Assembly: GCF_019061145.1 (NCBI RefSeq)
Contig: NZ_JAHQZS010000006.1
Location: 1-64,000 of the forward strand
Length of the DNA: 64,000 bases
Source of the DNA: Anianabacter salinae
GTDB taxonomy: Bacteria; Pseudomonadota; Alphaproteobacteria; Rhodobacterales; Rhodobacteraceae
Direction: 5' to 3'
The notes beneath the pieces were generated by a model. That model did no database searches. It was not told the origin of the DNA and was given only the letters and a program-made list of their open reading frames with translations. Made by a program: the position numbers and the translations under genes. How positions within the stretch are numbered: the first letter of the stretch is position 1; each line of letters opens with the position of its first letter. Of this stretch, positions 1 through 64,000 are shown one piece after another.

Positions 1-98
1 AAATCTTCCGCGATCTCGCGCCGTGTCCGACCGCTGGTCAGTGCCAGCCTGACCGCTTCGCGCCGAAACTCTGGCGTAGGTCTGTTTCCGTTTCCCAT
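1..98 (-). CDS. IS3-family transposase OrfA, N-terminal part (runs off window)
   Basis: Read on the minus strand from ATG at 98, the sequence encodes about 32 residues beginning MGNGNRPTPEFRREAVRLA, the typical N-terminus of the helix-turn-helix OrfA of IS3-family elements (PEFRREAVRL...GRTRREIAEDF). A strong AGGAGGT ribosome-binding site lies just upstream (about 103-109 on the plus strand). OrfA binds the element ends and is normally fused by frameshifting to the DDE product OrfB, which would lie outside the window to the left. The element end is probably near 135, where the minus strand reads TGTGGAGAGC. The family call rests on a short peptide, so subgroup is not assigned. Confidence 0.7.
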   Translation of the reverse strand, partial: MGNGNRPTPEFRREAVRLALTSGRTRREIAED

Positions 99-135
99 TG
101 AACACCTCCTGGTTCCTCAGTTGGTGCTCTCCACA

Positions 136-433
136 TTTCCCGGGCAAGTCCACCAAGGCGCAGCTGCTCATCCTGGATGACTGGGGGCCGGACCGGCTCA
201 CCGCCACGCAGCGCCGCGATCTGATGGAGATCGTTGAAGAACGGTATGGCCGCGGCTCGACGATGATCACCAGCCAGTTGCCCATCACGGCATGGCATGA
301 CGTGATCGGAGAACCGACCTTCGCCGACGCCATCCTCGATCGCATCGTTCATAACGCTTACCGCCTCGAGCTGGAGGGCGCGTCCATGCGCAAAACCATC
401 GCCAAGACGGATGACGAAATGCCTCAAAGCTGA
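136..433 (+). pseudogene. IS21-family helper ATPase IstB, C-terminal fragment
   Basis: The plus strand encodes the last third of an IstB ATPase: LLILDDWGPDRL (Walker B region), then RRDLMEIVEERYGR, the sensor-like STMITSQLP, WHDVIGEPTFADAILDRIVHNAYRL and a SMRK tail ending at 433. The Walker A half is missing and the reading frame joins directly to the presumed IS3 end near 135, so the IS3 element probably interrupted or deleted the rest. The sequence differs from the intact IstB at 3415-4230, so this is a different IS21 subgroup. It cannot be functional. Confidence 0.8.
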
Positions 434-470
434 TACCCGAAACACGCTGCCTCACGGCAACGCGTCACTG

Positions 471-541
471 GTGGCCGGATAAAATCGGAACAGGTGGCCG
501 GATGTGATCGGAATGGGTGGCCGGATGTTCCGGAATACGCA
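471..541 (+). repeat. IS21-type terminal end with three direct repeats
   Basis: Three copies of a unit GTGGCCGGATnnnnTCGGAA follow each other at 471-490, 494-513 and 517-535, and the array ends in ATACGCA at 541. Multiple subterminal repeats and a TG...CA end are usual for IS21-family termini, where IstA binds. They lie directly downstream of the istB fragment, which supports one decayed element covering about 136-541. Confidence 0.7.
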
Positions 542-690
542 TCCTCCTCCGCCGTATCCATGAGCGTGGCAAGTTTCGGCAGCTTGGGCCGCATCTGGTC
601 CGCTACGAGCCACTACTGGGTCTTGGCTCCGGCAGCTAGGGCTACTGCGTCAAATCGGCTGGGCATGCCGTCGATCTGTTGAACCGACAC
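542..690 (-). pseudogene. IS256-family transposase fragment, degenerate
   Basis: On the minus strand, 615-542 reads VADQMRPKLPKLATLMDTAEED, matching the region just before the STNPIERLN motif of IS256-type (mutator) transposases. Upstream in the same frame an in-frame stop precedes W-L-V-A, and the further upstream residues match poorly. The fragment stops exactly at the IS21 end at 541, which suggests that IS21 inserted into an IS256 copy. Too short for certainty; it is dead sequence. The stretch 690-751 shows nothing further. Confidence 0.5.
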
Positions 691-751
691 GGCTCGTGCA
701 GAACATCCCCGATGTGGCGAGGCGGCGGCGGGATAGGGACGCACGGCGCCC

Positions 752-2044
752 CTAGTTTGTGCGGTCTTCGGTGCGGTCGGCATCGGCCTGCTCGGCGGCC
801 CAGACGCCTGCCGCCTCGACAGCAACCGCCGACGTGGTGGGAAGGACGCCGAGATAACTATCGGTGTCCTGTGCGGGCGCGCTGGCGCGCTGGGTCATCC
901 GGTAAAGCGCGTAAAGACTTAGGCTTCCGAAAGTGACGCCAAGGACAAGCCAGAAGGCGAACGGTCCGATGCCCTGCATAGCCCAGCCGGTCATCAGCGG
1001 GCCAAGGATCGCCCCCAGCCCGAAGGTGAATACCAGCCCCCCAGATGCGGCTGGCATGTCCTCGGAGGGCAGGAAATCGTTGGTGTAGGCCAGCAGTAAC
1101 GCATACAGCGGCGTCGTCACACCGCCCGCAAGGAAGGCTGCAGCCATCAAGAGCAACTGGCTGCCGCCGTCCTGCGGTAACGGCCCGCCAAGCCCCACAA
1201 TCCATCCAAAGGTGCAGGCCGCCGCCCCGATCAGGGCCGAGCCGAAGATCAGCCGACGCCGGTCGATCCGGTCGGACAGCCAGCCGATCGGGTATTGCAG
1301 CAGCAAGGCACCCGCGAAGAGCATCGCGACAAACAGCGCGATCTGCGATGTCGTCATCCCGATCTGGCTTCCGAAAACGGCACCCATGCCGGACTGGGTG
1401 GCATAGACGCTGCCCAGAAGGAAAATGCCCACCGTGCCCAGTGGCGAGCCGACGAAGAGCTTGCGCAGCGACATAGGCTGCGCGACCTCGACCGGCGGCA
1501 CCGGCGTTGCCGACAACAGGATGGGCGCAAAGGAAATCGAAACAAGGATCGAGGCCCCGATGAAAAGCGCCGATGTCGTCGGATCGCCAAGCGTCAATAG
1601 ACCCTGCGCCCCGATGATCCCCAGCGTCTGCGCGATCATGTAGGCCGACAGAACCTTGCCGCGGGTGGCGTTGGTGGCCGCGTTGTTCAGCCAGCTTTCG
1701 GCGGCAACGTAGATGCCGGACATGCAAAAGCCCACGAGGACGCGCAGCACGGTCCAGGCCCAGGGCTCGGCCAGAAGGGGAAAGGCGATCAGTCCCGCTG
1801 ACATGAAACTGCCCAGCGCCGCGAAGACACGGACATGACCGACGCGCCGGATCAGCAACGGCGTCAGGCGCGCGCCGGACAGGAAACCGAGGAAGTAACC
1901 CGAGGTGACGACGGCCAGCTCCGATGCCGAGAAGTTCTCAATCCCGCCGCGCAGGCCGATCAGGGTGAAATGCATGCCATTTCCGAGCATGATCAGGAAT
2001 ATCCCGATCAAGAGGGCACCCACACCGGACGACGTGTTCTGCAT
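752..2044 (-). CDS. MFS transporter
   Basis: A 430-residue inner-membrane protein with about twelve hydrophobic segments. The first pair is LLIGIFLIMLGNGMHFTLIGLRGG and LAVVTSGYFLGFLSG, followed by the loop 2-3 motif LTPLLIRRVGHVRVFA. The central loop between segments 6 and 7 is short, and a second-half signature WLSDRIDRRRLIFG repeats the MFS A-motif. The pattern resembles the YcaD/UMF2-like drug or metabolite exporters, but substrate cannot be read from sequence. I placed the start at 2044 (MQNTSSG) because GAAGGG precedes it at a suitable distance; an upstream extension to 2128 is arginine/histidine rich and unlike a transporter N-terminus. The gene stands alone between IS debris and a divergent hypothetical gene. 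Confidence 0.88.
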   Translation of the reverse strand: MQNTSSGVGALLIGIFLIMLGNGMHFTLIGLRGGIENFSASELAVVTSGYFLGFLSGARLTPLLIRRVGHVRVFAALGSFMSAGLIAFPLLAEPWAWTVLRVLVGFCMSGIYVAAESWLNNAATNATRGKVLSAYMIAQTLGIIGAQGLLTLGDPTTSALFIGASILVSISFAPILLSATPVPPVEVAQPMSLRKLFVGSPLGTVGIFLLGSVYATQSGMGAVFGSQIGMTTSQIALFVAMLFAGALLLQYPIGWLSDRIDRRRLIFGSALIGAAACTFGWIVGLGGPLPQDGGSQLLLMAAAFLAGGVTTPLYALLLAYTNDFLPSEDMPAASGGLVFTFGLGAILGPLMTGWAMQGIGPFAFWLVLGVTFGSLSLYALYRMTQRASAPAQDTDSYLGVLPTTSAVAVEAAGVWAAEQADADRTEDRTN

Positions 2045-2282
2045 CTGATGGCCCTTCGCACGGTCTAGGTGACGTTGCGGCGGTCCTGTCACGACATGGT
2101 CCTTGCCGTCATCGCCGCAGCGCCACAATCACGGTCCTTTGCGACATGGGCATCTGGCCAAGTCGCAATCGGGTCTTTGCAAAGGCCGCAACCGACCGGC
2201 CAAATAATTGTTTTTAATTGATTAAACCACCTTTGCAAAAGGGCGGTTATGATTCCTTGATCAACCTGATACCATCGCAGGC

Positions 2283-2795
2283 ATGACGGAAACCTTACAC
2301 AATCTGCTGGGGCAGGAAGATCCCGCTTCCCTGCCGCAGATCGAACGCGCGCTCGCCTCGCAGGACGAGCTGTCCCAGGATCAGGAGGCGGTGCTCAGCG
2401 CCCTGATCTGGCGACGATGCACCCAAGGATCGGCCGGGCTTCTCGGCAGCGTCCTTCAACGTGACTGTGCGCAACGCATCGAAGAGATGCCCACGCATCT
2501 GGAAGCGGTTGGGGCATCGGATGCGGCCGCGGCGACACAGGAACTGGTCGATGCCATCCCGCTGGACGATGACCGGATCAAGGCAGGGCTCGTGGACTGG
2601 ATCGACACCCAGACCGACGTGGTGCGAAAGGCCCGGGAGCTTGGCACTGGCCTAGAGGATATCGACCGCGCGATCTGGGAGTTCATGAAGGACCCCACAA
2701 CCGAAATCCCAGACTTGCCGATTTCTACTCGCGCTCAGATCCTGCTGGCCAAGCTTCGAGCGTTCTTCAGCCCCGGAACCGCCGAAACGTCCTAG
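2283..2795 (+). CDS. Hypothetical acidic helical protein, 170 aa
   Basis: No family recognised. The product is acidic and predicted mostly helical, with no signal peptide or membrane segment. Notable stretches are LVDWIDTQTDVVRKAR and IDRAIWEFMKDP. It is transcribed divergently from the MFS gene; the 238-bp space between them is AT-richer near 2200-2235 (runs of T and A) and probably holds both promoters. The plus-strand codon pattern looks like real coding sequence, but there is no clear Shine-Dalgarno before the ATG, so the exact start is uncertain. It precedes the first tRNA-Phe fragment by about 175 bp and may belong to the integrated element on that side. Confidence 0.6.
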   Translation: MTETLHNLLGQEDPASLPQIERALASQDELSQDQEAVLSALIWRRCTQGSAGLLGSVLQRDCAQRIEEMPTHLEAVGASDAAAATQELVDAIPLDDDRIKAGLVDWIDTQTDVVRKARELGTGLEDIDRAIWEFMKDPTTEIPDLPISTRAQILLAKLRAFFSPGTAETS

Positions 2796-2930
2796 CCAGC
2801 CGAGTGCAGAGCATCGGACAAAGGTAGAGCACATCGAGTTTCTACCACTATAGGAGAGCGACGGCTGAACGCTTCACTGCGATGACGGGAACTGCCTCAC
2901 CGCAGCCGCGGCAGCAGCGATTAATTCAAA

Positions 2931-2948
2931 TTACGTTGCTCAACGCAA
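2931..2948. repeat. Palindrome next to att-like site (copy 1)
   Basis: TTACGTTG-CT-CAACGCAA is an 8-bp inverted repeat with one mismatch, ending 22 bp before the tRNA-Phe fragment at 2971. A matching and more perfect palindrome lies 21 bp before the second tRNA-Phe fragment. The conserved position suggests an arm-type or accessory binding site of the recombination machinery. Confidence 0.5.
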
Positions 2949-2970
2949 ATTGGAAGACACCTTACAAGAC

Positions 2971-3031
2971 TTCAGTCAGGCCGGATTGAAAATCCTCGTG
3001 TCGGTGGTTCGATTCCGCCCCCGGGCACCAC
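2971..3031 (+). repeat. tRNA-Phe 3' half, att-like direct repeat (copy 1)
   Basis: From 2983 the sequence is the anticodon arm onward of a tRNA-Phe: GGATTGAAAATCC with anticodon GAA, the T-arm GGTTCGATTCC and the acceptor end CCCGGGCACCA. The 5' half of the tRNA is absent. The 61-bp block, including 12 non-tRNA bases TTCAGTCAGGCC at its left, recurs identically at 15119-15179. Integrases of genomic islands commonly use tRNA 3' ends as attB and leave such duplicated halves at the distal junction. It is therefore an att-like junction and not a functional tRNA. Confidence 0.85.
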
Positions 3032-3414
3032 TATTTCAGCTGCTCTGGTTGAGTTTGGACCCGGCGCGGTTTTGCGTTGGGCAACGCCGATCTCGCGGCT
3101 TATGGCCGCTTCACTGTGATCTTCCTTTTGTTCGAGCGGGAAGGCATGGACAGGCTGCTCTAGGCGAACTGCGCTCGTATTTTTTGCTATCCCCTGGGCG
3201 GGGAAGTGGAAGTCCGGTGCGTTTCCGAGAATTGCACGCTGATCTCAATTAGTCGACGTTCGCGGTCTATCTAGGGCAGGATAGTCTCTACGGCTTTCGG
3301 CTCCTGAAAGAGATCTAGCGTCGACTGTAGAGCGTCAACCACCTTGGCCTTGACCGACAACCACCTTGGCCGGTTTTCAGCCGCCGGAGTTGGTGTGTCG
3401 TTCGCTATTCTGTC

Positions 3415-4230
3415 TCAGGTCTCTCCTTGGTTCTGGTTGTCGTTGTTGGTTGTCGCGGGTGCTTCGACCTGAGCCCTCTTGTTGGAGGCAGTCGCACGCT
3501 GAGGGAAGCTTGCGGCATTCATCTCGAGGATGGTTGCGTGGTGGACCAGACGGTCGATGGCCGCGACGGTCATCGCTTTGTCCGGGAAGATCTGGTCCCA
3601 GCCGCTGAAGGGCTGGTTGGCAGCGATGGCGATGCTGCGGTATTCGTAGCGACTGGCGACCAGCTCGAAGAGCACGCCCGTTTCGGCCTGGTCCTTGTGG
3701 GCGTAGGTGATGTCGTCGAGGATGATCAGGTCGAACTTGTGGAGTTTGGCGAGTGCGGCTTCAAGGGCGAGATCGCAACGGGCGGCCTGGAGCCTCTGCA
3801 CCAGATCGCTGGTGCGGGTATACAACACGCGGTATCCCGCCTCGACGAGGGCGAGGCCGACGGCACAGAGAATGTGCGTCTTGCCGGTGCCGGAGTTGCC
3901 AATGGCGATCAGATTGCCGCCACCCTCCAGCCGGTCGCCGGCCGCCAGAGCCTCCACCCGGGCACGCGGCAGGGTCGGCAGGGCCTTGAAGTCGAACGTT
4001 GCCAGCGTCTTGCCCGCCGGCAGCTGCGCCTCGTTCAGGTGGCGCCGGATGCGACGCATGTCCCGCTCGGCCAGCTCATATTCCGCCAACACGGCGAGGA
4101 AACGGGCGGCGGGCTGACCTTCGGTATCGGCGCGGGTGGCGATCTCGGCCCAGAGTTTGTGGAAGCTGGGCAGGCGCAGCGCGGTCAGCATGCCGGGCAG
4201 CGTGTGGATATTGACCTCGCGGGCGGTCAT
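3415..4230 (-). CDS. istB: IS21-family helper ATPase IstB
   Basis: A 271-residue AAA+ ATPase related to DnaC. It has an N-terminal helical region, Walker A GNSGTGKT at residues 111-118, and Walker B FDLIILDD at about 166-173. Arginine-containing sensor segments follow (VASRYEYRSIAIAANQP; IDRLVHHATILEMN). IstB assembles on DNA and recruits and stimulates the IstA transposase. Its ATG overlaps the istA stop as ATGA at 4227-4230, so translation is probably coupled. All key motifs are present and the length is slightly above the usual 250 or so because of a polar C-terminal tail rich in Asn, Gln and Thr. The element looks potentially active. Confidence 0.93.
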   Translation of the reverse strand: MTAREVNIHTLPGMLTALRLPSFHKLWAEIATRADTEGQPAARFLAVLAEYELAERDMRRIRRHLNEAQLPAGKTLATFDFKALPTLPRARVEALAAGDRLEGGGNLIAIGNSGTGKTHILCAVGLALVEAGYRVLYTRTSDLVQRLQAARCDLALEAALAKLHKFDLIILDDITYAHKDQAETGVLFELVASRYEYRSIAIAANQPFSGWDQIFPDKAMTVAAIDRLVHHATILEMNAASFPQRATASNKRAQVEAPATTNNDNQNQGET

Positions 4231-5738
4231 GCGCGGGCCCCCAGCAGAGCGTCGAAGCTGTCGAGCGACGGATGTGCGACGGCGACATTCCTCGGCAGCG
4301 CCGTCGGCATCGGGCTCAGTCGGGATGCCAGCAGGTCAGGATCCGGCACCCGACCAGCGGCGGGATCGTCCGCGAGGAGATGCGCAAGCTCGGCCTCGCA
4401 GGTCTGGTCGTGGGCGATGAACAGCAGATCGACCATTCGGCGGCAGGCCTCGCGGCGCGGCAGGTCGCGTTGCAAAACCTTCCAGGCCTCAGCGTATTCG
4501 GTCCGCGGGAACAGGCTGTCGCGGTAGATCGAAGTCCACAGGGCTTGCGGTTTACGCCGCAGGGCATTGACCACGTGGTGGTAGTTGATGACATGCACGC
4601 GGTGGCCATCAACGCGGCCACGGGCGCGGAGGTGGCTGACGACCAGGGTGCTGCCGAGCAATGCCTCCTCAAGGCGGTCGTCGTAGAGGTGGACCCGCAG
4701 ACGCTGCCCGATCAGTTGCGATGGCGTGCTGTAGAAGATGCTCTTGACCAGAAAGCCGCCCGTCCGCGCGACCGGCACCACGATCTCGGTGAAGTCTGTC
4801 GTGCGACGGGGCGGCAGGGGTTTCGGATGGGCCCGTTCCGCCTGAACCGCGGCCGCCCGTTGCCGGTTACGCCGTGCCACCAGGAAGTCGACGAAGCGCC
4901 GGTAGTCCTCGATGCAGGCAAAGTCGCGGCTGCCGCGCAGGATCAGCGCCTGTTCGATCGCCTTCTTGAGATGCCGGTGCTGGGATTCCACCGCGGCGTT
5001 CTCATGGGCCTCGCCGCGGTTGTTGCGGCTGGCGTCCATGCCGAAATGGCCGACGAAGGCACTGTATCGCCTGGTCATGTCTTCGCGCTCGTCGGCGGTC
5101 AGGTTGCGGAAAGCTGCCGAGAGACTGTCGGTGCGATGGTTTTGCGGTGCACCGCCTAGCGACCAGAGGGCCTGCTGCAGGTTCTCGGCCAGCGCCGTGA
5201 AGCTTTCCCCGCCCAGAACCACGCCGACGTGCTCCCAGCGGCTGTAAACCATGACGAAGTGGTAGAGCAGGTGCGGGAACGGCTGGCCCGCGATCGTCAC
5301 CTCCAGCTCCTCGGCATGGGTGAAGTCGGACTGGGCCATGTATCCCGGTTCCGGCGTCTGGCGGAAGATGCTGTCGCGCTCGGGATTGTTCAGCGCCCGC
5401 CACTGTCGGACGCGCCGTTCCAGCGTTCGCCGGATGCGATCATCAGGGAAAGCCAGCGGATGTTCGCTCTGAAGATGGCGCAACAGGGTGACGGCCTGCA
5501 GCGCGCTGTCCTTCTCCAGCAACGGCAGGAGGTCGTTCTGCCAATAAACTTGAAGGGGATCTGCCGCCGTGCGCCCGTGAACGATCTTGCGGTTCGAAGG
5601 CAGCGTCGGATCGGCATCGAACCGTCGCGCGGTCCGTTCGCTGAACCCGGCACGGGCGGCCGCTGTGCGCTGGCTGTGGTCTTGGAGGTCGGTCAGGTAC
5701 AATCTCAATTGCTGGTCGGTGATGGGTTTGTAGGCCAA
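4227..5738 (-). CDS. istA: IS21-family transposase IstA
   Basis: A 503-residue DDE transposase. It starts with a helix-turn-helix region (LYLTDLQDHSQRTAAARAGFSERTARR). The RNase H-like core follows with candidate catalytic residues Asp in AQSDFTHAEEL, Asp in NHRTDSLSAAF and Glu in NAAVESQHRHLKK, and the C-terminal Mu-like beta-barrel region ends the protein. I chose the TTG at 5738 because GGAGG lies 7 bp upstream; an in-frame ATG at 5780 would add 14 residues but has no such site. IstA acts with IstB on the element ends described for the IS. No internal stop or frameshift is visible. Confidence 0.92.
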   Translation of the reverse strand: MAYKPITDQQLRLYLTDLQDHSQRTAAARAGFSERTARRFDADPTLPSNRKIVHGRTAADPLQVYWQNDLLPLLEKDSALQAVTLLRHLQSEHPLAFPDDRIRRTLERRVRQWRALNNPERDSIFRQTPEPGYMAQSDFTHAEELEVTIAGQPFPHLLYHFVMVYSRWEHVGVVLGGESFTALAENLQQALWSLGGAPQNHRTDSLSAAFRNLTADEREDMTRRYSAFVGHFGMDASRNNRGEAHENAAVESQHRHLKKAIEQALILRGSRDFACIEDYRRFVDFLVARRNRQRAAAVQAERAHPKPLPPRRTTDFTEIVVPVARTGGFLVKSIFYSTPSQLIGQRLRVHLYDDRLEEALLGSTLVVSHLRARGRVDGHRVHVINYHHVVNALRRKPQALWTSIYRDSLFPRTEYAEAWKVLQRDLPRREACRRMVDLLFIAHDQTCEAELAHLLADDPAAGRVPDPDLLASRLSPMPTALPRNVAVAHPSLDSFDALLGARA

Positions 5739-5944
5739 CCCGGATCCTCCATTTGACGGCAGAGGAACCCGGCTTACCAACCCGCAGCGACCAGCACCTT
5801 CCTTGACATCACTCAGGCCAGTAGGGCTGCCCTCCAGACGGGCATGCCCATCTTCCGTTCAGCCCCACCGGCCAAGGTGGTTGTCGGCACCGGCCATGGT
5901 GGTTTTCGCTCAACACAAGATCATGGTCAGCCTGCGTGCACCGC

Positions 5945-6235
5945 TGCCCGGGCCTGCAGAACTACGCCAACATCTACAACCGCATCTACGTGCCGATGAT
6001 GCGCGATCTCGGTCTCGTGGATGGCGAGGGAAATTGCCTGTTCACGATCCACAGCCTGCGCCACGCTGCGGCGTCCCTCTTCATCGAACAAGGCTGGAAC
6101 CCGAAGAAGATCCAGACGCTGCTCGGGCACGCGAACATAACCATGACGATGGACTGCTACGGTCATCTGTTCGAGGACCCCGAGAAGGACGTCGCCATGT
6201 TCGAGAAGCTCGAGCAGGACTTCAGGGCGGCGTGA
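5945..6235 (+). pseudogene. Tyrosine recombinase (phage-type integrase) C-terminal fragment, copy 1
   Basis: The frame encodes about 96 residues of the catalytic domain end: NYANIYNRIYVPMMRDLGL, then HSLRHAAASLF (the H-x-x-R box), LLGHANITMTMDCYGH (second His and the Tyr nucleophile) and a helical tail ending QDFRAA. The core-binding domain and the first catalytic Arg are missing, so the product cannot be active alone. The breakpoint falls just after the IS21 right end. In tRNA-targeting islands the integrase usually lies next to the tRNA-proximal end, which fits its place about 2.9 kb after the first tRNA-Phe fragment. A second related fragment lies at 8681-8959. Confidence 0.85.
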
Positions 6236-6412
6236 GAAGGCCTTGCGACAACACTTGCGCGAATGCGACCGGGCTCCCGGAGCTCTGGCCGGTCGTGTGT
6301 AGCGCTATACTTTCACAAGCTGCACTTGATCCGCCAATCAGCCGACGGTCTGGTCGGTATTCGCTCTCCTGCCTTCGACGGAAGGCCGCACGCGACGAGG
6401 ACTTGATCAACC

Positions 6413-6964
6413 ATGGACCAGCAGGGCCCTGTATCGGCCATGCAGATCGCTCAGGTGCGGGCCAGTCTTGGCGCCTACGATGGCCGGTCACCGTCCGCCC
6501 TTGCGGAATTGGCAGTGCGGTTCCACAACGAGCCCGGGTTCCTCGATTGCATCGTCGACCTCGCAGCAAGTGAGGAAGAAAGGGTATCCGAAGGCGCCAC
6601 TTGGATCTTGAAGTCGGCGTTGGAGGCCGGCGGCAGCCTGGATGCAGCGCGCACCGAACGCCTGATTGCCTCGCTGGACAAGGTGACGGCATGGCAGGCA
6701 AGGCTGCACGTTTGTCAGATCGTGCGGCGGCTGGAGGTGCCTGGGGTCGACGAAGATCGGCTGCGGGCGTGGCTGCTGGACAGGCTTGGCGCCGAGCGGC
6801 CGTTTCTGCGGGCTTGGGCGCTGGATGCCCTGTGCAGTCTGGCGGGAACGGCTGACGACTCTTTGCTTGAAAAGATGGCAGAGGATCCCGCCGCGTCGGT
6901 ACGGGCCCGCGTCCGCAATCTGCGAAAGGACTTTGAGCGACGCAGACCGAAAGACAGGTCGTAG
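6413..6964 (+). CDS. HEAT-repeat-like hypothetical protein
   Basis: A 183-residue soluble protein of repeated amphipathic helices, such as LAELAVRFHNEPGFLDCIVDLAAS, WILKSALEAGG, RLHVCQIVRRLEV, LRAWALDALCSLA and DPAASVRARVRNLRKDF. The last two resemble HEAT-like repeats (W/L-A-xx-AL...dp-a-VR). Such repeats usually bind proteins; nothing indicates an enzymatic role. The start at 6413 is preceded by GAGGA at a slightly long distance, and an alternative ATG at 6440 has no such site. It lies between the integrase fragment and the serine hydrolase as apparent cargo, with no operon partner. Confidence 0.65.
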   Translation: MDQQGPVSAMQIAQVRASLGAYDGRSPSALAELAVRFHNEPGFLDCIVDLAASEEERVSEGATWILKSALEAGGSLDAARTERLIASLDKVTAWQARLHVCQIVRRLEVPGVDEDRLRAWLLDRLGAERPFLRAWALDALCSLAGTADDSLLEKMAEDPAASVRARVRNLRKDFERRRPKDRS

Positions 6965-7083
6965 AAGACTCGCGTCGGGACTGGCCATGAAACGGAATCC
7001 TCGGGAATAATGCTTCGACCTCGATCGGGTTTGATGCAGGCTTGGCAGGGTCGCTACGCGGGTGCTGAACAGTGAGGTCGATC

Positions 7084-8532
7084 ATGGGCGGGCGGTGTAT
7101 CTCGGCGCATCAGGCACCACGGCAGCCGCCCCGATTTTGCATGCACGCCTTGTGGCGCGGCGGTGCGGCGGCGGCCCTTTGGCTCGCGGCGTTGGCCATC
7201 TTGTCCGGCGCGGGGCTGGCATGCGCTGCCTCCGTCGACTCCGAAGCGATCGATAGCCATGTCCGGCGAATGCTCGAAACCAACCATGTGCCCGGCGCGG
7301 CCGTCGTCATCGTGGACAAGGATGAGGTTCTTTTTCTCGGCGGCTATGGCGTGGACGCACAAGGGACCATTGTGACGGATCGCAAGCCCTTTCGTCTGGG
7401 ATCGATGAGCAAGGCCTTCACCGCTCTCGTCACCATGCGCCTGGTGGAACAGGGCACTATCACGCTGGATGCGCAGGTGTCATCGCTCTTGCCAGATCTT
7501 GCAAAACTGGGTCAGAGCGGTGCAACTCTCGCCGACTTATTGCACCACACCAGCGGCCTGCCGACGCGCACGCCTCAGGCGGGCCCTTCGGATCCGCTTT
7601 CGAAGCATGTCGATGCCCTTGTCGATGTCAGCCTCGTCGCGCCGCCCGGAACGCGCCACATCTACTCGAGCGCGAATTATCTTGTCGCCGCGCGGATGCT
7701 CGAACGTGCGTCCGGGGCGAGGTTCTCTGACTTGCTGGCGCGTGAGGTCAGCGCCCCGCTCGGGTTGGGCGCGCAGTCAGGCACGGCCGGCCACCGCTAC
7801 TGGACGATCTGGCCAATCGCCCACCGCCCGGGGGAAGAACAGGGCCGCCTCGCGACGGCCTCCGTCACAGCCAGCGCGCAGGATATGGCTCAATTCCTCA
7901 GGTTCCAGCTCGGTGACGGGCGCTGGACCGGCAAGGTTCTGCTAAGCACGGCCGGGATGCGGAGAATGCACGATGGCGCGGTGGACGGCGGCGGGTTTCG
8001 CTATGCGCTTGGCTGGCGAGAAGGAACCTTGCGCGGGGCAAGGGCCATCCATCACGGCGGCGTGCTCCCCGAACATCAGGGCATGATGATCCTCTTGCCG
8101 GACCAAGGCATCGGGATCGCCGTCTTGCTGAACGCGTCCTCGACCTTGCCACTGCCGACGCGTCCGACCAGCCACAGGCTGGCTGCAGACACCGCAGGAC
8201 TCATCCTCGGATCGGAGCCGCTTTCGTTCTGGGTGTCGTTCCGGGCCTGGCTCATGGTGCTTTGGACCGGCCTGGCCGCGCTATTGCTGCACCACGGCTA
8301 TTCCACCATGCGCATCCTGTCGGGACGCGACCCCGCAGAGCGCCCCCTGCGCGCGACCTCAGCGGATGTTGCGATAATTCTGGCACTGATCATCGGGCTG
8401 CCCGCATATCTTGGTCTTTCCTTGCCGCAGTTCGCGCGTCAGGCGCCCGATATCGCAATCTGGATCGGCGTTATGTTCGCCTTGACGGCGGTGGGCGGCC
8501 TGATCCGGATCCGCCGGTGGCGCAGGACGTAG
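7084..8532 (+). CDS. Beta-lactamase-fold serine hydrolase with C-terminal membrane domain
   Basis: About 482 residues. A signal peptide-like segment (ALWRGGAAAALWLAALAILSG) leads to a class C beta-lactamase/penicillin-binding fold. The catalytic SxxK is in GSMSKAF (Ser about 107, Lys about 110), the second motif is YSSAN in place of the usual YxN, and the third element is HHGG near residue 324. The last 100 residues contain three predicted membrane helices (FRAWLMVLWTGLAALLL, VAIILALIIGLPAYLGL, IAIWIGVMFALTAVGGL), so the catalytic domain probably sits in the periplasm on a membrane anchor. Members include esterases, D-peptidases and beta-lactamases; the substrate is unknown. A GTG at 7072 and an ATG at 7141 are alternative starts; 7141 gives the most compact signal peptide. 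Confidence 0.82.
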   Translation: MGGRCISAHQAPRQPPRFCMHALWRGGAAAALWLAALAILSGAGLACAASVDSEAIDSHVRRMLETNHVPGAAVVIVDKDEVLFLGGYGVDAQGTIVTDRKPFRLGSMSKAFTALVTMRLVEQGTITLDAQVSSLLPDLAKLGQSGATLADLLHHTSGLPTRTPQAGPSDPLSKHVDALVDVSLVAPPGTRHIYSSANYLVAARMLERASGARFSDLLAREVSAPLGLGAQSGTAGHRYWTIWPIAHRPGEEQGRLATASVTASAQDMAQFLRFQLGDGRWTGKVLLSTAGMRRMHDGAVDGGGFRYALGWREGTLRGARAIHHGGVLPEHQGMMILLPDQGIGIAVLLNASSTLPLPTRPTSHRLAADTAGLILGSEPLSFWVSFRAWLMVLWTGLAALLLHHGYSTMRILSGRDPAERPLRATSADVAIILALIIGLPAYLGLSLPQFARQAPDIAIWIGVMFALTAVGGLIRIRRWRRT

Positions 8533-8680
8533 ATCAGTCAGGTTGAAGACCCTGCGCCGCATCGGGACGAATCCAAGAGGTCAAAGCTGCTTGGCAGAGG
8601 CACAGGCGGTCGGGGGGGCATCGGAGAACGCAGCGAGACACGCCGCGCTCATTGGCACCACCGCCAGCATCGCCAAACCG

Positions 8681-8959
8681 CAGAACTACGCCAACTTCCA
8701 AAACCGCGTCTATCTGCCGATGATGCGCGATCCCGGGCTCGCCGCCGGTGACTGAAAGTGCCTGATCACGATCAACAGTCTGCGACACGCAGCGGCGTCC
8801 CTGTTCATCGAGCAGGGCTGGAATCCGAAGAAGACACAGACGCTACTCGGTCACGCGAACATCACCATGACGATGGACTGCTATGGCCATTTGTTCGAGG
8901 ACCCCGAGAAGGACGTCGCCATGTTCGAGAAGCTCGAGCAGGACTTCCGGGCGGCTTAG
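8681..8959 (+). pseudogene. Tyrosine recombinase C-terminal fragment, copy 2, with internal stop
   Basis: Reading frame 8681-8959 repeats the first integrase fragment closely: NYANFQNRVYLPMMRD, then an in-frame TGA at about 8753, then INSLRHAAASLFIEQGWNPKK, LLGHANITMTMDCYGH and the same QDFRAA tail. The N-terminal two thirds are absent and sequence before 8681 does not match an integrase. The two fragments share sequence only from the NYAN segment onward, so they look like the same piece of two related integrases left at module borders, or a duplication. It is non-functional. Confidence 0.82.
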
Positions 8960-9145
8960 GCTGTTCCAACCTACCTTCAAGATGGCTCCGCATGAACGAC
9001 GAAACATGCTGTGGCCACTCTTTCGGTGTGGAGGCACGCGTTCAGTGTCTGAATCGAGGTGGGGTCAACGGAAGGCCATCAGCCTTGGTCTTTTGGCTGA
9101 GTGAAAATGACACCCAACTCGATCTGCATGTGCGAAAGGCTTCTT

Positions 9146-9184
9146 TGAGCACAAACTTCATCCGCATGTCATGATTCGTGCTCA
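9146..9184. promoter_or_regulatory. Inverted repeat upstream of DeoR operon, possible operator
   Basis: TGAGCAC at 9146-9152 and GTGCTCA at 9178-9184 form a 7-bp perfect inverted repeat with a 25-bp gap, 24 bp before the DeoR start. DeoR-family repressors often bind such separated half-sites near their own promoter. No other copy was found in the window, so this remains a guess. Confidence 0.35.
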
Positions 9185-9207
9185 TAAGAGCATTGAGGGG
9201 ATGCGAG

Positions 9208-9969
9208 ATGAACAGGCAGTCGACGATTCTTGAAACGGCCCAGGCGCGCGGACGCGTCATGGTGGACGAGTTGGCAGAGGTTCTCTGCGTTTCCAGCCAC
9301 ACCGTTCGTCGCGATATCAATGCGCTGTGTGCACAGGGCAAGCTGCGGCGCCTGCACGGGGGGGCCGAGTTCATCGAAGGCAGTTCGAACTTGCCCTATG
9401 CGGCGCGCAGCTCGCTCAATGTCGCGGCCAAGCAGCAGATCGCGGGACGTGTAGCGCAGTTGATCCCCAATGGAGCGACGCTGTTCTTCTCAATCGGAAC
9501 GACGCCCGCCGTGGTGGCCGCCGCCCTTGCGGAGCGCGAAGGACTGACGGTCATCACCAACAACCTCAACGCCGCGATGGCGCTCTCAGAGGCTCCCGGT
9601 GCGCGAATTATCATGCCCGGAGGCGAGTTGCGCCTGCCGGATCGAGACATACTCGGGTCGCAGGCGGTCGATCTGTTCAAGGCCTACCGGGCCGATTTCG
9701 CGATCTACGGGGCTGCCGGGATCGACAACGACGGGATGCTGCTCGATTTCCATGCCCCTGAGGTGCGCATTCGTCAGACCGCGCGCGACAATTCCCGCCA
9801 AGCCATACTGGTCGTAGACCGTTCGAAATTCGGCCGACACGCTCCCGCTGTCGGCGGATATCTGCACGAGGCTGACCACGTGGTGACCGAGGCGCGCCCG
9901 GATGCGCGGTTCTCTGCGCTTCTCGACGCGCTCGACGATCGCCTGATTGTCGTAGGGGACGCATCATGA
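9208..9969 (+). CDS. DeoR-family transcriptional regulator (GlpR-like)
   Basis: A 253-residue regulator with an N-terminal winged helix ([35 protein letters not shown]) and a C-terminal DeoR sensor domain of the sugar-phosphate isomerase fold ([17 protein letters not shown]...VITNNLNAA...MPGGELR). Such proteins normally sense a phosphorylated sugar or polyol. The ATG at 9208 is preceded by GAGGGG, which decides against the ATG-like start at 9178. The gene overlaps the ABC ATPase gene by ATGA and heads the operon, so it probably represses it until the transported substrate, or its phosphorylated form, appears. A TGAGCAC...GTGCTCA inverted repeat lies at 9146-9184 upstream. Confidence 0.88.
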
Positions 9970-11072
9970 GCTTTCTCACCCTCGACGGCGTCACCCGGCA
10001 ATGGAAGGGACAAGGCGGCGTGCAAGGCATCAGCCTCGCTTTGCCCCGCGGCGAATTCCTATCGATCCTTGGACCGTCGGGCTGTGGAAAATCCACGTTG
10101 CTGCGTCTGATCGCTGGACTTGAACAGCCACAAGCGGGCCGCATCGTGATCGACGGGCGCGATGTCACTGCCTTGCCGGCCTCGGCGCGCAACTTGTCGA
10201 TGGTGTTTCAATCCTATGCGCTGTTTCCGCACCTGAGCGTCGCCGAGAACGTGATCTTCGGCCTCAAGGTGCGGCGCGTCGGACGGGCGGAGCGCGAGCA
10301 GCGGCTTGCCGAGGTGCTGACGATGACGGGGCTCGATGGGCTGGAACGGCGCAAGCCGTCCGAATTGTCGGGCGGACAGCGACAGCGCGTGGCGCTAGCC
10401 CGCGCGGCGGTGGCCGAACGACCGCTATGCCTTATGGATGAGCCGCTCTCGAACCTCGACGCGAGGCTACGTCATTCGGTGCGACGTGACATACGGGATC
10501 TGGCGCGCAAGCTGGGGCTGACGGTGGTCTATGTCACCCACGATCAAGGCGAGGCGATGAGCCTGTCGAACACGGTCGTGCTGATGCAGGATGGCCGAGT
10601 CGAGCAGGTCGGCACGCCTTCCGACCTCTACTCCCGCCCGGCCACCACCTTTGCCGCGCAATTCATCGGTGAGCCGCCCATGTCGCTGATCGAAGGGCCG
10701 GCTCTGGGATATCCCGACGAGGTTACGGTCGGCATCCGGCCTGAGAACGTCCGGCTCGCCGCCGCCGGGGGCGGAGACCTGGACACTGTTGTAGCGGATA
10801 TCGAGTTTCTTGGTGGCGACACACGGCTGGAGCTCGACCAGTCGGCAGCGCGCGGCCTAGCCGTGATGCTGCCCGGCGCGGCACACATCGGGATCGGCGA
10901 GACAGTCGGTGTCACCATCCCAGAGGAGAACCGGCTCCTTTTCAACTCCGTCACCGGAAAGTTGGAAAAGGAGCCGCAACAGAATCCGAAGGCGCGCAAT
11001 CGCCAAATTCCCGCGCCTGAGGATGGCCAGAAGGCCCCCCCTTCACCGAAAACAGTCAAAGAGGACCTTTGA
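9966..11072 (+). CDS. ABC transporter ATP-binding protein (UgpC/MalK type)
   Basis: A 368-residue ATPase of the carbohydrate-uptake-1 family, acting as a homodimer on the inner face of the membrane. Visible motifs are Walker [10 protein letters not shown] (36-44), Q-loop [12 protein letters not shown], signature [14 protein letters not shown] (134-), Walker B LCLMDEP (154-160), D-loop SNLDA and H-loop VTHDQ. The C-terminal regulatory TOBE-like domain contains [10 protein letters not shown]. The last 35 residues are a Lys/Pro/Gln-rich tail (from about 335) not usual in MalK or UgpC. The order DeoR-ATPase-binding protein-two permeases-phosphodiesterase argues for a glycerol-phosphate or glycerophosphodiester importer, but this is inferred from context. 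Confidence 0.92.
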
Positions 11073-11074
11073 AC

Positions 11075-12337
11075 ATGACCCGTATCGCTGCTGTATCCGC
11101 CATCTTGGCGGCCTCCACCGCATTGGTCAATCCGGCCCATGCCGAGATTGAGCTGACCATGTATTATCCGATCGCCGTTGGCGGCCCGCTGACCGAGGTG
11201 GTGGACGGGATCGTCGCCAGGTTCGAGGCGCAGAACCCCGACATCTCAGTCAATGCGATCTATGCCGGAAACTACGACGACACCCGGATCAAGGCCTTGG
11301 CCGCGCTGGAATCGGGCGAGCCTGCACAGCTTGCCGTGCTGTTCTCGATCGACGCCTACGACCTGATTGAGCAGGACCTGATCGTCCCCTTCGAGTCCGT
11401 CATCGAGACCGAAGAGGACAAGGCTTGGCTCGACGGATTTTACCCTGCGCTGATGGCCAACAGCATCATCGAGGGCCAGACCTGGGGCGTGCCGTTCCAG
11501 CGCTCGACCATCGTCGCCTACTACAACAAGGACATGTTCCGCGAGGCGGGGCTCGACCCCGAAAAGGCCCCCACCACCTGGGACGAAATGGTCGAGATGG
11601 GCAAGGCCCTGACCAATGACGATCACTATGGGATCATGATCCCCTCCACCGGTTATCCCTACTGGATGTTCCAGGCACTGGCGATCCAGAACGGCAAGGA
11701 ACTGATGTCGAGCGACGGCCTGACCACCAGCTTCGACGACCCGGCCGTTGTCGAGACGCTGGAGTTCTGGCAATCTCTGTCGACCGAGCATGGCATCATG
11801 CCCGAGGGCACCGTGGAATGGGGCACGTTGCGCCAGGCGTTTCTCGAAGGCGAGACCGCGATGATGTGGCACTCGACGGGCAACCTAACGGCCGTGAAAG
11901 ACAGCGCCACGTTCGATTTCGGCGTCTCCGTGCTTCCGGGCAACGCCCGTGCCGGTTCGCCCACGGGTGGCGGCAACTTCTACCTGTTCAAGGAGTCAAC
12001 CGATGAGGAAAAGCAGGCTGCGCTGGAACTGATCAAGTTCATGACCGCGCCCGAGCAGGCGGCCGAGTGGTCGATCGCCACCGGCTACATGGGCGTGTCG
12101 CCCGCTGCCTACGAGACCGAGGCGCTTCAGGCCTATACCGCCCAGTTCCCGCCTGCGCTTGTGGCGCGCGACCAGCTTGAAGATGCGGTGGCCGAATTCT
12201 CGACCTTCGAGACGGCGCGGGTGCGCGAGGAGTTGAACAACGCGATCCAGTCAGCGCTTACCGGCGCCAAGAGCCCGCAAGAGGCGCTTGCCGGGGCGCA
12301 GGCCGCGGCCGACGCACAGCTGCGCGCCTACCGCTAA
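11075..12337 (+). CDS. ABC transporter periplasmic substrate-binding protein (UgpB-like)
   Basis: A 420-residue solute-binding protein of the family-1 extracellular fold. The signal peptide MTRIAAVSAILAASTALVNPAHA ends in AHA, followed by IELTMYYPIAVGG, and characteristic core segments include WGVPFQRSTIVAYYNKDMFREAGLDPEKAP and GETAMMWHSTGNL. It should deliver substrate to the two permeases that follow. The start ATG at 11075 has GAGGACC upstream, and the gene begins 2 bp after the ATPase stop. UgpB (glycerol-3-phosphate) is the nearest family by style, but binding-protein specificity cannot be decided from sequence alone. Confidence 0.88.
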   Translation: MTRIAAVSAILAASTALVNPAHAEIELTMYYPIAVGGPLTEVVDGIVARFEAQNPDISVNAIYAGNYDDTRIKALAALESGEPAQLAVLFSIDAYDLIEQDLIVPFESVIETEEDKAWLDGFYPALMANSIIEGQTWGVPFQRSTIVAYYNKDMFREAGLDPEKAPTTWDEMVEMGKALTNDDHYGIMIPSTGYPYWMFQALAIQNGKELMSSDGLTTSFDDPAVVETLEFWQSLSTEHGIMPEGTVEWGTLRQAFLEGETAMMWHSTGNLTAVKDSATFDFGVSVLPGNARAGSPTGGGNFYLFKESTDEEKQAALELIKFMTAPEQAAEWSIATGYMGVSPAAYETEALQAYTAQFPPALVARDQLEDAVAEFSTFETARVREELNNAIQSALTGAKSPQEALAGAQAAADAQLRAYR

Positions 12338-12395
12338 GCGCTTTTCCGATCAGTCACGGGTCCGGTTCCATACCGGTCCCGTGATGGAGCTTGCG

Positions 12396-13289
12396 ATGAC
12401 CGATGCCTTCACTCTGGAACGCCGCCGACGTGCCCTGCACGGATGGTTGTTGCTGTCGCCCGCACTGATCATGCTTGCGACATTTGCCTTCTACCCGTCG
12501 CTTGCCACGGTCATCACCTCGCTCTGGTCACGCGGGACCCGACGCAACCCGGCAGAATTCATCGGGCTTGAGAACTATCGCTATCTCTTCGACGATCCGA
12601 CCTTCTGGCAAGTTGTGAGCAACAACCTGTTCTATGCGGCGGTCACGATCCCCGTGTCGATGGCACTTGCTCTCGTGATGGCGCTCTGGGCGAACGCGCG
12701 CATTCCAGCGCGCAGCTTCATCCGCACCGCCTATTTCACGCCCACCGTCTTGCCGATGATCGCGGCGGCGAACCTGTGGCTGTTCTTCTACACCCCGAGT
12801 TTCGGCATCCTCAACCAGATCGGCGCGCTGTTCGGCGCGGGCCCGGTCAACTGGCTTGGTCAACCCGACACCGCGCTCTGGGCGATCTGCGTGATGACGA
12901 TCTGGAAGGAGGCGGGGTTCTTCATGGTCTTCTACCTGGCGGCCCTCCAGACGATCCCGCCCGACCTCCAGGAAGCCGCCGAGATCGAGGGGGCTAGCCG
13001 CTGGACCTATACGCGCCGGATCGTGCTCCCGCTTCTGATGCCCACGACGCTGTTTATTCTGGTCAACGCGATGATCAATTCGGTCAAACTGATCGACCAC
13101 CTGTTCATCCTCACCAAGGGCGGGCCGTCGGACAGCAGCAAGCTGATCCTTTACTACATCTGGGAAAACGCCTTTGCCTTCTTCGACCGGCCATCGGCGG
13201 CAGCAATGACAGTGCTGGTGCTGCTGCTGCTCGGGGCGCTGGCCGCCTTCCAGTTTCTTGTGCTGGACCGAAGGGTGCACTACCGATGA
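12396..13289 (+). CDS. ABC sugar-type permease (UgpA-like)
   Basis: A 297-residue inner-membrane permease with six hydrophobic spans, starting WLLLSPALIMLATFAFYPS, and the cytoplasmic EAA loop LQEAAEIEGASRWTYTRRIVLPLLMP that docks the ATPase. The ATG at 12396 follows GGAGC at good spacing; an in-frame ATG at 12384 lies only four codons upstream. It overlaps the next permease by ATGA at 13286-13289, and the two should form the heterodimeric channel. Confidence 0.9.
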   Translation: MTDAFTLERRRRALHGWLLLSPALIMLATFAFYPSLATVITSLWSRGTRRNPAEFIGLENYRYLFDDPTFWQVVSNNLFYAAVTIPVSMALALVMALWANARIPARSFIRTAYFTPTVLPMIAAANLWLFFYTPSFGILNQIGALFGAGPVNWLGQPDTALWAICVMTIWKEAGFFMVFYLAALQTIPPDLQEAAEIEGASRWTYTRRIVLPLLMPTTLFILVNAMINSVKLIDHLFILTKGGPSDSSKLILYYIWENAFAFFDRPSAAAMTVLVLLLLGALAAFQFLVLDRRVHYR

Positions 13290-14086
13290 TCCGGTATCTT
13301 GAGCCCGCGGCGGCGCTCTTGCTGGCCCTTCTGTGGATTTCGCCGCTGATCTTTGCCCTCTGGGCGGCGTTCCACAATGTCGGCGACGCGGTCAATTTCC
13401 GTCTTGGCGCGCCGCTGACACTCGACAATTTCCGCACCGTCTGGGCGGGGGCGCCGTGGCTGCGCTATTTTTTCAATACCTTCCTGCTGGTCACGCTGAT
13501 CCTCGCGGGGCAGTTCCTGTTATGCACACTGGCGGGCTATGCCTTTGCCCAGACCGAGTTTCGCGGGCGAGACGCGCTGTTCATCCTTGTGCTGATGCAG
13601 CTTTTCATCCTGCCCGAAGTGCTGATCGTAGAAAACTACCGCGTCGCGGCGTCCCTTGGCCTGCTGGACAGCATACTAGGCATCGGCGCGCCCTACATGG
13701 CCTCGGCCTTCGGCATCTTCCTGATGCGGCAGGCGTTCAAATCGGTCCCAAAGGAGCTTGAAGAGGCTGCCCGCGTCGAGGGCTGTGGAACGCTGGGCGT
13801 TCTCTGGCGGGTCTACGTTCCCGCCGCACGCCCCACCTACCTGGCCTATGCGCTGGTCTCGGTGGCGACACACTGGAACAACTTTCTCTGGCCCCTGATC
13901 GTAACCAACTCGCCTTCGACGCGACCCCTGACCGTCGGCCTGTCGCTCTTTGCTGCGCCAGAGAACGGCGTCGATATAGCGGTGATTTCGGCGGCGACAG
14001 TCATGGTGATCGCGCCCTTGCTTGTCGGGTTCCTGATCTTCCAGCGCCAGTTTGTCCAAGCCTTCCTCACGGCAGGCGTGAAATGA
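13286..14086 (+). CDS. ABC sugar-type permease (UgpE-like)
   Basis: A 266-residue permease and partner of the preceding one. It has six spans and the EAA motif LEEAARVEGCGTLGVLWRVYVPAARP near residue 155. The N-terminus starts directly in a membrane span (YLEPAAALLLALLWISPLIFALWAAF), as usual for the second permease of this family. No anomalies were seen. The gene ends 7 bp before the phosphoesterase gene. Confidence 0.9.
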   Translation: MIRYLEPAAALLLALLWISPLIFALWAAFHNVGDAVNFRLGAPLTLDNFRTVWAGAPWLRYFFNTFLLVTLILAGQFLLCTLAGYAFAQTEFRGRDALFILVLMQLFILPEVLIVENYRVAASLGLLDSILGIGAPYMASAFGIFLMRQAFKSVPKELEEAARVEGCGTLGVLWRVYVPAARPTYLAYALVSVATHWNNFLWPLIVTNSPSTRPLTVGLSLFAAPENGVDIAVISAATVMVIAPLLVGFLIFQRQFVQAFLTAGVK

Positions 14087-14093
14087 GGCAGCC

Positions 14094-14894
14094 ATGACCC
14101 GTATCCTACAAGTTTCTGACCTTCACATCATGCCAGAGGGACAGTTATTCCACGGCCAAATCGATACCGCCCAAGCCTTGCGAGAAATGCTGTCGGGGCT
14201 AGCCGGGCTTTTACCTGCCATCGGACCGGTCGAACGTATTGTTCTCTCGGGGGATCTGACCGAGACCGGATGCGTCGATGCCTATGCGATGCTTCAGGCG
14301 ATCATGGCGGAATGTCCATTGCCCTGGCGCGTCATTCCCGGCAACCATGACAGCCGCGAAGGCGTGCGCGCGCTTGCAGCGGATGCGCTCTCGATGCCCG
14401 CAACAGGGCCGATCAACTGGCGCGAGGATGTCGGCGACGTGACGCTACTGGGGGTCGATACCCTCGTCGAGGGAGCCGCGCACGGCACGCTCGCCGCCGA
14501 AAGCCTCGATTGGTTGTCGTCCACACTTCGCGGCCTGCAAGGGCGGCAGGTCCTGCTGTTCATGCACCACCCCCCCTGCACGACCGGGATCGCGGCGATG
14601 GATGACATCGGCCTTTTGAACCACAGTGAACTGGCCGAAATCGTCGTCGCCCATGCCGGCCCATTGCAGATCGCCTGCGGTCATGTCCACCGCATGATGA
14701 TCGGACAGTTCGCGGGTCGACAGGTGGTGATCGCGCCAGGCACCTCTCATGCCGTCATCCTCGATATGCGCGCGCGAATGGAGTTTGGCTTTATCCCAGG
14801 CCATCGCGGCGCTGTTCTGCACAGCTTCGGCGACCATTGCCAAAGTGCCCTGATCTCATCGGCAGATTTCGCCGATCCGTTCCCGTTCAGCTAG
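14094..14894 (+). CDS. Calcineurin-like metallophosphoesterase (GpdQ/CpdA-like)
   Basis: A 266-residue cytoplasmic binuclear metallophosphoesterase. The metal-binding blocks are all present: VSDLH (Asp9, His11), LSGDLTE (Asp54), PGNHD (Asn84, His85), LFMHHPP (His158) and CGHVHR (His197, His199). The family includes glycerophosphodiester phosphodiesterase GpdQ and cAMP phosphodiesterase CpdA. As the last gene of a Ugp-like operon under a GlpR-like regulator, it most likely cleaves imported glycerophosphodiesters to glycerol-3-phosphate and an alcohol; this is inference from context. It has no signal peptide. Confidence 0.85.
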   Translation: MTRILQVSDLHIMPEGQLFHGQIDTAQALREMLSGLAGLLPAIGPVERIVLSGDLTETGCVDAYAMLQAIMAECPLPWRVIPGNHDSREGVRALAADALSMPATGPINWREDVGDVTLLGVDTLVEGAAHGTLAAESLDWLSSTLRGLQGRQVLLFMHHPPCTTGIAAMDDIGLLNHSELAEIVVAHAGPLQIACGHVHRMMIGQFAGRQVVIAPGTSHAVILDMRARMEFGFIPGHRGAVLHSFGDHCQSALISSADFADPFPFS

Positions 14895-15076
14895 GTTCGG
14901 CTCTGGTAACCGCCGGATGAAGGTCGGGGGGAGCCGAGCACTCAAAGGGCAAGCACACTATCAGCGGCATGCAATCGCCCGTTGACGTCGAGATCAGGCA
15001 ACTGAAACCGAGCAAGGCGGGTAACAAGGGAAGGAGAAGCCCTCACGTGTCGAGCAATCGGACAGGCTCGTCGATG

Positions 15077-15100
15077 GCTTTGCGTTGCACAACGCAAAGC
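15077..15100. repeat. Perfect palindrome next to att-like site (copy 2)
   Basis: A perfect 11-bp inverted repeat with a 2-bp centre; its core is TTGCGTTG-CA-CAACGCAA at 15080-15097. It ends about 20 bp before the second tRNA-Phe fragment, the same arrangement as at 2931-2948. Likely a recombination protein site or a remnant of one. Confidence 0.55.
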
Positions 15101-15118
15101 AAAATTCAGAACATGAAA

Positions 15119-15179
15119 TTCAGTCAGGCCGGATTGAAAATCCTCGTGTCGGTGGTTCGATTCCGCCCCCGGGCACCAC
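15119..15179 (+). repeat. tRNA-Phe 3' half, att-like direct repeat (copy 2)
   Basis: Identical over 61 bp to 2971-3031: TTCAGTCAGGCC, then the anticodon arm (GAA), T-arm and CCA end of tRNA-Phe in the plus orientation. It again lacks the 5' half. With copy 1 it brackets 12.1 kb carrying IS21, integrase remnants and the Ugp-like operon. This is the pattern expected for tandem or composite islands at a tRNA-Phe gene lying outside the window. Confidence 0.85.
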
Positions 15180-15380
15180 ATCATATCGCAATGTGAATGA
15201 ACTAAATGGGTCATAGGGCGAGGTCGTCCCACCGTTCACCCTCGGCGGCGTCCGCGGAGTCGTGGCTTTCGGAGGTTCGAACACAGCTTCTCTGACGCTC
15301 CGGACCGGGGACTCGATTTCTGGTCGAGACCTGCATATCCCTGCCTCGATCTGCACTCACACAGCCCAACTACACAATAA

Positions 15381-16775
15381 TCACCGACGACGGTGCATCA
15401 GGCTCATCAGCCGCGCCTGACGGTCGAAAGGTTTTTCGGGCATCGCGGGACCGGCTTCGCCGTCCATCATCCGCCGGACCATCACAGCGGCGATGCCCGC
15501 AAAGATAACGCCGCCCACCGCCTGCCCGATCAGCACTCCGGCCGCGCCAAACAGTGCGCCGCCTGCGAGCACGAAGGGCACCGTCCCCAGCGTGTGCCGC
15601 CCCCAGTTGATCCATGTCGACCGGAACGGATGGCCCATGTTGTTGAACGCCGCATTGGTGACGAAGATCACGCCGTTGAAGAAGAACGCCAGCGCCAGAG
15701 GCCCGCAGAACAGGACCAGCAGGTCGCGCGTCACCCCCTCGGCTCCGAAGAGCGTGATGATCGGGCCACGCAGGGCGAACAGGATCGCGGTCATCGCCAC
15801 GGTGAAAAGGCCGCAGAACAGCAGCCCATCGCGATAGGCCTGCCGGACCCTGTCCATCCGTCCCGCGCCGAAATTCTGGCCGATCACCGGCCCGATGGCC
15901 CCCGACAGCGCGAAAATCACGCCGAAGGCCACCGGCGTCATCCGGCTGACGATGGCCATGCCCGCGACCGCCGCCTCGCCAAAGCTGGCCATGGTCCGGG
16001 TCACGAAGGCTTGCCCCAGAGGCGTGGCAAGCTGGGTCAGGATCGCCGGGCCTGCGATGGTCACGATGGGCACGAAGGCGACGGACATCTCCGGCAGACC
16101 GGGTCGCACCAGCCCGCCGTGATGGCGAAAGATCGGGATCAGAGCCGTGCCCGCGATCGCAAGCCGCGCCGCGACGCTGGCCAGCGCCGCCCCTGTCAGG
16201 TCGAGCCCCAGACCGAAGATCAGGATCGGGTCGAGCACCGCGTTGACCAGCGCGCCCCAGATCGTCGCCATCATCGCGCGGCGCGCGTCGCCATGGGCGC
16301 GCAGGATCGCGCCGCCCAACATGCCGACAATCAGGAATGGCAGGCTCGGCACGATGATCTGCAGGTAAAGAACTGCAAGATCGAGCGTCTCGCCCGTGGC
16401 GCCCATCAGCGACGCCAGTGCCTCAAGGTTCAGCCAGACCGCCGCTGCAAAGATCGCGCCGAAGACCACGCCCCAGACCAGCGCCGCCGCCGCCTGCGCA
16501 CGGGCGAGGTCCGCGTCGCCCTGTCCCAAGGCGCGCGCCACCAGCGCACCCGCCGCGATGGCCATGCCGATGCCGAAGGAGGTGGTAAAGAACAGGATCG
16601 CGCCCGCGTAGCCCACCGCAGCCGCCAGTTCCGCGTTGCCCAGCATCGAGATGAAGACCATGTCGATGAAGTCGACCGCAAAGACCGCCATCAGCCCCAC
16701 CGACGAGGTCAGCGCCATCACCGTGATGTGGCGAAGAAGATTGCCTTCGAGAAAGACGGCGCGCGCTTCGGCCAT
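15381..16775 (-). CDS. MATE-family efflux transporter
   Basis: A 464-residue membrane protein with about twelve spans in two related halves, beginning NLLRHITVMALTSSVGLMAVFAVDFIDMVFISMLG. The features are typical of MATE (NorM/DinF-like) antiporters that expel cationic compounds using a Na+ or H+ gradient: N-terminal VDFIDMVFISMLGNAELAAAVGYAG, mid VSRMTPVAFGVIFALSGAIGPVIGQNFGAGR. The start at 16775 follows CGGAGG; nine additional upstream codons to 16802 are possible. It is not in an operon. Substrate is unknown. Confidence 0.9.
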   Translation of the reverse strand: MAEARAVFLEGNLLRHITVMALTSSVGLMAVFAVDFIDMVFISMLGNAELAAAVGYAGAILFFTTSFGIGMAIAAGALVARALGQGDADLARAQAAAALVWGVVFGAIFAAAVWLNLEALASLMGATGETLDLAVLYLQIIVPSLPFLIVGMLGGAILRAHGDARRAMMATIWGALVNAVLDPILIFGLGLDLTGAALASVAARLAIAGTALIPIFRHHGGLVRPGLPEMSVAFVPIVTIAGPAILTQLATPLGQAFVTRTMASFGEAAVAGMAIVSRMTPVAFGVIFALSGAIGPVIGQNFGAGRMDRVRQAYRDGLLFCGLFTVAMTAILFALRGPIITLFGAEGVTRDLLVLFCGPLALAFFFNGVIFVTNAAFNNMGHPFRSTWINWGRHTLGTVPFVLAGGALFGAAGVLIGQAVGGVIFAGIAAVMVRRMMDGEAGPAMPEKPFDRQARLMSLMHRRR

Positions 16776-16885
16776 GGGGCCTCCGGTTCGGTTTCTGGTC
16801 AATCCAGCCCTCTTTGCGACGAAGGGCCGAGGCTGGAACCGGCGCCCACGTCGTTCGCCCTTTCAGCGCTGAGAAGGAGTTGGCC

Positions 16886-17060
16886 TCAGATTACGAGGAA
16901 AGCGAAGGGCAAAACGCCGAGCAGACCGTAGAGCCTCAGTCGTGCGGCCGGCGAGAATGACCCCCTGCGGGTGAAAAGAAGGACGCAAAGGACACCAAGG
17001 GCGGCCCCGAATGTCAGCGCCACTGGCAGGTTCAGGTGATACCAGTCCGTACCGAGAGAA
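16886..17060 (-). pseudogene. Possible remnant of a small membrane protein
   Basis: On the minus strand about 56 residues ending LYGLLGVLPFAFLVI show two hydrophobic segments separated by a basic loop (LFTRRGSFSPAARLR). No start codon or ribosome-binding site precedes the hydrophobic part, and the frame upstream is not protein-like. It may be the tail of a deleted gene. The rest of 16776-17178 shows nothing. Confidence 0.3.
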
Positions 17061-17178
17061 TGGGTAAGCGCCTGTCGCCTTTCGCCAGGCCTTGGTCCGT
17101 CCGACAACGCAGACCGGAGAGGCGGAGTAGACCCGCAGTCATCACAGCGCGCTTTGCTCCCGTGGCGTTGGCCTTGGC

Positions 17179-17649
17179 TTACTGAACCGGCGTGAAATCC
17201 GCAGGCGCGTCGAAGACGACGAAGACCTGGCAGACCTCGGGGCCCAGGCAATCTTCGGCATGGGGCACGCCGCCGGGCTGGAACCAGTAGGACCCGGGCA
17301 GAAGGTCCGGTCCCCGGTCCGGCTCGGACAGTTGCCAATGCTGCATCCGGCCTTTCACGACCATCGCCCAGTAGCCGTGCGTATGGGTGTGCGGCAGGAC
17401 CTCGTAAGCTGCGGGGTCGAGCAGCGAGGTCATCGCCGTCGGCATCCCTGTTCCGACGCCTCCATAAAGAGCGACACTTCGGACGCCGGGGGCCGGGAAC
17501 GGGGCGAATGCCACCTGATCGGCCGGAACACGGATCTGGGCGTCGGGCTCTTGCAGGTGTTGTGCCTGCGCGGACAGGCCAAAGGTCGCAACCATCAGGA
17601 AGGCCGTTGAGCCGAGCAAAAGCAGGCGGGAGAGGACGTTCTGGTGCAT
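17179..17649 (-). CDS. Exported cupin-domain protein
   Basis: A 156-residue protein with a signal peptide (LLLLGSTAFLMVATFGLSAQAQ) and a single cupin barrel. The first cupin motif is LPHTHTHGYWAMVVKGRMQHW (metal-binding His residues) and the second is SYWFQPGGVPHAEDC. The metal site looks intact. Exported cupins of this kind are of unknown substrate. It is the third gene of the minus-strand group SDR, membrane protein and cupin, 35 bp after the membrane protein gene, and is probably controlled by the divergent AraC regulator. Confidence 0.8.
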   Translation of the reverse strand: MHQNVLSRLLLLGSTAFLMVATFGLSAQAQHLQEPDAQIRVPADQVAFAPFPAPGVRSVALYGGVGTGMPTAMTSLLDPAAYEVLPHTHTHGYWAMVVKGRMQHWQLSEPDRGPDLLPGSYWFQPGGVPHAEDCLGPEVCQVFVVFDAPADFTPVQ

Positions 17650-17684
17650 CGTGGGCAGCCTCATCCAAGTGGGGAAAAATCGGT

Positions 17685-18215
17685 TCAGCGTGTGGTTCCG
17701 GCGGCCATCGCGCGCAGGGCATAGACGGGAATGGCAAGGGTGAGCAGGACGCGGGGGACGTGGCCAAGAAGCCAGGTCGCGCGAATCGTGGCTGCGTTGT
17801 CCTCGCTCACCGGACCGATCAGCGCGATGGCCTTGTAGAAGGCCAGAGCATCCCCAACGGGCGACCCGATCGCAGCCGCAAGTCGCACGTTGAGGGGCAT
17901 GTGAAAAAGGATCGTGATCAGCGACAGGGCCAGATACAGCCACAGCGCGATCACCCAGTTCCGCCGCGCCGGGGCATGGTTCCAATCGAACCGGGCCGAC
18001 AGGATCAGGCCGACCAGCATCAGCAGGAACAACGGCATGATCGTGTAAAGGAAATTGCTGAACTGCGGGAAGAACTGCGCCGCGAAATCGGCCGGAGGCA
18101 GGCCTAGCCAATAGGCCCCCATCGACAGCCCGATGAACAGATTGGCGCCAAAGAAGGCGGCTGCGGTGATGACGGCCAGCGTATTGACGCGGGCGCGATA
18201 GGGATCAGACTGCAT
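17685..18215 (-). CDS. Four-helix membrane protein (DUF1772-like)
   Basis: A 176-residue protein with four predicted membrane helices: LAVITAAAFFGANLFIGLSMGAYWLGLP, YTIMPLFLLMLVGLILSA, WVIALWLYLALSLITILFH and VLLTLAIPVYALRAM. Between helices 3 and 4 is MPLNVRLAAAIGSP. This resembles DUF1772 (anthrone-oxygenase-like) proteins, where a short N-terminal helix pair and an MPxN segment are usual; the assignment is tentative. It begins 23 bp after the SDR gene and so is probably co-transcribed with it. Confidence 0.72.
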   Translation of the reverse strand: MQSDPYRARVNTLAVITAAAFFGANLFIGLSMGAYWLGLPPADFAAQFFPQFSNFLYTIMPLFLLMLVGLILSARFDWNHAPARRNWVIALWLYLALSLITILFHMPLNVRLAAAIGSPVGDALAFYKAIALIGPVSEDNAATIRATWLLGHVPRVLLTLAIPVYALRAMAAGTTR

Positions 18216-18238
18216 TGCGGTGGCCCTGTCGTTGGGGG

Positions 18239-18988
18239 TCAATGAAACTCGGTCTTGGCGAACTGACGAAACAGGAACGCGGGCGCGATCCGGCTCATCC
18301 ACTTGATCTGGCGCGATTGTCCCAGCAGCATCTCGCTCTGGTTCCGGCGCAGCCCGCCCAGGATGTCGCGCACGAGGTCGGCGGGCTTCATCTTCTTGAA
18401 GTTGTCGGACTTCAGCACCGATGCCATGTCGGTATCGACGACGGGCGGCAGGGCCTCGAAGACGGTGATGCCGTGAGGCTGCAGCTGGTGGCGCAAGGTC
18501 TGCGCGCAGTGATGGATCAGGGCTTTGGTGCCTGAATAAACCGGCGTTCCGGGCGACGCGACGAACGCGACGCCCGATCCGATGAACAGAACGCCGGGCT
18601 GCGCGCTTTGCTCCAGCAGCGGCAAGGCCCGCCACGTCAGGGTCAGCGGCGCCGTTGCGTTGATCGCGATCTCGCGCTCGATCTTTTGCAGCGTGTCGGG
18701 GTCGGTCCGGAAGTCATAGGCCAGGAAGATGCCCGCATTGTTGACCAGAAGGTCAAGGCGGCCGTGCTGCGCCTTGATCTCTGACAGGATCCGCTCCTGA
18801 TCCTCCGCAATCGTCACGTCCCCCGCGATGGCCTGCGCCCCGGTCAGGCGCGCGGCCTCGGCAAGCTTGACCGCGTCGCGTCCGCAGATGATGACCGTGT
18901 TGCCAAGCGCGACAAGCTGCCGGGTCAGCTCGCGCCCGATGCCCGAACCGCCGCCGGTGACGAGTATGATCTTCGATGTCAGGTCCAA
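18239..18988 (-). CDS. Short-chain dehydrogenase/reductase (DltE-like)
   Basis: A 249-residue classical SDR. The NAD(P)-binding motif is TGGGSGIG (11-18), NNAG follows at 83-86, and the catalytic residues are Ser138, Tyr151 and Lys155 (YSGTK). The C-terminal region after TVFEALPPVVDTDM is short. I chose the TTG at 18988 because GGGAGAG lies just upstream and the enzyme fold begins at once; the long upstream frame is not protein-like. First gene of the group with a DUF1772-like protein and a cupin, divergent from the AraC regulator gene with operator-like direct repeats between them. Substrate not known. Confidence 0.85.
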   Translation of the reverse strand: MDLTSKIILVTGGGSGIGRELTRQLVALGNTVIICGRDAVKLAEAARLTGAQAIAGDVTIAEDQERILSEIKAQHGRLDLLVNNAGIFLAYDFRTDPDTLQKIEREIAINATAPLTLTWRALPLLEQSAQPGVLFIGSGVAFVASPGTPVYSGTKALIHHCAQTLRHQLQPHGITVFEALPPVVDTDMASVLKSDNFKKMKPADLVRDILGGLRRNQSEMLLGQSRQIKWMSRIAPAFLFRQFAKTEFH

Positions 18989-19056
18989 GTCGGTCTCTCC
19001 CAAGGACAATGTCGTCGCCAATCTGCCCTGCCGGATGGCCTTCTCCCACCGCCTGC

Positions 19057-19096
19057 GACTTGCAGATCGGATCAATGACTTGCAGATCGGCTCAAA
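19057..19096 (+). promoter_or_regulatory. Tandem 20-bp direct repeats, likely AraC-family operator
   Basis: GACTTGCAGATCGG-N-TCAA occurs twice back to back (19057-19076 and 19077-19096), differing only at the variable base and the last one. The 20-bp period is two helical turns, the usual geometry for two subunits of AraC-type activators. It lies almost midway between the SDR start (18988) and the AraC start (19166). Confidence 0.75.
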
Positions 19097-19165
19097 GCCA
19101 TTGCGTGGCACGAGCCGATCGTTTCTAGAACGTCTGGCGGTGTCCCCCGCGAGAAAGGCCCCCGC

Positions 19166-20167
19166 ATGCAGCCGCATGAGCGATCCCCGATCTACACATC
19201 CGCTGTCCTGTCGGGCCCGATCTGCGGGATGCTTGGCCTCGGCTGGGACGAGGTTCTGACCCGCGCGGGCATCGTGGCGACCGAGCGCAACGACCATGCC
19301 TTTCTCGTGACCGCAGAGGAGTATCTGCGCCTCTGGACCGCAATGATGGACCTCTCGGGGCAGCAGGACATCTCGAAGCTTCTAGGGCTGCGGATGGCGG
19401 GGGGCCCGGCGATCCCGGTTCTTTTCGCTCTTTCCACCGCGCCGGATTTCGAGACCGGCATCCTGCGCATGGCCGAGTTCAAAAGCCTGTTCGGGCCGAT
19501 GCAATTCATCGTATCGCGCAGTGCGTCCGAGTTCACCGTGCGGGTCGTGCCGGATGTGGCCACCGCGTCGTTGCCGGGATCGTTCAGCAGCCCGCAGATC
19601 ATCTACCTGCACGCGCAGGCCAATGCGCTGGCGCGTCATGCGATCCACCCGCTGCGGGTGTGCCTGCCGCTGCCGCAGGACGAGCGCGAGCGTCTGGATG
19701 AGACCTTTGGCCAGGTCCCGGAACATGGCGACGCCATGCTGACCTATGCCCGCGCCGATGCGCGTGTTGCGTTCATCTCTGACAACCCCGAGCTTTGGGA
19801 AGCCACCGAAGCGGACCTGCAAAGCCAGGCCATGATCCAGTCCAAGGGCGTGCCCCTGTCGGACCGGGTTCGCGCGACCATGCTGGAGGCGTTCTCGATC
19901 ACCGAACCCAGCATCGCCCATGTCTGCGCACGCCTGAGATTGAGCCGCAGCACCCTATTGCGGCGTCTGGCGGACGAAGGGGTGACCTTCCAGTCGCTGC
20001 TTGACGAAACGCGAAAAGAGCTGGCGATCCGCTATCTGCTCAAGAGCGATCTCAACAACCAGCAGATCGCGCATCTGGTGGGCTACCGCGACTCGAACGC
20101 CTTCCAGCGGGCGTTCCGGAAATGGACGGGGATGACCCCGCAGGCTCTGCGCCCACATCGCGGGTAG
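19166..20167 (+). CDS. AraC-family transcriptional regulator (OruR/ArgR-like)
   Basis: A 333-residue regulator. It has an N-terminal Arabinose_bd-type sensor domain (GMLGLGWDEVLTRAGI...EYLRLWTAMMDLSGQQDISKLLGLR) and a C-terminal double helix-turn-helix (IAHVCARLRLSRSTLLRRLADEGVTFQSLLDETRKELA; QQIAHLVGYRDSNAFQRAFRKWTGMTPQALR). The arrangement is that of the OruR/VirS-like class, whose ligands are often small organic acids or lipids. It is divergent from SDR, DUF1772-like and cupin genes and probably activates them through the tandem repeats between the two starts. Confidence 0.9.
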   Translation: MQPHERSPIYTSAVLSGPICGMLGLGWDEVLTRAGIVATERNDHAFLVTAEEYLRLWTAMMDLSGQQDISKLLGLRMAGGPAIPVLFALSTAPDFETGILRMAEFKSLFGPMQFIVSRSASEFTVRVVPDVATASLPGSFSSPQIIYLHAQANALARHAIHPLRVCLPLPQDERERLDETFGQVPEHGDAMLTYARADARVAFISDNPELWEATEADLQSQAMIQSKGVPLSDRVRATMLEAFSITEPSIAHVCARLRLSRSTLLRRLADEGVTFQSLLDETRKELAIRYLLKSDLNNQQIAHLVGYRDSNAFQRAFRKWTGMTPQALRPHRG

Positions 20168-20226
20168 GGGAACGCGCAGACGCCAAGAACGGTCGTCCCT
20201 TCGGAGGGATCGATCCTCGCACACTC

Positions 20227-21171
20227 TCAACGGAACAGACTTCCAACGCCCTTGCTCTGCGTTTCCCCGTCACCGTCTCGCAGCTGGAACAGGGCATTCA
20301 GACCACGCTCTTGTGCGCATGCTGCCCCCCTTTCGACTCCCATCACCATAAGCGCCGTTGCCCACGCGTCAGCCTCCGCGCAGGTGCGCGCCACCACGGT
20401 GACCGAGGCGGGCGAGGCAAGTAAGGGTGTCCTGCGGTCTGGGTCCATCGTATGTGACAGACGGCGGCCCCGCACCTCGACCCAGTGGCGATAGTCGCCC
20501 GAGGTAGCCACGGCAGCCTCCTCAAGCGCGAGAATGGAATGGGGCGCGCGCCGGTCCGGGTCCGGCGCCTCGACCGCGATGGTCCAGGCTTGCCCGTCCG
20601 GTCGGACCCCAAGCGCGCGCATCTCGCCGTCAATCCCGACGAGCGCATTCTCAATGCCATGGGTGCGCAGGGTGTCGGCCAGCCGATCCACGCCGTATCC
20701 CTTGGCGATACCGTTCAGATCGACCGCAACCGGCGCAGATTTGCGAACATGGGTCCCGTCGATCTCCAACGCCGTATGCGCGGGTTGGCGGTTGGCTGTC
20801 ATCGCCTCGCGGATGCGGTGTGGCGCGGCAACCTGCGGCCCAAAGCCCCAGGCCATCACCGCATCGCCCATGCCGATATCAAAGGCACCGCCCGTGGCGC
20901 GCCCGGCCTCCAGCCCAAGGCGCAAGACCTCTCGAAGCTGTTCGGGCGCCGCGACCCAATCGCCGACCGGCGCGGCGTTCAGGCGCATCAGGTCGCTGGC
21001 CTTGTTCCAGGTGGACATCTGGGCATCCACCGCGTCCACGGCGGACTGTAGCGCCGCTTGGATCGGCTCTGGATCATGGCCCTTCGCCGTAAAGAACAGC
21101 GCAGACCAGCGCGTGCCCATGGTGGCCCCGTTCAGCGCGTGGCGCGTGTGGTCAGTAGACATCTTCGACAT
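20227..21171 (-). CDS. apbE: FAD:protein FMN transferase ApbE
   Basis: A 314-residue ApbE-fold enzyme that transfers FMN from FAD to Ser/Thr of exported proteins. Visible family blocks are GATMGTRWSALF, STWNKASDLMRLN, GAFDIGMG, DLNGIAKGYGVD, ALVGIDGEMRALG, HTMDPDRRTPL and DAWATALMVMG. No N-terminal signal or lipobox is visible, which is unusual since ApbE usually acts in the periplasm; the N-terminus begins in the enzyme fold after about 10 residues. The gene overlaps the end of the PepSY-reductase gene (start 21171, stop of the upstream gene at 21152), so the two are translated together. Its likely local substrate is the DUF2271 protein two genes upstream. Confidence 0.92.
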   Translation of the reverse strand: MSKMSTDHTRHALNGATMGTRWSALFFTAKGHDPEPIQAALQSAVDAVDAQMSTWNKASDLMRLNAAPVGDWVAAPEQLREVLRLGLEAGRATGGAFDIGMGDAVMAWGFGPQVAAPHRIREAMTANRQPAHTALEIDGTHVRKSAPVAVDLNGIAKGYGVDRLADTLRTHGIENALVGIDGEMRALGVRPDGQAWTIAVEAPDPDRRAPHSILALEEAAVATSGDYRHWVEVRGRRLSHTMDPDRRTPLLASPASVTVVARTCAEADAWATALMVMGVERGAACAQERGLNALFQLRDGDGETQSKGVGSLFR

Positions 21172-23359
21172 ATCGCCCTTCTGCCTTCAGGGTCGCGGGG
21201 GTCAGCCCGGCGGGCGCGAGGATCTCGGCCAGAGTATCGGCGACGCCTGCGGCCATGTCTCGCCCGCCGCAGACCATCACGCGGGCCCCGTCCCGGATCA
21301 GTTGGGCGACTTGGGCGGCGTCGCCGCGCAGCGCGTCCTGAACATATTGAGGCTGCGTCTCACGCGACACCGCCGTGATCAGCCGGGTCAGCAAGCCCTT
21401 GCTCTGCCAGTCGCGCAGTGCCTCGCCATAAAGGAAATCGCTGCTCGGGTGGCGGATCCCGAAAAACAGGTGAATGGGCCGCTGCCGAGCGTTGCCGCGC
21501 ACAAATCCCGCCAGTGGTCCGATCCCGGTGCCTGCCCCGATCAGGATCAACGGGCCGTCGTCACCGCGCGGTTGGAAATCGGGATTGCGGCGCAAGAAGG
21601 CGGTCACGGTGTCGCCGGGCTCCAGCGCCGTGAGTTGCCCTGAACACAGGCCGCCGAGGTGCTTCTTGACCACGATTTCGACAAATCCATCGCGGCGGGC
21701 GGATGCGAGCGAATAGAGGCGCGGCACCGGGCTGCCCTCGGGCAGGATGCCGATCAGATCGCCTGCGTTGAAACGGGCAAAGCCTTGTCCGGCCAGCCGC
21801 TGCCACAGCGAAACACGCGGCAGTGCAAAGCGCAGGATTGCGGTCGGGGCCTGCACCTCTGCACCATAGTCGCGGCGCGAGATCAGGGTCAGCGCCTTGG
21901 TCCTGGGCAAGACGGGCTGATGGATGAGGTCAAGCGCGATCCCCATAGCCTGTCCGAGGTCACGCCCCCAGCGAGCGAATTCCTGCGGCGATTGGCGGTC
22001 GATCATGCCCATGGCCATAAGTCCGGGCCAGCCTTTGGCCTGTGCCGCCGCCGTGACGGCCTTGGCAAAGGCGCAGTAGGCTGGATAGCTCCGGTCGCCA
22101 AAACCAAGAACGACCAAGGGGATCTCGGGCGCGCGGTCAAGCGCGTTCAACCGATCCAGGAACCCCTTGGCCGAGGCGGGCGCATCGCCATCGCCATAGG
22201 TCGCGGCCAGCACGATCATCCGCTCGGCACGGCCATAGCGGGCCGGGTCCAACGCTGACATCGGCGCGAGATGCACGCTTTGTCCGGCCTGCGTCAGCGC
22301 GGCGTGAAGCGTCGCGGCAAAGGCCCAAGTGCTGCCGCCCTCGCTGCCGACCAGCACGATGGTCTCGGCTCGGCCTTTGGCCGAGTTGCCTCGGATTCGG
22401 GGGCGTCCACGCCGCCCGGCCAGCCAGATCAGAACGCCCGTCGCCCCCATGAGCGGCACGCCAAGCGCCATGATCCCAAGCACAAGCCCAAGCGTTGTGG
22501 CACCCTGTCCGGTGTGGAGCATGTAGATGGTTTCCGAAGTACGCTCCCACAGGGACAGATCAGCCCAGGCCAAAAGCGCCCCGGTCCCTTGATCAAGATA
22601 CCCGGTGCCCTGATCCGTCTTGAGCGTGAAGACATCCGTCGGATCACCGGGATAGGGAAAGCTCAACTCGCGCAGGGTGTCCACCGGCGTGATGCCGATC
22701 ACCGCCATGTCCGCAAACGCGATGCCTGTCTCGCCGCTGACCTCCGCCGGGAAGTCCGGCATGGCAGCATTTTCCGGGAGCACCTCAAAGGTGACGGCGA
22801 CCATCCACAGCGCGGTCACGGAGGACAGCACCAGACCAACCACCGCAATCCGGGCGATTTCCACATGCAAACGGCCCGGCGCTGTCCCGCGCAGGGGCGC
22901 GAACCAGTGTCGCCAGCCACCTGCGCGCCGCGCCACAAGGGCCGCACCGGTGACAGATAAGATCAACATCGCCAGGGCGCCCACCGCCATGACGAGACGG
23001 CCCGCATCGCCAAGCAAGAGCGAGCGGTGGAAATGGGTCAGCCAACGCTCGACCTTGTTGGGATCGGCCAATCCCGCGCCCGCGCCCGTGGCGGGATCGA
23101 TGACCGCCGCACCGGGAGAGTCGTTCTCGAACCAATAGGCGGTGATCCGGCCCGAGGGCGCGCGCCGGATTTGCTCGACCGTGGGATAGACGGCTTGAAT
23201 CCGCTCGGACAGTTGCGCGACCGTCAGGCCAGCCTCGGCCTGCGGGGCGGTCAGTTGATCCGCCGCAGGGAAGACGGAAAGCGCCGCCCCGCTGAGCGCG
23301 AGAACTGTGACAAGGGCAAGGGCCAGAAGACCCGGCCAGCGATGGAATGCACGGATCAT
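21152..23359 (-). CDS. PepSY-transmembrane/flavodoxin/NADPH-flavin reductase fusion
   Basis: 735 residues. Residues 1 to about 330 are a PepSY-TM domain: membrane helices at 8-28, about 120-143, 168-190 and 306-328, with periplasmic PepSY sequence between them. Residues about 335-480 are a flavodoxin domain (VGSEGGSTWAFA, ATYGDGDAPASAKGF, GFGDRSYPAYCAFAK). The rest is a sulfite-reductase-type FAD/NADPH domain with RLYSLASA, GGLCSGQL, GAGTGIGPLAGFVRG, MVCGGRDMA and the C-terminal YVEDVY. The layout predicts electrons from cytoplasmic NADPH passing via FAD and FMN into the membrane part and out to periplasmic acceptors. It is followed by overlapping apbE and preceded by the DUF2271 gene. Family members are linked to iron or flavin reduction; the acceptor here is unknown. 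Confidence 0.9.
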   Translation of the reverse strand: MIRAFHRWPGLLALALVTVLALSGAALSVFPAADQLTAPQAEAGLTVAQLSERIQAVYPTVEQIRRAPSGRITAYWFENDSPGAAVIDPATGAGAGLADPNKVERWLTHFHRSLLLGDAGRLVMAVGALAMLILSVTGAALVARRAGGWRHWFAPLRGTAPGRLHVEIARIAVVGLVLSSVTALWMVAVTFEVLPENAAMPDFPAEVSGETGIAFADMAVIGITPVDTLRELSFPYPGDPTDVFTLKTDQGTGYLDQGTGALLAWADLSLWERTSETIYMLHTGQGATTLGLVLGIMALGVPLMGATGVLIWLAGRRGRPRIRGNSAKGRAETIVLVGSEGGSTWAFAATLHAALTQAGQSVHLAPMSALDPARYGRAERMIVLAATYGDGDAPASAKGFLDRLNALDRAPEIPLVVLGFGDRSYPAYCAFAKAVTAAAQAKGWPGLMAMGMIDRQSPQEFARWGRDLGQAMGIALDLIHQPVLPRTKALTLISRRDYGAEVQAPTAILRFALPRVSLWQRLAGQGFARFNAGDLIGILPEGSPVPRLYSLASARRDGFVEIVVKKHLGGLCSGQLTALEPGDTVTAFLRRNPDFQPRGDDGPLILIGAGTGIGPLAGFVRGNARQRPIHLFFGIRHPSSDFLYGEALRDWQSKGLLTRLITAVSRETQPQYVQDALRGDAAQVAQLIRDGARVMVCGGRDMAAGVADTLAEILAPAGLTPATLKAEGRYVEDVY

Positions 23360-23371
23360 GACCCGCCCCCT

Positions 23372-23842
23372 CTACATGTCGTAGGAAAAATCCGCGATGT
23401 AGCGACGACCCTTCACGAGGGTTCCCCTCCCGCCTGACGTCAGCGGCACCGACACTTCGTTCGGGCTGTCGCGCATATCCTCGACAGAGGCGTCGATGTG
23501 CAGCGTGTAGCCCGCATCGAACAGCGCGTCGGCCAGGTCGAGGGTTATCTCAAGCGACCGGCCCGCGCCGACGCTGGCGCCTGTGATCCCGTTGACCTGC
23601 GCGGTGTCGCCCCCTGTGGCGCGATACCATCCGGTCAGATGATTGTAATACTTCGACTTTCCGCCAGCCATCCAGAGAGTGCCGACATAGGTGTCCGAAG
23701 CGTCCGTCACGTACAGCGCGAGATAGGCACCATCGCCGCCGTAGGACGTGAGGTTGGTGGTCAAGGTGACCTGTCGCGCCATGGCAAGGCCGGGCATCGT
23801 CAGGGCCGTGGTCAGCACGAGTGTAGAAAGAAGGGATTTCAT
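23372..23842 (-). CDS. Exported DUF2271-like protein, possible flavinylated carrier
   Basis: 156 residues with a signal peptide (LLSTLVLTTALTMPGLAMA). The body has DUF2271-like features: AYLALYVTDASDTYVGTLWMAGGKSKYYNHLTGWYR, and a C-terminal half ending GRRYIADFSYDM. Residues 84-94 read NGITGASVGAG. This resembles the [S/T]GA[T/S] motif in which ApbE attaches FMN to Ser/Thr in FMN-binding proteins such as NqrC and RnfG (Ser90 would be the acceptor). DUF2271 proteins are known to occur beside ApbE and PepSY genes. The gene stops 12 bp before the reductase gene starts, so the three form one operon. Confidence 0.78.
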   Translation of the reverse strand: MKSLLSTLVLTTALTMPGLAMARQVTLTTNLTSYGGDGAYLALYVTDASDTYVGTLWMAGGKSKYYNHLTGWYRATGGDTAQVNGITGASVGAGRSLEITLDLADALFDAGYTLHIDASVEDMRDSPNEVSVPLTSGGRGTLVKGRRYIADFSYDM

Positions 23843-23883
23843 CGGGTTTATCCTGTTGCTGGAAGGGCGGGCGTCAAAGGCGC

Positions 23884-24276
23884 TCAGTTCACCTTGACCT
23901 TCGGCGGCGTGCCGGTGCCGAACAGGCCGTTTTGCGGCGGGGCCACGGTGCCAGCCGGGGCCGGATTGCCGACAGCCGTGCCGTAGTCGTCGTCGTCGTC
24001 ATCGTCGTCCTCGTATTCCATCTCGACGACCTGCATCGTCGCCGGGTCGAGCTTGACCTCGATCTCCCGACCGTCCGCGTCGCGGCCCTTGATCTCGAAG
24101 CAGCCATCGTCGACTTCAAAGTTCCGAACGGTCCAGCCATTGTCCTGCGCCACCTGAAGCGCAGCTTCGCGGGGCTGCCACTGGGTGCGCGGCACAGAGC
24201 AGTCGTCGTCATCGGCAAGCGCGGCACCTGCGGGCAGCAGCGCAGCAATCGTCAGCATCGTCAGGGTCTTTTTCAT
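23884..24276 (-). CDS. Exported small PepSY-domain protein with poly-Asp tract
   Basis: 130 residues: signal peptide MKKTLTMLTIAALLPAGAALA, then a PepSY_2-type domain (WQPREAALQVAQDNGWTVRNFEVDDGCFEIKGRDADGREIEVKLDPATMQVVEME). An uninterrupted run of eight Asp follows, then a Pro/Gly-rich tail of about 35 residues. Two Cys (DDDCSVP and DDGCFEI) could form a disulfide. The ATG at 24276 has AGGAG at the right distance, and a signal sequence begins at once; an upstream frame to 24339 is not used. First gene of the group with DUF2271, reductase and ApbE; the 18-bp box lies 77-94 bp upstream. Confidence 0.85.
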   Translation of the reverse strand: MKKTLTMLTIAALLPAGAALADDDDCSVPRTQWQPREAALQVAQDNGWTVRNFEVDDGCFEIKGRDADGREIEVKLDPATMQVVEMEYEDDDDDDDDYGTAVGNPAPAGTVAPPQNGLFGTGTPPKVKVN

Positions 24277-24352
24277 GGGGTCATCTCCTGTTTTCTGATG
24301 AACCCAATCTGCGAGGCTGATCTGAGCGCTACCTGACACGGCGGCGATTTCT

Positions 24353-24370
24353 GCTTCAGCTTGCTGTCAG
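24353..24370 (-). promoter_or_regulatory. Putative response-regulator box upstream of PepSY operon
   Basis: On the minus strand this reads CTGACAGCAAGCTGAAGC: two CTGA half-sites 11 bp apart, the spacing used by OmpR-family regulators. It matches at 14 of 18 positions the box at 25015-25032 in front of the neighbouring response-regulator gene. It lies just downstream of the terminator hairpin of the preceding gene. Confidence 0.6.
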
Positions 24371-24374
24371 GAAC

Positions 24375-24403
24375 GAAAAGGCCCCGCCGGGACGGGCGGG
24401 GCC
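24375..24403 (-). terminator. Rho-independent terminator of the upstream PepSY gene
   Basis: On the minus strand a perfect 9-bp GC stem (GGCCCCGCC / GGCGGGGCC, 24380-24403) with a short loop is followed by TTTTCG. It ends transcription from the PepSY gene at 24658-24963, so the operon starting at 24276 must have its own promoter in 24277-24375. The stretch 24404-24657 shows no convincing gene. Confidence 0.8.
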
Positions 24404-24657
24404 AATGCAGGCCGAAGGGAAAGTTGGCCTTGGGTTTGTTGGATAGCCTCCGGCTCAGGCGCCCGCAGGGTGTGTGCAAGATAGCGCTGTTCATTGCCGC
24501 CGGTCCTGTCCTTGAGATAGGCAAGCGGTGCTCTCGGCCCTTTCGTGAATTGGGCAAAGCGCGCGTAGCGCGTGCCGATCAGTCCCCGGACAAGACGGAC
24601 GGCCAAAAGGCCCGCGACGGGCCGCTTGTCTCATGGGCGACGGCATGGGACGCGCGA

Positions 24658-24963
24658 TCAGTCATCGTCATGGCCTTCGATTTTGTCCTCGTCCTCGTCC
24701 TCGTATTCGAACTCGATCACTTCGAGCGTGGCCGGATGGACCGTGACCTCGATCTGTCGGCCCGCGGCATCGAGGCCCTCGATCTCATAACAGCCATCGT
24801 CGATCTTGATCCGGCGAGCGGTCCAGCCATTGCTCTTGGCAAGCTCTGCAACCGCGTCTCTGGGCTGCCAGTTCTCCATCGGGACAAAGCAATCATCATC
24901 CGCCAGCGCCGGGCTGGCCGTGCAAATGGCGAGGCAGGCAAGCATCATGGATGTCTTTCGCAT
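24658..24963 (-). CDS. Exported small PepSY-domain protein, acidic C-terminus
   Basis: 101 residues: signal peptide MRKTSMMLACLAICTASPALA, then a PepSY_2 domain very like that of the protein at 23884-24276 (ENWQPRDAVAELAKSNGWTARRIKIDDGCYEIEGLDAAGRQIEVTVHPATLEVIEFEYEDEDEDK). The two cysteines are conserved. The two genes look like a duplication. It is divergent from the two-component genes, ends in its own terminator, and may be the first target of the response regulator through the box at 25015-25032. Small PepSY proteins are often strongly induced by such systems; their molecular role is not settled. Confidence 0.85.
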   Translation of the reverse strand: MRKTSMMLACLAICTASPALADDDCFVPMENWQPRDAVAELAKSNGWTARRIKIDDGCYEIEGLDAAGRQIEVTVHPATLEVIEFEYEDEDEDKIEGHDDD

Positions 24964-25014
24964 GGGCCAAGCTCCTTGTTCCGGGCAGCGATATTCAGTG
25001 TATAGGGGGCCAAG

Positions 25015-25032
25015 CTGACGGGAGACTGAAGC
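25015..25032 (+). promoter_or_regulatory. Putative response-regulator box in the divergent promoter region
   Basis: CTGACGGGAGACTGAAGC, with two CTGA half-sites 11 bp apart, lies between the divergent PepSY gene (start 24963) and the response-regulator gene (start 25114). It matches the box at 24353-24370 at 14 of 18 positions. Confidence 0.6.
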
Positions 25033-25113
25033 GCTTTGTCCACCGGCGTAAGCTTTGCGTCAGTCAGGCAGGCCATGCCTGGGGTTCCGAGCATGAATGG
25101 GAACAGAGCCGCC

Positions 25114-25773
25114 ATGCGTATCCTGCTGATCGAGGATGACACCGTTTTGGGCCCCGCCGTGCGGGACCAGATCGCCGCCGATGGCCAGTCCGTCGATTGG
25201 GTGACGCGGCTGGATGCGGCAGGCGAGGCGGTGCGCGGCGCGTCCTATGACCTGATCCTGCTGGATCTGATGCTGCCCGATGGCCGCGGGGTCGGGTTCC
25301 TCAAGACCCTGCGCAAGCAAGGCGATGTGACACCCGTCATCATCCTGACCGCGCTGGATCAGGTGTCAGACCGGATCGAGGGGCTGAATGCCGGGGCGGA
25401 CGACTATCTGGTCAAACCCTTCGATCTGGCCGAGTTGTCCGCGCGGATCGGGTCGGTCGGGCGGCGCTACAGCGGCAATCCGAACCCGATCATCAGCCAC
25501 GGCTCGCTCGACATCGACCTTGCCGCCCGCAGTATCCACAAAGCTGGCAAGCCCGTGCAGCTGACCGCCCGCGAATGGGCGTTGTTCGGGGCCTTCCTGG
25601 CGCGTCCCGGCCAGCTTCTGTCCAAGGCGCAGCTTGAAGAAAAGCTCTATGCTTTCGATACGGAGGTCGAAAGCAACACCATCGAAGTCCATGTCAGCCG
25701 TCTGCGCAAGAAGCTTGGGTCAGATCTGATCGAAACCGAGCGCGGCATGGGCTACCGGTTGGGCAAAGCATGA
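25114..25773 (+). CDS. OmpR-family response regulator (QseB/PmrA-like)
   Basis: A 219-residue regulator. The receiver domain has acidic pocket EDD (7-9), phospho-acceptor Asp51 (LLDLMLPDG), a Thr in ILTALDQ and Lys in VKPFDLAEL. The C-terminal winged helix ends VESNTIEVHVSRLRKKLG...TERGMGYRLG. The ATG at 25114 begins MRILLIEDD as usual for the family; upstream in-frame codons have no family match. It overlaps the kinase gene by ATGA. Given the divergent PepSY gene and the shared 18-bp box, it probably activates the PepSY, DUF2271 and ApbE genes. Confidence 0.93.
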   Translation: MRILLIEDDTVLGPAVRDQIAADGQSVDWVTRLDAAGEAVRGASYDLILLDLMLPDGRGVGFLKTLRKQGDVTPVIILTALDQVSDRIEGLNAGADDYLVKPFDLAELSARIGSVGRRYSGNPNPIISHGSLDIDLAARSIHKAGKPVQLTAREWALFGAFLARPGQLLSKAQLEEKLYAFDTEVESNTIEVHVSRLRKKLGSDLIETERGMGYRLGKA

Positions 25774-27116
25774 GACTGCCGCGCAGCCTACAGGCGCGGC
25801 TGGGGCTGTCGGTCGGTCTGGTTCTTGCGGTCTGCTGGATATTTGCGGCGACGGCGACGGCCGTTCTGGTGCGTCATGAAATGGACGAGGTGTTCGACGC
25901 GGCGCTGCGCGAGACGGCCGAACGCATCCTGCCCTTGGCCGTGACCGAAATCATCGGTCGCGAAGAGCAAGGTCTGACTCAAAGGCTCGCTGCTATTCGC
26001 GCCCATGACGAGTTCTTCACCTATGTCGTGCGCGATCCTCATGGCCGTATCCTGCTGCAATCACATGCCGCCGACCCGTCGGTGTTTCCGCCCTATGACA
26101 GGCCTGGGTTTCATGACACCGCGACCCACCGGCTCTATAGCGCTGCGGTGCTTCAGGAAACGATCCGCATCACCGTCGCGGAACCGTTGGACCATCGCCA
26201 AGAGGTTGCACGGAATATCCAGATGGGGCTTGGCCTGCCTCTGATGATTGTCTTGCCCATCGCGCTTGCGGCCATCGTCTTTGCCGTGCGCCGGAACCTC
26301 GCCCCGCTGCGCCACTTTCGCGCCAGTCTGGAGACCCGAAATGCGCGGGACCTGTCCTCGGTTCCCGCGCATGATCTGCCTGCCGAGATCGGCCCGGTCG
26401 CCACCACGCTCAACAGCCTTCTGGCGCGGCTGCATTCCGCGTTCGAGGCCGAGCGCAGCTTTGCTGCCAATGCAGCGCATGAGCTGCGCACGCCGCTCGC
26501 CGGAGCCATCGCACAGGCGCAGCGCCTGCAGTCCGAGACCGCCGACCCGGCTGCCAAGGCCCGCGCCGGAGAGATCGAGACAACGCTCAAACGGCTTACG
26601 CGCCTGTCCGAACGGCTCATGCAACTTGCAAGGGCCGAAGGTGGGCGGCTTCGCATGGACCAAAGCGCCGACCTGCGCACCGTCGCGGAACTCGTGGTGC
26701 AGGACATCGAGCGCATGAGTGCGCCAGAGCGTATCGTGCTGAGCTTGCCCGAAACGCCGGTCATGTCGGACCTGGATCCCGACGCCTTCGGAATACTGTG
26801 CCGAAATCTTGTCGAAAACGCCGTGCGTCATGGCGCTATGACCTCGCCGGTCGAGGTGATGTTGACGTCTGACGGGCAACTTGTCGTGGCAAACGACGGC
26901 CCAGTCCTGCCGCGCGACGCTCTGGACCGGCTGACAACCCGTTTTGAACGAGCGGGCTCAAACACCGATGGCAGCGGGCTGGGCCTTGCCATCGTTGCCG
27001 CCATCACGGACCGGTTCGGAAGCCCGCTTGTTCTCGCGTCGCCAAGGCCGGGTTCTGAAACCGGTTTCCAGGCCAGCGTGAATCTACCGACAGAGGTTGC
27101 CGGCGCTTGGTCATGA
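25770..27116 (+). CDS. Sensor histidine kinase (QseC/PmrB-like)
   Basis: 448 residues. There are two membrane spans (LSVGLVLAVCWIFAATATAVLV and about 150-170, MGLGLPLMIVLPIALAAIVFAV) around a periplasmic sensor of about 120 residues, a short linker, and an H-box NAAHELRTPLAG with His237. The ATPase domain has N-box LCRNLVENAVRHG, VANDGPVLP and GSGLGLAIVAAI. The sensor region has no recognisable fold and no metal-binding cluster. Forms an operon with the preceding response regulator. Signal unknown; the target genes suggest an envelope redox, metal or acidity cue. Confidence 0.92.
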   Translation: MRLPRSLQARLGLSVGLVLAVCWIFAATATAVLVRHEMDEVFDAALRETAERILPLAVTEIIGREEQGLTQRLAAIRAHDEFFTYVVRDPHGRILLQSHAADPSVFPPYDRPGFHDTATHRLYSAAVLQETIRITVAEPLDHRQEVARNIQMGLGLPLMIVLPIALAAIVFAVRRNLAPLRHFRASLETRNARDLSSVPAHDLPAEIGPVATTLNSLLARLHSAFEAERSFAANAAHELRTPLAGAIAQAQRLQSETADPAAKARAGEIETTLKRLTRLSERLMQLARAEGGRLRMDQSADLRTVAELVVQDIERMSAPERIVLSLPETPVMSDLDPDAFGILCRNLVENAVRHGAMTSPVEVMLTSDGQLVVANDGPVLPRDALDRLTTRFERAGSNTDGSGLGLAIVAAITDRFGSPLVLASPRPGSETGFQASVNLPTEVAGAWS

Positions 27117-27277
27117 ATTGGAGTTCGGAATTATCGGGAACTTGCGATCTGCTTCTTTCCGAGTGCCACCCTCGACCTGCAGGTGGTTGTATCATCGTAG
27201 CGAATGCCCGCGTCGCCCACATTGTGTGGACTCGCCGACGACCAGGTTCTGTGTGCCGAACAACAGTATGATCCAAT

Positions 27278-27354
27278 TGGCGATCCCACGAGGACTCGAA
27301 CCCCGAACCTGCTGATTAGAAGTCAGCTGCTCTATCCAGTTGAGCTATGGGACC
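27278..27354 (-). tRNA. tRNA-Arg (anticodon UCU)
   Basis: Read on the minus strand, a complete 77-nt cloverleaf with encoded CCA. The acceptor GGTCCCA pairs with TGGGATC, the D-arm is AGCTCAACTGGATAGAGC, the anticodon stem GCTGA/TCAGC encloses loop CTTCTAA with anticodon TCT, and the T-arm is GGTTCGAGTCC. It reads AGA (and perhaps AGG) codons. All stems pair. The rest of 27117-27534 shows no gene except the TetR operator near its end. Confidence 0.97.
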
Positions 27355-27512
27355 GTTGCGCCTGCTTTAGCGTCGTCGGGGGTATCGGGGCAAGCGCGTC
27401 TATCGTCGGCGGGCGGGGCAGCGGTGTTGTCGTTTCGTCCGGGTCGCAGGGGCGGGCCGCCTTGAGCCTCGAACTCGTTCAATCGGCTTTCGTATCCTGT
27501 TGCCCTGTCGAA

Positions 27513-27530
27513 CATGAATGAGTATTCATG
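27513..27530. promoter_or_regulatory. Palindromic operator of the TetR regulator (site 1)
   Basis: CATGAAT-GAGT-ATTCATG, two perfect 7-bp half-sites with a 4-bp centre, lies 5 bp before the TetR start codon. A near-identical palindrome occurs upstream of the Liv-type importer at 36746-36763. The position suits autorepression. Confidence 0.8.
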
Positions 27531-27534
27531 TCCT

Positions 27535-28119
27535 ATGGACAAGATACCCAAGACCTTGCGCGGCACCGCGCGGCGCGAGCAGCTTTTGAGATCGGCGGAA
27601 AAGGTGTTCGGCGAAAAGGGCTTTGCCGCCGCATCCATTGCCGAGATCACCCGCGATGCCGATACCGCCCTCGGCACGTTCTACATCTACTTCACCTCGA
27701 AAGAGCAGGTGTTTCGCGAGCTTGTCGTCGAAATGGGGCACCTGACGCGCAGCGTGATGAGCGATGCCGTCACCGGCGCGCCCGACCGGCTGGACGCCGA
27801 GCGTCGGGGGCTTCTGGCCTTCCTGCGATTTGTCGCTGACCGCCCGTCGCTGTACCGGATCGTCGAGCAGGCGCGCTTTGTCGATCCGGAAGCCTACCGG
27901 GACTATTTCTCAAGCTTCGCCGCCGCCTACCGCGATCAGTTGCGCAAGGCCGAGGCGGCGGGGCAGATCCGCCCGGGCGATGCAGAGGTGCGCGCCTGGG
28001 CGCTGATGGGGATCGCAAAGAACCTTGGCGACCGGTTTGTCCTGTGGGAAGAACACGGCGATCTGGAAGCCATCGCCGAGGCTGCCTTCGACATGATCCG
28101 CGACGGGCTGTCGCCATGA
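27535..28119 (+). CDS. TetR-family transcriptional regulator
   Basis: 194 residues. The N-terminal helix-turn-helix is RREQLLRSAEKVFGEKGFAAASIAEITRDADTALGTFYIYFTSKEQVFREL, and the helical C-terminal ligand domain contains YRIVEQARFVDPEAYRDYFSSFAAAYRDQLRKAEAAGQIRPGD, as seen in regulators that bind acyl-CoA or hydrophobic ligands. It heads an operon with enoyl-CoA hydratase, acyl-CoA ligase and hotdog genes and overlaps the next gene by ATGA. The ATG at 27535 was chosen although no Shine-Dalgarno is seen; an in-frame ATG at 27514 lies inside the operator. Probable repressor of its own operon and of the ABC importer. Confidence 0.9.
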   Translation: MDKIPKTLRGTARREQLLRSAEKVFGEKGFAAASIAEITRDADTALGTFYIYFTSKEQVFRELVVEMGHLTRSVMSDAVTGAPDRLDAERRGLLAFLRFVADRPSLYRIVEQARFVDPEAYRDYFSSFAAAYRDQLRKAEAAGQIRPGDAEVRAWALMGIAKNLGDRFVLWEEHGDLEAIAEAAFDMIRDGLSP

Positions 28120-28889
28120 CGGGCGATCTTGTCTCTGCCCTGCAGTCCGGGCGTGGAACCGTGACGCTGGCCCTGACTGCCCCGCGCGCTGCGGCACTTA
28201 CACCGGAAGTTCTGGATGCCCTGCGCGCCGCGCTGGACACCGCCGAACGCAGTGCGCCCCATACGCTTTTTCTGACAGGTGGGCGCAACTTTTGCTCTGG
28301 TGGAGACGTCGCCCGGTTTCTGCAGGCTGCAGACTCGGGCGAGGCCCGCGACTATGCCCGCCGCGTGGTTCCCGCCCTGCAAGAGATCGTGCTGCGGCTC
28401 TACCGGATGCCCGCCACCGTCGCGGTGGCGGCGCGCGGTGCGATCACCGGCGGCGGCGCGGGGTTTCTCTTTGCTGCGGATTGCGCGGTTCTGGCGCCGG
28501 AGGCCTTCGTGCAGCCCTACTATGGCCGCGTCGGCTTTGCGCCCGATGGGGGCTGGACGGCGCTGTTGCCGGGCAGGATCGGACACGCCCGGGCCGGGGC
28601 ATGGATCGCTGGCGACCACCGGCACGGGGCAGAATCCCTCAGGCAGATGGGATTGTGCAACGATGTAAGCCCGTCGCCGGAAGCCGCGATTGTGGACCTC
28701 CTGGGCAAGACCGGGGCCGACACCCGGATCGCCACCAAGGCACTCTTGCGCGATGACGCGCACTGCGCCGGGATCGAAGCACGGCTGAAAGCAGAGACAG
28801 AGGCGTTCCTCGACCGCATCGACCGCCCCGATGTCCGGCGCGGCATGGCTGCCTTCGTCGCCCGCAACCACGAGGCCGCCGATGTTTGA
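28116..28889 (+). CDS. Enoyl-CoA hydratase/isomerase family protein
   Basis: A 257-residue crotonase-fold enzyme. The CoA/oxyanion loop segments are NFCSGGDVARF (58-68) and GAITGGGAGFLFAADCAV (108-). The glutamate usual around residue 140 (hydratase) is not seen; the segment reads RVGFAPDGGWTALLPGRIG, more like isomerase or 'other' crotonases in which an Asp serves as base. The family acts on acyl-CoA thioesters. It lies between tetR and the ligase gene with overlaps at both ends, so it is part of one tightly coupled operon. The specific reaction is not known. Confidence 0.85.
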   Translation: MTGDLVSALQSGRGTVTLALTAPRAAALTPEVLDALRAALDTAERSAPHTLFLTGGRNFCSGGDVARFLQAADSGEARDYARRVVPALQEIVLRLYRMPATVAVAARGAITGGGAGFLFAADCAVLAPEAFVQPYYGRVGFAPDGGWTALLPGRIGHARAGAWIAGDHRHGAESLRQMGLCNDVSPSPEAAIVDLLGKTGADTRIATKALLRDDAHCAGIEARLKAETEAFLDRIDRPDVRRGMAAFVARNHEAADV

Positions 28890-30363
28890 CCGTGTGCCCG
28901 ACATGGCCGCCAAGCGCGCCGAGTTGTCGGGTGATGCCGTGGCGTTCCGCGACAGCCGCACGGGCCGGGACTGGATATTTCGCGACGTCGACGCGGCGGC
29001 TAGCGGCGCGGCACGTGTGCTTGCGGACCGAGGGCTGACCGAGGGCGACCGCATCGCCTGCCTGTGCCTGAACAGCGCAGAGTTCTTCATCCTGCTGATG
29101 GCCTGCCAGAAGGCGGGGCTGATCCTGTGCCCTCTCAACTGGCGTCAGCCGCCCGCCGAAATGATCGAGACGCTGGGCGCCGTGTCGCCGCGTCTGATCC
29201 TGCATGATGACAGCTTTGCCGAGGTCGCCGCCGACGTGGCCCGGGCACTGGGCATCACGGCTGCCTCGCTGGAGGCCGGGTCGGACATCTGGCAGGCGCC
29301 AGGGTCCGCGCCTACCCGAATGATCCCGGCGGATCGCCCATGGTATCTGCTGTTCACCTCTGGCACGACCGGGCGGCCCAAGGCGGTGATCCAGACCGCG
29401 AGGATGGCCTGGGCCAACACGATCAACATCGGCCAGGCAATCCACCTGACCGCTGCGGATACATCGGTGAATTTCCTGCCGATCTTTCACACCGCCGGCA
29501 TCAATCTCTACACGCTGCCGGTCTATCTGACCGGGGGCAGGTCGACCGTTCTGCCCAAGTTCGAGGCGGCAGACCTGCTGGCGCTCTTGCGTTCGGGCGA
29601 GGTGACGCAGTTCTTCGGCGTGCCCGCGATCTACCAGGCCTTCAGCCTGTCGCCGGACATCGAGACGGTGGACTGGGCCGCGCTTCGTTGCGGCTGCGGC
29701 GGCGCGCCGCTGAGCGAGCCGCTGATCCGCTTCTTTGCCGAACGCGGCGCCAAGGTGCTCAACGGCTTCGGCATGACCGAGACGGGGCCAACCGTGTTCC
29801 TGATGGATGCGGCCCACGCCGAGGACAAGATCGGCTCGGTCGGGCGGCCGCAGATGCTGACCGAATGCCGGCTGGACGGCGTGCCGGACAGTTCACCCGG
29901 CGAAGGCGAGGTTCTGCTGCGCGGCCCCAACATCACGCCGGGGTATTTCGACAATCCCGAGGCGACACAGGCGGCCTTTGCCAAAGACGGTTGGCTGCGA
30001 ACCGGCGATGTCGGGCGGCGCGATGCCGACGGGTTCCTGTGGATCGTGGACCGGCTCAAGGACATGTACATCTCGGGCGGCGAAAACGTCTATCCCGCAG
30101 AGGTGGAGCGTGTGCTGGTCGAGCATCCGGCGGTGCTGGAAGCGGCAGTCGTCGGCGTGCCCGATGCCAAATGGGGAGAGACCGGCGCCGCGTTCCTGCT
30201 GCTGCGTCCAGGTCAACAGATCGACCCAGCCGCCTTGCGTGCGTGGTGCCGCGATAGGCTGGCGGCCTACAAGATCCCCGCGACCCTCACCGTGCTCGAC
30301 GACCTTCCCCGCACCGCCGCGGGCAAGGTCCGCAAACCCGACCTGAAAGCGATGATGACATGA
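28882..30363 (+). CDS. AMP-dependent acyl-CoA ligase
   Basis: A 493-residue ANL-superfamily enzyme that activates a carboxylic acid to its CoA thioester through an acyl-adenylate. Motifs: P-loop LLFTSGTTGRPKAV (157-), the A5-like GFGMTETGP, GWLRTGDVGRRDADGFLWIVDRLKDMYISGGENVYPAEVE, and Lys482 in RTAAGKVRK (adenylation Lys). The substrate pocket (FLPIFHTAGINLY; GVPAIYQAFSL) suggests a medium-size or aromatic acid, but this cannot be fixed. Start at 28882 (MFDRVPDM); it overlaps the hydratase gene by 8 bp. It is the entry step of the degradation pathway encoded here. Confidence 0.92.
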   Translation: MFDRVPDMAAKRAELSGDAVAFRDSRTGRDWIFRDVDAAASGAARVLADRGLTEGDRIACLCLNSAEFFILLMACQKAGLILCPLNWRQPPAEMIETLGAVSPRLILHDDSFAEVAADVARALGITAASLEAGSDIWQAPGSAPTRMIPADRPWYLLFTSGTTGRPKAVIQTARMAWANTINIGQAIHLTAADTSVNFLPIFHTAGINLYTLPVYLTGGRSTVLPKFEAADLLALLRSGEVTQFFGVPAIYQAFSLSPDIETVDWAALRCGCGGAPLSEPLIRFFAERGAKVLNGFGMTETGPTVFLMDAAHAEDKIGSVGRPQMLTECRLDGVPDSSPGEGEVLLRGPNITPGYFDNPEATQAAFAKDGWLRTGDVGRRDADGFLWIVDRLKDMYISGGENVYPAEVERVLVEHPAVLEAAVVGVPDAKWGETGAAFLLLRPGQQIDPAALRAWCRDRLAAYKIPATLTVLDDLPRTAAGKVRKPDLKAMMT

Positions 30364-30713
30364 CCGAGCTTCGCCAGACATGGCTTCCGACGCAGGACGA
30401 TTTCGACCGCTTCGCGGACGTGTCGGGTGACGACAACCCGATCCACGTCGATCCCGACTTCTCGGCGCGCACGGCGTTCGGCGGGACGGTGTCGCACGGG
30501 ATGCTGATCTATACGAAACTCTGGGGAATGATCCGTGCGGCTTACCCCGAGGCGGCTGCGCGGCGCCAGACTATGATGTTCCCCAACCCGGCCTTCACTG
30601 GCGAAGAGGTGCGCCTGGAGGTGGACGGTGCGCTGCCCGGCGCCGTCACGATGCGGGCGATCCGCATCGCCGACGAGGCAGAACTGTTCCTTGGCGAAGC
30701 AGAGGTGGCGTGA
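30360..30713 (+). CDS. MaoC-like (R)-specific enoyl-CoA hydratase, hotdog fold
   Basis: A 117-residue single hotdog protein. The hydratase motif DDNPIHVDPDFSARTAFGGTVSHGML carries the catalytic Asp25 and His29. The family adds water to trans-2-enoyl-CoA. The gene overlaps the ligase gene by ATGA and the next hotdog gene by TGATG. It may work as a heteromer with the next protein, which is hotdog-like but lacks these residues. Confidence 0.85.
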   Translation: MTELRQTWLPTQDDFDRFADVSGDDNPIHVDPDFSARTAFGGTVSHGMLIYTKLWGMIRAAYPEAAARRQTMMFPNPAFTGEEVRLEVDGALPGAVTMRAIRIADEAELFLGEAEVA

Positions 30714-31084
30714 TGCGGATCGGCGACAGGGCAGAGCTGCAGCGCAGCTTCACCACGGGCGACCTGACGGCCTACGCGGAACTGGGCGGCGGCCCGCCGG
30801 ACGGCACGGTACCAGAGCCGCTGATCGCTGCGCTGTTCTCGTATCTCTTGGGCGTCGAATTGCCCGGGCCGGGCACCAACTATCTCAAGCAGGACATCGC
30901 CTATCTCGCCCCGGCTCCTTTGGGTGTTCCTCTGACTGCTACGGTCGAAGTTACACGCATCCGGCCGGAAAAGAACATCGTCGATCTTTGGGCGACAGCG
31001 CGCCTGCCGGACGGAACGGTGGTTGCCGAAGGCAGATCGCTGGTGAAGTTTGCCGATACCGGCCACGCAGGGTCGGCGGTCTAG
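30713..31084 (+). CDS. Second hotdog/MaoC-like protein without catalytic Asp-His
   Basis: A 123-residue protein. The middle segment VPEPLIAALFSYLLGVELPGPGTNYLKQDIAYLAPAPLG and the beta-rich end (EVTRIRPEKNIVDLWATARLPDGTVVAEG) match the shape of MaoC-type hotdog proteins. The N-x-x-H-x-D motif is replaced by GGGPPDGTVPEP, so this half is probably structural. Pairs of one catalytic and one inactive hotdog protein are known for heteromeric hydratases. The start is either the ATG at 30713 or the GTG at 30710. Its TAG stop shares CTAG with the stop of the convergent hydrolase gene. Confidence 0.7.
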   Translation: MRIGDRAELQRSFTTGDLTAYAELGGGPPDGTVPEPLIAALFSYLLGVELPGPGTNYLKQDIAYLAPAPLGVPLTATVEVTRIRPEKNIVDLWATARLPDGTVVAEGRSLVKFADTGHAGSAV

Positions 31085-31851
31085 CCCGCAGACAACTCGG
31101 CGTCGAAGTCGCGGATCAGGGCGGCGAAGGCCTCGGGTTCCTCAAGATGCGGGGAATGTCCTGACCTGTCGAACCGGCAAAGCCGCGCCGCCTGCGCCCC
31201 TTCTGCCAGCCAGCGGGCGGTCTCGGCGGGATACACCTTGCTGCGCGCGCCGTGCACCACCCGCCACGGGATACGCACGCCGCACGCGGCACCGCGCAAG
31301 TCCATCGCCATCATGTCATCCCAGTAGCACGCCATGCGGGCCGGATCGTTCGACAGGATCTGCGCCAGCGCATCGGCGCGGCTGAACCCGGGCGCGCCTG
31401 CCCGGTCCGCGAACATGGTCGTCGCGATCTTCTCGGCGGCGGCGGGCCAGTCGGTATGGATTTCCTCGGTGTTCCGGCGCAGGTGGCTTTCGGTCTGGCC
31501 GATCAGCCCAAGCGCCCAGCCATCGGCGTTCACGGGGCGAGGGCTCATGTCGATGGTGACAAGCCCCGCCGCGCCCGTTCCGCCGTGCCGCCCCAGCCAG
31601 GCCCAGGACACCGCCGCGCCCATGGACCAGCCGACGATCAGCGTCTCGGGGCCGGTTTGCGCGACCTCGGCCTCAAGCATGTCGATGGCAGCCTCCAGCG
31701 AGGCCGCCTGATCCCTCGCGGCGCCATGCCCCGGCAGGTCGGGCGCGCGCACGCCCTGCCCCAGCCGGTCGCAGAGATCGCCGAATACGGACCCGCGCAT
31801 CGTCCAGCCATGCAGCAGGATGACCGGGCGGTTCAGGGGCGATGCCCTCAC
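31081..31851 (-). CDS. Alpha/beta hydrolase
   Basis: A 256-residue alpha/beta-hydrolase-fold enzyme: oxyanion loop VILLHGWTMRG, nucleophile Ser76 in VGWSMGAA, an acidic residue probably near GARSKVYP, and the C-terminal His of RSGHSPHLEEPEAF (His231). BioH-like or acyl/lactone hydrolases look similar; substrate unknown. A GTG start at 31851 overlaps the stop of the upstream permease gene (GTGA), so it is the last gene of the importer operon. It probably acts on the imported compound, for example by ester cleavage before CoA ligation (inference). Confidence 0.85.
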   Translation of the reverse strand: MRASPLNRPVILLHGWTMRGSVFGDLCDRLGQGVRAPDLPGHGAARDQAASLEAAIDMLEAEVAQTGPETLIVGWSMGAAVSWAWLGRHGGTGAAGLVTIDMSPRPVNADGWALGLIGQTESHLRRNTEEIHTDWPAAAEKIATTMFADRAGAPGFSRADALAQILSNDPARMACYWDDMMAMDLRGAACGVRIPWRVVHGARSKVYPAETARWLAEGAQAARLCRFDRSGHSPHLEEPEAFAALIRDFDAELSAG

Positions 31852-32900
31852 CGGCCCGTCCGAAGCCGCCCGACGATGCCAGCCGGAAAGAAATACACAC
31901 TCAGGATGAACAGCACGCCCAGCCACAGAAGCCAGCGGTCGGGATCGAGAAGCCGCGACAGTAGCGGGATCGCCGCCGTCGCCTCTGCGGCAGAGCCCAT
32001 CAGGTTCTGCAGGTAGGTCTGCGCCAGCACCATCAGCGTCGCGCCGATCGCGGCGCCCCAGATCGTGCCCATCCCGCCGATCACCACCATCAGAAGGATG
32101 TCGAGCATGATCGCGAAGCTCAGCGTCGTGTCGGGGCCGACATAGCGCAGCCACAGCGCGAACAGGCTTCCCGCCAGCGCCGCAACAGCCGCCGAGATGC
32201 AGGTTGCGATGATCCGGTAGCGCACGACGCGGTAGCCTATGGCCTCGGCCCGGAAATCATTCTCGCGGATCGCCTGAAGCACCCGTCCGAACGGCGAATT
32301 GACGATCCGCAGCAAGGAAAGGAACAGCGCCAGCGAAACGAAGAAGACGACGTAGTAATTCAGGATCTTGCCGGTGATGTTGATGCCACCGAACTCGCCC
32401 ATCCGGTTCGCCGGGCCAAGCGCACGGGGAATCTGGAAGGTAAAGCCATCCTCGCCGCCGGTGATCTGCGACAGCTGACTGACCAGCACCGCCATCGCAG
32501 AGGCAACCGCCAGCGTGATCATGGCAAAGAAGATCGCCCTCACGCGAAGCGAAAACAGCGCGATCACAAGGGCAAAGGCGGCGGCCAGCGCAGCCCCGGC
32601 GAGCGAGCCAAAGATCAGCGAACCGAACCCGCGCCCCATGTGCTGCGACGCCAGCCCGACGCCGTAAGCGCCCATGCCAAAGAACATCGCGTGGGCGAAA
32701 CTGACGACGCCGGTATAGCCCAGCAGAAGGTCATAGCTTGCTGCGAGCAGGATGAAGACGCAGATCCGCGCGGCCGTTTCGAGGGCCCGCACGCCGGGAA
32801 ACAGGAACGGCGCGAACAGCAGGCCGAAGAAGATCACCAGCAGCAGGGCCGTCAGGAGGCGCGAGCGGGGGCTGTCGCCAGAGATGAGACGCATCAACAT
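31848..32900 (-). CDS. Branched-chain-type ABC permease (LivM-like)
   Basis: A 350-residue inner-membrane permease of the hydrophobic amino-acid uptake family, with about ten spans. Conserved segments are YDLLLGYTGVVSFAHAMFFGMGAYGVG, FGRVLQAIRENDFRAEAIGYRV (cytoplasmic docking loop) and MVVIGGMGTIWGAAIGA. It pairs with the LivH-like permease upstream (stop 32905). It overlaps the hydrolase gene by GTGA. Start at 32900, with an in-frame Met two codons later. Confidence 0.92.
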   Translation of the reverse strand: MLMRLISGDSPRSRLLTALLLVIFFGLLFAPFLFPGVRALETAARICVFILLAASYDLLLGYTGVVSFAHAMFFGMGAYGVGLASQHMGRGFGSLIFGSLAGAALAAAFALVIALFSLRVRAIFFAMITLAVASAMAVLVSQLSQITGGEDGFTFQIPRALGPANRMGEFGGINITGKILNYYVVFFVSLALFLSLLRIVNSPFGRVLQAIRENDFRAEAIGYRVVRYRIIATCISAAVAALAGSLFALWLRYVGPDTTLSFAIMLDILLMVVIGGMGTIWGAAIGATLMVLAQTYLQNLMGSAAEATAAIPLLSRLLDPDRWLLWLGVLFILSVYFFPAGIVGRLRTGR

Positions 32901-32904
32901 GGGA

Positions 32905-33936
32905 TCACTTCGCCTTCACGACGGGCATCATGCCCTGTGGCCGCCACATCAGGATCGCGGTCATCAGGCCAATGTTGGAAATCAGGGCCAGCTTGGGTTC
33001 GAGAAAGGCGATGTAGTTCTGCAAGAGGCCGACCATCAGCGCCCCGATGAACGCGCCCTCGACCGAGCCGAGCCCGCCGATAATCACGACGATGAAGACA
33101 AGGATCATCATTTCCTCGCCCATGCCGGCGGTGATGACCTCTTGATAAAGGCCCCACATCACCCCGCCAAGACCCGCCAGCGCGGATCCGGCGATGAAGA
33201 CGCCGACAAAGACAAGGCGCAGCCGATAGCCAAGCGCTTCGACCATCTCGCCGTTCTCGACCCCGGCCCGGACGATCAGGCCGATCCGGGTGCGGCGGAA
33301 CACCAGGCGCATGGCGACGAACAGGACAAGGCCGATGACGACAGCCAGCAGGCGAAACTTTTCCAGCGCCGCGCCCCAGAAGGTGAACGCGCCTTTCAAC
33401 ATCTCGGGGCGGGCAAAGAAGATCTCGTCCGGCCCCCAGATCACGTGGATCAGCTGTTCGATCACGATCAGGCCGCCCACGGTGACGAGGATTTGCTTGA
33501 GATGCGCGCCGTAGACCGGCTTGACGATGACCCGTTCGAACGCCCAGCCCAAAAGGCCCGTCACCGCCATCGCGGCCAGCACCGCCAGTAGCACGACGCC
33601 AAGGTTCAACAGAAGCGACGGCGCCTGCGCCCATTCCGCAAGGCCCAAGACCACGCTGATCCCGACGAAGGCCCCGACCGAGATGAAGGCGCCGTGGCCG
33701 AAGCTGATGACATCCATCAGGCCGAAGACCAGCGTCAGGCCCGAGGCCATGATGAAGATCATCATGCCCATCGCCAGACCGGACACTGTAAGTGTCAGCC
33801 AGCTTGACGGATTGCCGATTGCGACAAAGCCGACCACCAGCAAGATCGGCACCAGCAGCAACGGCATCGCCCGCGCGATCCGGTCGGCAATCGGCACGTC
33901 CGCCATCGTCGGGCGGTGATCGGGTGCGTCGGTCAT
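32905..33936 (-). CDS. Branched-chain-type ABC permease (LivH-like)
   Basis: A 343-residue permease with about eight to ten spans. Conserved segments are SGLTLVFGLMDVISFGHGAFISVGAF and GLIVRAGVENGEMVEALGYRLRLVFVGVFIAGSALAGLGGVMWG, and the C-terminal VIIGGLGSVEGAFIGALMVGLLQ. It overlaps the LivF-like gene (ATGA at 33933-33936) and is followed 4 bp later by livM. Such two-permease HAAT systems carry branched-chain amino acids, but also aromatic and other organic acids. Confidence 0.92.
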   Translation of the reverse strand: MTDAPDHRPTMADVPIADRIARAMPLLLVPILLVVGFVAIGNPSSWLTLTVSGLAMGMMIFIMASGLTLVFGLMDVISFGHGAFISVGAFVGISVVLGLAEWAQAPSLLLNLGVVLLAVLAAMAVTGLLGWAFERVIVKPVYGAHLKQILVTVGGLIVIEQLIHVIWGPDEIFFARPEMLKGAFTFWGAALEKFRLLAVVIGLVLFVAMRLVFRRTRIGLIVRAGVENGEMVEALGYRLRLVFVGVFIAGSALAGLGGVMWGLYQEVITAGMGEEMMILVFIVVIIGGLGSVEGAFIGALMVGLLQNYIAFLEPKLALISNIGLMTAILMWRPQGMMPVVKAK

Positions 33937-34655
33937 GCCTGCTCCATGCTCAGGCCCATCAGGCGTTCCAGCAGCGCCGCGTCGGTGGCGAGCGTCTGCA
34001 TCGGCCCGGACCAGATGATCCGCCCGTCGTCCATCACTGCGGCGTGGTCGCCCAGCGCCTTTGCGACGGCGAAGTTCTGTTCCACCAGCAGGATCGACGC
34101 GCCCTCGGTCTTGAGGTCACGCAAGGCCCCCGCCATGGTCGACACGATGGCCGGGGCCAGGCCCTTGGTCGGCTCGTCGATCAGGTAAAGGCGGCGTTCC
34201 TCGGCCATGGCGCGCGCAATCGACAGCATCTGCTTCTGGCCACCTGACAGCGTACCGGCAGCTGAGCGCCAGAAGGTGCGAAGCGGCGGGAAAGCGGCAA
34301 AGATGCGATCCCTCCGCACTGGATCGAGAGGACCGGATACGGCGGCGAGCGTCATGTTCTCTTCCACCGTAAGGTCCGAGAAGATGCCCATGTCCTCGGG
34401 CACATAGCCGATCCCGGCCCGGGCGCGGTCTGAGGTTCGCATCGCGGTGATGTCGGCTCCGTCGAACGCGATGCGCCCGGCGCGCGCGGTCCAATGGCCG
34501 ATGATGGTGCGCAGCGTGGTGGTCTTGCCGACCCCGTTGCGCCCCAGAAGCATCGTCACCGCGCCCCGCGGCACGTCAAGGTCGACGCCGTGCAGGATGT
34601 GATACTGGGCGATGTCGGTATGAACGCCCTCGAGCCGCAGAATGGGATCAGACAT
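33933..34655 (-). CDS. ABC ATP-binding protein (LivF-like)
   Basis: A 240-residue ATPase with Walker A GRNGVGKTT, GYVPEDMGIFSDLTVEENM (Q-loop region, where an acidic residue follows VPE), signature LSGGQKQMLSIARA, Walker B LYLIDEP and H-loop LLVEQN. Together with the LivG-like protein it energises the importer. It overlaps the neighbouring genes at both ends, so expression is coupled. Confidence 0.93.
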   Translation of the reverse strand: MSDPILRLEGVHTDIAQYHILHGVDLDVPRGAVTMLLGRNGVGKTTTLRTIIGHWTARAGRIAFDGADITAMRTSDRARAGIGYVPEDMGIFSDLTVEENMTLAAVSGPLDPVRRDRIFAAFPPLRTFWRSAAGTLSGGQKQMLSIARAMAEERRLYLIDEPTKGLAPAIVSTMAGALRDLKTEGASILLVEQNFAVAKALGDHAAVMDDGRIIWSGPMQTLATDAALLERLMGLSMEQA

Positions 34656-35409
34656 CGGCCAGTTCCTTGCCCATGTAAGCCTCTTGCACCACGTCCGACG
34701 CGATCACCTCGGCGGGATCGCCGTCGGCGACCAGCGCGCCGTTGTGCAGCACGATGATCCGGTCGGCGAGGGTGCGGATCACGTCCATCTTGTGCTCGAC
34801 CAGCAGGATCGTCCGGTCGGTGTCGGCCTTCAGTTCCGCGATCAGGTCGAGAACCACAGGCGCCTCGTCCGCGCTCATCCCCGCCGTGGGTTCGTCGAAC
34901 ATGTAGACCTTTGGATCGAGCGCGATCAGCATCGCCACCTCCAGCTTGCGCTGGTTGCCGTGGCTGAGTTCGGTGACCGGCTGCTCGGCGATGGCGTGCA
35001 GACGCACACGCTCCAGCACCGCCATCGCCTCGTCGGTCAGCGCGGTGTGGCTGCTGGCCATCGAGAACAACGCGCCGCGGACGAGCCGGTGGGCCTGGAT
35101 CGCAAGGCGCACGTTCTCCAGCACCGACAGCTTGGGAAACAGGTTGGTCAACTGGAACGCCCGGCCAAGCCCGCGGCGGCATCTTTCGGACGGGGAAAGC
35201 CGACCGATGTCCTGGCCCAGCAGGTGGACGGACCCCGAACTTGCCGGTATCTGCCCCGAAATCAGGTTGAAATAAGTGGTCTTGCCAGCGCCGTTCGGGC
35301 CGACGATCGCCGTCAGTTCACCCGCGCGAAAGGAACAGCTTACAGCGTCAACAGCGACGTGACCGCCGAAGCGAACGGTAAGGTTCGATGTCTGAAGAAG
35401 GTCGGTCAT
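34648..35409 (-). CDS. ABC ATP-binding protein (LivG-like)
   Basis: A 253-residue ATPase with Walker A GPNGAGKTT, Q-loop RAFQLTNLFPKLSV, signature LSHGNQRKLEVAM (the LSHG variant common in LivG), Walker B VYMFDEPTAGM and H-loop LLVEHKM. It is the first gene after the binding protein and a strong hairpin. Its end overlaps the LivF-like gene by 8 bp. Confidence 0.93.
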   Translation of the reverse strand: MTDLLQTSNLTVRFGGHVAVDAVSCSFRAGELTAIVGPNGAGKTTYFNLISGQIPASSGSVHLLGQDIGRLSPSERCRRGLGRAFQLTNLFPKLSVLENVRLAIQAHRLVRGALFSMASSHTALTDEAMAVLERVRLHAIAEQPVTELSHGNQRKLEVAMLIALDPKVYMFDEPTAGMSADEAPVVLDLIAELKADTDRTILLVEHKMDVIRTLADRIIVLHNGALVADGDPAEVIASDVVQEAYMGKELADV

Positions 35410-35483
35410 CGTTCATCCTCTGGACTCGCGGTCAGAAGGTCGAGGCGTTCTTGCAAGATTCTGAATGCGCAGAGAGCGTGCGG

Positions 35484-35519
35484 GACACCGGCGGGGCCGA
35501 CCAAGGCCCCACCGGTGTC
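35484..35519 (-). terminator. Strong hairpin between binding-protein and ATPase genes
   Basis: A 15-bp arm pair (GACACCGG-c-GGGGCC / GGCCCC-a-CCGGTGTC) with a 6-nt loop lies just after the binding-protein stop (35526). No T-tract follows on the minus strand. It may work as a partial terminator or mRNA-stabilising structure, giving more binding protein than membrane components, as in other Liv and maltose-type operons. Confidence 0.6.
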
Positions 35520-35525
35520 ACCCGG

Positions 35526-36707
35526 TTAGTTACGAACCGGGATATCCATGTCCTCGATGCCCAGTTCGCGCACCAGCACGGGGACGCCATAGTCCTTGCC
35601 GTCCTGCACTTCGGTGCGGAAGTGGTACATCGACTGCAGCGCCTGGTGATCTTCCGCGCGGAAGCGCATGGTGCCCTTCGGCGTCTCCCATTCCATGCCT
35701 TCCATGGCTGAGATCAGCGCCTCGGTGTCGTCTGCACCGCCTACGGCACGGATCGCCTCGACCACGGCGATCCCTGCCGCCATGCCGCCTGCCGTGAAGA
35801 AGTCGGGCGGCCCGCCATGACGCGCCATGTGCTGCTCGACAAGCCAGTCGTTCACGTCATTGTCGGGAATCTCGTAGTAGTAATAGGTGGCGCCTTCGAG
35901 GCCGGGAAGCTCCTTGTACGCCGTAAGCGCGGCAAGGATGTTGCCGCCGGTTGCGATCTCGACGCCGAACCGCGAGGGGTCCATCGCGTTGATCTTGCCC
36001 ATCGGGTTACCGCCGCCGGCCCAGATGATGAACAGCTTCTTGTCGCCATCGACGCCTTCCATTGCGTTGAAGATGCGTTCGGCCGCCGCGGTGAAGTCGG
36101 TGGTGTCGGTGGGAACGTATTCCTCGTGCACGATCTCGGCCCCGGTGTCACCCAGCGCCTCGCGGAAGGCTGCGACGCCGTCGCGGCCAAAGGCATAGTC
36201 CTGCGCCAGGGTGGCGATCTTGACGTTTTCACCGCCCAGCGCGACCGCGTTGGAAATGGCGTCCTGCGACGAATTCCGCCCGGTCCTGAAGATGAAGCGG
36301 TTCCATGCCTCGCCGGTGATCGAGTCCGCGACGGCCGGTTCGACGATCAGGATGCGCTCGTATTCCTCGGCCACCGGCAGCATCGCCAGCGCAACGCCCG
36401 AGCTGACCGGCCCGACCGCGATCTGCGCGCCATCATCTCCGTAGGCCTCGGCGAGAACGGCGCGGCCCGTCGCGGGATCAAGCTGGGTGTCCTTCTCGAT
36501 GACGGTGATCGGCTCGCCGTCGATCTCCATCGTGCCGCCGGTCGCGTATTCGAGGCCCAGCATGAGGCCGATGTGGCTTTGCGCGGCATAAGCCTCCAGC
36601 GCGCCGGTCTTGCCATAGACATGGGCGATGCGGATTTCCGCATGCGCCGCTGTTCCGCTGACCGCAAGCGCGAGGGCTACGGCCCCCAGACGTTTCAAGG
36701 TCGACAT
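35526..36707 (-). CDS. ABC periplasmic binding protein, branched-chain amino-acid type
   Basis: A 393-residue Leu/Ile/Val-binding-type protein with a signal peptide ending in TAAHA. The fold segments are IRIAHVYGKTGALEAYAAQSHIGLMLGLEYATGG, ITVIEKDTQLDPATGRAVLAEAYGDDGAQIAVGPVSSGVALAMLP and FIFRTGRNSSQDA. The ligand is not necessarily an amino acid; the neighbouring CoA-ligase operon suggests an organic acid. A good GGGAGGAG site precedes the ATG. First gene of the importer operon, with the TetR palindrome 39-56 bp upstream overlapping a TTGACA. Confidence 0.9.
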   Translation of the reverse strand: MSTLKRLGAVALALAVSGTAAHAEIRIAHVYGKTGALEAYAAQSHIGLMLGLEYATGGTMEIDGEPITVIEKDTQLDPATGRAVLAEAYGDDGAQIAVGPVSSGVALAMLPVAEEYERILIVEPAVADSITGEAWNRFIFRTGRNSSQDAISNAVALGGENVKIATLAQDYAFGRDGVAAFREALGDTGAEIVHEEYVPTDTTDFTAAAERIFNAMEGVDGDKKLFIIWAGGGNPMGKINAMDPSRFGVEIATGGNILAALTAYKELPGLEGATYYYYEIPDNDVNDWLVEQHMARHGGPPDFFTAGGMAAGIAVVEAIRAVGGADDTEALISAMEGMEWETPKGTMRFRAEDHQALQSMYHFRTEVQDGKDYGVPVLVRELGIEDMDIPVRN

Positions 36708-36745
36708 ACCAGTTCTCCTCCCTGATCACTGTGCCGCACATGAAA

Positions 36746-36763
36746 TATGAATCAGTATTCATG
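36746..36763. promoter_or_regulatory. Palindromic TetR operator upstream of the importer (site 2)
   Basis: TATGAAT-CAGT-ATTCATG, matching the site at 27513-27530 in both half-sites except the first base (one centre base also differs). On the minus strand TTGACA (36767-36762) overlaps it, as a -35 element would, so binding should block the importer promoter. Confidence 0.8.
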
Positions 36764-36924
36764 TCAAGATCGAACCGCGTAACGGTGCCGGAGTTGATGG
36801 CTATCGCTGGTGGCATTGGGGCCAGACAGGTCGGTCAGTCAGGCTCCAGGAAGAGGCGGAGGTTGCAAGCCTGCATTTGCACGGGGTCGGGAAGCGCCGC
36901 TGCAGACAGGGACGCGCCGAAATC

Positions 36925-39117
<2,193 letters not shown>

Positions 39118-39451
39118 GGGGACAGGTCCTTTGGCTCTGCAACTATGTGAAGGTTTGTTGCCGCGCATCAAGGGCAGGCGTGTCGGCAAGCCATTGCGCT
39201 GCCGACAGCGCCCTGTCAGGAGGATGTCGGGAGCAGTGCCGCGGGCACGCGAAATGCAACCTATGGTTACTTTTTTCTTGCACCAATCGCGCAGGCGCGA
39301 TAGCTCTGGCATGCAAGCAGCAGAACGGCTGTCGGCCGCCCGGGCGAACCCCCCCCCCCACTCTTCGCTCCCCCTTCGGCGGCCGACAGTCGGCCTTGCA
39401 CCGCCGCACTCGGTTCTGCATAACAAGGCCGGAACCAATAGGGTGACGATC
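39118..39451. other. Intergenic region with C-run hairpin between uvrB and NDUFS4-like gene
   Basis: A 334-bp divergent intergenic region. It contains a 12-bp perfect inverted repeat (CTGTCGGCCGCC at 39329-39340 and GGCGGCCGACAG at 39378-39389) around a loop with a run of 11 C (39349-39359). No gene is seen; promoters for both genes should lie here. Confidence 0.6.
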
Positions 39452-39763
39452 ATGGGCGCACGCATCTACAGACCGGCCAAATCCGCGATGTCGTCGGGCA
39501 CCGCGCGAACGCATCACTGGGTTCTGGAGTTCGTTCACGCCTCAAGCCGTGAGGTCGATCCGCTCATGGGCTGGACAAGCTCCTCGGACACCCAAAGCCA
39601 GGTTCGTATCCGCTTTGAGACGAAGGAAGCCGCGCTGGACTACGCCAAGGAGCACGGGATCGACGCCGTCGTTCAGGAACCGCACGCGCGCAAACCTAAC
39701 ATCCGCCCCCGCGGCTACGGCGAGAATTTCGCGACAGAACGCAAGGGCGCCTGGACGCACTAG
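39452..39763 (+). CDS. NADH dehydrogenase accessory subunit (NDUFS4-type ETC complex I protein)
   Basis: A 103-residue protein with the NDUFS4 domain: [25 protein letters not shown], then [32 protein letters not shown] and the C-terminal [10 protein letters not shown]. In mitochondria and alphaproteobacteria this accessory subunit binds the peripheral arm of respiratory complex I. The gene often lies alone in these bacteria, away from the nuo operon. Length is usual. Good support for an alphaproteobacterial host. Confidence 0.93.
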
Positions 39764-40289
39764 GGCTGTGTAAATCCGGGCAAAGTTGTCTCGGAATCGG
39801 GGCAAGGATTTCGCGAGCAGATTGCAGCTACCTTCGGTGGTAGTGATCTTTGTGCGAACCCCTACATCTAGCTTCAGTTTTGGGCCTGGTTGAACAAGTG
39901 GGGAGAGCGGCATGCATGCAGCCCTTTCTGCGCTGTGCGCCTCTCGACTCTTGCGAAGACACGTTGACAGTTTCCGTGACACCGTGCTTCCTCCGCCTAT
40001 GGAATACTCGCAGCACATAGGCTGGTCTCGCTGACCATTCCGACCCGGGGCACTCATCCCGGTGACACCGCCTTGCTGTTCGAGCCTTTGCCATGCCGCC
40101 TTCCGATATCCTCTTTCGCATCAAGGGTGCTCCTCGCGTATCACCTGCGCTGGCCCATGCGGGCTGTGCTGTGCCACGCCGCTGGTTGATAGCCGGATCA
40201 CACTCGCGCTGAGCGCGCGATCACCCTCTTGATCCAGCACATCCATAGGACCGCGCCAGCCACTGGCTTGGCGGCGCGAAGGACATGTC
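39764..40289. other. Non-coding stretch
   Basis: A 526-bp region between the NDUFS4-like gene and a small hypothetical gene. Open frames here show no coding character and no RNA fold was recognised. Confidence 0.5.
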
Positions 40290-40661
40290 ATGCCGAAACC
40301 CTTCAACTTCGCCCCCGGCCTTCGCCGGCCACCCATTCCGACGAACGAGATCGAGAACCGCCTCGGTCGGTTTCTCGCCGACCTCCGGCTTCGAAAAGCC
40401 GCCGATGACGACGCAGAAACCATGAGCGACCCGATCCCCCGCCCTGACTTGGACCGCATCGGCCGCCGCGCGCGCAAGCTGCACGAGGCGCAGCGCAAGG
40501 CGCAGAAGAACCCCAACCTCAGGAAGGAAGACTGGGAACAGCTGAGCGCCGTCTTCAACGGCATCGCGCTTGACGGTCCCGCGACCGAGCATCGCGCCGA
40601 CGAGATCGCGGCGGAATTGCTGGAAGTGATGCCTTGGATGCCTCAAGCCAGGCTCTTCTGA
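40290..40661 (+). CDS. Hypothetical basic protein, 123 aa
   Basis: No family recognised. A basic, mostly helical protein: PTNEIENRLGRFLADLRLRKAADDDAETM, then IPRPDLDRIGRRARKLHEAQRKAQKNPNLRKEDWEQLSAVFNGIALDG. AAGGA precedes the ATG at suitable distance and the frame looks coding. No signal peptide or membrane segment. It has no operon partner, being followed by a 180-bp gap and a convergent gene. Confidence 0.6.
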   Translation: MPKPFNFAPGLRRPPIPTNEIENRLGRFLADLRLRKAADDDAETMSDPIPRPDLDRIGRRARKLHEAQRKAQKNPNLRKEDWEQLSAVFNGIALDGPATEHRADEIAAELLEVMPWMPQARLF

Positions 40662-40844
40662 CAGTGCCCCGGGCGATTATTCAACCACGGTCATGTTGGC
40701 CGCCCGGCTGGGACTCTGGTCTGAAGGTTCCTCTTGTCACTGCCCAAATCCGGCAGAGGATGCGACCCTCTGCGCCGCTCTTGCGACAATAGGCCAAAGC
40801 CATGAACGACCGCGGGATCGCTGCTTGAACGTTTCAGCGGGTCC

Positions 40845-41828
40845 CTATCTGGTCACGACGATCTTGCCACCGGCGGCCCCGCCGTCCAGCAGATGATGCG
40901 CTTCCCGGATGTCCTCAACCATGAACACCCTGGCCAGACTGCTCGGAACAACACCGCCTGCAATTCCGTTGGCGATCGCATTCAGCGGTGCATCCTTGAG
41001 CGGTAGCGCGTCGGAACCCAGCATCTGGCTGTTGAAGAAACTGATCTTCACGGTGTTGGGGATGTCCATCATCAGGTTGAAGTTGTTGAGGATCGGCGGC
41101 CCTCCCAGCAGTCCGACGACCACGACCTCGCCCCAGGGCGTCACGCAACGTGCCGTGTCGAGAAGCGTCGCCGCGCCGACAATCTCGATGGCGCAATCCA
41201 CCCCTTCCGGTCGAAGCGAAAGCACGGCATCGCGGACCTGCCCGGGGTCCACAACGACATGATCGGCCCCGAAGGCTTTCAACCGCTCGGCGCCTTCGGC
41301 CCGGCGCGATGTAGCAATAACGGTAGAGCCCTGCATCTTTGCATAGGCGACCGCCGCCAGACCAAGGCTGGACGTGGCACCACGCACCAGAAGCCATTGA
41401 CCCTTGGTGATCCGCAGACTTTTTTCCAGCGCGCCCCAGACCGTCAGATACGCTTCTGGCAGCGCGGCGAGTTCGGTCCAATCCAACGCGCTATCGATGG
41501 GGATCACGTTGCCTGCGTTGACGGTTATGAATTCGGCATAGCCGCCGTGCCGCGCGGTCATCATGCCGCCCATGGCCGTCGCCACCCTTTGACCTGGCGA
41601 CAGACGACCGCTTGGATCTTCGACGATCTCACCGACCGCCTCGTATCCCAGGGCCAACTCCGGGCTGAAGATCCCGTAGTTGCCGGCGCGGTAGTAACTC
41701 TCGGCCTTGTTCAGCCCGAATGCATGGACCCTGATCTTAACTTCTCCGTTCTGGGCCTGGGGTTCGACCGTCTCGACACTCTCGAGGACCTCCGGGCCGC
41801 CAGGTTTGCTTGCGATGATGGCACGCAT
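40845..41828 (-). CDS. Zinc-independent alcohol dehydrogenase / quinone oxidoreductase-like protein
   Basis: A 327-residue medium-chain reductase. GroES-like start (MRAIIASKPGGPEVLESVE, VHAFGLNKAESYYRAGNYG), then the Rossmann domain with LVRGATSSLGLAAVAYAKMQGSTVIATSR (NADPH-binding). The structural and catalytic zinc Cys/His residues are missing, as in quinone oxidoreductases of the QOR/zeta-crystallin class. ATG at 41828 follows AGAGGAG. The last gene of a minus-strand series NmrA, VOC, GST and this gene, though gaps of about 74-87 bp leave the operon limits open. Confidence 0.85.
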   Translation of the reverse strand: MRAIIASKPGGPEVLESVETVEPQAQNGEVKIRVHAFGLNKAESYYRAGNYGIFSPELALGYEAVGEIVEDPSGRLSPGQRVATAMGGMMTARHGGYAEFITVNAGNVIPIDSALDWTELAALPEAYLTVWGALEKSLRITKGQWLLVRGATSSLGLAAVAYAKMQGSTVIATSRRAEGAERLKAFGADHVVVDPGQVRDAVLSLRPEGVDCAIEIVGAATLLDTARCVTPWGEVVVVGLLGGPPILNNFNLMMDIPNTVKISFFNSQMLGSDALPLKDAPLNAIANGIAGGVVPSSLARVFMVEDIREAHHLLDGGAAGGKIVVTR

Positions 41829-41902
41829 GATTTCTCCTCTTCTAACTGCGGGCGTCACGCTGTGCGCATCGAATGTGCCAGCGGGATTGTGTTATTTGCT
41901 GC

Positions 41903-42562
41903 TCAGGGTTCGATGCCCTGATGCTTCATCGCGGCGACGACTCCCGGGTCCGCGGTGATAATCCCGTAAAACCGAACGGCGTTGGCATAGGCGGCGAAGT
42001 CGACCCCGTCGATGTTCCTGGCCCACCGCAGCATCGGCACGGCATAGGCGTCCACCGCCGTCTTTGCGCCGCCGACGAAGGTCTCCCGCCCCGCAAGATG
42101 CGCGTCGATCTTCGCCAAACCGCTCTGCACCAGCTTGATGCCCGCGTCCTTGATCGCCGGATATTGCTCTTGCGTCGCGCCAGAGATGTACATCATCGGC
42201 ACGAAATAGGGCCAAAAGCTGGGGTGGAAGTCTCCGGTGAAGAACGAAAGCCATACGGCGACCTCGTCGCGCGTGATTGGATCGTCGGCGCCAAGAAGGT
42301 CGCCGCGTCCTGCGTGCAGGGCGATGTGCTGCATGATCGCAGCCGCTTGCGTCAGCCCGCGACCGTCGGAGGTGCGGAAGGCGGGGACCGCACCGCTGGG
42401 GTTGATCGCGAGCAGCGCGGGATCGTTCCGTTCGGCTCGCTTGGCGACATGCTCTGTTCCAACCCAGTGGAGAAGGATATGGGGGGCCAGCGCGCAGGCG
42501 CCCGGCCGATAGTAAAGCGTTGGTATGCCAGTCTCATCCTGGCTATTGCTCTCGGAAGGCAT
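41903..42562 (-). CDS. Glutathione S-transferase
   Basis: 219 residues. The N-terminal thioredoxin-like half reads LYYRPGACALAPHILLHWVG and, later, INPSGAVPAFRTSDGRGLTQAAAIMQHIA, which carries the GSH-binding cis-Pro and the Gln-Ala-Ala segment in place of the usual E-S. The helical C-terminal half has a short LSFFTGDFHPSFWPYF and ends GIEP. Beta-class-like GSTs in Proteobacteria begin similarly (LYYxPGACSLAPH). Likely conjugates or reduces electrophiles in the cytoplasm. Member of the group near the divergent LysR gene. Confidence 0.88.
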   Translation of the reverse strand: MPSESNSQDETGIPTLYYRPGACALAPHILLHWVGTEHVAKRAERNDPALLAINPSGAVPAFRTSDGRGLTQAAAIMQHIALHAGRGDLLGADDPITRDEVAVWLSFFTGDFHPSFWPYFVPMMYISGATQEQYPAIKDAGIKLVQSGLAKIDAHLAGRETFVGGAKTAVDAYAVPMLRWARNIDGVDFAAYANAVRFYGIITADPGVVAAMKHQGIEP

Positions 42563-42607
42563 CTCTTTCTCTCTTTCTATGGTGGTGCTGACAGGCCGCC
42601 GATCGGC

Positions 42608-43006
42608 TCATGCGCCGGGGCTATGGAGTTCGATGACGTTTCCGTCCGGGTCCCGGACGAAGATGAAACTTGTCCCGCCTGGCAGGTTGACCGGACCGCC
42701 AGAAAGCGGAAGGCCCCGTTCCTCAAGCGCGTCCTGCACGGCGTTCAGGTCGCCCACCTCAAGCGCCATGTGCGTGTATCCGGTGTGCTTTTCCGGCACG
42801 TCCATCAGGATATTGTTTTCGGACGCGTTCGACGCGTTGAGGATGAGGTTGATGTTCAGCCCCGAGCGGTGAGCCATGATCGCGGCCGGCTCGGGGCCGA
42901 AAGGACCGGCAATAAAGCGGAACCCGAGTTTCTCGTAGAAGGCGCGGGCTGTCTCGAGACTCCGCACCCGAATGCCGACATGGTGAACTCCCTTGATCTC
43001 GCGCAT
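42608..43006 (-). CDS. Glyoxalase/VOC-family protein
   Basis: A 132-residue vicinal-oxygen-chelate protein with two beta-alpha-beta modules: GVHHVGIRVRSLETARAFYEKLGFRF (metal-binding His) and HMALEVGDLNAVQDALEERG, ending FVRDPDGNVIELHSPG (Glu ligand). Probably a glyoxalase, dioxygenase or resistance-type enzyme. ATG at 43006 follows AAGGAG. Transcribed with the NmrA-like gene 87 bp upstream. Confidence 0.87.
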   Translation of the reverse strand: MREIKGVHHVGIRVRSLETARAFYEKLGFRFIAGPFGPEPAAIMAHRSGLNINLILNASNASENNILMDVPEKHTGYTHMALEVGDLNAVQDALEERGLPLSGGPVNLPGGTSFIFVRDPDGNVIELHSPGA

Positions 43007-43093
43007 GGTCGCTCCTTGCGATTCAGTCCCCGCCAAGGGGTTTCGGGTTGCGCCGTGCCTGCGCAGAGTCTGGCGCGGTTCGAAAGGCGGTGC

Positions 43094-43996
43094 CTATTGG
43101 GCCATTGCGTCCTTGACGAAGTTCACCCGCGCCCAGTCGGCGAACGACGTCGGCGGCACCGTCGCGACTTCACGCGCCAGCGCGATCTTTTCGTCCGCGT
43201 CAGGCCCGAAGTAGGAGTGCGCCTCGAAGTAGTTCATCATCCTTCGCAGCTCGGGGGCTTGCGGAAAGAAGGTGTCGAACACTTCGCCGGGGACAGACTG
43301 GAAGCGCACATTGTGTCCCTGGTCCCGGAGGGTCTTGACGATGTCGTTCCAACTGAGCCGATCGCCCGAAAGCGCGAGGTGCTGTCCGGTGCCGACCCGG
43401 TCAGGATTGGCAAAGGCACCTGCGACCAGAGTGCCCAGTTCGCTTATGTCGCCCGCATGAATGACACGCGCGTCCGGGGCCATCGGCATGACCCAGCCCT
43501 TGCTGCCATCCCCCTGCGGCTGGGCCGCCATCTGTCCGGTAAGGTTCTGGAAGTAGAACGGCGGCTCGACAAAAGTGTATGCGGGGAACCCTGCCGCGCT
43601 CACCAACTCATCCACATGCGCTTTCTGTGTGAAATGCGGAACATCAAACGCATTACCTGAAATCGCCGCGACATTCGGCAGGGTCGACCAGATGAAGTGC
43701 TGGGCACCAGCCGCGCGAGCGGCTTCCACAGCCGCGCGTCCCTGCGCAGGCTCGTCGACGCCCGGCCCTTCCCAGAAGTTGGTGACCACGAAGGCGCCAT
43801 GGGCACCGGCAAAGGCCGACCCGAGGGTCTCGGGGCGGGTCAGGTCAGCGCTGATGACCTCGTCGGCACCCAGTCCTGCAAGTCGCGCCGCATCGCGGCT
43901 GACGGCGCGAACACGGAACTTGCCCTGCGTCTTGAGGGCGCGAACGACGCCGCCTCCCTGCTGTCCGCTGGCGCCGAATACGACGATGGTCTTCAT
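43094..43996 (-). CDS. NmrA-family NAD(P)-binding protein
   Basis: A 300-residue atypical SDR with the Rossmann motif VVFGASGQQGGGVV (G-x-x-G-x-x-G, residues 7-13). It follows the NmrA-like pattern (IWSTLPNVA, PFYFQNLTGQMA, HAGDISELGTLVAGAF). These proteins are often redox sensors or NADPH-dependent quinone/aldehyde reductases. The start at 43996 (MKTIVVFG) is the family start; the minus-strand frame upstream, running back to 44269, is shadow of the LysR gene. It is divergent from the LysR gene with a 94-bp gap. Confidence 0.87.
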   Translation of the reverse strand: MKTIVVFGASGQQGGGVVRALKTQGKFRVRAVSRDAARLAGLGADEVISADLTRPETLGSAFAGAHGAFVVTNFWEGPGVDEPAQGRAAVEAARAAGAQHFIWSTLPNVAAISGNAFDVPHFTQKAHVDELVSAAGFPAYTFVEPPFYFQNLTGQMAAQPQGDGSKGWVMPMAPDARVIHAGDISELGTLVAGAFANPDRVGTGQHLALSGDRLSWNDIVKTLRDQGHNVRFQSVPGEVFDTFFPQAPELRRMMNYFEAHSYFGPDADEKIALAREVATVPPTSFADWARVNFVKDAMAQ

Positions 43997-44090
43997 GTCT
44001 TGTCCCTTGGTTGACTTGTCCATGACAAAAAATATGCGCCTGCCATTATCTTGGAACAAGTTCTCCTGTAGGACATGACTTGTCTCGAAA

Positions 44091-45026
44091 ATGGTACAAA
44101 TGCTCAAAGCCGATAACCTGACCGAATTCGCAGCCGTCGTCGACGCCGGGAGCATTTCCGAGGCGGCGCGCGCGCTTGATGTGGGCCGCACCAGCCTGAG
44201 CCGAAGGCTGTCGCATCTTGAATCCCGCCTTGGCGTGCGGCTGCTGCACCGCGAGACGAGGCGCCTCACGCTTACACCGGCAGGGGAGGAACTTTATCGG
44301 CGTGCGCAGCGGGTGGTCGTGGACGTGGACGCGGCCTGGGAGAGCGTGCGCAAGATGGACACCATCCCCCGTGGCCCACTGCGAGTCTCGGTTCCGGACG
44401 CCCGGCTGGCGGCGGCGGACCTTTTCGTCACGTTCGCCGAGGACTTCCCCGAAGTGCGGCTCGAGGTCACCATGACCTATCGGCATGTGGATCTCATCGG
44501 CGAGGGGATCGACGTGGCCATCCGCTTTGGAACCGTCGCCAACGAGTCGCTCGTCACGCGCAAACTCTCGACAACGACATCGCTGTTGGTGGCGTCGCCC
44601 GCGTACCTCCTGCGCCGCGGCATTCCGTCGACGCCAAGGCAGCTTGCGGATCAAGACTGCATCGTAGGCTTCGCCGGAGAGCGGACGCCCGCTCTGACCT
44701 GGCCGCTTCTATCAGGCGGAAGCATTCGCATTCCCGCGCGCTTTTGCGCGGAAGATATCGGTCTGCGCATTGCCGCCGCTGAGCGTGGCCTTGGCATTGC
44801 TCTTGTGCCACGCGCGTTGATCGCCGAGCAGATCAACGCGGGTCAGTTGCGGCCCGTGCTCGAGGATGAGGTAGGGGCCGAGACGCCGATGAATCTCGTC
44901 TTTGTCGACCGCACCCTGATGCCACCTGCCATGCGGGTATTCATTGACCGGGCGGTTAGGTTCTTTTCCAAACGGGTCGAAACGGCCAGACCCCCTAATT
45001 CCTTTGAAGTGGTCGAGCCAAAATAG
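44091..45026 (+). CDS. LysR-family transcriptional regulator
   Basis: 311 residues. N-terminal winged helix: LTEFAAVVDAGSISEAARALDVGRTSLSRRLSHLESRLGVRLLHRETRRLTLTPAG. Effector-binding domain: GPLRVSVPDARLAAADLFVTFAEDFPEVRLEVTMTYRHVDLIGEGIDVAIRFG. Its divergent position next to the NmrA/VOC/GST/quinone-reductase group suggests it controls that group, possibly in response to an electrophile or quinone. Start 44091 or the ATG at 44100. Confidence 0.9.
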   Translation: MVQMLKADNLTEFAAVVDAGSISEAARALDVGRTSLSRRLSHLESRLGVRLLHRETRRLTLTPAGEELYRRAQRVVVDVDAAWESVRKMDTIPRGPLRVSVPDARLAAADLFVTFAEDFPEVRLEVTMTYRHVDLIGEGIDVAIRFGTVANESLVTRKLSTTTSLLVASPAYLLRRGIPSTPRQLADQDCIVGFAGERTPALTWPLLSGGSIRIPARFCAEDIGLRIAAAERGLGIALVPRALIAEQINAGQLRPVLEDEVGAETPMNLVFVDRTLMPPAMRVFIDRAVRFFSKRVETARPPNSFEVVEPK

Positions 45027-45120
45027 GAGATGACTAAGATCTGAACCAGTATGACGGTCTGAGTGCAAGCAACACCCAAACCTAAGGCTGCTAATCATTA
45101 TGCCCGCTTCGGGGCTAGCT

Positions 45121-46037
45121 CTAACTCAAAGCATCCAATGCCAGATGAATAAGGCCATGCTTTGGCGCGTTGGCTGGCCAGACTGCAAAGACATCAATAG
45201 CGCGCAACAAAGACATCAATAGCGCGCAACAAAGACATCAATAGCGCGCAACGTCCAGTCGGGCAGAACGTATCTCATTGATCCAGCTTCAACGTCTTCA
45301 ATGGCCAGAAAATCCGGAACTATTGCAAGCCCCGCGCCCGCACGGGCCAACCGATAGAGTGCTTGGGCATCGTTTGCAAAGATGTGCGCTGCGGGTTTGA
45401 TGGTTGCTTGAGTGACGCCAGTCTTGCTGAATTCCAAGGGGACATTCTGGGCAGGTGTCAATGCCAGCCATTCCCAACCGACAAGGTCCTTGGGATCTTC
45501 GGGACCCGTTCGCGATGAGAGGTATTCAGCGGACGCGACCAACTTGCGCTCGACCGAAAACAGTTTGCGGGAGGTCGCAGTATTCTTCGCCTTCGGCCCC
45601 ATTCTGATCGCAATATCGAAGCCGTCATCGATCAGCGCACGCCGAGTGTCCGAGAAATCCAGAAACAGTTTGATCCGAGGGTATGACTTGGAAAACGACG
45701 CGATCTGCTCTGTGAAATGCGACTGTGACAGGACGGATGGAATAGTCACGCGAAGCTCGCCGCTTGGCGCAGTTGCGGAGACCGACAGATCAGCCAACTC
45801 GCCTTCGACGGCCTCCAGCATCTTGTGCGCTGCAGCCAGAAGCCTGTGGCCCTCGCGCGTCAGCGTCAGCTTTCGGGTCGAGCGATAGATCAGCGCAACG
45901 CCAAGGCTCTCCTCAAGCTGCGAGATATGGTGACTGACCACCGAGGGCGACAGCCGCAGCTCCCGCGCAGCCCCGCGGAATGATCCATGGTCAATCGTCT
46001 TTGCGAAGATTGCCATTTGGCGCAGCCGGTCGATCAT
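45121..46037 (-). pseudogene. LysR-family regulator truncated by tandem-repeat frameshift
   Basis: The frame from 46037 encodes a LysR protein (MIDRLRQMAIFAKTIDHGSFRGAARELRLSPSVVSHHISQLEESLGVALIYRSTRKLTL, then an effector domain) but stops at 45216 after 273 residues, ending RAIDVFVARY. The stop lies in the second copy of a 22-bp tandem repeat. If two of the three repeats are removed, the frame continues as VFAVWPANAPKHGLIHLALDALS to a TAG at 45121, giving 290 residues and a normal LysR end. Removal of 44 bp restores a length divisible by 3. The C-terminal 20 or so residues are therefore lost; the DNA-binding and most of the effector domain remain, so partial activity is possible. Divergent from three exported-protein genes. 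Confidence 0.85.
45187..45252. repeat. Tandem repeat, three copies of a 22-bp unit inside lysR
   Basis: Three perfect units, beginning AAAGACATCAATAGCGC, at 45187-45208, 45209-45230 and 45231-45252. They lie within the 3' end of the LysR gene; 22 bp is not a multiple of three, so a second copy shifts the frame and brings in TGA. A slipped-strand expansion is the likely origin. Confidence 0.95.
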
Positions 46038-46166
46038 TCGTCAAGATATCCGAACAGTGAAATCTAGCTATTCTAGCTTATGCTGCTATCTGGATTTGTC
46101 CATCTTGGTGGGAGGAGGCCGGCACCCCCGCGCGGCACCGTCATTGACCGACCAGGAGAAACATCC

Positions 46167-46646
46167 ATGAACGCGTTCCGAGCAACTCTTGCAGCAACTG
46201 CACTTGGGCTGACAGCCATCGCAACCAGCGCAGCCGCAGACGACATGGCCACCGTGCAAACCTTCTACGATCTGCTCAGCAACCCCGGCTCGGAAACGCA
46301 TGTCGCAGCATTCCTTGGCGCGACGTCCGAGACCTGGGAAAGCGTTGGCGACTACTCCGGCGAGACCGAGGGCCGCGACGGCTTTGTCGGCCAGATGGGG
46401 TTCTTCAGCCAGCTCATCCCTGATCTCGACTGGTCCGTTCAGGCGATGCATCAGGACGGTGATTTCGTGACCGTGCGCAGCCGCGCGACGGGAACGCCGA
46501 CAGGCCCGTTCTTTGGTGTCGATGGCGAAGGCCGGAGCTTTGATATCCTGACGATCGATGTCCACGAGCTGGACGACGGTGTGATTGTCCGCACCTATCA
46601 CGTCGAAGACTGGGCCAGCGCCTTGCGGCAGCTGTCCGGCCGGTAA
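46167..46646 (+). CDS. Exported SnoaL-like (ester cyclase-type) protein
   Basis: 159 residues: signal peptide MNAFRATLAATALGLTAIATSAAADD, then an NTF2/SnoaL-like fold (MATVQTFYDLLSNPGSETHVAAFLGATSETWESVGDYSGETEGRDGFVGQMGFFSQLIPDLDWSVQAM, then a beta-rich end DILTIDVHELDDGVIVRTYHVEDW). Proteins of this fold include polyketide cyclases, but exported bacterial members have no settled function. AGGAG precedes the ATG at 46167. First of three consecutive exported genes divergent from the broken LysR gene. Confidence 0.8.
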   Translation: MNAFRATLAATALGLTAIATSAAADDMATVQTFYDLLSNPGSETHVAAFLGATSETWESVGDYSGETEGRDGFVGQMGFFSQLIPDLDWSVQAMHQDGDFVTVRSRATGTPTGPFFGVDGEGRSFDILTIDVHELDDGVIVRTYHVEDWASALRQLSGR

Positions 46647-46672
46647 TCGTCCACCAGGATTGGAGAATCCCT

Positions 46673-47167
46673 ATGGATAGACGACAGCTTCTTGCGGCAT
46701 CCGCTGCCGCAGCAACCGGGATCGCCCTTGCGGCGCCCGCAACAGCGCAGACAACCGGCGACGAAGCCCAAGCTTCGCTCGATGCGGTCATGGCCTTCAT
46801 GGGGGCCATGGGGGGCGGTGACATGGATGCCATAGGCGCGCTTATGGCCGACGACATGGTTTGGCAAAACGAAGGCGACCCTGACCTGCCATGGATCGGC
46901 ACATGGGAAGGCAAGGAGACGATCTTTGGCTTCCTTGCCACGTTCTCGCAGAATGTTCAGGTTACCCTTTGGGGAAACCAGGATGCTTTTGCCTCAGGTA
47001 ACACCGTGGCCGTATTCGGTCGGATGAAATTGCGGCTGACGGCCTCTGGCGCGGAAACCGACGCGTTCACCTTTGCTCTGCGCGCCAAGGTGCGCGACGG
47101 CCAGGTCGTGCTCTGGAACTGGTTCGAGGACAGCTTTGCCGTGAGCCGGGCGTTTCACGCGACTTGA
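46673..47167 (+). CDS. Exported NTF2-like/SnoaL-like protein (Tat-type start)
   Basis: 164 residues: MDRRQLLAASAAAATGIALAAPATAQ is a signal peptide starting with two Arg, possibly Tat-like, followed by an NTF2-like fold (SLDAVMAFMGAMGGGDMDAIGALMADDMVWQNEGDPDLPWIGTWEGKETIFGFLATF). Similar fold to the preceding protein, so the pair may be paralogous or heteromeric. It starts 26 bp after the preceding gene and is followed by the DUF5519-like gene 43 bp later, which suggests one transcript. Confidence 0.8.
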   Translation: MDRRQLLAASAAAATGIALAAPATAQTTGDEAQASLDAVMAFMGAMGGGDMDAIGALMADDMVWQNEGDPDLPWIGTWEGKETIFGFLATFSQNVQVTLWGNQDAFASGNTVAVFGRMKLRLTASGAETDAFTFALRAKVRDGQVVLWNWFEDSFAVSRAFHAT

Positions 47168-47210
47168 CCCAGTCAAACAACGCTGCGGCCGGGACAAGAA
47201 GGATATCCAG

Positions 47211-47759
47211 ATGCCTAAACTCCCAAACCTGATCTTGATCTCGGCCGCAGTATCACTGCTCAGCGCAACAGCGCCCGCCTCCGCTCAGAACGTCACTTTC
47301 CCGATGCGGGATGGCGCTCGTCCGGATACGACGAACGGCGTGCCGCACATGCAGATCGACGTGTCGCCGGTTCCTGAGCTGTCGGAAGAATTGCAACGTC
47401 AAGTCGCTGAACTTCCCGGCGTCGTTCTTGGGGCGACCCGCGTATCGCTTCCCGGTGCGGTCGGGTTTCAATTGACGGGCGACGTCCAGATCGCACAGCC
47501 GCAGGCCATCGTCGGCGGGCGCGAGTTTGCGCACCTTCATCCTGACGGCAGCCTACATGCCTCGCTGCACCCCGACACAGCCCGTGCCGCCATAGACGCC
47601 GGTTGGGCAGTGGCGCATCCTTGGGCCGATCAACGCGCGGGTTGGGAAGGGTTCGTGATGATCTACACACCGCTCAACGAAGCTGAATTGGAGGTGGTGC
47701 TGCAACTGGTGCGTGGGTCGTACACCTACATCACTGGCGAGGCCTTGCCTGAAACGTAG
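47211..47759 (+). CDS. Exported DUF5519-like (luciferase-fold) protein
   Basis: 182 residues with signal peptide ending ASAQ. The body matches the DUF5519 pattern: REFAHLHPDGSLHASLHPDTARAAIDAGWAVAHPWADQRAGWEGFVMIYTPLNEAELEVVLQLVRGSYTYI. The family has a small alpha/beta fold, annotated 'luciferase' in databases only by remote similarity; function unknown. Third gene of the exported set. Confidence 0.75.
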   Translation: MPKLPNLILISAAVSLLSATAPASAQNVTFPMRDGARPDTTNGVPHMQIDVSPVPELSEELQRQVAELPGVVLGATRVSLPGAVGFQLTGDVQIAQPQAIVGGREFAHLHPDGSLHASLHPDTARAAIDAGWAVAHPWADQRAGWEGFVMIYTPLNEAELEVVLQLVRGSYTYITGEALPET

Positions 47760-47998
47760 CGATAGCAGCCATTCGCATGCCACGCAGCATCGGTATGGCG
47801 GGCTCATAGCCGACCTGCGGCGGCGCAGCATAGTCCGGCTTCTGGCGCAGGCATAAGCGACGGACACGGCCCACTCCTGTCATTCGCCAGTGAAGCCCTT
47901 GCCGCAGTGCAACTTCGCCAGACTGGCCGTTCGTGCATCTCGCAGCATTCTGTCGGCCTAAACGTGGGTCAGCCGGACAGAGCCGCCGTTCAGGCATC

Positions 47999-49408
47999 TC
48001 AAGGCGGCTGGTCCAGAGAGGCGACGGAAAGCGTCACACGGGCACGGAACCCGCCGCGATCCAGGTTCGAAAGGCTCAGGCCACCGCCGATCTGTTGCAG
48101 AAGAGCCTTTGCGATGGCGAGGCCGAGACCCGCGCCGCCGGTGTCGCGTGACCGCGATCCCTCGATCCGGGTGAACGGATTGCTCATCTCCGCGATGAAG
48201 TCGGCCGGGACGCCCGGCCCCTCGTCGACGACATCGATGGCGACGGTTTCGGCGCTGACATAGGAAACAGCGACGGACGCCGCCCCGGCATAACGAAGCG
48301 CATTGTCCACAAGGTTGTTGAGCACGCGTGTCAACTCGGGTGCTGCAATATCGGCGGTGATCGCGGTCGACGGCACCTCGGCGCGGACGGCGTCGCCCAC
48401 GTCCGCGCGACGGGCCACGAATTCGGCAAGCCACGCCGTCAGATCGACCCGGGTGAAGTTAAGTGTCCTGTGGGCCGCTTCGCCGAACAACAGCGTGTCG
48501 TCGATCAGCCGAGACATATCCTCGATATCCTTCGAGATCTTTTCCCGCTGCACCGGGTCCTCGATGAACTCGTTCCGCATTCTCAGTCGGGTCAGGTAGG
48601 TCCGCAGGTCGTGCGCGATGGCGGCGAGCGTCGTGGTCTGCTCTGTCATCGCGCGCGCAATCCGGATCCCGGCGAGATTGAGGGCCGAGGCCAATTCACG
48701 CACCGGCTTTGGGCCGGTTTCCGGCAGAGGTTCGAGACGGGCGGCGTTGTTCGCACTCTCCACGAAGGTCCGCGACGCACGGGCCAGGTGTTCGAGCGGG
48801 CGGGCATAGGACAGGCTTGCCCAGGCCATCAGCCCGATCAGGACGACGCTCAGGATCCCGACAGCAAGGGTCACACTGTATGAGCCGACGAGGCGGCGAT
48901 ACTCTTCGCCGCTGGACACAATAAGGCCTGTCCCGTCGGCCAGCCGCATCACGATGATGATGTCGTCGGAAAGCGTTGCGCGGCTCAGGAAGTTCGTGCG
49001 AACCCCGCCCCGCTTGTAGACGCTGAACGGCCTCTCGCCCAAGACGGCCTGATACATGGAGATCAGCGGGACGAAGACCGGTGCGGGGTTCTCGACCGGA
49101 GGTGTGTCGTCGAACCGCTCACTTAGCGAGAACTGCAACACCGGTGAGTTGAGGGCCGCCAGCGCGACCGGCCGGGCCTCGTCGTCGAGTTTGTCCATCA
49201 GGCGGGCGGCGGCGGCGGCCTGACGGACCATCGGCAGCCCCGCAAGGCTGTTATCGAAGTCAGGGGCCGACCAGCCCATCGCGATTGCCAAGGAGATATT
49301 GACCAACGCGAGCGCGAAGATCGTCAGAACGAGCGTCCGCAGGCCGAGCCTGCTCACCGCGCTCAGGATCGCGGTCAATGGTCGAGGTGTGCGCAGACCG
49401 GAGTTCAT
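47999..49408 (-). CDS. Sensor histidine kinase
   Basis: 469 residues. Two membrane spans (about 24-45 and 180-200) surround a periplasmic sensor of some 130 residues; a HAMP domain follows (YARPLEHLARASRTFVES), then H-box AAIAHDLRTYLTRL (His266) and ATPase blocks (LNNLVDNALRYAG, DEGPGVP, GGAGLGLAIAKALL). The H-box carries D at the usual E position after His, as in EnvZ-like kinases. It begins 1 bp after the response-regulator gene, so the pair is an operon. Signal unknown; the neighbours suggest control of the secreted/RND set. Confidence 0.92.
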   Translation of the reverse strand: MNSGLRTPRPLTAILSAVSRLGLRTLVLTIFALALVNISLAIAMGWSAPDFDNSLAGLPMVRQAAAAARLMDKLDDEARPVALAALNSPVLQFSLSERFDDTPPVENPAPVFVPLISMYQAVLGERPFSVYKRGGVRTNFLSRATLSDDIIIVMRLADGTGLIVSSGEEYRRLVGSYSVTLAVGILSVVLIGLMAWASLSYARPLEHLARASRTFVESANNAARLEPLPETGPKPVRELASALNLAGIRIARAMTEQTTTLAAIAHDLRTYLTRLRMRNEFIEDPVQREKISKDIEDMSRLIDDTLLFGEAAHRTLNFTRVDLTAWLAEFVARRADVGDAVRAEVPSTAITADIAAPELTRVLNNLVDNALRYAGAASVAVSYVSAETVAIDVVDEGPGVPADFIAEMSNPFTRIEGSRSRDTGGAGLGLAIAKALLQQIGGGLSLSNLDRGGFRARVTLSVASLDQPP

Positions 49409-49409
49409 G

Positions 49410-50189
49410 TCATTCTCCCGCGCCGCTCACCCGCGCGACGTCAGCGGAAAACAGATAGCCTTCGTTGCGGATCGTCGTGATGAGGTTCTCGCCGCCATGC
49501 GCCGACAGCTTCCTGCGCAATCGTGAAAGCTGGACATCAATGGCACGGTCGAAGGCGTCAGTGTCACGCCCCCGGGTCAGGTCGAGAAGCTGGTCGCGTG
49601 TCAGAACGCGCCGCGGGCGGCGGGCAAACTCGGTCAAGAGCGCGAACTCCCCCGAGGATAGCGGCGTTTGCGTGCCGGACGGAGCGGCAAGACGGCGGCC
49701 ATCGACGTCAAGGACCCATCCCTCGAACGACAAGACCTCGCGCGGTTCGTTATCGGGCGACTGCGTGGAAGACATCGGTGGAGCGACGTCCGCCATTCCA
49801 AGCGCCCGCCGCCTGAGAATGGCGCGGATGCGCGCAACAAGCTCTCGCGGATTGAAGGGTTTCGCAAGGTAGTCGTCGGCGCCGATCTCAAGCCCGATGA
49901 TGCGGTCAATGTCCTCCCCTTTCGCCGACAGCACCAGCACGGGCAGGCGCGGCGCGATCCGCCGGCAGATCGACAGACCGTCTTCGCCCGGCATCATCAG
50001 GTCGAGCACCACGAGATCGGGCGCGAAAGCGGCCTGGCCTTCGTCGAAAGACCGCCCGTCTATGAAGCCGCGCGGTGCGAACCCCTCGCGTTCGAGATAA
50101 GCAACGACCAGATCCCGGATTTCATGGTCGTCCTCGACGACAGCGATGCGGAGAAGTGTTTCCGCGGCGGAAGGCGTGGGTTCGGGCAT
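49410..50189 (-). CDS. OmpR-family response regulator
   Basis: 259 residues: receiver domain with VVEDDHEIRDLV, phospho-acceptor Asp63 (VVLDLMMPG), SAK, and KPFNPRELVARIRAILRRR; C-terminal winged helix ending AIDVQLSRLRRKLSAHGGENLITTIRNEGYLF. There is a polar insert between the domains (about residues 130-160). I placed the start at 50189 (MPEPTPSA), although an ORF extends further. Divergent from the secreted-protein group, with CTGCAACA direct repeats between. Confidence 0.92.
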   Translation of the reverse strand: MPEPTPSAAETLLRIAVVEDDHEIRDLVVAYLEREGFAPRGFIDGRSFDEGQAAFAPDLVVLDLMMPGEDGLSICRRIAPRLPVLVLSAKGEDIDRIIGLEIGADDYLAKPFNPRELVARIRAILRRRALGMADVAPPMSSTQSPDNEPREVLSFEGWVLDVDGRRLAAPSGTQTPLSSGEFALLTEFARRPRRVLTRDQLLDLTRGRDTDAFDRAIDVQLSRLRRKLSAHGGENLITTIRNEGYLFSADVARVSGAGE

Positions 50190-50290
50190 CGATCGGGACC
50201 TGGACTTGTATGCCTTGATGCGGGCCGGCTTGCCGCTGGCGCATGCTACCGGCGCAGAGTGTAGCACTTTTTTTGCCCGGGCATTTCAGG

Positions 50291-50308
50291 CTGCAACATA
50301 CTGCAACA
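50291..50308 (+). promoter_or_regulatory. CTGCAACA direct repeats, likely OmpR-type operator
   Basis: CTGCAACA occurs at 50291-50298 and 50301-50308, 10 bp apart (one helical turn), in the region between the divergent response-regulator (start 50189) and secreted-protein (start 50441) genes. The spacing fits tandem binding by a regulator of this family. Confidence 0.6.
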
Positions 50309-50440
50309 AAAAACCGCGATTTCCGCAGTATTTGAGACGCACCGGACATCCGGGTGAAAAAGGCCCCTGCAATCTTTCTCCTCGTTCAGGGAACGCACGC
50401 CAGTCGGCGCTGCCGTTCCAGCCTAAGAAGGAGAGAAGAC

Positions 50441-51073
50441 ATGCAATCCCGCAATCAAACCACCCGCCGCGCATCTGTGGCGAAACCCGCGTTCGCCGTC
50501 TTGGTCAGCGCCCTGGCCGCAACCCTCCTCATGCCCGTTTCGGCAGAAGCGCAGGGGTTCGGCTTTCGCGCTGGGGCCGCGTCCGGCCAGAACGGCGCCA
50601 TCGCAGGCTCGCGCGGCGTGATTTCCAATGGTCAGGGTGGCGGCGCCATCGGGCGCAATTTTGTGATCGGCGATGGCCAGGGCAACGGTGCCGCGCGCTC
50701 CGGCGGGTGCGCCGCGAACGTCAACGCCGCCGGGTGCAGCGGCCGGGTGGCGACCTGGGGATCGGATGGCACCTTCAGTGGCGCGGCCGCCACCGAGATC
50801 ACCAGCGAGAACGGCTTCTTCAGTGGCAATCGCAGCCTCGACCGCGATGCGGACGGGACCTGGAGCGGCACCAGTGAAGTGGACGCGTCCGGCCTGAATG
50901 GCAGCTACAGCGGAAACGCAAGCCTGGACGACGGCACCTATTCTCGCGACGCGACGTATTCGGGGACCGAAGGACAATCGGCGACCGTCGAAGGCGCATA
51001 CGAGCTTGGCTCGGGCGGTTCGCGGTCCGTGACCTGCATCGATGCCAGCGGGGCCGTGGTGAACTGCCCGTGA
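50441..51073 (+). CDS. Secreted Gly/Ser repeat protein
   Basis: 210 residues with a signal peptide ending AEAQ. The body is low in hydrophobic residues and built of short repeats. The first half is Gly-rich (GAIAGSRGVISNGQGGGAIGRNFVIGDGQGNG); the second has at least five motifs of type G-x-aromatic-S-G every 10-16 residues (DGTFSG, NGFFSG, DGTWSG, NGSYSG, DGTYS). Four Cys at the edges (CAANVNAAGC and CIDASGAVVNC) may form disulfides. A beta-solenoid or adhesin-like surface structure is possible, but no family is recognised. AAGGAGAG precedes the ATG. First of the group EF-hand, small membrane protein and RND. Confidence 0.75.
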   Translation: MQSRNQTTRRASVAKPAFAVLVSALAATLLMPVSAEAQGFGFRAGAASGQNGAIAGSRGVISNGQGGGAIGRNFVIGDGQGNGAARSGGCAANVNAAGCSGRVATWGSDGTFSGAAATEITSENGFFSGNRSLDRDADGTWSGTSEVDASGLNGSYSGNASLDDGTYSRDATYSGTEGQSATVEGAYELGSGGSRSVTCIDASGAVVNCP

Positions 51074-51120
51074 TCCGGCAGACGCGGGAAACAACGATCC
51101 ATTCAGAAAGGAAGTCGAAC

Positions 51121-51444
51121 ATGAACCTCCCAACCATCGGGCACCTTGCCCTTGCCGCCGCAGTCGTCCTGTCCGTGACCGGGGCGCATGCACAAAGCCC
51201 GTCGGACGCTGAACGTCAGCTGATGGTCGAGAACCTTGTCCAGGCCGACGCCAATTCCGACGGTGTGCTTACCCGTCAAGAGTTCGAGACGCTCATCAAT
51301 CTCAACGCCGCCGACAATCTGGGACGTGCCGCGATGATCGTTCGGACCGGCAGCTACGGCAGGGCATTCGGGCGCATCGACGCCAATGGCGACGGCGTCG
51401 CGACCCAGTCTGAAATGCAGGCCCTGATGCAGCAGCAGGGCTAG
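51121..51444 (+). CDS. Exported EF-hand calcium-binding protein
   Basis: 107 residues: signal peptide ending AHAQ, then two EF-hand loops, DANSDGVLTRQEF and DANGDGVATQSEM, each with Asp at the first, third and fifth positions and acidic residue at the twelfth. Likely a periplasmic calcium binder. AAAGGAAG lies upstream of the ATG. It follows the Gly/Ser repeat gene by 47 bp. Confidence 0.85.
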   Translation: MNLPTIGHLALAAAVVLSVTGAHAQSPSDAERQLMVENLVQADANSDGVLTRQEFETLINLNAADNLGRAAMIVRTGSYGRAFGRIDANGDGVATQSEMQALMQQQG

Positions 51445-51660
51445 GCGGAACACCCGGATGCGGCGCGACCAACCCCGTCCGTCCCGGCGTCTTGCGACGC
51501 AGGGACCGGGCAAGCCAAACGCGCCGTGGTCGGCGTTCGCAATACGATGACCCGCAGGCGGAGCCCGATCCTGTCCACCCAAAGTGCCGAACCCGGCGCT
51601 CGGGCGGATCGCCGCCTGCACGTGGGCTTGCACTCATCAGGAACAGAAAAGGAGAAGCCG

Positions 51661-52020
51661 ATGGAAACACAAGGAAAAACGCTGGCCATGGCCGGGGCGG
51701 TGATTGCCCTTCAGGTCGTGGATGCAGGCCTGCACATCGCGATCAACGAAGTGGAGACGTTGCGGATCCTGTCGAACGCGGTGCTTGTGATCGGGGTCAG
51801 TCTGGGCGTGTTCCTCACCCGGTCTTCGCGCACGGCTCTTTGGGCGGGGGCAATCGGCTACGTCGTCCTGAACCTAGTCTTCGTCGCCCTGTTCGGGCTT
51901 GAGAACCCGGTCACCGGGGTAAATCGCGCGCCGCTCTTCGCATTCATGGCGCTCAGTCTCTGGCTGTCCTACCGCCTCGGGCGCTTGCACGCGAAGGCAG
52001 GGGCCGCCGCCCCCGTCTAG
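51661..52020 (+). CDS. Small four-helix membrane protein, unknown function
   Basis: 119 residues with four hydrophobic segments (LAMAGAVIALQVVDAGLHIAI, LSNAVLVIGVSLGVFL, ALWAGAIGYVVLNLVFVALF, FAFMALSLWLSYRL) and a basic C-terminal end. No family is recognised with confidence. AAAGGAGAAG precedes the ATG. It ends 73 bp before the RND adaptor gene. Confidence 0.72.
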   Translation: METQGKTLAMAGAVIALQVVDAGLHIAINEVETLRILSNAVLVIGVSLGVFLTRSSRTALWAGAIGYVVLNLVFVALFGLENPVTGVNRAPLFAFMALSLWLSYRLGRLHAKAGAAAPV

Positions 52021-52093
52021 GGCCTTGGCACCACGACGCCCCGAGTCTCGAGCGTGGCGGCGTGGTTGGCGCAAACAGGAAAGGAAGCCACCC

Positions 52094-53470
52094 GTGTTGT
52101 GGAAACGCCTTCTGATACTTCCGCCGGTGATCGCCGGGTTCGCTGTCATCTACTGGGCCACGGCGAACAGGCTGCAGCCCGAGACGCGCGACATCTCGGA
52201 ACGTGCGGTGCCCGTATCCTACATCGTGGCCGAGACGCGAAGCTTTGTGCCCCGCGTCACCGGTTTCGGAGTCGTGGAGCCGGGGCGCAGCTGGAATGCG
52301 GTCGCGCAGGTGCAGGGCCGCATCGTGGATCTGCATACGGAATTCGTTCGGGGCGGCACAGTACGTGCCGGACAAGTGATCGCGCGGATCGATCCTGAGG
52401 CCTATGACCTGGCCGTCGCCCAGGCCGAGGCAAATGTCCGCAGCGGCGCCGCGCAACTCGCCGAACTTGATGCCAATGCCGAGGCCACGCGCGCGCTCCT
52501 CGCCATCGAACGCGAGGCGCTGGACCTCGCGGAACGCGAGCTGAACCGGCAACGCCAACTGGCCGAGCGTGGCCAACTGGCTGCATCTGCCGTGGAGTCC
52601 CAACAGCGGGCCCTGCTGAGCCAACGCTCCGCCGTGCAGTCGCTGGAAAACCAGCTGAACCTCGTGCCCGCGCAGCGCGATGCGCTCGAACAGGCGCTTG
52701 CGGTGTCGGAAGCCTCGCTCGATCAGGCCCGGCTCGATCTCGACCGGACACGTATTCTTGCACCCTTCGACGGTCGCGTCGCGATGGCTGATGTCGATGT
52801 AGGGGAATTCGCCAGCCACGGCAGCCGGCTTGGAACGCTCGACAGCATCGCGACCGCCGAGATTGATGCACAGGTGGCCCCCCAGGACATGGCCCAGCTG
52901 TCCCGGCTGATCTTCGCAGACCGCGGCCCCTCGATCTCACCGTCAAACCTTGCCGCTGAGCGCCTTACGGCCCGGGTGCGCCTCAATGTCGAGGGCTTCG
53001 ACGCTGAATGGGTCGCCAAAGTCGACCGGATCACCGATGGCGTCGATCCTCAAACACGGTCCATCGGCGTCATCGTAGCCGTGGACAATCCTTATGGTCT
53101 GGCCCGCGCCGCTGAGCGTCCGCCTCTCATCAAGGGCATGTTCGTGGAGGTCGAGCTTGAAGGGCCGGTCGTAGAGGGTGTCATCGTGCTGCCGCGCCGG
53201 GCGATCGAGGGCGGCAAGATCATGGTCATCAACGAGACAGGGCGGCTCGCCTTCGCAGATGTCGAGATCGTTTTTGCGCAGGACGATCTGGCGCTTGTGT
53301 TCCCCGACAGCCTTGTCGAGGGGACGCAGGTGATCGTGAGCACGCCGTCGCCGGCCATTCCGGGAACGCTTCTCGCCCCCGAGCGCGACATCGGGACCGA
53401 AGCCCGGCTTGCGTCGACAGCCCTTCCGACGGCGACAGACGCGGCGGGCAGCGGCGGAGTAGACGAATGA
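52094..53470 (+). CDS. RND efflux periplasmic adaptor (membrane fusion protein)
   Basis: 458 residues. A single N-terminal membrane anchor (LLILPPVIAGFAVIYWATA) is followed by a biotinyl-lipoyl/barrel-sandwich segment (GRIVDLHTEFVRGGTVRAGQVIARIDPEAYDLAVAQAEANV), a long coiled-coil hairpin (about 130-245), then TRILAPFDGRVAMADVDVGEFASHGSRLGTL and the beta-barrel/membrane-proximal domains. I chose the GTG at 52094 because AAGGAAG lies 7 bp upstream; upstream TTG at 52025 is arginine-rich and unlikely. Overlaps the pump gene by ATGA. Confidence 0.9.
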   Translation: MLWKRLLILPPVIAGFAVIYWATANRLQPETRDISERAVPVSYIVAETRSFVPRVTGFGVVEPGRSWNAVAQVQGRIVDLHTEFVRGGTVRAGQVIARIDPEAYDLAVAQAEANVRSGAAQLAELDANAEATRALLAIEREALDLAERELNRQRQLAERGQLAASAVESQQRALLSQRSAVQSLENQLNLVPAQRDALEQALAVSEASLDQARLDLDRTRILAPFDGRVAMADVDVGEFASHGSRLGTLDSIATAEIDAQVAPQDMAQLSRLIFADRGPSISPSNLAAERLTARVRLNVEGFDAEWVAKVDRITDGVDPQTRSIGVIVAVDNPYGLARAAERPPLIKGMFVEVELEGPVVEGVIVLPRRAIEGGKIMVINETGRLAFADVEIVFAQDDLALVFPDSLVEGTQVIVSTPSPAIPGTLLAPERDIGTEARLASTALPTATDAAGSGGVDE

Positions 53471-56400
53471 TCCGGTATTTCACCAAGCACCCGACGGCCG
53501 CCAACATCCTCATGACCGTATTCCTGGTGCTGGGTGTGGTCGCGCTCCCGTCGCTCTTGCGGGAGACGTTTCCCCGAATAGACTCGAGAACCGTCCAGAT
53601 CACCGTAGCCAATCCCGGCGCGACGTCCGCCGAGGTGGCGCGGTCCATCTGCCGACCGCTCGAAGAGGCGCTGGAAGGGATCGAAAACCTCGATGAAGTG
53701 GTTTGCGTGGCGCGCGAATCTCTCGCCCTGACGAATGTGGTGATGCGGCAAGGCGCCGGTTTCGATCAGTTTGTCACCGATGTGGAGGCGGCCATCGACG
53801 CGATCACCGGCCTGCCCGAACAGGCCGAGGAACCGGTTCTCGAACAGCTCGGCCGGGTGGATCCCGTCGCCTCGGTAGCGCTTACCGCGGGACCCGACGT
53901 GGCGGCGGCGGATCTCAAGGCGCTGGCCGAGGACGTCAGACGCCGCATGCTGCGCTGGGGCGGCATCCCGCGAGTCGACCTCGAAGGATTTTCCGACCAC
54001 CAGATCCGCATTGAAATCCCCGAGGCTGCGGTCCGCCAACTGGGACTGAGCCTGTCGGACATCTCGGGCATCATTGCCCGTCAGAATGTCGATGCTCCGG
54101 TCGGCGAGGTGGTGTCGCCCGAGGGATCGACACTGCTGCGGCTCACCGCCGAGCGGCGGTCCCTTGCCGACTATCGAGACCTTGTCATAGCGTCGAGCGA
54201 CGCGGGCGGCGAGGTCCGGCTCGGGGATATCGCGACGATCACCGACACCTTCAGCGATGCCGAGGTCCTGACGGTGCTGAACGGGGAACGCGCGGCGCTT
54301 CTGAGTGTCTCGAAAACGCCGAGCGACGACACGTTGCGCGTGATGGATGCGCTGCGCGCCTTTCTGGACGACGAAGGTCCGCGTCTGCCCGAGGGCGTCG
54401 CGCTCACCATCACGGGGGACACGTCCGGCGTGCTGGCGGACCGTCTGACGATGCTGACGGTCAACGCGATTGCCGGTCTTGTCCTCGTCTTCGCGGCGAT
54501 GTGGCTGTTCTTCGGGTTCCGGCAAGCATTCTGGATCACCGCCGGGTTGCCAGTTTCGTTTCTGGGCGCGATCGCGGCGATGGCGGCGCTTGGGTATTCG
54601 CTGAACATGCTGACGATGGTGGGGCTCTTGATCGTGATCGGCATCCTGATGGATGACGCCATCGTCATTGGTGAAAACATCGCCAGCCAGCGTGCGAGGG
54701 GCCTGTCCCCAGCCGAGGCGTCGGTCGCCGGCGTCGCCGAAGTGGCGCCCGGCGTTGTGGCCTCGTTTGCAACTACGACGATCGTCTTCGGATCGCTTGC
54801 CTTCCTCGAGGGCACTATCGGAGAGCTTCTGCGCGTCATTCCCGTGGTCATGATCCTCGTTCTGGCCGTGTCCCTGGTCGAGGCGTTCCTGATCCTGCCC
54901 GCGCATCTCAGCCATGGTGGCGGTCCCGGCGAAAGTCAGCCGCGCCTCGCCGATCGATGGCTTGACCGGGTGCGCTCGGGTGTCGTCGGCCCCGTCGTTG
55001 GGACCGTGGTGAAGTACCGCTACCTCACGCTGGGGCTCACGTTGTTCATGTTCCTGTCGTCGCTTGCCATGCTTGTGGGGGGCGTGCTGAAGTTTCAGGC
55101 CTTTCCGGAAATCGACGGCGACCAGGTCGAGGCCCGGCTGGAACTGCCCGCCGGGGCGTCGCTGGAGGACACGCAAGCCGAAATGGCCTACGTTCTCGCC
55201 GCGCTTGACCGGGTCAACGCCGACCTGTCGCCGCACAATCCTGACGGCGCGCGTCTGGTGCAGGATGTTGTCGTCACCTATGCCCAGAACGCCGACGCAG
55301 GCTCGACCGGACCGCATCTGGCAACTGCCCGTGTCGACCTCCTGCCTGCGGAAACCCGCGGTGTGACCCTCGACGAGCTTCTTTCCGCTTGGCGAGACGC
55401 CGCGCCCCAGACTCCCGGCATGCGCCGCCTCAGCCTGACGGAACCCGGCATAGGCCCCGCCGGGCGCGCGATAGAGCTGCGCTTGCAGCACGACGATGTG
55501 GCGGTGCTGGAGGCGGCATCGGAAGAGTTGCAGGCATGGCTCTTGCGCTACCGCGGCACGTTCAACATCACCGACGACCTTCAGATCGGCCGACCCGAAC
55601 TGCGCGTGACCCTGCGCGACGACGCGCATTCCCTTGGGTTCGATGCGCGCGCCGTCGCCGACCAGTTGCGGGCGGGATTTCTTGGCGTTCAGGCCGACGA
55701 GGTGCGGATCGAAGGCGAGGCCTACGACATCGACCTGCGGCTTTCATCGTTTGACCGCGAAACCCTCGGCGATGTCGAGCAGTTCACCCTGACATCGCCC
55801 GCGGGCGCACGCGTGCCTTTCGGCGTGGTTGCGGACGTGTCGACCGGGCGCGAGTACGAGTCCCTGCGCCGGATCGACAGTGTCCCGACCGTGACCGTTA
55901 CAGGAGACGTCGACACGACCGTGGCGAATGCGGACGAAATCGTCAGCGACACGCTTTCATCAAAGGTGCCCGACCTCATGGCCCGATACCCGGGACTGGA
56001 CATCGGGGTCGAGGGCCAGAATGCCGAAGCGAGGACCACGCAGGCATCCATGTTGCAGGGCCTGATGCTGGGACTTGTCGGCGTCTACCTCGTGCTCAGC
56101 TTCCAGCTGCGCAGCTATGTCGAGCCGATCATCGTGATGGCGATCATTCCCTTCGCCCTGCCCGGTGTCGTGTTCGGCCATATGGCGCTCGGTCTCGACC
56201 TGACGCTTCCCAGCATGCTCGGCTTCGTGTCCCTGGCCGGGATCGTGGTCAACGACTCGATCCTTCTGGTCAACTTCATCAAGTCCGAGCACCAACCGGG
56301 CGTGACTCGCGTCGCAGAAGCGGCAGTTCAGGCCGCGAAGGCGAGGTTTCGTGCGATCCTGCTGACCTCCGTGACGACGATCGCAGGGGTACTTCCGTTG

Positions 56401-56628
56401 CTGTCGGAAACCAGTCTGCAGGCGCAACTCCTGATCCCCCTCGTCGCCTCGATCGCGTTCGGTCTCTTGGCGACCACGGTTCTCATCTTGCTCGTCGTCC
56501 CCGCAACATACGCAATTCTCGACGATTTCGGCCTGGTCGATCCGGCGTCTGAGCCAAGTCTCGAACCAACGGGGTCGACCCGCGACACGCCGGTGCCTTG
56601 GATCAATGACAGCGGACTGCCACCGTGA
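53467..56628 (+). CDS. RND family efflux pump, inner-membrane subunit
   Basis: A 1053-residue proton-driven exporter with twelve spans in two repeats (first MIRYFTKHPTAANILMTVFLVLGVVALPSL) and two large periplasmic loops. TM4 has the proton-relay pair Asp396-Asp397 (IVIGILMDDAIVIGENI); TM10 and TM11 regions are present (LPSMLGFVSLAGIVVNDSILLVNFIK). Length is normal for AcrB/HAE1-type pumps. A TolC-like outer-membrane gene is not seen nearby. It could export toxic compounds, or help with secretion of the neighbouring exported proteins; only the pump call is certain. Confidence 0.93.
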   Translation: MIRYFTKHPTAANILMTVFLVLGVVALPSLLRETFPRIDSRTVQITVANPGATSAEVARSICRPLEEALEGIENLDEVVCVARESLALTNVVMRQGAGFDQFVTDVEAAIDAITGLPEQAEEPVLEQLGRVDPVASVALTAGPDVAAADLKALAEDVRRRMLRWGGIPRVDLEGFSDHQIRIEIPEAAVRQLGLSLSDISGIIARQNVDAPVGEVVSPEGSTLLRLTAERRSLADYRDLVIASSDAGGEVRLGDIATITDTFSDAEVLTVLNGERAALLSVSKTPSDDTLRVMDALRAFLDDEGPRLPEGVALTITGDTSGVLADRLTMLTVNAIAGLVLVFAAMWLFFGFRQAFWITAGLPVSFLGAIAAMAALGYSLNMLTMVGLLIVIGILMDDAIVIGENIASQRARGLSPAEASVAGVAEVAPGVVASFATTTIVFGSLAFLEGTIGELLRVIPVVMILVLAVSLVEAFLILPAHLSHGGGPGESQPRLADRWLDRVRSGVVGPVVGTVVKYRYLTLGLTLFMFLSSLAMLVGGVLKFQAFPEIDGDQVEARLELPAGASLEDTQAEMAYVLAALDRVNADLSPHNPDGARLVQDVVVTYAQNADAGSTGPHLATARVDLLPAETRGVTLDELLSAWRDAAPQTPGMRRLSLTEPGIGPAGRAIELRLQHDDVAVLEAASEELQAWLLRYRGTFNITDDLQIGRPELRVTLRDDAHSLGFDARAVADQLRAGFLGVQADEVRIEGEAYDIDLRLSSFDRETLGDVEQFTLTSPAGARVPFGVVADVSTGREYESLRRIDSVPTVTVTGDVDTTVANADEIVSDTLSSKVPDLMARYPGLDIGVEGQNAEARTTQASMLQGLMLGLVGVYLVLSFQLRSYVEPIIVMAIIPFALPGVVFGHMALGLDLTLPSMLGFVSLAGIVVNDSILLVNFIKSEHQPGVTRVAEAAVQAAKARFRAILLTSVTTIAGVLPLLSETSLQAQLLIPLVASIAFGLLATTVLILLVVPATYAILDDFGLVDPASEPSLEPTGSTRDTPVPWINDSGLPP

Positions 56629-56881
56629 TCCCTAACAGGACAGCCAGACGTGATGCAGGCATCCGCGCTGATCCAAGGGTACTTTCCAGTGCCGCAGCGG
56701 CGCCAGAGGTGCTGTTCCTGGTAGCGTCCACGGACTTGGTGGACTTTCAAATCGCGCTGGCGGTGTAACCGGGGTGGCCATTGGGCGCCTTTTCCGAATG
56801 TAGACGTCAGGTGGAGAGGTGTTGAAGAAAGTAGCCCTTTTGGCGTGGGGGCTCTATCAGCGGCCCCTTCACCAGCCGGTT

Positions 56882-57958
56882 CTATTCGGTCCAGCCGGTG
56901 ACGTCATGGCCGCCATAGACCATCCGACGGATCATCGGTGCCGTCAGGCTGGCCGAGAACCCGGCCACCGGTGCACTGATCCGGTCGAGACGGTTCATCT
57001 GGTCGTCCGAAAGCCTCACTCCCGTGGCCGCTATGTTGCCGGTCAGCTGCGCGACGCTGCTTGCGCCGACGAGGGTGGATGTCACGCCGCGCTGCGCCAT
57101 GACCCAGGCCAGTGCGATCTGTGCAGGGGGGCGATCCTGCTCGGCGGCCACCTCTTTCAGGGTCGCCAGGATCTCCCAGTTGCGCGCGCTGAACTTGCTG
57201 TCGCCGAACGGGTTTGCGCCGCTCAACCGCCCGCTGCCTGAGGTGTCCTCGCGCTTGTATTTCCCGGTGAGGAAGCCGCCTGCGAGCGGGCTCCAGGGCA
57301 TCACGCCCATGCCGCCTTCATGCGCGGCCGGGATATGTTCCGCCTCGATGTCGCGGGCGACGAGGGAGTATTCCACCTGCATCGCGATCGGGCCCGGCAC
57401 ACCGCGCACATCGGCGATGGTCGCCGCCTTCATGGCCAGCCATGCTGGCATGTCGGAAAAGGCGTAGTGGCGGATCTTGCCGCTGCGGACCAGATCGCCC
57501 AGCGTCTGGACGATCTCTTCCACCGGCGTGACGCCGTCCCAGATGTGCATCCAGTAAAGGTCGATATGGTCGGTTCCCAGCCGCCGGAGCGATGCGTCAA
57601 GCGCGCGGTGGATGTTCTTGGACCCGGCGCCGCCTGCGTGGGGATTTCCCGCACGCCCCTGACTGGCCGAGAGAGGGCTACTTGATCCGTTGAAGCCGAA
57701 CTTGGTGGCCAGCACGATCTCGTCGCGCGACCCGGTGTCCCGGATGAACTTGCCGACGAATTCCTCACTGACACCGCCCGCGTAGATATCCGCAGTGTCG
57801 ACAAAGTTGCCGCCCGCGTCCCGGTAAGCCTCGAAGATCGCGCGCGATCCGGCCTCATCGACGCCCCAGTCGCCTGGGCCAAAGGTCATGGTGCCAAGGC
57901 ACAGGGGGCTGACGACCAGACCGGATCGGCCAAGGGCGCGGTAATGGGACAGGGACAT
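56882..57958 (-). CDS. Aldo/keto reductase
   Basis: A 358-residue (alpha/beta)8-barrel NADPH-dependent oxidoreductase. The catalytic tetrad is visible: Asp54 and Tyr59 (FVDTADIYAGG), Lys86 (LATKFGF) and His138 (IDLYWMHIWD); coenzyme residues are in the C-terminal VAWVMAQRGVTSTLVGASS region. Insertion SSPLSASQGRAGNPHAGGAGS lengthens the loop after Lys86. Divergent from the TetR gene. Palindromic half-sites in the 84-bp intergenic region suggest TetR control. The stretch 56629-56881 shows nothing certain. Confidence 0.9.
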   Translation of the reverse strand: MSLSHYRALGRSGLVVSPLCLGTMTFGPGDWGVDEAGSRAIFEAYRDAGGNFVDTADIYAGGVSEEFVGKFIRDTGSRDEIVLATKFGFNGSSSPLSASQGRAGNPHAGGAGSKNIHRALDASLRRLGTDHIDLYWMHIWDGVTPVEEIVQTLGDLVRSGKIRHYAFSDMPAWLAMKAATIADVRGVPGPIAMQVEYSLVARDIEAEHIPAAHEGGMGVMPWSPLAGGFLTGKYKREDTSGSGRLSGANPFGDSKFSARNWEILATLKEVAAEQDRPPAQIALAWVMAQRGVTSTLVGASSVAQLTGNIAATGVRLSDDQMNRLDRISAPVAGFSASLTAPMIRRMVYGGHDVTGWTE

Positions 57959-57970
57959 GGAGGCTCCGAT

Positions 57971-58049
57971 GTTTCATAGTGAATGATATGAAACATATCG
58001 CCGCCTTGCGAGGTGGCGTCAATGGGTTTATTATCAGTCACTATGAAAC
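57971..58049. promoter_or_regulatory. Inverted repeats between aldo/keto reductase and TetR genes
   Basis: GTTTCATAGTGA (57971-57982) and its exact complement TCACTATGAAAC (58038-58049) bracket the intergenic region; ATGAAAC occurs again at 57988-57994. The second arm overlaps the TetR start codon at 58043. Good candidate operator(s) for the divergent TetR, controlling both genes. Confidence 0.65.
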
Positions 58050-58654
58050 GTGATCCGACACCTCTCCGCAAGACCGGGCGCCCGCTGTCGTTCGACCGCG
58101 ACGACGTGCTGCAAAAGGCCATGCTGGCGTTCTGGCAAAGCGGCTACGAGACGACCTCGATCTCGGACCTCACGGCCGCGATGGGCGTGACGGCGCCCAG
58201 CCTCTATGCCGCCTTCGGCAACAAGCAGCTGTTGTTTCTGGAAGCGATGCGCCGCTATACTGGCGACCCCGCCGCACTGGAACGGACCATGCGCGACGCG
58301 CCGACGGCGCGGGACGCCGTGGCCGGGATGCTGCGCGGGGCGGCCATGCTCTACACAGGCGAGACGACGCCGCCGGGCTGCCTGCTGGCCAGCGCCGCCG
58401 CGACAGGATCGCCCGAGGCGTCAGAGGTGCGCAAGGCAGTGGCTGCCGAACGGCGCATCATTCGCGACATCATCATCCGCCGCATCGAGGTGGATGTCGC
58501 CAAGGGGCTGCTGCCGCCGCGCACCCGTCCTGAAACGCTCGCGGACCATGCGATCGCCGTGACGCAAGGCATGTCCGTACTTGCCCGTGATGGCGCGGAT
58601 CGCAGCCGCCTTCTGGCTGTTGCAGAAACCGCCACCCTGGGCTGGGACGACTGA
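58043..58654 (+). CDS. TetR-family transcriptional regulator
   Basis: 203 residues: helix-turn-helix RDDVLQKAMLAFWQSGYETTSISDLTAAMGVTAPSLYAAFGNKQLLFLEAMRRY, then a TetR_C-type ligand domain with TPPGCLLASAAATGSPEASEVRKAVAAERR. The GCLLA..A pattern is common in regulators of oxidoreductase genes. The start at 58043 (MKRDPTP) has a shorter N-terminus than the longest frame from 58013. Autoregulation and repression of the aldo/keto reductase are likely from the palindromes between them. Confidence 0.9.
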   Translation: MKRDPTPLRKTGRPLSFDRDDVLQKAMLAFWQSGYETTSISDLTAAMGVTAPSLYAAFGNKQLLFLEAMRRYTGDPAALERTMRDAPTARDAVAGMLRGAAMLYTGETTPPGCLLASAAATGSPEASEVRKAVAAERRIIRDIIIRRIEVDVAKGLLPPRTRPETLADHAIAVTQGMSVLARDGADRSRLLAVAETATLGWDD

Positions 58655-59132
58655 GAGTTAGAGCCTCCCCGGGCTGCGCGGGACGCCGCGAAGGCGTGGC
58701 ATGGCAGGGTACATTTTCGCGCGTGTTCCCGCCTGGAATGACCATAGCATTACTTGAATCTGCCCTCATCCCCACGACTTCCATCACGGCAGGTTGACGC
58801 AGGGTTTCGCTCGAACGCGCAGCGACTTCATTGAAGAATATGCAATCCAGATTCGCCTGAATGTTTGGGTTGGCTGGAGAATTATGTTGATATTCAATGT
58901 GCGGTCGTCCAGATTACATCACGGTTGGGTGATATGGCGTCGAATCGCTGCGGGCATTTTCAGCATGATGTCTGTTCGATTTTGGCATCATTATTTAGTT
59001 AAATATTGAGCGAACACTTAGAATCCAGTTTTCTGGATCAATTTTTATATTGTCCATCAAATGGCTGATCCAAAATCTTGCCATGTCGATCTCACCCATA
59101 GCGGTGCAAACATGAATGAAGGACGAAGACTT
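58655..59132. other. AT-richer intergenic stretch before the large secreted protein
   Basis: About 480 bp without a supported gene. The part 58810-59060 is clearly poorer in G and C than its surroundings (TTATTTAGTTAAATATTG near 58990), which is often seen near promoters of horizontally gained or silenced surface genes. Small frames here have no coding character. Confidence 0.5.
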
Positions 59133-62033
59133 ATGACGCAGTCATCTCGGCTTGGTTTATCTTTTGATTCACTGATACTGGCCCCGCGTCGTGCTATCCT
59201 TCCGATCCTGCTCGCTGCTTGTGCTGCGGTCTCGCCAATGTCCTCCAGCGCGCAGACGAAGGGAATCCTTCAGCAAGGCGACGCGGTGGTCACGGCATTC
59301 TCGGGCGTCACGCAGTGGCGGCACCCCGATGGGGCTGACCCGGTCGATTACCAGATCATCAACCAGCAGGGCGTGACCTTGCAGGTCTTTGCGCTGTCAC
59401 AGATGTTCGGCGTGGACGATGCCCGCCAGATCCCGGTCGAGCGCGGGTTTGCTGCCTCTGCCGCTCAGATTGGCCAGGTGTTCGGCGTAACGCTTGATGA
59501 TGGGCTAGACGCGGCCGGGAAGCCCGGCGCACCCAATCTCTATGCCACGGCAACATCGGCCTTCGGTCTGCAGCTTCTGCTCGAGACCGATACCGAGGTG
59601 ACGCGCACGAAGACGGGCGGCGTGGGCGTCCGGTTCATGCAAGGGCAGTTCGGCGCAGAGGACGGCGCGGGACCGGGCACGATCTGGAAGGTCGACGGGG
59701 CGACCGGCGTGATCTCGATGTTCGCGAACGTCACGCTGAACGGGGTCGAGAATTCGGGGCCTGCGCTTGGCAACATCACTTTCGATCCGATCAGCCGCAG
59801 GCTGTTCGTCTCGGACCTTCAAACCGGGATGATCCACGGATTCGGGCTCGACGGGCGCGAGGTCGATCAGTTCGACCATGGCGTCCTTGCCCGAACGGCG
59901 ACCCGGCTTGTTCCCGTGGCGCATGATCCGGCCCGGCGGATTGCGCTGACCGATCCCGGTTTTCTTGCAAACGAACCAGCGACCTGGGGATTTGCCCTGC
60001 CCGAGCGACAGGTCTGGGGCCTTGCCGTGCGCGACCGCCGACTGTTTTACTCCGTCAGCGCCGGACCCGAGATCTGGTCGGTCGGACTGGCGCTCGATGG
60101 CACGATCCAGAAGGACGCGCGCGTCGAGATCCGGGTCGTCGCCCCGGTGGCCGATCCGGTCACCGACATCACGTTCGATGCAGACGGGTCGATGTTCCTG
60201 GCACAGCGCGGCGCCGAGGCGGCAGCCTATGACTACACCAGCCTTGCGACGCCAGAACGCGCTTCGGTGCTGGTCTACACGGGCAAGAAGCGCCCCGACG
60301 GCACCTATGAGTGGGCGGCCGACGCAGGTGAGTATCCGGTCGGATTCCAGGGCGAGAACCGCAACACCAACGGCGGCGTGGCGCTTGGTTACGGCTATTA
60401 CCCCGACGGCTTCATCAAGTACGATTCCTGCGAGGCGATGGTCTGGTCCACCGGCGAGATGCTGCGTGAGAGCGCCGAGCATGCTGCACGCCTGGGCGAT
60501 CCGGGCGTGGTCCACGGGCTTCAGGGCACCGACAAGACGCTGATCAAGCCGGCGAACGTCCCGCCCTTCAAGTCCTACCACATCGACTATGACGAACTGT
60601 ACACCGACGACATGTTCCACGGCCACATGGGCGACGTGGCGATCTGGGCCAAGTGCGGCAACGCCATCGGCGCGACCAGCACAGGCGGCTCCAGCGAGAC
60701 CCCCATCGACGTCGCGGGCAAGCCGATCAAGCCCACGGTTCCGGTCGGCTGGACACCCCGGGTGCCGGGCCAGCCCGACATCAAGATCTCCAAGACCTGC
60801 TCTCCCGCGGCCTTCGGCGGCGCGCTGCAATGCACCGTGACGCTTATCAACGTGGGCGATGTGGAACCTGCGGCACGCGTCGGTTTCACCGATCTTGCGA
60901 CGCCTGACTTCGGTGTGGCGGGGGGCGGCTTTCCGCTGGTGTTGCTGGACGCCGGGCTTTCGGATCCGAACTGGGTCTGCTCGCCGCTTCCGGCAACGTC
61001 GCTGACCTGCTCGATCGCCGGAGCGGCGTTGACGCCGGGCAAGGCGCAGTCGGTCAACGTGGTGGTCGACATCTCGGCCATCGCGTCGCAGCCCGGCTGG
61101 CAACTGACCAACAGCGCCACCCTGTCGACGAACGGCACCAAGGCCACCGCCACCGTTGGCGACACGCTGGTCCTCAGCAAGACGGCGCCCGCAACCTGCC
61201 GCGCGGACGAGGTGTGCACCTTCACCATCTCGATGACCAACTTCGGGCTAAGCACCTTTTCAGGAACCTTGGCGTTCAGCGACGATCTGAACATTGACGG
61301 TCAGCTTGCCTCGGGGGTCGTCGTCGACGGTGTGTTCCCGAGCCAGGGCTGCAGCATCCCCAGTGGTGGCAACCTGCCGCTGGAGTGGGAATGCCCGATC
61401 ACCATTCCGTCTTTCGGCATCAAGACCTTCGAAGTCGACATGTTCATACCCAAGCTGTCCGGGCCTGCGGCGGGATCGGTTCCGGCACGCAACTGCGTGG
61501 TTGCGACCAGCCCGTTCCTGGCGCCTGCGTCGAACATCGGGTCTGGCCAGGGCACGTCGCCGGTGTTGTCCAACATGTTGACAGCGCCGAACCCCGCTGC
61601 CGCACCGGGCATGGTCTGCGTCGATTTCCAGATCGAGGCCGCCAACCCCGTGCTCGCGCCACCGCCCCTTGTCGGGCTGCCGAAATCGCCGTTCCCGATG
61701 CCACCGGGCCTGGGATGCAAGGGACGGCCCGAGATCGTCATCTCGTCGGTCAATCCCGGCACCTTCTCGTCGGCGGGTGTGCCCATCGACTTCGAGTACA
61801 CTGTCACCAACAAGACGAGCTGCGACATCTTCATGTTCCGGGTCTTTGAATCGCTGCCGATGACCGGGCCGATCCTGTGCGACTCTTCCGTGTCGCCGCA
61901 GCCCAGCCCGTTCGTCGGAACCTGGCTTGGCATGCTGCCGGTCAACCGCAGTGTCGTCTGCCGGAACACCCATGTCACCGTGAGCGGCACCGGCTCGATC
62001 AGCAACCAGGTCCGGCTTGACAGCAGATGGTAA
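59133..62033 (+). CDS. Large secreted protein: propeller-like N-terminal half plus DUF11/CARDB-like repeats
   Basis: About 966 residues. A signal-like segment (RRAILPILLAACAAVSPMSSSAQ) is followed by roughly 480 residues with repeated short beta segments (ISMFANVTLNGVENSGPALGNITFDPISRRLFVSDLQTGMIHGFG; LAVRDRRLFYSVSAGPEIWSVGL; VTDITFDADGSMFLAQRGA) resembling a beta-propeller. The C-terminal half has Ig-like domains of the DUF11/CARDB kind (ISKTCSPAAFGGALQCTVTLINVGDVEPAARVGFTDLATPDF; LSKTAPATCRADEVCTFTISMTNFGLSTFSGTLAFSDDL), each with paired Cys. The start is uncertain: ATG at 59112 or 59061 are upstream in frame. It is probably cell-surface or exported; function not known. It runs into the next gene, whose start may overlap its stop. 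Confidence 0.78.
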   Translation: MTQSSRLGLSFDSLILAPRRAILPILLAACAAVSPMSSSAQTKGILQQGDAVVTAFSGVTQWRHPDGADPVDYQIINQQGVTLQVFALSQMFGVDDARQIPVERGFAASAAQIGQVFGVTLDDGLDAAGKPGAPNLYATATSAFGLQLLLETDTEVTRTKTGGVGVRFMQGQFGAEDGAGPGTIWKVDGATGVISMFANVTLNGVENSGPALGNITFDPISRRLFVSDLQTGMIHGFGLDGREVDQFDHGVLARTATRLVPVAHDPARRIALTDPGFLANEPATWGFALPERQVWGLAVRDRRLFYSVSAGPEIWSVGLALDGTIQKDARVEIRVVAPVADPVTDITFDADGSMFLAQRGAEAAAYDYTSLATPERASVLVYTGKKRPDGTYEWAADAGEYPVGFQGENRNTNGGVALGYGYYPDGFIKYDSCEAMVWSTGEMLRESAEHAARLGDPGVVHGLQGTDKTLIKPANVPPFKSYHIDYDELYTDDMFHGHMGDVAIWAKCGNAIGATSTGGSSETPIDVAGKPIKPTVPVGWTPRVPGQPDIKISKTCSPAAFGGALQCTVTLINVGDVEPAARVGFTDLATPDFGVAGGGFPLVLLDAGLSDPNWVCSPLPATSLTCSIAGAALTPGKAQSVNVVVDISAIASQPGWQLTNSATLSTNGTKATATVGDTLVLSKTAPATCRADEVCTFTISMTNFGLSTFSGTLAFSDDLNIDGQLASGVVVDGVFPSQGCSIPSGGNLPLEWECPITIPSFGIKTFEVDMFIPKLSGPAAGSVPARNCVVATSPFLAPASNIGSGQGTSPVLSNMLTAPNPAAAPGMVCVDFQIEAANPVLAPPPLVGLPKSPFPMPPGLGCKGRPEIVISSVNPGTFSSAGVPIDFEYTVTNKTSCDIFMFRVFESLPMTGPILCDSSVSPQPSPFVGTWLGMLPVNRSVVCRNTHVTVSGTGSISNQVRLDSRW

Positions 62034-64000
62034 GGCAGGGGGGCCAGTCCGGCGCCGGGCGCATGCGTCTCGCCCGTGCGCGCCGTGCGCTTCACCTTCT
62101 GGTCGCGGTCCTGTGCCTTGCCCTTCCGGGTGCGGCCACGGCCCAGCCGGTCGGCGCGCCGTTCAGCACACCGGGACAGAACACCGGCGTCAGCTTTGCA
62201 CAGCGGACCGGCCCCGGCATCGTCCTTGCCCCCAGCGACAACGACGCGGTCACGATCTTTGCCTGCGCGGCGGACCGCGTTCAGGCGGATGGCACCTGCG
62301 CGCCCGAGCCTGATGGCCAACCGGGCGATGTCGCTGGCGGCACCCCCCCTGCAGGCGGCGGTGGCGGACCCGGGGGCAGAGCGCCCGGACCGACCGGCAC
62401 GTCAGCGCCTCCGGGTGTCCAGGTGCCCGTTCGTGTCTCGCTTGCGCCGGACGCTGTGCGTTCCGGCATCCAGCGTGTCGATTACGGGACCGAGGTGTTT
62501 TCGGCCAGCGGCGGGGCGGCCCCTTATCGTTTCACGCTCGGCGGCGGACAGCTTCCCGGCGGTCTGAGCCTGTCGGATGACGGCGCATTGCGCGGCATCC
62601 CGGTCGTCGAAGGCGTGTTCGAGTTCACCGTGAAGGCCGCTGACGCCAACGGCGTCGTCGGCGAAAAGGCATTCCGTATCTCGATCGTGGCTCCGGGCAT
62701 CATCAAGGCACCGCCCGCCATCGATCAGGTGACGATCACCTCCTGCCCCGAGGGGCAGATCCGCGCGGATGGAAGCTGCGGACCCGACGATATCGCCTCC
62801 GGCGGTCCCGCGCCGACCGGCGGCGGAGGCGAGGCACCGCCCACAGGCAGCGGCACACCGGCAACGCCCGGCATCCCGCCTGTCGCAACCGCCGACCCCG
62901 CGCCCCAGCCGCCGCAAATCCTGATCGTTCTTACCCCGCGCAGCCTGCGCGACGGACGCCAGCGCATCGACTATGGCCGCGAGGTGCTGGCAGCGTCCGG
63001 CGGCACCGGACCGTACAGTTTCGCCGTCTCGCAAGGCGGTCTGCCCACGGGCCTGACCCTGACGCCCGATGGCGCGCTGTCGGGGACACCCCTGGCGGAC
63101 GGCAAGTTCGGCTTCACGGTCGCCGCGCGCGATGCCCAGGGCAACATCGGGCAGCAACCCTACACCGTCGCGATCATCCCCCCGGGCGGCGTCAAGGCTC
63201 CGCCCGCAGGCGACACCATCGTCATTGGCCCGCCGCCAGAGCCGGAACCGGAGCCTGTTCCGTTGGAGCCGCTCGCGCTGGCCCCCGATACGCTTCCGCG
63301 CGGGACAACCGGCACGGCATATGGCCCGCGCGAGGTTCTCCTCAGCGGCGGCACGCCGCCCTACACCACCGTCGGAATTCCGGCACTCCCTCCGGGACTG
63401 ATCGTCACGGCGCTGGACGCCGGTGCGGGGGTTCGTATCGACGGCACACCGCTACAGGCCGGGGCCTTCGAGGGGGCGCTTGTCATCAGCGCGGTGGACG
63501 CGCGCGGCGTATCCGTCACGACCGTCTACCGCATCGACATCGACGATCCGCTGTCGATCCTTCCCGAAGGATTGCCGACCGGAACGGCGGGCGTGCCCTA
63601 TGGGCCGGTCGACGTCATCGTCGGGGGCGGCGTTCCGCCTTACACCAGCTTTGCCTCGCAGGCCTTGCCGCAGGGGATGACCGTCAGCGATCTTGGGCAG
63701 GGACGCGGCGTGCGCCTGCAGGGCACACCGGGCGCGGCGACGCGCATCGACAATGCGCTGGTCTTGAACGCGGTCGACGCGTCCGGGGCTGCCATCACCA
63801 TGGGATATGCCCTCGAGATCGTCGAAGCGGCTTGCCCCGACCCGACGATGTACCGCTTTGCGGGCCTGTGCACCTGCCGCGAAGGGATGCTCAACATCGG
63901 CGGCACCTGCACCGCGCCGGTCGAGTTGATGCCGCCATCCCTGGCCGACGGCACCAAGAACACGCCCTACCCACCGGTGCAGCTGATCGCCAGCGGCGCG
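62027..64000 (+). CDS. Secreted protein with tandem putative Ig (He_PIG-like) domains, partial
   Basis: At least 658 residues, continuing past the window edge. Signal-like LLVAVLCLALPGAATAQ, then a Cys-containing segment (FACAADRVQADGTCAPEP), a Gly/Pro-rich linker, and at least four similar domains with the pattern ASGG-xx-PYxF-x-LPxGLxL-xxDGALxGxP-xxxGxFxFTVxAxDxxG. They begin near 62500, 62985, 63330 and 63610, and a fifth starts at the edge. Two Cys-containing motifs (SCPEGQIRADGSC, and near 63870 CTCREGMLNIGGTC) repeat. Putative Ig domains of this type occur in adhesins and surface-associated proteins. The ATG at 62027 overlaps the preceding stop; ATG at 62063 is the alternative. Confidence 0.75.
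   Translation, partial: MVRQGGQSGAGRMRLARARRALHLLVAVLCLALPGAATAQPVGAPFSTPGQNTGVSFAQRTGPGIVLAPSDNDAVTIFACAADRVQADGTCAPEPDGQPGDVAGGTPPAGGGGGPGGRAPGPTGTSAPPGVQVPVRVSLAPDAVRSGIQRVDYGTEVFSASGGAAPYRFTLGGGQLPGGLSLSDDGALRGIPVVEGVFEFTVKAADANGVVGEKAFRISIVAPGIIKAPPAIDQVTITSCPEGQIRADGSCGPDDIASGGPAPTGGGGEAPPTGSGTPATPGIPPVATADPAPQPPQILIVLTPRSLRDGRQRIDYGREVLAASGGTGPYSFAVSQGGLPTGLTLTPDGALSGTPLADGKFGFTVAARDAQGNIGQQPYTVAIIPPGGVKAPPAGDTIVIGPPPEPEPEPVPLEPLALAPDTLPRGTTGTAYGPREVLLSGGTPPYTTVGIPALPPGLIVTALDAGAGVRIDGTPLQAGAFEGALVISAVDARGVSVTTVYRIDIDDPLSILPEGLPTGTAGVPYGPVDVIVGGGVPPYTSFASQALPQGMTVSDLGQGRGVRLQGTPGAATRIDNALVLNAVDASGAAITMGYALEIVEAACPDPTMYRFAGLCTCREGMLNIGGTCTAPVELMPPSLADGTKNTPYPPVQLIASGA

Follow-up and report, generated by a model that had tools for sequence, protein, structure and literature searches.

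PepSY-like flavinylation systems, a known bacterial electron 'wire', were described by Meheust et al. in 2021 (PMC8238504) as combining a PepSY_TM membrane protein, a DUF2271 protein with an [S/T]GA[S/T] motif and ApbE, with an NAD-binding domain on a subset of them and with links to VIT transporters and iron. The same report demonstrated flavinylation of DUF2271 at that motif; the A. ursilacus protein was flavinylated by its own ApbE, and changing its acceptor Thr to Ala abolished flavinylation. An operon of Caulobacter (CCNA_03155–03159; PMC12004947) likewise contains a PepSY membrane protein, a DUF2271 protein and a flavin-dependent reductase, and has a link to iron. Klebsiella pneumoniae is reported to have a cytosolic ApbE without a signal peptide (PMC12052999), and small secreted PepSY proteins have been found beside a kinase/regulator pair in DbfQRS and in BqsRS with PA2658 (PMC12714742, PMC12666569).

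We analysed a 64,000-nucleotide stretch of Anianabacter salinae DNA (contig NZ_JAHQZS010000006.1; 'the window' denotes this whole stretch), in which one operon is a real relative of the PepSY-like flavinylation systems. ApbE and the flavinylation substrate DUF2271 (PF10029) are both encoded in its cluster, together with a PepSY_TM domain (PF03929; 108.2 bits against a cut-off of 28.8). Unlike the systems as described in PMC8238504, the window type joins PepSY, flavodoxin and reductase in one chain, has its own two-component system, boxes and a protein with a C-terminal 'NGLF' tail, carries Asn or Asp and Ser in its motif instead of Asp and Thr, and has no DUF4198 among the operon genes identified in the window. 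The Caulobacter operon is a Fur target and includes a DUF4198 protein, whereas in the window type a two-component system shares the promoter region. Relative to DbfQRS and BqsRS, the apparent output is a redox operon sharing that promoter region, and there are two PepSY_2 proteins, one of them NGLF-tailed; an ExxE motif is common to the BqsS kinase (PMC12666569) and the window kinase. Finally, the K. pneumoniae ApbE modifies a soluble fumarate reductase, whereas the apparent substrate of the window ApbE is exported.

The operon and its divergent two-component system

On the minus strand, a secreted PepSY_2 protein of 130 aa with an acidic run and a C-terminal NGLF tail (positions 23884–24276) is followed by a 156-aa DUF2271 protein with a Sec-type signal (23372–23842; 114.7 bits), a 735-aa fusion of PepSY_TM, flavodoxin and a CysJ/P450-reductase-like NAD(P)H reductase (21152–23359), and a leaderless ApbE, an FAD:protein FMN transferase of 314 aa (20227–21171; Pfam ApbE, 258.8 bits), the last two genes overlapping by 20 bp. 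A first-pass annotation had assigned ApbE, the fusion and DUF2271 to one operon, and Pfam matches place these genes where it had them; the extent it gave was too short, since the unit also includes a further small, secreted PepSY_2 protein (24658–24963, minus strand; 101 aa), the one nearest the two-component system, and the regulatory genes at 25114–27116. The two-component system, its boxes and the missing export signal of ApbE had been overlooked. A cytochrome b561 gene remnant (24469–24618, minus strand) aligns over 50 residues, at 68% identity, with the corresponding gene of locus L054.

Conservation of this layout was assessed in part in 80 named loci, drawn from 546 confirmed relatives. 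Many of them are more than 93% identical to one another, so that the counts given are of loci and not of independent events, and some apparently repeat genomes of our first set of regions (L208/L054, L201/L067, L232/L063). ApbE is present in 76 of the 80, and the remaining four (L183, L184, L224 and L234) end early. A secreted protein with the operon-linked NGLF tail precedes DUF2271 in 78 of the 80; in the window this conserved tail (NPAPAGTVAPPQNGLFGTGTPPKVKVN; 23887–23967, minus strand) is modelled with low confidence, and a search across many genomes scored the top 131 candidates. A small secreted PepSY protein lies within four genes of the kinase/regulator pair, as in DbfQRS-like modules. 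The small PepSY partners had initially been taken as new, but modules of this kind were already described (PMC12714742); less expected are the NGLF tail and the place of these proteins in a redox operon.

The two-component system is encoded divergently on the plus strand. Its OmpR-family, PmrA/QseB-like response regulator (25114–25773) was scanned as 25075–25773, with the conserved start MRILLIEDD at 25114, and is followed by a QseC/PmrB-like sensor kinase (25770–27116) with an ExxE motif at residues 37–40. The intervening region contains a candidate operator box, CTTCAGTCTCCCGTCAG (25015–25031, minus strand), and 15 bp from it a mirror box, CGTAAGCTTTGCGTCAG (25047–25063, plus strand), which agrees with 10 of 12 consensus positions. 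Of the 114 loci whose regulator start could be recognised, 113 have such mirrored boxes, common to the PmrAB/QseBC-type pair and the operon. A third box, in the window CTTCAGCTTGCTGTCAG (24354–24370, plus strand; beginning 94 bp before the start of the tail gene), stands ahead of the tail gene in 91 of 109 loci and is missing from eight, while in the remaining 10 the tail gene stands first and its box therefore belongs to the promoter dyad. The exact box pattern occurs twice in the genome, both times at the window locus; because a backward control occurs four times, only the placement of the boxes is informative. At two mismatches, the 10 boxes in the window do not exceed the number in shuffled sequence (mean 6.3; 10 reached in 11 of 100 shuffles).

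These features suggest that the pair would control both itself and the module through the candidate boxes, and that it would sense periplasmic metal or redox state, with a small PepSY_2 protein as its probable modulator. Iron-sensing kinases of the BqsS/PmrB type have ExxE in their periplasmic domain; of 118 kinases compared here, 102 keep the motif E37xxE40. A strict RExxE sensor motif was considered and rejected, as the second ExxE (E48xxE51) is kept in just 62 of the 118. The conserved boxes offer a ready-made candidate regulon.

The candidate flavin acceptor

The sequence NGITGASVGAG occupies residues 84–94 of the window DUF2271 protein. The first-pass annotation had called it close to the sites modified by ApbE; its TGAS fits [S/T]GA[S/T] exactly, and the numbering of the predicted acceptor as Ser90 was correct (N-G-I-T-G-A-S, residues 84–90, at 23573–23593 of the minus strand; Ser90 codon, 23573–23575). 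The motif also proved conserved in ApbE-linked homologues; that annotation had named its lack of conservation there as a refutation of the reading. Among 45 aligned relatives found by the Pfam profile (44 of 52 regions plus the window; L095–L102 of this first set gave no window-type DUF2271 match), Ser90 and Gly88 are identical in all 45, Ala89 is kept in 44 and Thr87 in 42, and the protein of L071 reads TGGS in place of TGAS. With Ser90 invariant in these profile-found relatives, chance does not account for the pattern. The same serine is kept in every row of a 40-row alignment (A1), made from a subset of the 45 and five further loci after exclusion of near-duplicates, L094 and four loci with no clear start (L069, L078, L088 and L092). 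TGAS is present in all 80 named loci as well, which is weaker evidence, since the motif itself was one of the three search seeds.

A point against the proposal is that the Asp expected six residues before the acceptor, in the canonical ApbE target motif D-x-x-[S/T]-G-A-[S/T], is replaced in the window by Asn84; Asn occupies this position in 70 of the 80 named loci and Asp in nine, with Asp in 12 of the 45 relatives of the first set. A review describes this Asp as strictly conserved in the target motif, yet reports a minor effect of its change to Ala, and also states that flavinylation is lower with a Ser than with a Thr acceptor. Taken with the conservation above, Ser90 is a sound proposal for the flavin acceptor of this protein. 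A defined acceptor in DUF2271, claimed as new by the first-pass annotation, had already been shown in A. ursilacus (PMC8238504). The DUF2271 model predicts a beta-strand fold (pLDDT 87.7) that matched no PDB fold at E ≤ 0.001 (best, 0.044), and a profile search of PDB sequences returned a single match, at E 0.66.

Membrane reductase, proposed electron path and metal linkage

In the PepSY fusion, H6 is conserved in 123 of 123 sequences, and H111, H165 and H282 each in 124 of 124. These four histidines would fit two bis-His hemes in a FoxB-type core (PMC11334425), as judged from residue conservation. A second flavin acceptor within the fusion was considered and rejected: [S/T]GA[S/T] is sporadic among the 124 sequences, its commonest form occurring six times. 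The earlier idea of a wire from NADPH through the reductase and PepSY to a flavin protein is a plausible one, into which a diflavin reductase, a di-heme PepSY domain and a flavin protein would all fit. The cytosolic diflavin reductase part would take in electrons from NADPH, which would pass the membrane via the PepSY_TM domain and its two putative hemes and be received by covalent FMN at Ser90 of periplasmic DUF2271. This protein would in turn pass the electrons to an acceptor in the periplasm; the likeliest is ferric iron, or some other metal, handled jointly with linked VIT and P-type ATPase transporters. Metal reduction outside the inner membrane is probably the function of the putative wire.

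Different genera carry near-identical copies of the module, some of them on conjugative plasmids, and VIT and P-type ATPase genes accompany these copies; records from Paracoccus and Mesorhizobium are 98.4% identical over 6.8 kb. Among 130 related loci, often cut by contig ends, 62 have a VIT gene within the sequence retrieved. The window locus itself gave no VIT or P-type ATPase match, and the only VIT matches of its genome lie away from the locus. The presence of copies in different genera and orders indicates that the putative electron-export module is mobile as a complete unit and frequently travels with genes for metal transporters.

We consider it possible, if unlikely, that the acceptor is not iron but copper, a quinone or some oxidised protein of the envelope, with the linked ATPase marking a general metal-stress module. 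Linkage to a P-type ATPase, itself a relative of a Cd-family one, is seen in 62 of the 130 loci, but linkage to the VIT transporter is equally frequent. The PepSY_TM protein CrpH is reported to support heme-copper oxidoreductase function (PMC13038864) and a small PepSY protein to bind lanthanides (PMC11845868), whereas the ExxE motif occurs in iron-sensing kinases (PMC12666569), and the Caulobacter relative is under Fur control, its disruption lowering fitness in EDTA (PMC12004947). The best explanation of the locus, which we hold with somewhat more confidence than doubt, is an electron-export module under two-component control, with FMN loading in the cytosol, export through Sec and reduction of a metal.

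A leaderless ApbE and its apparent, exported substrate

No signal peptide or lipobox was detected in the operon ApbE of the window, and the same holds for all 122 scoreable loci. Whatever the start chosen, leader scores, obtained with a simple hydropathy measure and not with SignalP, reached a maximum of 1.33 (median 0.035; 122 loci, 107 distinct sequences). Nine of the 131 loci examined were unscoreable: six end early (L057, L081, L183, L184, L224 and L234), the frames of L092 are broken, L155 gave no ApbE match and L095 is not of the window type. By contrast, every one of 25 ApbEs encoded outside the operon in the same bacterial family scores at least 1.81, and 24 contain a lipobox-like stretch; these 25 are the non-operon proteins among the best 30 loci, and so not a random draw. 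A missed upstream start was rejected, because an in-frame stop closes the reading frame a few codons 5' of the ATG; the fold begins about 13 residues after the start. By its sequence the window protein is therefore best assigned to the ApbE family, and not to the exported lipoprotein class, which is recognised by a signal peptide or lipobox. Its apparent substrate has a Sec-type signal at approximately residues 1–22, ending in AMA and with no twin arginine, and all 40 DUF2271 leaders of A1 score at least 1.64. Twin-arginine export was rejected, with RR within the first 15 residues in none of these 40 rows.

Because no export signal can be seen in ApbE, periplasmic flavin loading is not implied, and attachment to DUF2271 probably precedes export. 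In the cytosol the leaderless ApbE would place FMN on the DUF2271 precursor, which Sec would then export in flavinylated form. DUF2271 was reported to be flavinylated in E. coli when the pair was made with both leaders removed (PMC8238504), and the SecY opening may reach about 2.4 nm (PMC6028853).

Flavinylation in the periplasm, by a leaderless ApbE exported along an unrecognised route or by an exported ApbE encoded elsewhere, seems improbable to us. An early study, as cited in a review, found a periplasmic location essential to ApbE function (PMC12052999), but here the absence of a leader is maintained across the 107 distinct sequences. Some operon-bearing genomes of the family do have extra ApbEs, as in G002 and G130 with lipobox-like leaders, but in five (G000, G003, G064, G095 and G103) the single ApbE match is the leaderless one in the operon; of these only G003 is one contig, and the window genome is 95% complete. 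A sixth genome, G060, was left uncounted, its one ApbE match being of unlisted place and its operon (L092) broken across frames. L102 and L150 encode ApbE and DUF2271 in a single frame that scores as leader-bearing, so that loading in the periplasm does occur within the wider family. The arrangement varies further in L155, where the module is present and ApbE was not detected, and in L086 and L104, where ApbE is not adjacent to the module. That the operon ApbE serves a different, cytosolic protein, as K. pneumoniae ApbE serves fumarate reductase (PMC12052999), is very doubtful given that neither FMN_bind nor NqrB/RnfD, the families searched, was found in the five single-ApbE genomes, that the PepSY fusion carries [S/T]GA[S/T] no more than sporadically and that Ser90 of DUF2271 is invariant.

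For the whole branch, we give about an even chance to a scheme in which cytosolic ApbE would flavinylate Ser90 of the DUF2271 precursor, SecYEG would move the FMN-bearing chain, and the operon-linked NGLF tail, carried on interchangeable acidic bodies, would dock the periplasmic end of the mobile module. The membrane side on which ApbE acts, and the source of its FAD, bear on every flavinylated electron-transfer protein, and a branch in which the sole ApbE found is leaderless and its substrate has a Sec leader makes the question of sidedness testable. If cytosolic loading is true, the need for periplasmic FAD would disappear, and the usual picture in which Sec-exported proteins acquire their cofactors outside would be broken.

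The operon and its predicted flavin acceptor

The four genes proposed in the first-pass annotation lie in order on the minus strand: a PepSY_2 protein with a C-terminal NGLF tail (23884-24276), DUF2271 (23372-23842), a PepSY_TM-flavodoxin-reductase fusion (21152-23359) and ApbE (20227-21171). Pfam scores were 258.8 bits for ApbE, 108.2 for PepSY_TM, 50.6 for flavodoxin, 43.1 for NAD_binding_1, 114.7 for DUF2271 and 101.2 for PepSY_2, and the reductase half of the fusion matched CysJ and P450 reductases. An NAD-binding domain is described for 1077 PepSY-like genes (PMC8238504). Judged by its sequence, the window operon is a functional-looking member of this class of PepSY-like flavinylation systems and represents a mobile variant linked to a two-component system.

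The TGAS motif of the window DUF2271 ends in Ser90, which had been put forward as a newly defined acceptor for FMN. PF10029 profile searches of the window's family, class and phylum returned matches in 40 of 198 genomes (39 above cut-off), 22 of 190 (10 above cut-off) and 33 of 249 (30 above cut-off), respectively. Within the window-type DUF2271 set, Ser90 and Gly88 are identical in 45 of 45 sequences, Ala89 in 44 and Thr87 in 42; Ser90 is likewise without variation in a 40-row alignment from selected loci, and TGAS is present in all of the best 80 of 546 related loci (hereafter, named loci), although the scan that found these had the motif as one of its seeds. The predicted structure comprises seven strands and would place the motif in the loop joining helix 70-76 to strand 96-104.

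The choice of Ser90 is supported by its conservation, but its novelty is not supported, since a DUF2271 acceptor was published in 2021 (eLife, PMC8238504). That paper describes [S/T]GA[S/T] in 282 flavinylation-associated DUF2271 proteins, and flavinylation of A. ursilacus DUF2271 by its own ApbE that is abolished by a Thr-to-Ala substitution. The window protein shares this motif but differs in detail, reading NGITGAS with Ser as the predicted acceptor and no Asp at position −6. That position is Asn in 70 of the 80 named loci, Asp in nine and Ser in one; several of the classical DUF2271 proteins compared have the Asp together with a final Thr, and some lack the Asp. A review (PMC12052999) describes the −6 Asp as strictly conserved, yet the effect of an Asp-to-Ala change as minor.

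The NGLF tail protein and accessory genes

The protein encoded upstream of DUF2271 has a signal-like start and a C-terminal end of approximately NPAPAGTVAPPxNGLFxxGxPPxVxVN. It was found in 78 of the 80 named loci and in 31 of 50 regions fetched after the PF10029 searches. Of 109 such proteins, 46 have a PepSY_2 body and 63 an acidic, Asp-rich one (a Pfam search with one acidic-bodied protein returned no family). An alignment of 19 tails shows no variation in PP, NGLF and one later P. A tail profile run over 61 genomes, in many of which the best 131 candidates were scored, gave nine strong matches, one per genome and all adjoining a DUF2271 gene located by PF10029, and a weak tenth (E 0.003); it gave no match in five of these genomes that have PF10029 (G012, G023, G028, G039 and G060). 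The structural model is confident for the PepSY_2 domain and of low confidence for the tail, which would suit a linear docking motif.

Between the two PepSY_2 genes of the window lies a 50-residue remnant of a b561-type cytochrome (24469-24618, minus strand). Matches to this cytochrome occur in 28 of the 80 named loci, 26 of them longer and within the operon and two (L168 and L201) short pieces only. A ferric-reductase-like protein is encoded in 25 of the 80, in 24 cases by a gene that separates the tail gene from the first PepSY_2 gene. In locus L067 an additional gene with a signal-like start (6072-6705, plus strand) is found between those same two genes; Pfam gave no match for its product. 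VIT and P-type ATPase families, each defined from one plasmid copy, matched 62 of 130 related loci apiece and both matched 51; neither matched near the window locus.

Predicted two-component control and plasmid copies

The gap between the regulator gene (25114-25773, plus strand) and the first operon gene (PepSY_2, 24658-24963, minus strand) holds CTGACG-N5-CTGAAG and, after 15 or 16 bp, CTTCAG-N5-CGTCAG. In 113 of 114 loci (76 distinct box pairs) both boxes of this dyad match at least 9 of 12 positions, versus 0.9% of shuffles; both match at least 10 of 12 in 90% of loci and in no shuffles. Of 109 loci, 91 have a third box, outside the dyad and upstream of the tail gene; 90 match at 11 or 12 of 12 positions, a level never attained by shuffled stretches (10 of 12 in 1.6%), and 86 of them lie 90 to 99 bp upstream of the tail-gene start. 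In the remaining loci the tail gene directly follows the dyad (10) or has no box (8). The window carries all three boxes. OmpR-family regulators typically use direct repeats with an 11-bp pitch; the window regulator is PmrA/QseB-like by sequence match.

The kinase (25770-27116, plus strand) has ExxE, a motif described for iron-sensing kinases (PMC12666569), at residues 37-40, and it is kept in 102 of 118 sequences. His 79, 99, 120 and 142 and acidic residues 81 and 89 of its N-terminal part are kept in more than 85% of the 118, and are possible metal ligands. A small PepSY protein adjoining such a kinase/regulator pair in Vibrio is described as pushing the kinase toward phosphatase activity (PMC12714742); by analogy, such modulation would be the most probable function of whichever PepSY_2 protein is encoded closest to the window pair (24658-24963).

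Stretches of 9 to 14 kb common to different genera are 94.7 to 99.95% identical, and Mesorhizobium and Labrenzia records agree at 98.3% over 14.3 kb. Near-identical operon copies occur across genera (loci L162, L177-L181, L186, L188-L189, L191, L193, L197-L198, L202-L203, L207, L212, L228-L229 and L232). An 8-kb stretch of L177 matches 63 plasmid records (48 covering at least 80% of its length), of which 50 are predicted to be conjugative. Pseudosulfitobacter accounts for 38 of the 63, and among those listed most come from marine diatom cultures. DUF2271 relatives were found in 97 plasmid records, of which 71 are predicted to be conjugative; the more distant relatives among them include those on enterobacterial and Cupriavidus replicons. 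One near-identical type sits on predicted conjugative Pseudosulfitobacter plasmids together with cadA and VIT; on one Pseudosulfitobacter plasmid the gene order is kinase, regulator, PepSY, ferredoxin reductase, PepSY, DUF2271, PepSY, ApbE, cadA, VIT. On Klebsiella michiganensis plasmid pKLO00015_4 (L284), a related module comprises ferric reductase, PepSY, DUF2271, PepSY and VIT1; ApbE is absent from the gene tables, themselves incomplete, of this stretch and of a Shinella plasmid stretch.

ApbE leaders and the side of flavin attachment

The window ApbE frame has a stop a few codons upstream of its ATG. We scored leaders as the best 10-residue hydropathy within the first 35 residues, trying each possible start, at 131 loci, of which 122 were scoreable. 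All 122 operon ApbEs (107 distinct) scored 1.33 or less, with a median of 0.035, whereas all 25 ApbEs encoded outside the operon in this bacterial family, drawn from the best 30 ApbE loci returned, scored at least 1.81, and 24 of these have a lipobox-like stretch. DUF2271 scored at least 1.64 in all 40 alignment rows, none with a twin arginine in its first 15 residues. At L155, a window-type module, no ApbE was detected, though the stretch extends beyond the reductase gene.

A leaderless ApbE paired with an exported DUF2271 would imply that FMN is added before Sec export, that ApbE is exported by an unrecognised route, or that DUF2271 is not the ApbE target. A genome profile search found a single ApbE, sited in the operon, in five genomes (G000, G003, G064, G095 and G103, with G003 a single contig), and in these five neither an FMN_bind protein nor NqrB/RnfD was found. 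Among classical DUF2271 operons, the ApbEs of L131, L132 and L134 likewise begin directly at the fold, and others (such as L097, L098, L137 and L148) are ambiguous. In L102 and L150 a single frame encodes both ApbE and DUF2271 and its start scores as a leader, so that periplasmic loading of flavin is likely there.

Addition of FMN before export is chemically possible, because the published flavinylation test in E. coli used both proteins with their leaders truncated (PMC8238504), and SecY may let bulky groups through (PMC6028853). The usual rule, as given in a Listeria paper (PMC9973259), is that Sec substrates require cofactor supply outside the cytosol, and we found no report in the open-licence papers surveyed of a leaderless ApbE paired with a Sec-exported substrate. 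The side on which flavin is attached is the new and testable point of the window system.
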